The position numbers were made by a program, and so were the translations under genes. From a virus, in the IMG/VR virus record IMGVR_UViG_3300025110_000134, positions 1-23,417 of that record: DNA of 23,417 nucleotides, one strand, 5' to 3'. Each line of letters starts with the position of its first letter. The stretch's first letter is position 1. Shown in pieces: positions 1 through 23,417 of this stretch. The notes under the pieces are model-generated. The model was not told the origin of the DNA. It saw only the letters and a program-made list of their open reading frames with translations, and ran no database searches.

Positions 1-186
1 AAAACAACTTTAGAAGTCTCGCTTCATAGACTCAAGATATGCGCCGAACAAATCAAGCTCGGAGTACGGTTCACGCCGGGGAGTCCTAGCGCTGTAACCT
101 GCGAAGATATTGAAGTGGTAGTAAGCCCTAATCAAGTCTTACCGCATAAGCACGAAATCACTCCTCTTTCTTCTTCTTCGAAGTAA
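1..186 (+). CDS. Possible 3' end of a plus-strand gene, unknown function
   Basis: Frame 1 of the plus strand is open from the first base to a TAA at 184-186, giving 61 residues with no start inside the window. The peptide has a mixed, protein-like composition (for example KLGVRFTPGSPSAV and CEDIEVVVSPNQV). No minus-strand frame is open across 1-157. Bases 1-157 are about 46% G+C by my count, somewhat above what follows. If real, the gene would be oppositely oriented to the structural operon and overlap the convergent 207-residue gene by 29 bases, with no terminator visible between them. An open frame of this length arises by chance a few percent of the time, so this is a tentative call. I do not recognise the family. 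Confidence 0.3.
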   Translation, partial: KTTLEVSLHRLKICAEQIKLGVRFTPGSPSAVTCEDIEVVVSPNQVLPHKHEITPLSSSSK

Positions 187-781
187 GTTTTTTAAATATA
201 TTTTTAACCGCCGGTTTTATTACAGAAAGCAAAAGCGGGGATGATGCCGCGATTAATGCAATTGCAGCCGTTGAGACTGCGGTGGCTGGTGTTGGAAGAT
301 ATTGCTCTATAAATGCAACAGGCTCCCAAATTATTTCACATTCACCCGACAAGCCAACCTTATGCCCTAAAACTCTTTCCAGTTTCTTTTCGTTTCTATA
401 GTCGCCAACTCTTTGATCGTTTGGTCCAGGACAAGGCTTGAATACTTCCTCTTTCTTTTCTTCTGGAATCTTAGGAGTAGGCGCTTTTGTCTCAGGGATT
501 GGCTGGGGTTCTTGTTTTACTGTTTCCTTTTCTTCTATCACCTTTATATCTTTCGGATTCCAGTCCATAGGATAAAAACTCGGTATTCCTGCCCCTCCAT
601 CACAGGTAGTAAACACACCATTGGGATCATCAATAAGAAGATTTGGATTTAAATTTTGATCTCTATGTTGATAGCTACAACCCGGAACTTCTATTCCTAA
701 ATATGACCCTATTGGAATTTCTTTAATAGTTATATCTCTAATACTAATTTCAGGAATCTCTGGAATCTTTATTTCGCTCAT
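158..781 (-). CDS. Conserved marine-phage-type protein with C-terminal membrane anchor, unknown function
   Basis: This 207-residue protein has four parts. Residues 1-30 form a repetitive Ile/Pro/Glu stretch (IPEIPEISIRDITIKEIP). Residues 31-75 are compact and Gly/Pro/Asp-rich with C35 and C60. Residues 80-115 are a Pro/Glu/Lys-rich linker, likely disordered. A region with C117 and C148 follows, then one hydrophobic segment at about 167-189 and a strongly basic tail (KKLTSKKKK). This reads as a tail-anchored membrane or virion-envelope-contacting protein. The N-terminal block resembles uncharacterised proteins I remember from marine cyanophages, where some are listed as structural; this is recall, not a search. 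It is the last minus-strand gene visible. The ATG at 781 overlaps the candidate 45-residue gene upstream. Function is unknown; a structural, lysis-related or membrane-remodelling role would all fit. Confidence 0.82.
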   Translation of the reverse strand: MSEIKIPEIPEISIRDITIKEIPIGSYLGIEVPGCSYQHRDQNLNPNLLIDDPNGVFTTCDGGAGIPSFYPMDWNPKDIKVIEEKETVKQEPQPIPETKAPTPKIPEEKKEEVFKPCPGPNDQRVGDYRNEKKLERVLGHKVGLSGECEIIWEPVAFIEQYLPTPATAVSTAAIALIAASSPLLLSVIKPAVKNIFKKLTSKKKKEE

Positions 782-887
782 TAGTTTTTTTCTTGTGTTC
801 TTTAATTAATTGCGCTTCTAACCATTCCGTTTGAGCTTTTTCTATCGCTTCCTTTTGCTTCTCTTTCTCAGTCTTACGCTTATACAA
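750..887 (-). CDS. Candidate small charged helical protein (45 aa, TTG start)
   Basis: The 112 bases between the 78-residue gene and the 207-residue gene hold an open minus-strand frame that starts at a TTG at 887 and ends at TGA 750-752. The peptide is almost wholly helix-forming and charged (KRKTEKEKQKEAIEKAQTEW then LEAQLIKEHKKK), as expected for a short coiled coil. It overlaps the 207-residue gene by 32 bases. The frame is the same as that of the upstream 78-residue gene, directly after its TGA, so stop-codon readthrough would append it to that membrane protein. There is no ATG and no convincing Shine-Dalgarno sequence. In a genome this tightly packed, a composition-biased open frame filling an intergenic gap is suggestive but not proof. 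Confidence 0.4.
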   Translation of the reverse strand: MYKRKTEKEKQKEAIEKAQTEWLEAQLIKEHKKKTNERNKDSRDS

Positions 888-893
888 ACAGTT

Positions 894-1130
894 TCATTTA
901 AAGGGCAATTTAGGTATGGCTTTTGTTGGTGCGGCTGGGCCTGTCATCTTTGGCAGTTGTTTACCAATAGCACCCGGCAAAGCTTTTGTTATATCACCCA
1001 TAATTGCGTTTTTAATCTTTGCTTGACCCTGTGGGCTAGTGAGATACTTATAAGCAAAAAATCCAGAACCAAGAGTTCCAGCGATTAAAACAAAACTAGC
1101 AATTGCTAATCCATCAATAATCTTACGCAT
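894..1130 (-). CDS. Small single-TM membrane protein (78 aa)
   Basis: The protein starts with a short basic segment (MRKIID), then a hydrophobic helix at about 8-30 rich in Ala, Gly and Phe. A roughly 45-residue Lys/Pro/Ala tail follows, ending in KAIPKLPFK. The layout is that of a signal-anchor protein with a cytoplasmic-to-periplasmic C-terminal extension. Small proteins of this look are common near the structural genes of marine cyanophages in my memory, without assigned function. It is too simple in topology to call a holin with confidence, though a pinholin-like role cannot be excluded. The ATG at 1130 has no clear Shine-Dalgarno sequence. It sits after a 153-base gap from the fibre gene, so it may have its own promoter. 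Confidence 0.75.
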   Translation of the reverse strand: MRKIIDGLAIASFVLIAGTLGSGFFAYKYLTSPQGQAKIKNAIMGDITKALPGAIGKQLPKMTGPAAPTKAIPKLPFK

Positions 1131-1158
1131 TGAGTTAAAGCCACTATTCCGCCATAAT
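1130..1158 (+). promoter_or_regulatory. Weak candidate plus-strand promoter
   Basis: TTGAGT at 1130-1135 and CATAAT at 1153-1158 are separated by 17 bases. They match the sigma-70 -35 and -10 consensus at 4/6 and 5/6 positions. The predicted start near 1165 would lie about 16 bases before the plus-strand ATG at 1181. In AT-rich DNA such matches are common, so this supports the small plus-strand frame only weakly. Confidence 0.2.
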
Positions 1159-1180
1159 AAACCTATCGACTAAATAACGC

Positions 1181-1378
1181 ATGTATGACAACTTAATTAG
1201 GGATGCTTTTGTTAAAGCAGTTGGCCCAGCCTTAATTATGATATTTGCTGTAACTGCGAGCCTTTCACCTCTGTACTTAATTCTTAAGTTCCAATCAAAC
1301 CAGTTGCTCTTAAACGAGAAAGAACAAGCTCAAGTTTCGCTTCAATTTCAACGCAGTAGGCCAATAATTCATCGTTAG
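1181..1378 (+). CDS. Possible small plus-strand membrane protein (65 aa)
   Basis: An ATG-initiated frame occupies most of the otherwise empty gap 1131-1283, then runs antisense into the 3' end of the second fibre gene (95-base overlap). The part outside the fibre gene encodes an amphipathic start (DNLIRDAFVKAVGP) followed by a hydrophobic segment (ALIMIFAVTASLSPLYLIL), which looks like a genuine transmembrane helix. Codons in this part favour A/T at third positions. The rest is the antisense of a coding region and could be fortuitous. There is no Shine-Dalgarno sequence, and a plus-strand gene inside a minus-strand operon would be unusual. Confidence 0.3.
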   Translation: MYDNLIRDAFVKAVGPALIMIFAVTASLSPLYLILKFQSNQLLLNEKEQAQVSLQFQRSRPIIHR

Positions 1379-2528
1379 TAGGTGAAGCAGTATTGCTAAT
1401 ATTAACGGTTCCATCTGGGGTTGGCAGAGAGCCACTGCCTAGACTATAAGCCAAATCTGTCACAGGATCAGGCTGATTGCATGGGGTCTGACCATAGAAC
1501 GCTATCTTCTGACCTGTAGCTGTCCCTATCTTTGTCCCTGTGCTTGTATTCGCTGCAATATTTACTGCATCACCAAGAGTTAAAAGATTAGCGTCAATTG
1601 ATAGCTGAGTCGTTAAGGTTCCATCATCCATTACTTTGAAATTTATTTCTCCATCTTCTGTCGCGTCAGAGGCATCAATTATTTTTGCTTCTATAGATGC
1701 ATAATCAATTTGCTCAGGTGTCCCGGCGTCGTTCTTACCTCTGAAGAAAATAGTTGAAAGCAAATCATTATCCTGTCCTGCACCTGATGCGCCCCGTCTA
1801 GAAAATAAAGTTATATCGCTAGTTGATCCTGCATCGTTAGCACTACATTCAATCCATAAAGCTGGGCCTGCACTAGCTGTTGTTATATGTAATGGATATA
1901 AAGGTGTTGCTTCATGAACTCCAACTTTGTCGGCTGATAATCTTATTCTGCTGGCTAATGTCCCACTAGCTGACGACATTAAATCAAGTATTCCATCTTC
2001 TGCGCCATTAGTTACGGTTTTAATTGAAGAAGTAATGGAAGCATAATCATGAGCATTGCCACCTGAATCCTCACCTCTTAAAACAATATTTCCTAAGTTG
2101 TCAGCATTAGCAGGGCTAGCAGAATTTCTATATAGAACGAGGTCGGGTGCTGTATCCGCACCTGCATCACTGTTTTCTAGAATAATTTGGTCAGTCGTGT
2201 CCGTACTAAACAAATGAAGTTGAGCCGCTGGAGTTCCTGCGCCTAATTGCAATCCACTTGATTGAAATGAACCTACAAGAGTTTGGTTAATAGAAACAGA
2301 AAGAGTATTAGCGGCTGATCTATAAAGACCCGTTGCACCACTGTCAGCCGTCCAACCTAAAGAAGGCGTTGCAGCACTTCCACTAGGCATAGCCCGAAGG
2401 AGTGTTGTGTACTGGATCTTTTTGTTTTTAGCAGAGTTTGATGACTCGCTAGAGTCAATGATCTGAACAATATCATCTGCAACAGGTGCAGTTAGTTCAG
2501 TCAGTGCCGTGATCTTTCGATCAGCCAT
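1284..2528 (-). CDS. Tail fibre-like protein with internal duplication (414 aa)
   Basis: This is the second, shorter adsorption-type protein. The N-terminus (MADRKITALTELTAPVADD) is of a kind often found at the start of marine phage fibre proteins and probably joins it to the tail. Residues about 45-100 form a beta-rich segment with a GLYRSAANTLS motif. Two related blocks follow, at about 98-206 and 207-325. Each carries LH(L/I), a central (I/F)(V/F)(L/F)RG(E/K) with a following DYASI, and an (A/T)EDG(I/E) motif. The end has GQKIAFYGQTP, a linker, and a terminal helix (LLAYCVEIEAKLELVLSRLR) that could trimerise the fibre. The start lies 3 bases after the stop of the 61-residue gene. Fibre identity is based on composition, repeat architecture and position; the receptor is unknown. 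Confidence 0.85.
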   Translation of the reverse strand: MADRKITALTELTAPVADDIVQIIDSSESSNSAKNKKIQYTTLLRAMPSGSAATPSLGWTADSGATGLYRSAANTLSVSINQTLVGSFQSSGLQLGAGTPAAQLHLFSTDTTDQIILENSDAGADTAPDLVLYRNSASPANADNLGNIVLRGEDSGGNAHDYASITSSIKTVTNGAEDGILDLMSSASGTLASRIRLSADKVGVHEATPLYPLHITTASAGPALWIECSANDAGSTSDITLFSRRGASGAGQDNDLLSTIFFRGKNDAGTPEQIDYASIEAKIIDASDATEDGEINFKVMDDGTLTTQLSIDANLLTLGDAVNIAANTSTGTKIGTATGQKIAFYGQTPCNQPDPVTDLAYSLGSGSLPTPDGTVNISNTASPTNDELLAYCVEIEAKLELVLSRLRATGLIGT

Positions 2529-2531
2529 TTT

Positions 2532-2717
2532 TTACTCCAATGATACGTCTGGGTCTTCCTCTTTTGGAGGGTCTAAGATATCTAATTCCTTCAATCTTTC
2601 TTGAAGACTAAAGGCTCTTTCTCTTAGCAAGTTAGCAGCGTTTTGCGCTTGATCCATTTCTTTTAGAGCTTGCGTAAGCTCTTCATGTAGTTGGATTTTT
2701 CTTTCTTGAATCCCCAT
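2532..2717 (-). CDS. Small coiled-coil protein between fibre genes (61 aa)
   Basis: Residues about 5-46 are a continuous helix with a heptad-like hydrophobic spacing (LHEELTQALKEMDQAQNAANLL), and the last 15 residues are acidic and proline-bearing. It has no signal peptide or membrane segment. The ATG at 2717 overlaps the stop of the upstream 82-residue gene by one base (TAATG), so translation is probably coupled. I do not recognise a family. By size, position and coiled coil it could be a fibre oligomerisation or assembly factor, but that is inferred from context. Confidence 0.78.
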   Translation of the reverse strand: MGIQERKIQLHEELTQALKEMDQAQNAANLLRERAFSLQERLKELDILDPPKEEDPDVSLE

Positions 2718-2965
2718 TAGTATTTTTTCTTGCCATCTACAACTGCTTTATCAATTGCAGTAAAATCTTCGCTTGTCCAAATAGAGGTAGTTCCATCCTC
2801 TTTTTTGTAAGCCTTGATTATCTCAAGGTGCTCGACGTTGCGCTTTATTTTGGCTTTGTAATCATCATCACTTTCACGTGATTCTTGAGCTGTATTAATG
2901 ACAGTTACACTGTCTCCAGCAGCAGAGAAAATCTTCGCTACTTCATCAGCAGTTTTTTCGGCCAT
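2717..2965 (-). CDS. Conserved small phage protein, unknown function (82 aa)
   Basis: The protein begins with an amphipathic segment (TADEVAKIFSAAGDSVTVI), has a charged central helix, and ends in a compact block (RNVEHLEIIKAYKKEDGTTS, then IWTSEDFTAIDKAV and GKKKY). I remember similar sequences beside fibre genes of marine phages, where they carry no function. No transmembrane segment, signal or catalytic motif is visible. It lies 24 bases after the large fibre gene and is coupled to the 61-residue gene downstream, so it is probably co-expressed with the adsorption apparatus. Confidence 0.82.
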   Translation of the reverse strand: MAEKTADEVAKIFSAAGDSVTVINTAQESRESDDDYKAKIKRNVEHLEIIKAYKKEDGTTSIWTSEDFTAIDKAVVDGKKKY

Positions 2966-2989
2966 TTTTTTATAATGAATGGGTTTAGT

Positions 2990-5479
2990 TTAGCCCCCTT
3001 CTAGGGCTGTAACTTTTACGGATAACTCTTTAATTGCATTAATAAGAATAGGTACTAATTTCGAATATTGCATTCCATAATTTCCTTCAGGGTTTATATG
3101 ACTAATAAGCATATTATCTTCTGTATCTCCATAACCATGCTCTTTTTCTACTTCTAGTTCTTCTTGCGCAATTAAACCTACATTCAATTGAGAAGCTTTT
3201 TTGCTTCCATCAGGGGTTCCATCTTCGTAATTGCTTCTCATATCCCATCTATAGGTTACAGGATTTAATTTATTAATCCAAGATAATCCATGAGTAAAAG
3301 GTTCTATATCTGTTTTATCTCTTCTATCTGATGTGACAGTCCAATCTACTTTAATATAGGCGTCAGAAATGTTATTTTCACCTAAACAAATTCTATTAGC
3401 ATGATTGCTAAGAGTTCCTGATGGTGAATTTGATCTTCCTGCATCATTACCTAACACAAGATTATTTAATCCAGTTGTAATATTATATCCAGCCGAGTTA
3501 CCTACAGCCGTATTAGAATTTGCTGTTTGTAAATTATATAATGCAAATGGACCAACCGCCACACTTCCCTCTGCGGTTGTAGCGCTTATACCTGAATCTT
3601 TACCGATAAATACATTATTTTGACCTGTTGTGCATGAAGCACCTGATCCTTCTCCAATAGCAGTATTATTATCCCCTGTTGTTACTGCGTATAAAGAACT
3701 AGAACCTAGACCTACATTATAATCTCCAGTAGTGATTCCTGAACCAGAAAAATATCCTATTAAAGTATTAGTATGTCCTTCAGTTATTGCATCCCCAGCT
3801 CGGGAACCCATAACGGTATTTCTATAACCTGTAGTATTTGCAGCTAATGCATCATAACCAAATGCTGCATTGTCACTCGCAGTTGTATTTGCACCTAATG
3901 CTCCTCCACCTACTGCAGTATTATAATCTCCTGTGGTATTTGCATCTAAAGCATAAGAACCAACAACAGTGTTATAAGTTCCAGTTGTATTTGCATACAG
4001 TGCCTGGTTACCTATCCCAGTATTAGCATTCGCAGTTGTATTTGAATATAATGATTCTCTTCCAATTCCTGTATTATATTGACCTGTTGTGTTTCCAGCT
4101 AATGCTGAATAACCAAAAGCAGAATTAGGTGAACCTGTTGTATTTGCAGTTAAAGCATTCCTACCTACAGCAGTATTATTATCTGCTGTGGTGTTCGCAT
4201 CCAGAGCACCACGTCCTATAGCTATATTATTTTCTCCTTCAGTATTTGCTAATAAAGCTCCCTCACCCACCGCAACGTTATTTTGGCCTGTTGTGGTTGC
4301 ATTTGCTGCGTTATATCCTATAGCAGTATTATTATGCGTTGTACAAGCTGATAAAGAAAAGTGTCCTATAGCAACATTAGAAGCACCTGTTACTGTTGCA
4401 TCTAATGCTCCTGTACCTACTGCTATATTGCCTGACGCTGTAGTGTTTAAACCCAATGCATCTCTACCAATTGCAACGTTATAATTTCCAGTCGTGTTTG
4501 CATCAAGCGCACCTTTTCCGCAGGCCGTATTACCAGCTCCGGTAGTATTTGAACCCAATGCATCTTTACCTACAGCAGTTAAATTAGAACCAGTAGTGTT
4601 TGAACCTGCGGAAGACTTACCAATGGCAGTATTCGTAGTTCCGGTAGTATTGTAAAACAGTGAAGACCTACCAACAGCAGTATTTTCAGCGCCGGTATTT
4701 GTTTTTAACGCACCCGAACCAACCGCAGTTGATTCATCTGCAGTTGTGTTTGTAGATAAAGCTTGATAACCAATTGCCGTGTTTTCAGTTCCAGTAGTGT
4801 TTGCGTCTAAAGCGTATGAACCGACTATAGTGTTCGCCGCACCTGTAGTTATAGCGTTTCCCGCAGAAAAACCTATAGCAATATTATCCGCTGCTCCATT
4901 ACATACTTCTAATGCTGTATGACCTATAGCTACGTTTCTTGAATCATCATCCGAAGTCGTTAAAGCATAAGCTCCGATAGCTATGTTATACCCGCCGGTC
5001 GTTAAAGCGTCGCCTGCTGCGTAGCCCAGTGCACAATTCGAAGCGCCCGTTGTGAGGGCCGCAAAAGCTTGACCTCCCACCCCAGTATTCGCAGCGCCTG
5101 AAGTACAAGCTGTTAAAACGTTTTTACCAATAGCTGTATTATTTTGACCTGTAACTGCAGCATCTAAAGCAGTCTCACCAACAACAGTATTTCCAGCAAC
5201 AGAGTTAGCACCTTTACCAACAATAACGCTATTTATTACTGCATCTTCGCTCATCGTCATGCCGCCATCAAGCTGCCTTAACTCAATCCATCCGTTATTT
5301 GCAGCATTCCTCATCTTGAGCAATGCGTTTCCAGTGTCGGCCCAGAGCATATAAGCAAACGTCGTTGACGGTTCTGATCCGTTGCTATTCAAACTGACAA
5401 CTGCTGATAAACAGTTATTTAAATCTGTTCTGAAACTTGAGCCTGATTGATTGGCTAAATTATAATCATGAGTTGCCAT
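2990..5479 (-). CDS. Large repeat-built tail fibre with S74 self-cleaving chaperone (829 aa)
   Basis: Three parts are visible. Residues 1-85 are a fibre N-terminus typical of marine phages (ANQSGSSFRTDLNN, EPSTTFAYMLWADTG). Residues 97-672 are about 34 tandem 17-residue repeats with consensus NTAIGxxALxANTTGxx, likely a beta-helix or beta-roll shaft like the YadA/haemagglutinin head. Residues 717-829 match the Peptidase_S74 intramolecular chaperone: SDRRDKTDI, GLSWINKLNPVTYRWD, LNVGLIAQEELE and a C-terminal coiled coil. In that family the chaperone trimerises the fibre, then cuts itself off just before the Ser of the SDRR motif, so the mature fibre should end near residue 716. The gene follows gpJ, the usual place for side or tip fibres. 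The ATG at 5479 lacks a clear Shine-Dalgarno sequence. Identification is strong; the receptor is unknown. Confidence 0.93.
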   Translation of the reverse strand: MATHDYNLANQSGSSFRTDLNNCLSAVVSLNSNGSEPSTTFAYMLWADTGNALLKMRNAANNGWIELRQLDGGMTMSEDAVINSVIVGKGANSVAGNTVVGETALDAAVTGQNNTAIGKNVLTACTSGAANTGVGGQAFAALTTGASNCALGYAAGDALTTGGYNIAIGAYALTTSDDDSRNVAIGHTALEVCNGAADNIAIGFSAGNAITTGAANTIVGSYALDANTTGTENTAIGYQALSTNTTADESTAVGSGALKTNTGAENTAVGRSSLFYNTTGTTNTAIGKSSAGSNTTGSNLTAVGKDALGSNTTGAGNTACGKGALDANTTGNYNVAIGRDALGLNTTASGNIAVGTGALDATVTGASNVAIGHFSLSACTTHNNTAIGYNAANATTTGQNNVAVGEGALLANTEGENNIAIGRGALDANTTADNNTAVGRNALTANTTGSPNSAFGYSALAGNTTGQYNTGIGRESLYSNTTANANTGIGNQALYANTTGTYNTVVGSYALDANTTGDYNTAVGGGALGANTTASDNAAFGYDALAANTTGYRNTVMGSRAGDAITEGHTNTLIGYFSGSGITTGDYNVGLGSSSLYAVTTGDNNTAIGEGSGASCTTGQNNVFIGKDSGISATTAEGSVAVGPFALYNLQTANSNTAVGNSAGYNITTGLNNLVLGNDAGRSNSPSGTLSNHANRICLGENNISDAYIKVDWTVTSDRRDKTDIEPFTHGLSWINKLNPVTYRWDMRSNYEDGTPDGSKKASQLNVGLIAQEELEVEKEHGYGDTEDNMLISHINPEGNYGMQYSKLVPILINAIKELSVKVTALEGG
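3464..5191 (-). repeat. About 34 tandem 51-bp coding repeats in the fibre shaft
   Basis: The fibre shaft is encoded by consecutive units of 51 bases (17 residues). Two units are 16 residues long: STAVGSGALKTNTGAE, and one ending ACTTHN. A partial 35th unit starts NLVLGNDAGR. Nearly every unit keeps N-x-x-(I/V/L)-G at positions 1-5 and usually T-(T/E)-G at 13-15; the surface positions vary. Copies have diverged at DNA level, so this is an old repeat array. The few units with Cys (for example NCALG and NTACG) are interesting outliers. Confidence 0.9.
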
Positions 5480-5518
5480 AAGTCAGTGATAGCAATGGTT
5501 TTGAGAATTAATGTCCAG

Positions 5519-5538
5519 ATATGCCTACGTAGGCATAT
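5519..5538. repeat. Perfect 20-bp palindrome between gpJ and the fibre gene
   Basis: ATATGCCTACGTAGGCATAT at 5519-5538 is its own reverse complement. It begins at the stop codon of the gpJ-like gene and occupies part of the 58-base gap before the fibre. As RNA it could fold into an 8-bp stem with a 4-base loop. No run of U follows on either strand, so it is not an ordinary intrinsic terminator. It could be a protein-binding site, a processing site or a weak attenuator. Confidence 0.7.
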
Positions 5539-8500
5539 TAGCTTCCTTCAGCACCATAGCCGTTGGCTAGGTATGAGAAGTTGCGGTCTTGACTAGACCC
5601 GCTGCTATTCTTAAAGTGTACTGTGAATCCTGTTCTAGATTCACTTGTTACTTCATAATAGTCACCTGTAGCCAAATTATTTGCAGTTATTCCTAATTTA
5701 GGTGTTTGATAGAAAGCCTTCGCATAAGTAACAGCTTTAGCACCTGCCCCAGAGCCATATGAATTACTCTCTGTTCTAGATTCAAACTGCAAAATATAGC
5801 CAAGTTCATCAACCATTGGTGTTTGATCGGCTGTTGTAGAAGAAAGATCAACCTTGAACTGAAATACTCGGCCTGTATAACGCCCTGATTCCATTGGAGT
5901 CCATACCCCATAAGTTTGTGAATTTTCCTGCAACATGTCGCTGCCATCTTCTAATAAGATTTTATCTGAATCTTCAGTGATGATGTCATCAGCAGCAGGT
6001 GCATCATTACTCTTTCTAAAATAAACATTAGCTGTTGTTTCATCTGGTAAGGTTCCATCAAAATCTGTCCACCTATCAATATTCGTTGTACGAGCATCTA
6101 ATGTATCATTCGGTAATAAGCCTCTTGTTGTTAATGTACGCTTAAAAATAACTGTAAATACAGCACCTAAATCTACAACGTTATTAAAGAAATAAGTTCC
6201 TGAAGTGTTTAGAGAACCAAGAAAATCTATAGAGGCCCAATCATCAATATCGTCTGGTTCATCATCCCAGAAGTCAGTGCCATCAAGTACTAAAGCATCA
6301 TATTCAGAAACATATATCACCTTATCTTTTTGACCTTGGAAAGGTGGGCTGTCTGTATCTTCTCTTCTTACGGTTTGGTTTAAGCGTGGAAGATTATCAG
6401 GCAAATCAATAGTTGCACTTGCTTCATTTGCACTCTTATTACCATTCTTATCTTTAAATTTCACCATGTATTCGCCTTCAATAATTGGTAAAACAACAGC
6501 GTCAGTATTTGTTTGAACCTCTCTTAATAACGTACTATCTGACCATGTTCCTGTACCATCTGTTTTTGAAGAATGGCGAATAATGGAAGTTAAATCAGAA
6601 GTATTACCACCCCAAGTAGAAGGAATACCGTATCTGAAAGTTACTTCGTCTTTACTAGACGCTTGAATACTTACCCTCTCAGGATCAGGAGGTAATTCAA
6701 TAGGGGTTGGATCATCATCACCTGGCCCACCACCAGAGTCAGGAGTAGGCACGACAATTGTCTGCTTTGTCCAAGGCGATGTTCTGCTAATTGGTGCAGG
6801 CCCAACAGCTCTAATTTCAACAGTTAAAGAAGTTCCCGAAGCTAAACTATCAATATCAAGAATAGTGTTAGAGCTAGTAATTACTGTGTAATTACCCTCA
6901 CCTATTTTCCATTTAATTTCATAATTAACACTTGCCCCATTAGTTCCTCTAGACCAGTTCCATGTAATTCTGTTTACGGTATTATTGTTAATTCGTATTT
7001 CAGAGAAAGACCAAGTTAATCCGGTAACACTATTTGGCGCATCATCAAATGTAGTTACATCTTCAAATTCAAGAGCTGTTCCTGTATCTGCTGTTGAATA
7101 AATACTGTCATTAAATTCTGTAGCTGTAATTGTATAAGTTCCATCGCCTTTTTCATCAATAGATAAACATCTAAATTTCTCTTCTGTTACTGCTGTAGAA
7201 GAGATTGACCATACAGATTGTGCTTGAGGTGCTGCACTGAAAGCAGAACAAGTAATAACGGCCCCAGCAACAGAACTAATATCTCTTATCTCTCTATCAC
7301 CATCAGGCATAATGCAAGTTATTTGATGATTAGTACCACTAGGCAAAGAAATAGTCTGATCACAAGTTATAGCTGTTGTTGTTGCACTTGAGACTCTTCC
7401 TGCTAATCTTGCGCCTTGACGCATTTCATCAGCTATTGCAAAAACTTGCCCAGGGAAAACTGCAACACCTTCTAATCCTGTAGAAAAACTAACTACCCCT
7501 TTGTCTAATTCTTCTACAGCCATTAACCAACGGCCTAATCTTTGTGCCTGCCATTTAGAAGTGCAACCAAACGCAAATAGCTCCTTATTTTGATACCCAT
7601 ATTTAGTAATTAAATTATAATCTTCTACAACTATAAAATTAGGTTTATAAAAATTATCTGGATCATTATATCTAACTCTAATTGATGTACTTCTTGTTTT
7701 AAGTGATGTACCTGAATAGGTAAAAACACCACCAATTACGCTTGAATTAGTGTAAAGATGAACAGGATCAATATCAGTCCCGTCAAGGTTTCCATGATCT
7801 CCTGTTAACTGTATCTTGTTTGAAGCCCAATATGTCATTCCACGGAAAGCACTAGCTAAATCTCTAATAACAGAATATGCATCGTTTTGGCTTCCTATTA
7901 ATGTATTAATTGCAAATCTTGGTTCCTGTGTTCCGTCTGGAGTTGTTACTAATTGATTTGCATATTGACAAAGCGGGTATAGATCGATCCAATTTAGATT
8001 TGATGCTGCAACAAAATCACCTGCTCCCCAAATATTATTGGTACACATTGCATAGAAAATACTTACAGGGCATGTTGTCCAACGGGTAGATAAGGAACCA
8101 TCAAAACTTAAGCCATCTATAAAATCTAGGCTTCCATCTTCTCTAACATCACAATTATTAGGTATGCCCACTTTTACGCCCTTCACTAAATATGCCCTAG
8201 TCGGCAGAGCATTGAATTGTTTTGTCGAAAGGCTTAACCCAACACATGCGGTATAAGGGTACGCACTTCTAAGCTCTTGTTTTTCAATTAAGCTTGTCCA
8301 AAAAACTCTATTTCCCCTGTGTGTTTCTAAAGGGGTATCTTCTGGCAAATCATCGAAAGAAGTATATTTGACTTCAAAATCATCCTCATCCCGTGTGATT
8401 TTTTCTACTTTTATATTCCACGGGCCTATTCCTGGAAGTTGTATTTTAGGCGTTTTTAATTGATAGTCACTTGTTGAAATACCTGTTAAATTTTTTACCC

Positions 8501-8990
8501 ATACTGGTTCCCCATAACTGCCACCTTGATCCTGAATATAAACACGTAAACGAATAGTTGCATTGAATAATTGCCCTTTTGCCAAACCTTCTCTTGCAGA
8601 AGCAAATAAGGAAGGAACAGAGAAAAGTAATTGTATAGATTCAACTTCAGTATCTGTTATTTGTCTAACAACCCTACCGCCGCCATAATCACGAGATGAA
8701 ACTAAATTGCTAGAGTTTAAAGTTTCACTATAATTTGAACCTATTTCTGTATTTATATTTGTAAGAGTAGAAACCCCATTATCTGAATATCCGCTAAGTT
8801 TGCCTTGTGTAGATGTTCCAAGCCTGAAATCCCAATTAACACTATCTGTATCAAAATTGTCTGTTCCATCAGCCGCTTTTATCGGAGTTTCGTTTAGGTA
8901 GACTCCTTTATCAGCGCCAACAATTCCTTCAATAGTACCTTCACAAAGAAGATCAATAATTTTAATTGTAGAGGTGGAATTTAAGCCCAT
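5538..8990 (-). CDS. J: gpJ-like tail tip / host specificity protein (1150 aa)
   Basis: The protein caps the tail tip and contacts the host receptor. The N-terminal 620 residues follow lambda gpJ closely in motif order: LLCEGTIEGIV near the start, a GG-RVVRQIT stretch, SIFYAMCTNNIWGAG in the middle, and AFGCTSKWQAQRLGRW near 477 followed by VSFSTGLEGVAVFPGQVFAI. Fibronectin type III-like domains follow at about 655-745 and 770-865, separated by a Gly/Asp/Pro-rich linker (PDSGGGPGDDDPTP). The last 280 residues are beta-rich and look unrelated to lambda's tip, as expected for the receptor-binding part. Length is close to lambda gpJ (1132). The ATG at 8990 lies 9 bases after the gpI-like stop. 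The gpJ assignment is firm; the receptor is unknown. Confidence 0.95.
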   Translation of the reverse strand: MGLNSTSTIKIIDLLCEGTIEGIVGADKGVYLNETPIKAADGTDNFDTDSVNWDFRLGTSTQGKLSGYSDNGVSTLTNINTEIGSNYSETLNSSNLVSSRDYGGGRVVRQITDTEVESIQLLFSVPSLFASAREGLAKGQLFNATIRLRVYIQDQGGSYGEPVWVKNLTGISTSDYQLKTPKIQLPGIGPWNIKVEKITRDEDDFEVKYTSFDDLPEDTPLETHRGNRVFWTSLIEKQELRSAYPYTACVGLSLSTKQFNALPTRAYLVKGVKVGIPNNCDVREDGSLDFIDGLSFDGSLSTRWTTCPVSIFYAMCTNNIWGAGDFVAASNLNWIDLYPLCQYANQLVTTPDGTQEPRFAINTLIGSQNDAYSVIRDLASAFRGMTYWASNKIQLTGDHGNLDGTDIDPVHLYTNSSVIGGVFTYSGTSLKTRSTSIRVRYNDPDNFYKPNFIVVEDYNLITKYGYQNKELFAFGCTSKWQAQRLGRWLMAVEELDKGVVSFSTGLEGVAVFPGQVFAIADEMRQGARLAGRVSSATTTAITCDQTISLPSGTNHQITCIMPDGDREIRDISSVAGAVITCSAFSAAPQAQSVWSISSTAVTEEKFRCLSIDEKGDGTYTITATEFNDSIYSTADTGTALEFEDVTTFDDAPNSVTGLTWSFSEIRINNNTVNRITWNWSRGTNGASVNYEIKWKIGEGNYTVITSSNTILDIDSLASGTSLTVEIRAVGPAPISRTSPWTKQTIVVPTPDSGGGPGDDDPTPIELPPDPERVSIQASSKDEVTFRYGIPSTWGGNTSDLTSIIRHSSKTDGTGTWSDSTLLREVQTNTDAVVLPIIEGEYMVKFKDKNGNKSANEASATIDLPDNLPRLNQTVRREDTDSPPFQGQKDKVIYVSEYDALVLDGTDFWDDEPDDIDDWASIDFLGSLNTSGTYFFNNVVDLGAVFTVIFKRTLTTRGLLPNDTLDARTTNIDRWTDFDGTLPDETTANVYFRKSNDAPAADDIITEDSDKILLEDGSDMLQENSQTYGVWTPMESGRYTGRVFQFKVDLSSTTADQTPMVDELGYILQFESRTESNSYGSGAGAKAVTYAKAFYQTPKLGITANNLATGDYYEVTSESRTGFTVHFKNSSGSSQDRNFSYLANGYGAEGS

Positions 8991-8999
8991 TGTTCTTAA

Positions 9000-10286
9000 T
9001 TATCTTGGTAAAAGATTATAACCATATTGCTTTATTCTAAGTGTATTTATATTTGTATCACAGCTATAATTCTTTATTTGTATAATAAAATCATACCTAT
9101 CCCCGTTTCTTAATTTCCCCACTGGGAACCAATGCGCCCATCTATACTCTTGTGATCCTGTCATTAATCCTTGAACTGTAATAGGAATAGTATTAACATC
9201 TCTGCTTCCTTCTTGACTACGAATAATAAGTTCAAATTGTATGTATCCTTCAACTTTAGTTGAATTTTCATCTCCTACTCGTGCATATAATCCATTATTT
9301 AATTCAAACGCGCACATGAAATATTTATAGCTGGTTCTGCCTGTCATCTCACAAAGAAAATAGTGATAAAATTGCCTGCCTGTTTGAGTTATATTTACAT
9401 GTTGAGGTGAAAATAAAGACTGATTTTGGTTAAGTAAAACCGCTGCACCTCCAAGTTGACCAGGAGCATAAGTTCTTGATTGAATACCGCTTGTACTATT
9501 CCAACCGCTATCTAATTTTTGGCCTTGAACTCTAATTGTGTCAGGAGATGGAACCCCAATCCATTCGTTTAGAGGATCAGATTCATCAGCTACTTCTATA
9601 TCAGCAGAAATAATATGACTACCTATTAAAGCCTTCCCAAAACAAACAGGAATAGTAGCTCCTGCCCCTACCGAGTTAGCTGCGCCTGTATAGGCATAAC
9701 TTTGTCTGCCATCTGCTCCTCTTATTAATGATTCTGGGCCGCTATCTCTAACAGCACCCACACGTTCTGTTATTTGTTGAGGAGCAAGTGCTTGACTAAT
9801 ACCCCCTAATGCCATTGCAATACCAATATTCCCTCCAATTGCTATAGCAGAAGCAGTTGTTCCTGAAACTATCGCTCCTGATGCACCTGCCCCAAAGCCA
9901 AAACCTCCGCCAGCTCCAAGGGCAGCACTACCTCCAAGCGTGAAATATGCCAACCCGATCAAAGCCGCACCCATTAAAATTTGATCGAATCCGTCACCAC
10001 TACCAGCAATAACAGGAGCAATGATTAAATCCTTGCTACCCAAAGGCAGCAACATATCATCTAATGTAAATTCTGTTTCTGATTGAATAACTTTATAGCC
10101 GACACCATTCTTTTTTGATTCAAGTAATTCTTTCCTAAATTCAGGGTAATTAAGAGCAAGTAACCTTATTGCATCGACAGGGGTACGCAACCCATGATAT
10201 TCATGAATAGCACCGAATTGTTCCCCTAATTCATCTAGGAGTATTACCCGCTGCATACCTGAAAATTGCCTCCGTTCTTTTGACAT
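9000..10286 (-). CDS. gpI-like tail assembly protein with a large C-terminal extension (428 aa)
   Basis: The first half matches the lambda gpI family. A short domain begins at M11 (MQRVILLDELGEQFGAIHEY, TPVDAIRLLALNYPEF). A Gly/Ala-rich hydrophobic region runs from about 90 to 168 and ends in ALGGISQALAPQQ. The family's ATIPVCFGKALIGSHIISADI block spans about 209-230. Lambda gpI is about 223 residues, so residues 240-428 are an added beta-rich, aromatic and Cys-containing domain (FYHYFLCEMTGRTSYKYFMC) that I do not recognise. The start is uncertain: ATG 10286 has no Shine-Dalgarno sequence, and ATG 10256 begins the conserved domain with a GGAGG 12 bases upstream. The gene overlaps the NlpC/P60 gene by 56 bases and directly precedes gpJ, as in lambda. 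Confidence 0.85.
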   Translation of the reverse strand: MSKERRQFSGMQRVILLDELGEQFGAIHEYHGLRTPVDAIRLLALNYPEFRKELLESKKNGVGYKVIQSETEFTLDDMLLPLGSKDLIIAPVIAGSGDGFDQILMGAALIGLAYFTLGGSAALGAGGGFGFGAGASGAIVSGTTASAIAIGGNIGIAMALGGISQALAPQQITERVGAVRDSGPESLIRGADGRQSYAYTGAANSVGAGATIPVCFGKALIGSHIISADIEVADESDPLNEWIGVPSPDTIRVQGQKLDSGWNSTSGIQSRTYAPGQLGGAAVLLNQNQSLFSPQHVNITQTGRQFYHYFLCEMTGRTSYKYFMCAFELNNGLYARVGDENSTKVEGYIQFELIIRSQEGSRDVNTIPITVQGLMTGSQEYRWAHWFPVGKLRNGDRYDFIIQIKNYSCDTNINTLRIKQYGYNLLPR

Positions 10287-10620
10287 AGTAGGCGCTAAAT
10301 GGTTCTATGCGGGATAACGAGTTCCTTTTTTGATGCAAAATTCTTTCGTTTGGTAAGAGAATCGCTGCGTGCATTGGGGTCTTAGTACCAATACGCATTA
10401 ACAGGACATCATTTGGTAAGCGCTCATTAAGTGGAATTTCTATAAATCCTTTTTTAGGAAGTTGATCTAAAAAAATACTTTCACAAGTTTCTAATTTCAA
10501 CGGTCTTATATATTCAGGCAATTGTATTCCTAAGAGTTGGTAATAATTTTTTAATAAGGAATAGCAATCTGTTGTGCCATAGTCCCATTCAAGCCCAACT
10601 AAGGATTGATAATTAACCAT
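10231..10620 (-). CDS. NlpC/P60 domain protein, C-terminal half of gpK (129 aa)
   Basis: This is a cysteine peptidase-fold protein expected to cut peptidoglycan peptides or serve in tail-tip assembly. The NlpC/P60 signature is visible: TTDCYSLLKNYY with the catalytic Cys at C19, MHAAILL with H84, and a possible third polar residue at H96 in RILHQ. In lambda, gpK carries an N-terminal JAMM domain and a C-terminal NlpC/P60 domain in one chain; here the two are separate genes in different frames overlapping by 22 bases. The ATG at 10620 is preceded by only a weak AGAAGA. Overlaps on both sides suggest translational coupling. The length equals a minimal NlpC/P60 domain, so nothing seems truncated. 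Confidence 0.88.
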   Translation of the reverse strand: MVNYQSLVGLEWDYGTTDCYSLLKNYYQLLGIQLPEYIRPLKLETCESIFLDQLPKKGFIEIPLNERLPNDVLLMRIGTKTPMHAAILLPNERILHQKRNSLSRIEPFSAYYVKRTEAIFRYAAGNTPR

Positions 10621-10907
10621 TTATCTTCTGGTATTAGATAAATATGCCACGGGATTTTAGTACGAGCACAAGCTTGTTTGTCAGCAGGACTTGCTGGCCC
10701 TCCTTTTGGATGGGAGTGAACAATTGCCTCTATCTTCCCATTCTGTCGTGCTTTTATATAGTCTCTAGGTTCAAGGATAAAATCATTATCTGGTTTGTCA
10801 GCCATATTTCTACAGGGCCAATATTTACCCTTTACTACAACACCACAAGCTTCTTTAGGTGTATCTTTTAAAGCGTGTTCTTTTGCCTTACATCTGAAGT
10901 CTTGCAC
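10599..10907 (-). CDS. JAMM/Mov34 metallopeptidase, N-terminal half of gpK (102 aa)
   Basis: The JAMM zinc-peptidase residues are present: E19 in TPKEACGVVV, H64 and H66 in IVHSHP, S73 and D76 in SPADKQAC. The fold corresponds to the N-terminal domain of lambda gpK. I place the start at GTG 10907. The frame remains open upstream to 11000, but that part is antigenically meaningless overlap with the gpL-like coding region, whereas GGAGG sits 8 bases before the GTG and the family's homology begins just after it. The gene overlaps the gpL-like gene by 20 bases and the NlpC/P60 gene by 22. Its role is presumably tail-tip maturation together with the NlpC/P60 partner; the substrate is not known from sequence. 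Confidence 0.87.
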   Translation of the reverse strand: MQDFRCKAKEHALKDTPKEACGVVVKGKYWPCRNMADKPDNDFILEPRDYIKARQNGKIEAIVHSHPKGGPASPADKQACARTKIPWHIYLIPEDKWLIINP

Positions 10908-11913
10908 TTGGGAATCCTCCAAAAGGCAAATCAGTGTTGCCTGGAAATTTAGCAGCACAATCTGAATATTTATGTCCACAAGTTGAATCTGATCCTGCAT
11001 AAGTGCATTCAGTCCCTCTAAATATCCAAGGACAATGTTCTAAAACTTGACGACGAGGGAGACGTACATTTAACAGGTCCATCTTTGTAGACAATTCAAA
11101 TTGAACAGCGTTTATAGTTTCAGATACAACTCGATCTATATACCAAGTATCATCACCTTCAGCGATTGCCGTAGGATCGGCTGTTGTATTTGTACCGCTT
11201 GTAAAATTAACAGCATCTAAGAATTTTTTAAAAGTAGTTATTCTGACGATCTTTGCATTTAATGGATTATAAGCAGTCATTAAAGCAGATATGACACTGT
11301 TAGCATTAGCGATTGTAAAAGTTGGCCTTGGTAATGTTCCTGTTGTTGATCTTTTAAATCCAGTCATTTCGCAAGGCACAGCACTATATGTAATCGAGTT
11401 GAAAACTATGTCTCCATGTATTTCATTTGTACCTGAGTGGTAGTAATAAATAGTGTCTGTTCCGTTAACAGCCAAGGTCATATGTAATTGGAATAATTCA
11501 ATAACTGCTGATGGTTCGAGTAATTGAATTTGTTCTTGAACTGTATTAGGTACGGCTGCTGTTGTGAAAGTGTATGCAAGGGCATCGTCTGTATTGATTT
11601 TGCTTTCAATGCCTGCATATGATTCCCCAGCAGCATTATCAAAAGCTGTTGCATCAATGAAGACGTAATATTGAGTAGACGCTAATAAATCACTACTAGG
11701 ATTAACAGTAATAGTAGTTGTACCCGTTCCTGTAACTTGTCCGCTAGTTACATCAATAGTCTCTACAACAGAATCATCTGCATATTTATAAATAACAATA
11801 TTGCCGGTTTCTCTATCAACTGCTTCTGAAAAAACAAGAACAATATTAGAATTTGTTGCTACGTTTCTTGCTGTGGTAGCAGGTGTTGAACTTGATAAAG
11901 TTGGTGCGGTCAT
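10888..11913 (-). CDS. gpL-like minor tail protein with N-terminal Ig-like domain (341 aa)
   Basis: Residues about 122-341 match the lambda gpL family: VQEQIQLLEPSAVIELFQL, a core with VPCEMTGFKRSTTGTLPRP, and the C-terminal Cys module. The cysteines are C294, C303, C312 and C319, spaced as in the gpL family, where this module binds an iron-sulphur cluster; it ends in LPFGGFP. Residues 1-120 are an added Ig-like domain of the SbsA/Big_5 type (SSSTPATTARNVATNSNIVL, VFSEAVD, LLASTQYYVFIDATAF). Lambda gpL is 232 residues and lacks this part. Such domains commonly bind carbohydrate or decorate virions. The ATG overlaps the gpM-like stop (ATGA). gpL helps build the tail tip between gpM and gpJ. 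Confidence 0.9.
   Translation of the reverse strand: MTAPTLSSSTPATTARNVATNSNIVLVFSEAVDRETGNIVIYKYADDSVVETIDVTSGQVTGTGTTTITVNPSSDLLASTQYYVFIDATAFDNAAGESYAGIESKINTDDALAYTFTTAAVPNTVQEQIQLLEPSAVIELFQLHMTLAVNGTDTIYYYHSGTNEIHGDIVFNSITYSAVPCEMTGFKRSTTGTLPRPTFTIANANSVISALMTAYNPLNAKIVRITTFKKFLDAVNFTSGTNTTADPTAIAEGDDTWYIDRVVSETINAVQFELSTKMDLLNVRLPRRQVLEHCPWIFRGTECTYAGSDSTCGHKYSDCAAKFPGNTDLPFGGFPSARLQM
10916..10920 (-). promoter_or_regulatory. Strong Shine-Dalgarno setting the GTG start of the JAMM gene
   Basis: GGAGG on the minus strand lies 8 bases before GTG 10907, inside the last codons of the gpL-like gene. Most genes in this window have weak or no Shine-Dalgarno sequences, so this one is a good guide to the true start. 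Confidence 0.75.
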
Positions 11914-12251
11914 GCTTCAGCTACCTGTTCAAAAGATGCTGTAATTGTTGATAAATTTGCATAGGGTAAAACCCGGCTCCATTCTCTACAAATATATTTA
12001 GAGCTTGATGATTCACCGGGTGCAGTATAATCAAAGTTCTCAACACCTGCCCTAGCATCTAGAAAAGTTTCTATTTCATCAGCATCAGTATCACTTAGAT
12101 TATTCCAATTAAAATTCCAAATTTTAAGGTTTTGATTAATACCAAAGGTTGAACGTTGAGAATATCCCGCAAATTGTGCAGTTCTTGTATTAGGTCGGCT
12201 TATCTTGCTTGCACTGTAAGAAGGTGCAACTGTAGTTGGGAAATTAGCCAT
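11910..12251 (-). CDS. gpM-like minor tail protein (113 aa)
   Basis: Size and motifs match the lambda gpM family (109 residues in lambda): an N-terminal PSYSASKISRPNTRTAQFAG segment, IWNFNWNNLSDTDADEIETF in the middle, and a conserved NFDYTAPGE block. gpM connects the tape measure and tail tip during initiator assembly. It lies 3 bases after the tape measure stop and is coupled to the gpL-like gene by an ATGA overlap. The order H-M-L-K-I-J is fully conserved here. Confidence 0.9.
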   Translation of the reverse strand: MANFPTTVAPSYSASKISRPNTRTAQFAGYSQRSTFGINQNLKIWNFNWNNLSDTDADEIETFLDARAGVENFDYTAPGESSSSKYICREWSRVLPYANLSTITASFEQVAEA

Positions 12252-12254
12252 AGT

Positions 12255-13982
12255 TTAGGTATATAGAAGGCCTCCGGGCATACGCTCTTTAACTAATTGC
12301 TTTTGTATTGCTGCGGCTATAGATTCTCCTAACTGTTTTGCTTCTCCACCATTAGCATTAACGTTTGATTCTGTTGCGTTAACACTCACATTTATATTTG
12401 TTGCCCCACCTATTTTATGGTTAGGTGTAATGTTTCCGCTTGATCGAGGTGTAAAGATTTCAGGCCCGCGCTCACCAACTACATAAGGGCTTCCACCTCT
12501 AACAGGGCCACCCGCAGCCATACCTGGAAGCGCGTAAGGAATACCCTTCCATCCAGAATTTCCACCTTTAAACATATTGCCGAACATTCCCGCTAATGGG
12601 CCTGTAATTGATTGCTGTATTTGAATACGAACCATATCAGCAATAATGCTATCGGCTAAAGACTTGAAATCCAGCTCCCCGGTAGTGATAAAGGAAACAA
12701 GAGCATCCTCCATTCCTTTTATTCCTTTTATTACTACGTCCGCCATCATTTCACCTGACGACTTTAAAGAGTCATTAAAAGACTTTAATTTTGATTGCAT
12801 TTGAGTGCCAAACGTTTTATCTAATTGCGTTTCTAATGCAGCGGCTTTTTCTGTTCCTTTTTGGTAATAATCTTCACCCGCTTCTGATTCACCAGAAATA
12901 AGCTTATTTAATTGTGGAATATTAGATTGAAACCTTGCTTTTGCTTCATCTACATAATCATCACCTAAAATTGCTCTTAAATTTTCTTTCTGTTGAGTTG
13001 TAAATCTAGTTCCAAGATCCTTAGCAATATTTACTCCACCACCTAATAATTTCTTTACCCATTCAGGGGTTAGCCTATCTACTGTCTCCATCATTTGTTT
13101 AACTCTATTTATTATCGTTTCGCCAAGTTTTCCTATTTCTTGGAATAATTTAGCAACACCAAAAACAGTTACAGCTATACCTCTAATAGCTCCCTCTACA
13201 AAATTAAAGAATCCAGACCAATCATTATCACTACCTAGAATGTCTCTAAAGACTTCAGTAATTGCATTTAAAGCTGGTAACAACGCATCAGAAAGTTGTT
13301 TTCTAAATCCATCAAAACCAAAACTTAGCATTGTTAATTGATCATTGAAATATTCAGCATTAGCCGCAAAGCCTTCACTTGTTTCATAGTTCCATTTATT
13401 TAAAGCATCACTTCCTTCATTCAACATTGGTATTAATTGCGCCCCTGATCGACCAAATATCTCCATTGCTAAAGCCGCCTTTGTTGCCCCGTTTGGCATA
13501 TCTCGAAAACGATCAGCAATATTTCCTAGTAGAACTTCAGAAGTCTTTAAGGTCCCGTCAGCATTTCTAACGCTAATACCTAAAGCCTCATAAGACTCTG
13601 AATAAGTTTTTATTCCTTGGTCAGCTTCCCTTTGTGATTGAGCTAAACGTCTTAAGCCTTTTTCTATAGTTGCTTGTTCAACACCTGCTAATTTTCCAGC
13701 GTTTACATAAGCTTGTAATTCATCAGCAGCTATTCCAGTTTGTCTGCTTAGTTTTCCAAAAGCATCGGCTTGATCTATCGCACCTTTAACAACTCTAGTA
13801 AAAGCGCCCGCCGTCAGAATCAAGGCCATTGCCTTAAACGCTGTATTAACGCTTAACGCTGCCATCCGAACATTTTTTAATCTTCCTTGTAATCCCTGCA
13901 TGGAATTACCCATGCGTTTTAAACCAGCTTGCCCCTTAGTCTTAAGAGACAGCAGCATATCAAATTTTGCACCTTTAGCCAT
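12255..13982 (-). CDS. Tail tape measure protein (575 aa)
   Basis: The protein sets tail length and is later ejected into the host. The N-terminal third is helical (KRMGNSMQGLQGRLKNVRM, SRQTGIAADELQAYVNAGKL), with hydrophobic patches near 45-65 and 265-285. The C-terminal part is of the lambda/HK97 tape-measure type, with VGERGPEIFTP near 509 and a final helix. At roughly 0.15 nm per residue the tail would be about 85 nm, shorter than lambda's (lambda gpH is 853 residues). It starts directly after the T-frame stop (TAAATG). No lysozyme or peptidase insertion is visible. Identity is secure from both sequence and position after the G/GT pair. Confidence 0.93.
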   Translation of the reverse strand: MAKGAKFDMLLSLKTKGQAGLKRMGNSMQGLQGRLKNVRMAALSVNTAFKAMALILTAGAFTRVVKGAIDQADAFGKLSRQTGIAADELQAYVNAGKLAGVEQATIEKGLRRLAQSQREADQGIKTYSESYEALGISVRNADGTLKTSEVLLGNIADRFRDMPNGATKAALAMEIFGRSGAQLIPMLNEGSDALNKWNYETSEGFAANAEYFNDQLTMLSFGFDGFRKQLSDALLPALNAITEVFRDILGSDNDWSGFFNFVEGAIRGIAVTVFGVAKLFQEIGKLGETIINRVKQMMETVDRLTPEWVKKLLGGGVNIAKDLGTRFTTQQKENLRAILGDDYVDEAKARFQSNIPQLNKLISGESEAGEDYYQKGTEKAAALETQLDKTFGTQMQSKLKSFNDSLKSSGEMMADVVIKGIKGMEDALVSFITTGELDFKSLADSIIADMVRIQIQQSITGPLAGMFGNMFKGGNSGWKGIPYALPGMAAGGPVRGGSPYVVGERGPEIFTPRSSGNITPNHKIGGATNINVSVNATESNVNANGGEAKQLGESIAAAIQKQLVKERMPGGLLYT

Positions 13983-14650
13983 TTATTTCTTCTCCTTATT
14001 AAGAAGTTCCATTACCGTAATCTCTAATAATTGAAGATCTTCAAACACTTCAGAAAGATTCGGTATTTCTAATAGTCTACCAACACTTAATACGTCTGAG
14101 TAGCAAAGGCCTGTTAATGTTCCAAGTCCCCCTACTCTCCATTGCGTCTGAATACGTAAAAACCAATTTATAACTTCCCAATTTTCTTCCCACACTTCAA
14201 AATCTTTCTCTGGTTCTTGCTCAGGTAAAACAATACCTAAAACTTTTGCATCTTCTTGCGTCTCATCAATTACGCCGCCTTTACAAAAATACTCAGCGGC
14301 GTCTATTAGTTTTTTCTTTTTGCTCCCGCAATGCTGTCAAAAAATGCTGTTGCTATAGCTGTTGCTACTAAAGGAACATCAACCAATTGACTTAACGCAA
14401 CCTTGGAAAATTTAACAGGATTCCCATCATCATCGTCTATTCCATCCCAACCAATTAAAACTTCATTTACTACATCAACATCGTTTAAATCCCCCGCCTC
14501 TATCAGTTGCCCCATCTCTCTAACTCTAGATTGGGTAATGCGTCTAAATTCACCATCAAAAGTATGTCTTTGATGCTTCCCACCATCTACAGGAATATCT
14601 ATAGATACAGGCCATTTATAAGTATTGGATTGCTTTAGGACAAAAGACAT
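13983..14650 (-). CDS. Tail assembly chaperone GT, -1 frameshift product (222 aa)
   Basis: This is the frameshifted partner of the G-like chaperone. Reading shifts by -1 at A_AAA_AAC (14309-14315), just before the G stop, and continues through LIDAAEYFCKGGVIDETQED to the TAA at 13983-13985, adding 108 residues to the 114 of G. The T part carries VWEENWEVINWFLRIQTQWR and FEDLQLLEITVMELLN, which match the DUF1799 tail protein family. The T frame has no ATG; its only nearby start-like codon is a GTG at 14195, far inside the domain, so the full domain is made only through the shift. In lambda, G and GT coat the tape measure during tube polymerisation. Homology, site and hairpin all agree. Confidence 0.87.
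14272..14315 (-). promoter_or_regulatory. Programmed -1 frameshift signal: slippery heptamer, spacer and hairpin
   Basis: The slippery heptamer AAAAAAC (14309-14315) is in phase A_AAA_AAC with the G frame and is followed directly by the G stop TAA. After a 6-base spacer (14303-14308) comes ACGCCGC at 14296-14302, which pairs perfectly with GCGGCGT at 14272-14278 across a 17-base loop; a further U-G pair can close it to 8 bp. These are all elements of a classical -1 signal. Confidence 0.88.
14306..14650 (-). CDS. Tail assembly chaperone G-like protein (114 aa)
   Basis: The zero-frame product of the chaperone pair. It has a basic/beta N-terminal part (WPVSIDIPVDGG, HTFDGEFRRITQSRVREMG), a middle GWDGIDDDDGNPVKF block and a C-terminal helix ending AGAKRKN. 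This matches the general layout of phage tail chaperones that precede the tape measure: a short beta segment then helices. It sits between the tube protein and the T segment. Most ribosomes should stop here, giving more G than GT. The ATG at 14650 has an AT-rich leader and no strong Shine-Dalgarno. Confidence 0.86.
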   Translation of the reverse strand: MSFVLKQSNTYKWPVSIDIPVDGGKHQRHTFDGEFRRITQSRVREMGQLIEAGDLNDVDVVNEVLIGWDGIDDDDGNPVKFSKVALSQLVDVPLVATAIATAFFDSIAGAKRKN

Positions 14651-14705
14651 AAAAATAATACGCTTGCATAGTAAGCCTAAGCCCAGCTTAACTTATTGGC
14701 AATAT

Positions 14706-15638
14706 TTAAGTATATGCAATTGATAGTTCGTTATTGCCTGCTGTTGTAGGTGTTGCCACGAATGGGAGGTTTAACATTTGTACGCCGTCTGAATCTTCAT
14801 AAGTTGGCTGCCCTAAGTCAGTTTGTGGACAACTAAGAGTTACCTTGTTACCAGCAGTCGTTCCGTGTAAAAAAGTGTTAGTCCCAGTACTTGACCCTGT
14901 TGCATCTGTAAAAAAGTTATGAGCCGATAAAGCTACCGCTTCTACACTTGCGCTCCCAGATGGCGCCCTGTTAGTTATCATCACTTCTTTAGTGCCACCT
15001 ACTAATTCTCTATAAACTGTGTCGTTATTCATGTCAAGTGACCATGATTGTAAAACGCCTCCATATCCAAACAAAGCAAAAGCAGAAGTATTGCCATTCT
15101 TAAATAATAAAGGCTTAGTAGCGTTAAAGGTTGGGGCTGGCACTGCCTGATCTGTTGGAGCGTTATAAATCCCGGTCATAGAAAATGAAATTACAGGGAT
15201 CTCGTTAACACTGCAATTAATCGAGAATGTACCCCTGCAACCTGTGACCTTATGTCTAACCCCGTCGATATTGCAGTAAATGCAACATGAACTAAAAGAA
15301 GTACTAACAGGAGCGTAAGTATTGCTAGTTGAACTTACTGTTGTGACGGCTAAACCGCAGCTTTTTAAAAGCGGAGCATAGGCAGGTTCGTCACCGGCTG
15401 TGCCACTTCCTACCATTTCCACGTCCGCCGTCACGTTGACTCTTGTGTTGGCTAAAAGGGTTTCATATACGCCGAGATAAGGCCTAATTAGATCCCTGCT
15501 TACTTCGTCAGACTGGACAGGTTCGATCGTTAAATCTCTTACTAAAATTCCATTACTTCCAGCCGTAGGGGTGGGATCTGTCCCATAACTTGATTCCAGT
15601 TTGCAGAGTAGCGTTCTCTTCCTAGTTAGCTTTGGCAC
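14706..15638 (-). CDS. Major tail tube protein (310 aa)
   Basis: Beta-rich protein that polymerises into the tail tube around the tape measure. The opening (LTRKRTLLCKLESSYGTDPT then IEPVQSDEVSRDLIRPYLG) and the internal CRGTFSINCSVNEIPVISF are typical of the tail tube family seen in many siphoviruses. It is larger than lambda gpV (246) but within the family range. Several cysteines cluster at about 118-155 (SSCCIYCN, GCRG, NCS), which is unusual for a tube subunit. The start is a GTG at 15638; an in-frame stop lies a few codons upstream and no ATG fits. It follows the gpU-like gene and precedes the chaperone pair, the standard order. Confidence 0.88.
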   Translation of the reverse strand: MPKLTRKRTLLCKLESSYGTDPTPTAGSNGILVRDLTIEPVQSDEVSRDLIRPYLGVYETLLANTRVNVTADVEMVGSGTAGDEPAYAPLLKSCGLAVTTVSSTSNTYAPVSTSFSSCCIYCNIDGVRHKVTGCRGTFSINCSVNEIPVISFSMTGIYNAPTDQAVPAPTFNATKPLLFKNGNTSAFALFGYGGVLQSWSLDMNNDTVYRELVGGTKEVMITNRAPSGSASVEAVALSAHNFFTDATGSSTGTNTFLHGTTAGNKVTLSCPQTDLGQPTYEDSDGVQMLNLPFVATPTTAGNNELSIAYT

Positions 15639-15696
15639 GGCACAACAAAATCAACAATATGCTTACATCATAAACCTTTATTGCTATTTAGCCGTA

Positions 15697-16125
15697 TTAC
15701 TGGGTGATATCGTCAACCTCAGTTCTATAACGAACTAAAAAACCCATCGATGTAACACCAATAGGACTATCACCGTCAATTGCTTCAAAGGTTACATTAG
15801 TAGGTTGAACATCTATCGCCTCGCCTCCTAGCGTTAAATCGGAGGTCATCTTTGCATGGGCTGAAACTATTGTGGCGTCGGCCTGTTCATCGGGGATATC
15901 GCCTGAACTAAGCACAGTAATAGTTACAGATAAAGACCAATCAAGGGTAGGTAGAGATGTGTTTTGCTCTGCGTCGTCATTACTCCATTCAATAATTAAT
16001 GCCGGAAGTTGTGAGCGTTGAGCAAGGGGTATAATTCTAGACCTATAAATCCTCGTAGAAACTCCAACGGTTCCCGTTAAAGCTGTTTTTATTGCGTCGA
16101 GGATGTCTTCTCTTTTTGAGGCCAT
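15697..16125 (-). CDS. Tail terminator, gpU-like (142 aa)
   Basis: Caps the finished tail tube and joins it to the head. The motif order follows lambda gpU (131 residues): an N-terminal helix (REDILDAIKTAL), LPALIIEWSNDDAEQN, LDWSLSVTITVLSSGDIPDEQADA and a C-terminal VRYRTEVDD, which parallel gpU's VYLTGAEYTGEE, beta strand, AQVPDSELDAW and TYVITYEM. It begins directly after the gpFII-like stop (TAAATG). Lambda has gpZ between FII and U; no Z-like gene is present here, so either another protein serves that step or the gpU-like protein suffices. Confidence 0.8.
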   Translation of the reverse strand: MASKREDILDAIKTALTGTVGVSTRIYRSRIIPLAQRSQLPALIIEWSNDDAEQNTSLPTLDWSLSVTITVLSSGDIPDEQADATIVSAHAKMTSDLTLGGEAIDVQPTNVTFEAIDGDSPIGVTSMGFLVRYRTEVDDITQ

Positions 16126-16413
16126 TTAAACTTTCTCCAATGAGATTTGACAAGTAAGGCCGTCTAATTCTTTTGAATTTGTGCGAACTTTATAATTCAC
16201 CCCGTCAACAGTTATTGCATCGCCACCAACAAGAGTCCCAAAATCAGAATTTTTTACTAATACATTTCTATCTACAAAAATAACTTGATCACCTGCTACT
16301 ACTTCACTTGGCTCATCTAGCACCCCATAGGAAGAAGTTCCCCCCGATACCACCGTGACGGTAAAGGGGGAATCAGCTCCAATCATCGCTGTTAAGTCGT
16401 CAGCAAATGACAT
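16126..16413 (-). CDS. Head-tail joining protein, gpFII-like (95 aa)
   Basis: Small beta protein expected to bind the filled head and accept the tail. It resembles the lambda gpFII family in order: a short N-terminal helix (FADDLTAMIG), YGVLDEPSEVV (gpFII: GVFDDPENISY), FVDRNVLVKNSDFGTLVGGD and ITVDGVNYKV (gpFII: GDTLTIGEENFWV). Lambda gpFII is 117 residues. Position between the capsid block and gpU-like gene agrees. The weak overall similarity makes this a family-level call. Confidence 0.75.
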   Translation of the reverse strand: MSFADDLTAMIGADSPFTVTVVSGGTSSYGVLDEPSEVVAGDQVIFVDRNVLVKNSDFGTLVGGDAITVDGVNYKVRTNSKELDGLTCQISLEKV

Positions 16414-16420
16414 CTAACTA

Positions 16421-16801
16421 TTAAGTTGTGTACTTCTTAGAAGCGTAAGCAGTGACATTAACTGCCCCGGCGCCTGTTCCGCCAGCTACTACAGAAACCG
16501 CACGAACATAGCGCTTAAGGTCAGAAACGTTTAACGCGATCTGCTCAAATGCAGCGGTGTTAGCACTGGTCGTGGTGAACGATCCGCTTGAAATGTCAGT
16601 GAAAGTTGAGTTGTCAGCGCTTTCTTCAAGATGAAGTGCATAAGTAATACCACTTCCACCAGCTTCCGCTGAGAAAACGAACGCAGCGCTTCCTTCATAA
16701 CCTTGAAGATCTACGCCTGAACCGTTAGCGGATGAAGCAAGAACATCGTTTGCAAGGATGTCAACGGCGGTTCCTTTAGAACCTAGATTTTGAATAGTCA
16801 T
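16421..16801 (-). CDS. Small beta-sandwich capsid-block protein, possible decoration protein (126 aa)
   Basis: The sequence is Ser/Thr/Ala/Gly-rich and predicted all-beta, with the recurrent phage motif block VDLQGYEGSAAFVF, LHLEESADNSTFTDISS, and LKRYVRAVSVV. Proteins of this pattern are common just after the major capsid gene in many phages and lack a proven role. I infer an exposed head protein such as a decoration subunit, because no gpD homologue is present elsewhere in the window and this gene lies directly after the capsid. A head-tail adaptor is the alternative. It overlaps the preceding stop by one base (TAATG). Confidence 0.75.
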   Translation of the reverse strand: MTIQNLGSKGTAVDILANDVLASSANGSGVDLQGYEGSAAFVFSAEAGGSGITYALHLEESADNSTFTDISSGSFTTTSANTAAFEQIALNVSDLKRYVRAVSVVAGGTGAGAVNVTAYASKKYTT

Positions 16802-17016
16802 TAGTCAGTTACCTCTTCGGTAGGGGTGGGTTTAGCTTTAGTAGCTTTTTTAGCTTTTGGTTTTGGTTCCTCTTTTTGAACCTCACAGACAACGGCTTCT
16901 TTTGCCTGCCCTGAATTAATTAGCTGTCTTGTTTCAGCAGGGGAAGCCTCGACAACCTCCCCAATCTGAACAACTTCGCCTTTTAATCCGAATGAACTTA
17001 AGGCTTCAATCTTCAT
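16801..17016 (-). CDS. Small protein downstream of capsid with Lys/Pro tail (71 aa)
   Basis: Residues 1-45 form a compact domain (MKIEALSSFGLKGEVVQIGE, ASPAETRQLINSGQAKEAVV) of a type often found next to HK97-fold capsid genes. The last 25 residues are Lys/Pro/Thr/Glu-rich and probably disordered. The ATG immediately follows the capsid stop (TAAATG) and its own stop overlaps the next ATG. Position matches lambda FI but the sequences do not look related. Function unknown; head completion is inferred from context. Confidence 0.78.
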   Translation of the reverse strand: MKIEALSSFGLKGEVVQIGEVVEASPAETRQLINSGQAKEAVVCEVQKEEPKPKAKKATKAKPTPTEEVTD

Positions 17017-18861
17017 TTATGCCCCTAGACAGAAGCTTGCTGGATGCTTAACAGCAACGTCAACATCTTGTAAGACTCTTACCCTTACGTTTCCAGAAGC
17101 GCCGCCTGTATAAGGATCTACTTGAAGGTCGAGCCCTGACCAATAACCAAGGATAAATTCCGAAAAATTCCCGAACCAGATGTCACCGGATTCGACTTGA
17201 TTAGAGACGTAAAGTGGATAACCGTTGACGACTCCATCTTCATTAACAAAGCGACCAGAACCAGAATCTTTAGTCTTAACTTTCATCGCTCCAGCAATGT
17301 TGGCTCTAGTTACATAAGCAAGAGAACCAGTTAAAGCGTTAGCAACAGAAATATCAGATTCCATGTTGACTACATCAGCAAAACTAGGATCGTTGTTGCC
17401 AACGTTTTCAGTTGCGATACCTGTGACATTGTGAAGGCCAAGCGGTTCGCTGGAACTTCCTAACCCATAGAGAGCAGCGCGGTCTATTTCAAGAGCTAAA
17501 GTCTGAGCAAGTGAATTTCTTACAAGGGATTCAACATCTAAAGAAGATTGAATAAGAAGCTTGCGAGAAATATCTGTCATGGCCCCTATGGTTTTGGGAC
17601 TCATATTTACTTGTTCAATACTTATATCGCTCTCAGTTACGTTTGAACCTTCGCCAATCCAATATGCGGTTTGACTCGATCCTTGGCGCGGAATTGAGAT
17701 ATTACCTGTGAGGCCGGTCAAGATTGTCGATCCGGTCTGGGCCAACACTGACGAATTGCGGAGCAATGAAATAAAATCAGAGCTAAGCTGTGTTGAAATC
17801 AGATTACCTCCCGCTGTATCTGGAGTCGTCTGCTGATCCCTTTTGAAAACTTCATTAGGGATTGTTATGCCTCTTGATGCTCTGCCAAGTTTTTGTGCGG
17901 CGGCTTCAGAAGCTTCTATTTCAAAAGCAGCGGCTTCACGCTTTGCAGCGCTACCGGGATTAGCAAGATAGTCAATTGCTTTAAGAACTGACCAACCGCG
18001 TGTTTCAGTTTGACTTAAACCAATGTTGGCTTCATCAACTTTTGGGGCAACCGCTTCCGGCTTCCACTCACGCAAAACAGCAGCATTAAATTCATCAACG
18101 CTACGCTCGTCTTTAATATATTGCTCGCCTAATTCGCTAAGGTTGTACTTAGTGGCAACAGTTTGAATCTCTTGGATTCTGGAACGCTCGGCTTTGATCA
18201 CCTTTTGGGTGTCAACTTCTGAACGCACCTCCAATGTTTCTTTAGGAGTTGTGGTCATTTGAACTTGGGTAGATTTGGACGGTGCTTCAGTTGAAGCGGA
18301 GTCGTTAATACGCTCTGATAGTATATTATCCGATTCCTGCGTAGTAACAGCAGCTCTATTAATACCAATACTATTATCAGCCGGAATAGCAACGACTGAA
18401 ACCTCGTAAGCTTCCCAACTGGTCGCTACCTGATCATCCCCCCGCTGTTCCATTTCCTTAATTACATAGCCAAAACTAATATTTCTAATGATCCCGTTTT
18501 TAATGTCTCTATATATAGATGATGCAAATTCTTCCTCGCTAAAACGGACTTGTGCATAACCTCGCTTTTTCTTCTCATCAATCCAAGCCCTTTCTACAAC
18601 TCCAATTACGCCTGCGCTAGGGTCATGGTTCCAAAGGACAGGCGCACCGTCATTGAGCCTTGTTAAGTCTGCGCTTTTCTCTCTATGTTCTAAGACCTCA
18701 TTACCAAAATAACGAGCTACAGATTGTTCTGAACTAAAAGGGAACTCAAGCGTGCGGTCTTCTTTTTCTACCTCCCTAACTTCTAATTTAAAATCACGTT
18801 GAACTAAGTTCTGTTCTAGGTCACGTTCCATTTTCTTCTGTAGTGTTACTAGATGTTTCAT
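17017..18861 (-). CDS. Prohead protease fused to HK97-fold major capsid protein (614 aa)
   Basis: A single chain contains the three capsid functions. Residues about 22-172 are an S78/U35-type prohead protease: H79 in VLWNHDPSAG, S129 in RNISFGY, and the YEVSVVAIPADNSIGI block with E153. Residues about 200-335 are helical and charged, like the delta/scaffold domain. Residues about 340-614 are the HK97-fold capsid (NEVFKRDQQTTPDTAGGNLI, NISIPRQGSSQTAYWIGEGS, ALEIDRAALYGLG, PYTGGASGNVRVRVLQDVDV). Self-cleavage would release mature capsid. The ATG at 18861 overlaps the portal gene by 41 bases. ATG 18831, with AGAAGAAA upstream, is an alternative that still keeps the whole protease. Such fusions are known but less common than separate genes. 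Confidence 0.93.
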   Translation of the reverse strand: MKHLVTLQKKMERDLEQNLVQRDFKLEVREVEKEDRTLEFPFSSEQSVARYFGNEVLEHREKSADLTRLNDGAPVLWNHDPSAGVIGVVERAWIDEKKKRGYAQVRFSEEEFASSIYRDIKNGIIRNISFGYVIKEMEQRGDDQVATSWEAYEVSVVAIPADNSIGINRAAVTTQESDNILSERINDSASTEAPSKSTQVQMTTTPKETLEVRSEVDTQKVIKAERSRIQEIQTVATKYNLSELGEQYIKDERSVDEFNAAVLREWKPEAVAPKVDEANIGLSQTETRGWSVLKAIDYLANPGSAAKREAAAFEIEASEAAAQKLGRASRGITIPNEVFKRDQQTTPDTAGGNLISTQLSSDFISLLRNSSVLAQTGSTILTGLTGNISIPRQGSSQTAYWIGEGSNVTESDISIEQVNMSPKTIGAMTDISRKLLIQSSLDVESLVRNSLAQTLALEIDRAALYGLGSSSEPLGLHNVTGIATENVGNNDPSFADVVNMESDISVANALTGSLAYVTRANIAGAMKVKTKDSGSGRFVNEDGVVNGYPLYVSNQVESGDIWFGNFSEFILGYWSGLDLQVDPYTGGASGNVRVRVLQDVDVAVKHPASFCLGA

Positions 18862-20344
18862 CTACTTTAGCCTGCGTAGGCGTATTAAGCTCAGTATCAA
18901 AAGAAAGCCCATAACTTTCAGCCATTTCAAGTTCATTTTTTCGTAAAATCATAAATTCCTCTAGATCCATACCAGATTGCTCTGCCAGAACTTGAGACTG
19001 TGTTTTGAATCCAGATTTAACCGCCAAGTTTGCAGCTTGCACTTCTTTCATTGGATCAACCCAGCCCCAGCCTTTAAACATCCACCTAACCATTTGAAAC
19101 CGTTCGGGTTCTGTTTGATAATTTTGTAATTGCAGCGTGCCAGATAAAACAGCTAACTCTAACCACTCCTTATAAACAACATCTAAAAATACTTCACGTA
19201 TTTGATATTGAAGCGCTTTAAAAGCTTCTTGATCTTGTAACAAACTTAAACGTGAACTTGAATAATTTGTTTTTGAATAATCTCTACTTATTGTTTCGTA
19301 GCTACAACCAATACCAGCGGCTAATGCTCTAAGCATCGCAGCAAGAAAAGGCTCAAATTGTCCATCGGGTGCATCTAAATTTGGTACATGTACAGATTCA
19401 CCGGGAGCAAGATAACGAATTGCACCGGGTTCCATATCAAATACACGATCCCCATCACCATCTACATCATCTGAATTAACTTCACCTTCAGGAGATTGCA
19501 CCCATGCCATAAGAGCTGAACTTGCTCTTGCTCTGATTAATTCACTTTGTTCGTAGCCTTCTAAATGATGCATCCTTTGCATTGCACTGGTTAACCAGGG
19601 AACGCCTCTTGTTTGCCCCGGCCTATCAAATTTTGCTAAATGAATGCACGAATCAGCATCTACAAATATATGTTTCTTTTCAGAAGTTGGCTGATTAACA
19701 AACATCGTATCGCCCGGATGCTTTGTTAAAAATGCATATTTTCTTGGTCTTCCCCAGTTATCTAACAACACTCCCATTTTCCATTCCCAACCCTTTTGAG
19801 TTGCTTTACCTACATAATTTTCGTCAACTAAATCAGCCTCAAGAAGTTGTAAAGCAAATGGAACAGAACTATCACCAAAAGTCTTGCCTCTTATCATTCT
19901 GATCCAGACTTCACCTGAAAGTATCCAGTTACTAACTGCTGACCTACATAAATCATCAAAGCATAATTTTCCTGCAACATCGCAAGAATCTGCCTTACCC
20001 CATTTAGACCATGCGCGTTCTATTTGATCATTAATTTTTGGGTCTAGCTTCCCTCCTCGCATTTTTCTTACTTGCGCCTGAACCCTAACACCAGTTCCAA
20101 CCGTATTATCTGTTATAGACCTAAGCGCACCTTTTACATAATCAACATCATTATTTAATTGCCTTGCTCTATTTCTTAGCTTCGCAATACTTCCTTTTAT
20201 ATCACTATCAGCAGAATTAGTTGATGTAACCCAACCTGCTGTAAGTCGATCAACAGTCGCCCCAGCGAAGTCTCTTCGCTTTATTCTTTTTATAGCTCTT
20301 GGGTTTGGTTTCCAAAGCTCATTCCATGCATTTAAGATTCCCAT
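18821..20344 (-). CDS. Portal protein, lambda gpB-type (507 aa)
   Basis: Forms the dodecameric vertex through which DNA enters and leaves. Conserved family blocks are visible: RNRARQLNNDVDYVKGALRS then NTVGTGVRVQAQV, LQLLEADLVDENYVG, HHLEGYEQSELIRARASSAL, and AAGIGCSYETISRDYSKTNY then SSSRLSLLQDQEAFKALQYQ. Lambda gpB is 533 residues and is cleaved during maturation; this protein is close in length. The ATG is 3 bases after the gpW-like stop, and the 3' end overlaps the protease-capsid gene, giving coupled translation. No portal N-terminal fusion or domain loss is apparent. Confidence 0.94.
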   Translation of the reverse strand: MGILNAWNELWKPNPRAIKRIKRRDFAGATVDRLTAGWVTSTNSADSDIKGSIAKLRNRARQLNNDVDYVKGALRSITDNTVGTGVRVQAQVRKMRGGKLDPKINDQIERAWSKWGKADSCDVAGKLCFDDLCRSAVSNWILSGEVWIRMIRGKTFGDSSVPFALQLLEADLVDENYVGKATQKGWEWKMGVLLDNWGRPRKYAFLTKHPGDTMFVNQPTSEKKHIFVDADSCIHLAKFDRPGQTRGVPWLTSAMQRMHHLEGYEQSELIRARASSALMAWVQSPEGEVNSDDVDGDGDRVFDMEPGAIRYLAPGESVHVPNLDAPDGQFEPFLAAMLRALAAGIGCSYETISRDYSKTNYSSSRLSLLQDQEAFKALQYQIREVFLDVVYKEWLELAVLSGTLQLQNYQTEPERFQMVRWMFKGWGWVDPMKEVQAANLAVKSGFKTQSQVLAEQSGMDLEEFMILRKNELEMAESYGLSFDTELNTPTQAKVDETSSNTTEENGT

Positions 20345-20347
20345 GAT

Positions 20348-20917
20348 TTAAAAACGTACAAACATTTGGTGAGGGTTGCCAAGACCGTTTCTTATTAACT
20401 CTGCTTTTTGCTCTCGCTTTAATTCGTATTTCAATTGTGTTTCTAATGCTCTTAATTCTCCTAATTCATATTTTTTAAGTGAACGTCCACCAATTGAATA
20501 TTCTTTTATTACGCCGCCACTAACTAAAGTACGAATAGCAGATTGAACGCTTTCCAAATCCTGCAGAACCTGTGACTTTTCTTGTATAGAAGAAACTGAA
20601 CCTGTATAGGCAAGACTTTGGAGAACTTCTAGCGACCCCGTGCCAACAGAGTATTCAGTACCACTTTTAGAAACTATTGCCTGCCAAAAATAATCTCCTT
20701 TAGTTAACGGGGCAGTGTCAGAAGTTGAAAGGTCAAATTGCCAACCTGTCCCATAGGTACTACCCGTTGTAGTCAAACCTGATGCACTATTTGTACGGAT
20801 GTAATACTTAAGCACCCAAGAATCAGTACTTTGTATTGGGTCGCCGTAGGGATCAACTAAACTGTCATCCCTCCAAGTAACAGTAGTACCTGCACGCAAT
20901 GAAGCGGGGATATTCAT
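20348..20917 (-). CDS. gpW-like head completion protein with added N-terminal beta domain (189 aa)
   Basis: Residues about 117-189 resemble lambda gpW (68 residues) in layout: a helix (LQDLESVQSAIRTLVSGG), a beta hairpin (VIKEYSIGGRSLKKY), a second helix (ELRALETQLKYELKRE) and a basic, aromatic end (RNGLGNPHQMFVRF). gpW plugs the portal and provides the site for FII and the tail. Residues 1-100 are an extra beta domain (IPASLRAGTTVTWRDD, KGDYFWQAIVSKSGTEYSVG) like separate small proteins I remember between terminase and portal genes of other phages. The gene lies 9 bases after terL with an AGGGGG Shine-Dalgarno 5 bases before the ATG. The gpW identity is structural pattern plus gene order. 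Confidence 0.75.
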   Translation of the reverse strand: MNIPASLRAGTTVTWRDDSLVDPYGDPIQSTDSWVLKYYIRTNSASGLTTTGSTYGTGWQFDLSTSDTAPLTKGDYFWQAIVSKSGTEYSVGTGSLEVLQSLAYTGSVSSIQEKSQVLQDLESVQSAIRTLVSGGVIKEYSIGGRSLKKYELGELRALETQLKYELKREQKAELIRNGLGNPHQMFVRF

Positions 20918-20926
20918 AAAGACCCC

Positions 20927-22813
20927 CTACCAATTTCTGACATACGACTGCTTAGGCATAGTATTCCTTGATTTTAGCGTGTTTTTGGAAGAAGAATTAA
21001 GCGAATTTAAAAGCTTTTTAGAGTAAGTTTCAAAGAATTTACCTTTAATAGTCGTTTTTAAGAGCAAAGAATAAGCAGAATAGGCATATACGCAGCAATC
21101 AAGTTTTTCTACTGCTTGATTTGGTTTCTTTTCGTATGTACTTACGGGGTATCCTTTGCTATTCGTTTTCTGTGTTCGATATTCTCCCGTCAGTTCATTA
21201 AAATATTCTTCTGTTGTCTCTGCGTGGAAATGAATTTTTCCTTCTCCCTTTATCTTACTAAAGATTCTGTCTTTTATGTCTTCTGTATTCAATAAATAAA
21301 CAATCCCGCTTTTCTTTCTTATCTTCCCGCTGTAATTAATATCGACTCTTGACCCTTTACCAATAATCGGCCCCCCTGATCTACTACTACCCTTAATAGC
21401 AATAACACCTTTCCCTTTACGCCTCATGCAGTAATCGTAGACACTCTGCGTTGCAAGTCCTCCAGAGTCAACGGCACACGCACTGATCTTTAATTTTGCT
21501 CCGCTTGGGTGTTCATAATCAGCATTTAACAAAACGTCTAAAGCTCTCCAAACTTCACTCTGATTTGGGTCTCCTGCAATAACATTGTGATCGATAAGAT
21601 ACATCTGTTCAGCAAGTCCCGATGGGTCAGCCGCAAAACCCCAACAACTCACTTCTAGTCTTTGGGAAGCACTCCCTAAACCACCTTGTACGTCAACCCC
21701 AAGACATAGACAAACAACAGGTTCAGGAATCGTACCCGGCAAATAATCCCCCCTTGTCTCCATCAAAGCCTCAGCGTTTAACTTCGCCTGATATTCGTAG
21801 GAAAATGTCTCCGCTAAACGACTATTAGTAAAAGCACGTAATAAAGAAGGATCACTTTTAGCCCTTAGAAATTCGTCTACTATCTCGAACCAAGACAACC
21901 AACCTAAAGGGCTATTTAATCCATTTAACCAAAAGCCTGCTGTTTTCCCTGCATTTTCTGGCTTGGTTGCTCTCCATTCTCCTTTCCTAAGCATTGTTGT
22001 TTTGGCCGTTTCATCAAAACGCTCTTTACAAGAAATACATTCATATTCAACCTTGTCTAATTTCTTTGAATCAAATTTAAGTTGCTCAAAAATCAAGACC
22101 TGATGAAAACCACAAACAGGGCAAGGCACATAATATTTACGCTGATCACTGGCTTCATATTCGGCCTCAATTCTGCATGTATCTTTTATGGTCGGCGTTG
22201 ATGTAAGTAATATTTTTCTTCTTGTATAGGTAGAAGCTCTTTTTTCAGCTAGAGCAACAGGGTCGCCCTCACCGTCTACATCCCCCGGATACGCCGATAT
22301 TTCATCAAGCCCGATATACCTAGCAGGCATTGAACGCAAAGAACTTGCGCTATTGGCGCCCGTAATAATGAGAACACCCCCCGGAAATATTTTTGCTAGT
22401 TGACTATTTCCACTATCACGACTTCTAGGCGGTGGGATCTTCTCAGCTAAGCATGGAGTCTCTTGCAACATCCCTTCTAACCTTTGCTTGCTCAACCTCT
22501 GCGCCATTTGCAAAGTTGGCTGACAAATAAGCATGGGACCGGGTGAATAATCTATGCAATAACCAATCCAATTATTCATACATTCAGTCTTACCTGTCTG
22601 AGCCGCAAACATTAATACAACTCTTTGAATTGGATTATCACTACTCAAACATTCCATTACTTCACGCATAAAAGGCGTTCTATCCGTCCTAAATTTCCCC
22701 GGCTCGCTACTTCCACGACTTGAAAGCACTCTGTATTTATCAGACCATTCATCAACAGTTAAGGGTTCCTGTGGTTTTAGCCCTTTTAAAAATCCTTCTT
22801 CCCAAGCGTTCAT
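20927..22813 (-). CDS. terL: Terminase large subunit, gpA-type (628 aa)
   Basis: Packaging motor ATPase and genome-cutting nuclease of the lambda gpA family (lambda gpA is 641 residues). The ATPase has a Q-type Walker A at 72-77 (QTGKTE) and a Walker B with D170-E171 (YIGLDEISAYP). A zinc ribbon uses C231/C234 and C259/C262 (CPVCG, CISC). Nuclease acidic residues fall in LGVDVQ (D374), AVDSGG (D449) and EKLDCC (D572). The gpA-type enzyme normally works at cos sites with a Nu1-like partner, which is encoded just upstream. The ATG overlaps the terS stop (ATGA). The 40-residue Ser/Asn/Lys-rich C-terminal tail likely contacts the portal. Confidence 0.95.
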   Translation of the reverse strand: MNAWEEGFLKGLKPQEPLTVDEWSDKYRVLSSRGSSEPGKFRTDRTPFMREVMECLSSDNPIQRVVLMFAAQTGKTECMNNWIGYCIDYSPGPMLICQPTLQMAQRLSKQRLEGMLQETPCLAEKIPPPRSRDSGNSQLAKIFPGGVLIITGANSASSLRSMPARYIGLDEISAYPGDVDGEGDPVALAEKRASTYTRRKILLTSTPTIKDTCRIEAEYEASDQRKYYVPCPVCGFHQVLIFEQLKFDSKKLDKVEYECISCKERFDETAKTTMLRKGEWRATKPENAGKTAGFWLNGLNSPLGWLSWFEIVDEFLRAKSDPSLLRAFTNSRLAETFSYEYQAKLNAEALMETRGDYLPGTIPEPVVCLCLGVDVQGGLGSASQRLEVSCWGFAADPSGLAEQMYLIDHNVIAGDPNQSEVWRALDVLLNADYEHPSGAKLKISACAVDSGGLATQSVYDYCMRRKGKGVIAIKGSSRSGGPIIGKGSRVDINYSGKIRKKSGIVYLLNTEDIKDRIFSKIKGEGKIHFHAETTEEYFNELTGEYRTQKTNSKGYPVSTYEKKPNQAVEKLDCCVYAYSAYSLLLKTTIKGKFFETYSKKLLNSLNSSSKNTLKSRNTMPKQSYVRNW

Positions 22814-23322
22814 GATTCCACCAACTGCTCTAGAGCTGCTCTATGTTCCTGCGTTAATAACTTATGTATTACTTGCGGGTCTGTTTCTCCTGCTACCTGA
22901 CTTGCTAAACGATCTGCCAAATTTGCCAAACTTTCCCTAATAGCTCTACCCATTTCAAAACTACTTTTTTTAATTTCAGTAACAGGTATTAGGTCTTTCT
23001 TTTGCTGCTGTACTTGCAACTGAGCTAAGGAAGCTTGCCAATGTTCTTTCCTTGCTCTACTCGTATTGAAATCAGGTATTGCATCATCAGGCAAAGCATC
23101 AATCTGCTTTTTTAATTCCTTTTTCGACTGCGTAGTAATAACAGGCTTATGCACAATTGAAGTTGTGCTTTCCCATAACTTCAAACCTAAGTCTTTATCA
23201 ATTAATTTTTTCTTGCCACTGTTGACAATTGCGCCCTCTAATTTTCCATCCTTAACAGCCTTTGAAACCCGCTGCCTTGAAAGGCCTTTGACTTTTGCAA
23301 AGTCTGAAATAGTTAATAGCAT
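22810..23322 (-). CDS. terS: Terminase small subunit, Nu1-like (170 aa)
   Basis: DNA-recognition subunit of terminase. Residues about 4-28 form a winged helix-turn-helix-like segment (TISDFAKVKGLSRQRVSKAV). The C-terminal half has the Nu1 pattern: HWQASLAQLQVQQQKKDLIP, then SSFEMGRAIRESLANLADRL and a terminal oligomerisation helix. It is close to lambda Nu1 (181). I chose ATG 23322 because it begins right at the DNA-binding domain. A TTG at 23379 in the same frame would add 19 residues and overlaps the stop of a possible upstream frame in a TTGA junction, so it cannot be excluded. Three direct repeats lie between the two starts. Confidence 0.85.
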   Translation of the reverse strand: MLLTISDFAKVKGLSRQRVSKAVKDGKLEGAIVNSGKKKLIDKDLGLKLWESTTSIVHKPVITTQSKKELKKQIDALPDDAIPDFNTSRARKEHWQASLAQLQVQQQKKDLIPVTEIKKSSFEMGRAIRESLANLADRLASQVAGETDPQVIHKLLTQEHRAALEQLVES

Positions 23323-23329
23323 TTTACGT

Positions 23330-23370
23330 TTGTCAACACTACCACTATATATAGTTGTCAACTTGTCAAC
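23330..23370. repeat. Three GTTGACAA direct repeats and a 12-bp palindrome before terS
   Basis: TTGTCAAC (GTTGACAA on the coding strand) occurs at 23330-23337, 23355-23362 and 23363-23370; the last two are in direct tandem. Between the first and second lies the perfect palindrome ACTATATATAGT at 23344-23355. Each repeat contains TTGACA, the -35 consensus, but no well-spaced -10 follows. The place, just before a Nu1-like gene, matches where lambda cosB holds its three Nu1-binding R sites. Confidence 0.55.
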
Positions 23371-23375
23371 AGTTC

Positions 23376-23417
23376 TCAATAAGCCACGCTAGTTTTTGCT
23401 CGAGCTTTCAGATGACC
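23376..23417 (-). CDS. Possible 3' end of an upstream minus-strand gene
   Basis: The only minus-strand frame open from the right edge gives GHLKARAKTSVAY and then TGA at 23376-23378. Its stop overlaps the alternative TTG start of terS (TTGA). Thirteen codons are too few to judge coding potential; it is listed because it bears on the terS start. Confidence 0.18.
   Translation of the reverse strand, partial: GHLKARAKTSVAY

Follow-up and report, generated by a model that had tools for sequence, protein, structure and literature searches.

Programmed -1 frameshifting as the probable source of a G/GT pair of tail assembly chaperones in an environmental phage and its DUF1799-encoding relatives

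Introduction

How does a phage translate a conserved tail domain whose reading frame opens at the very end of another gene and offers no start codon until 38 codons further on? The question is raised by a 23,417-base IMG/VR virus record, a single metagenomic contig that may be incomplete, analyzed here over its whole length (hereinafter the window; GC = 40%), the minus strand of which carries a head-tail gene cluster. The answer that we favor, with a probability of about 0.95 on the evidence of sequence comparison, is that a programmed -1 ribosomal frameshift would let a single start serve for a pair of tail assembly chaperones. G/GT frameshifting of this type is classical in tailed phages (PMC5009743), and the same reading had been put forward in an initial annotation of the window; the domains, the gene order, the conserved phase of a slippery heptamer and the constraint on the -1 frame all support it.

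Gene Context of the Tail Chaperone Locus

The genes at the locus are as follows:

12255..13982, minus strand: tape measure protein (Tape_meas_lam_C, E 5.8e-21)
13983..14309, minus strand: T, the -1 frame from the slip, 108 codons and a stop (PF08809, DUF1799; E 1.1e-11, 45 bits, cut-off 26)
14306..14650, minus strand: G, the zero-frame tail assembly chaperone, 114 aa (PF08748, Phage_TAC_4; E 1.2e-5, 26 bits, cut-off 21.1; phrog_569)
14706..15638, minus strand: tail tube-like protein, 5' of G (PHROG 290, annotated as minor tail protein; E 9.6e-38)

Both domain scores exceed the curated cut-offs, and the PHROG matches of the G/T region are to tail families. G and T sit between the tail tube-like gene and the tape measure gene, the latter directly after T; G and GT are expected to have the tape measure protein as their partner, and T the PHROG 290 tail tube-like protein, the latter only by position and synteny. 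Taken together, the homology of G, a startless T in the -1 frame, a conserved in-phase heptamer and the gene position are those of the G/GT chaperones of tailed phages. By sequence, GT matched no solved structure, the best hit (CheY, E 0.38) being at chance level, and a search across the window for Rfam families and tRNAs found neither.

Elsewhere on the minus strand, one 614-aa ORF (17017-18861) fuses a prohead protease (Peptidase_S78) to the major capsid protein (Phage_capsid); an 829-aa protein (2990-5479), with many short NTTG-type repeats and a C-terminal Peptidase_S74 self-cleaving chaperone domain, is likely a tail fibre; and minor tail protein L (10888-11913) bears an N-terminal Big_5 Ig-like domain. 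The listed ATG start of a Prok-JAB ORF (10599-11000) gives an overlap of more than 100 bases with the upstream L gene, and its true start is probably internal, near the end of L.

The Slip Site and Its Conservation

On the minus strand the 3' end of G reads GCA AAA AGA AAA AAC TAA, within and beyond which we place the following:

14309..14315, minus strand: slippery heptamer AAAAAAC, its first base at codon position 3, hence A_AAA_AAC in the G frame
14306..14308, minus strand: zero-frame stop TAA, read from the sequence, abutting the heptamer as in 81 of the 84 distinct loci surveyed
14193..14195, minus strand: GTG, the first ATG/GTG/TTG of the T frame, 38 codons past the slip, which starts an artefactual 70-aa ORF

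The open -1 frame spans 108 codons, from 14309 down to 13986 with its stop at 13983-13985, and the fusion of G and T would comprise 222 aa. The initial annotation had described A_AAA_AAC in the correct phase just before the TAA, a 108-codon open frame with a DUF1799-like T domain, a 222-residue fusion and a 70-residue T fragment reported by gene callers; the coordinates, the codon phase, the codon count, the PF08809 score above its cut-off and both product lengths agree with that description. The last stop of the -1 frame ahead of the slip lies only about 9 codons upstream, so that the transition between the frames is confined to that short stretch. G contains one more in-phase heptamer, TTTAAAC at about codon 54, which was considered and rejected, as -1-frame stops intervene between it and T.

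A search of a phage collection with the fused GT protein returned whole-length, two-frame matches to the Synechococcus phages S-CBS1, S-CBS3 and S-LBS1, at 31-37% identity to the GT of the window. An alignment of the T domain, which is blind to the heptamer, recovered hundreds of relatives when used to scan viral contigs, and 80 loci were brought in by this route; terminase relatives contributed further loci. A single G sequence, used as the query against viral contigs, found no relatives, and a scan of genome contigs gave only three matches, all distant. The survey comprises 100 related loci with the T domain, 84 of them distinct; one locus (L013) begins inside T and so has no upstream DNA.

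An alignment of related phages had been named in the initial annotation as a check, and an in-phase heptamer stands at the end of G in every surveyed locus that holds upstream DNA. Among the 84 distinct copies the heptamer is AAAAAAC in 79 and GGGAAAC in 5, all in phase; by name, AAAAAAC directly precedes the G stop in S-CBS1, S-CBS3, S-LBS1, VarioGold, SG01 and HK639, and GGGAAAC does so in SYP and phiAH14a. These exchanges preserve the tandem-slip (two-tRNA) rule. Elsewhere in the related G genes an in-phase X_XXY_YYZ is found at just 15 of 2638 positions, and against this background its presence at one position in all related loci with upstream DNA excludes a chance origin. The codon before the heptamer encodes a variable residue (R, A, E, T, I or S), yet its last base is always the one that the heptamer requires, where about 29% would be expected from the codon usage of the locus itself, the source of all such expectations below.

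Farther out, the tandem heptamer is not universal, since the distant T1-like relatives Klebsiella phage SegesCirculi (L126; AAAAGTC TAA) and Escherichia phage phiEB49 (L127; AAAGGTC TAA) are without X_XXY_YYZ. In both (bases 795-804) T is still at -1 and the zero-frame stop abuts, and the frame change there may perhaps proceed by a single-tRNA slip on A_AAA or A_AAG. A contig of Thioalkalivibrio sp. ALJ24 (L122) carries A_AAA_AAC before a DUF1799-like T at position 2965, with a zero-frame stop that lies 21 bases on and does not abut.

Signals Flanking the Heptamer

Three further elements were placed around the heptamer and its stop:

14323..14327, minus strand: Shine-Dalgarno (SD)-like GGGAG, ending 7 nt 5' of the heptamer (from the sequence and synonymous shuffles; missing from the initial annotation)
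14296..14302, minus strand: 5' arm of a hairpin, ACGCCGC, 6 nt 3' of the heptamer (RNA fold and synonymous-codon shuffles)
14272..14278, minus strand: 3' arm of the hairpin, GCGGCGT (RNA fold and synonymous-codon shuffles)

In L014, L105 and L121 the stop lies one codon further on instead of abutting the heptamer (3/84). In 43 of 44 clusters (52% expected), leucine after the slip is encoded in the T frame by CTR, the choice that permits an abutting stop; the two control leucines in T are CTR in 9 of 20 CTN codons. With clustering at 70% identity, CTR after the slip and the abutting stop are kept in 25 of 26 clusters, where about half would be expected. So strict a choice suggests selection acting on the abutting stop itself. 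In all these comparisons the relatives are not independent, and clustering at 80% and 70% identity lessens but does not abolish the effect of kinship.

The hairpin had been described as a 7-bp GC stem with a 17-base loop, set off from the heptamer by a 6-base spacer. Its arms and spacing (spacer TAATAG) match the sequence as well as the minimum-free-energy fold of the 60 bases after the heptamer (-15 kcal/mol), in which a single U-G pair and a small inner helix add to the 7-bp stem. As the arms pair in several registers (GGC repeats), shuffles of synonymous codons were used in place of a per-pair count of covariation. By this measure the hairpin of the window has a z of -3.7 (-2.6 against dinucleotide shuffles), the median over the 84 loci is -2.0, and pooling over 26 divergent clusters (70% nucleotide identity) gives a z of -7.5, with 0 of 500 synonymous shuffles reaching the observed value. 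In a scan along G and T a single segment is exceptional, with a mean z of -1.67, and it begins 4 bases after entry into the -1 frame; at every other position the mean z is -0.5 or higher. Hence, the downstream hairpin is under selection beyond coding need. The stems vary in sequence between relatives yet begin at nearly one position, the arms being GCCGCTGTAGAGC/GTTCTATAGCGGC in S-LBS1, CGCTGTTA/TAACAGCG in locus L085 and GGCGGCT/GGCCGCC in locus L035. A minority of relatives (L008, L028, L075, L102 and L120) have a weak or no hairpin in the synonymous-shuffle test.

Upstream, the Gly codon at the SD-like position is GGA in 20 of the 29 clusters that have Gly there, as against 16% expected, and anti-SD pairing around that spacing is clearly above synonymous shuffles (2 of 500 reach the observed value when pooled over 26 clusters), so that here too selection goes beyond coding. 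The element is mainly confined to the broader clade of the window and is absent from several distant relatives. We checked the initiation distance from GGGAG for ATG, GTG or TTG and found none; action as a 5' stimulator is, therefore, the simplest reading of GGGAG, and probably the correct one. The literature, which was covered in part, yielded no description of an SD-like element in tail chaperones.

Alternative Explanations for the Expression of T

The best-surviving alternative, though very improbable, is that T is a separate gene with an initiation of its own, either at GTG 14195 or at a non-standard codon; ribosomes that have terminated on G might reinitiate there, with GGGAG as the ribosome-binding site. 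Gene callers annotate T in this way in S-CBS1, S-CBS3, S-LBS1 and others, and an SD-like GGGAG does precede the stop of G; however, it has no start codon within initiation distance, and the first T-frame start in relatives is not fixed but falls anywhere from 3 to 62 codons past the slip. Moreover, a start at GTG 14195 would lose about 37 residues that are conserved as protein: over the 37 codons from the slip to the first start, a comparison of the window with 16 relatives shows changes distributed 112:76:250 over codon positions 1:2:3 of the -1 frame, which places this stretch under protein constraint in that frame. This constraint, along with the variable first start, makes separate initiation unlikely, and a separate gene would also leave unexplained an invariant heptamer preceded by a variable residue. 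That T lacks a proper start, as the initial annotation had it, is thus borne out by both the lateness of the first start and its unconserved position. Related phages with separated G and T frames and a conserved start for T were named by that annotation as speaking against frameshifting; neither feature was seen across the related loci with upstream DNA.

Less probable still is a fusion arising through transcriptional slippage on the A run. The site does contain an A6 run, but six As are short beside the runs of 9 that a review cites for bacterial slippage (PMC5009743), and slippage by RNA polymerase would depend neither on codon phase nor on a hairpin 6-8 nt away. What makes slippage by the polymerase unlikely is that GGGAAAC replaces the A run in five related loci, keeping the two-tRNA rule with no long run. 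Finally, the notion that an intact in-frame GT gene was broken, or split by an indel from sequencing or assembly error, draws on the window being a single contig from a possibly incomplete record and has a negligible probability, refuted as it is by relatives that repeat the frame relation and heptamer in about 100 contigs and isolate genomes and in two microbial genome contigs (L123 and L124).

Comparison with Known Frameshift Sites

The dnaX cassette of E. coli combines an SD-like element, an A_AAA_AAG heptamer and a downstream stem, with the stop in the -1 frame. The window has in common with it the SD-like element, A_AAA_AA and the downstream stem, but ends its heptamer in AAC, has its stop in the zero frame and belongs to an unrelated gene; of the dnaX-type features, an internal SD and a hairpin a few nt downstream are found at the site, and the A_AAA_AAG heptamer is not. 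Judging from these parts, the site would work like that of dnaX but is not one. The SD spacing of dnaX is roughly 10 nt, and the shorter 7 nt at GGGAG counts against the frameshift reading. So does the relative weakness of the heptamer, for A_AAA_AAC shifts less strongly than A_AAA_AAG in E. coli, which may not be the host (PMC5009743).

The mechanism of the programmed frameshift is already known in many tailed phages, and the site is well conserved. In lambda gpG/gpGT and the wider tailed-phage class (Xu, Hendrix and Duda 2004, via PMC5009743), G and T overlap at -1 before the tape measure gene, with a slippery heptamer near the end of G, as in the window; there the fusion is needed in a small amount. 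The lambda heptamer is G_GGA_AAG, whereas the window has A_AAA_AAC with a directly abutting stop. The initial annotation was, therefore, right in setting the heptamer apart from that of lambda, but the type itself had already been published for phiCbK, Loki and HCTV-2 (the last in PMC5009743). The excerpts at hand on Burkholderia phage KL1 gp18/gp19 (PMC3483164) give an X_XXY_YYC heptamer (GGGAAAC) abutting the zero-frame stop and a predicted downstream stem-loop, like the window, and, unlike it, a further tail gene that separates T from the tape measure gene; they describe no SD-like element. From similarly partial texts, Acinetobacter phage Loki gp12/gp13 has AAAAAAC adjoining the stop (PMC5313236), and AAAAAAC in Caulobacter phage phiCbK gp93/gp94 as against GGGAAAC in Colossus (PMC3556154) parallels the swap among the relatives of the window; those portions report no stimulators for Loki, phiCbK or Colossus, unlike the window. 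According to the review, some tailed phages apparently do without stimulators (PMC5009743), in contrast to the conserved hairpin and SD-like element of the window's family. In an assay, two frameshift genes from a tail chaperone cluster of HK97-like type gave 6-7% (PMC3711429).

Closer to the window, S-CBS1 (HM480106), S-CBS3 (GU936715) and S-LBS1 (MG271909) possess homologous G and T, A_AAA_AAC followed by TGA and a hairpin 5-6 nt on, while their GenBank records annotate two separate genes and no frameshift. The failure of gene callers that had been predicted is thus seen in isolated relatives, as separate or truncated T genes. In S-LBS1 (L003) an antisense hypothetical gene (1842-2015, minus strand) is annotated over the G/T junction and T is truncated to 47 aa; the antisense gene is probably an artefact that arose because the frameshift was missed in annotation. 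In the part of the literature covered we found no paper linking either DUF1799 or S-CBS1 with frameshifting.

Conclusions

Briefly, we infer the following mechanism. Most ribosomes would complete G and terminate at the TAA. In a minority, the Lys-tRNA on AAA and the Asn-tRNA on AAC would slip back one base on A_AAA_AAC, and these ribosomes would go on to translate the T domain in the -1 frame, giving GT (222 residues). If the parallel with lambda holds, the tape measure protein would be coated by many G and a few GT, with T recruiting the tail tube subunit. The G:GT ratio is probably set by GGGAG 7 nt upstream, the abutting stop and the GC stem 6 nt downstream. A more speculative and rather doubtful extension is that in this family the abutting stop is itself a working part of the signal: its slow termination while it occupies the A site would drive slippage jointly with the hairpin and the SD-like contact, which would tie this ratio to release factor activity.

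What is new here is how widely and strictly the heptamer is conserved across the DUF1799 family, together with evidence that probable stimulators are under selection. This family of tail chaperones bears a selected hairpin, SD-like element and abutting stop, in contrast to some shift sites of tailed phages, which reportedly have no stimulators. For annotation, the result means that a large group of environmental phages, in which T is now missed, truncated or hidden under a spurious antisense gene, can be treated by a uniform rule.
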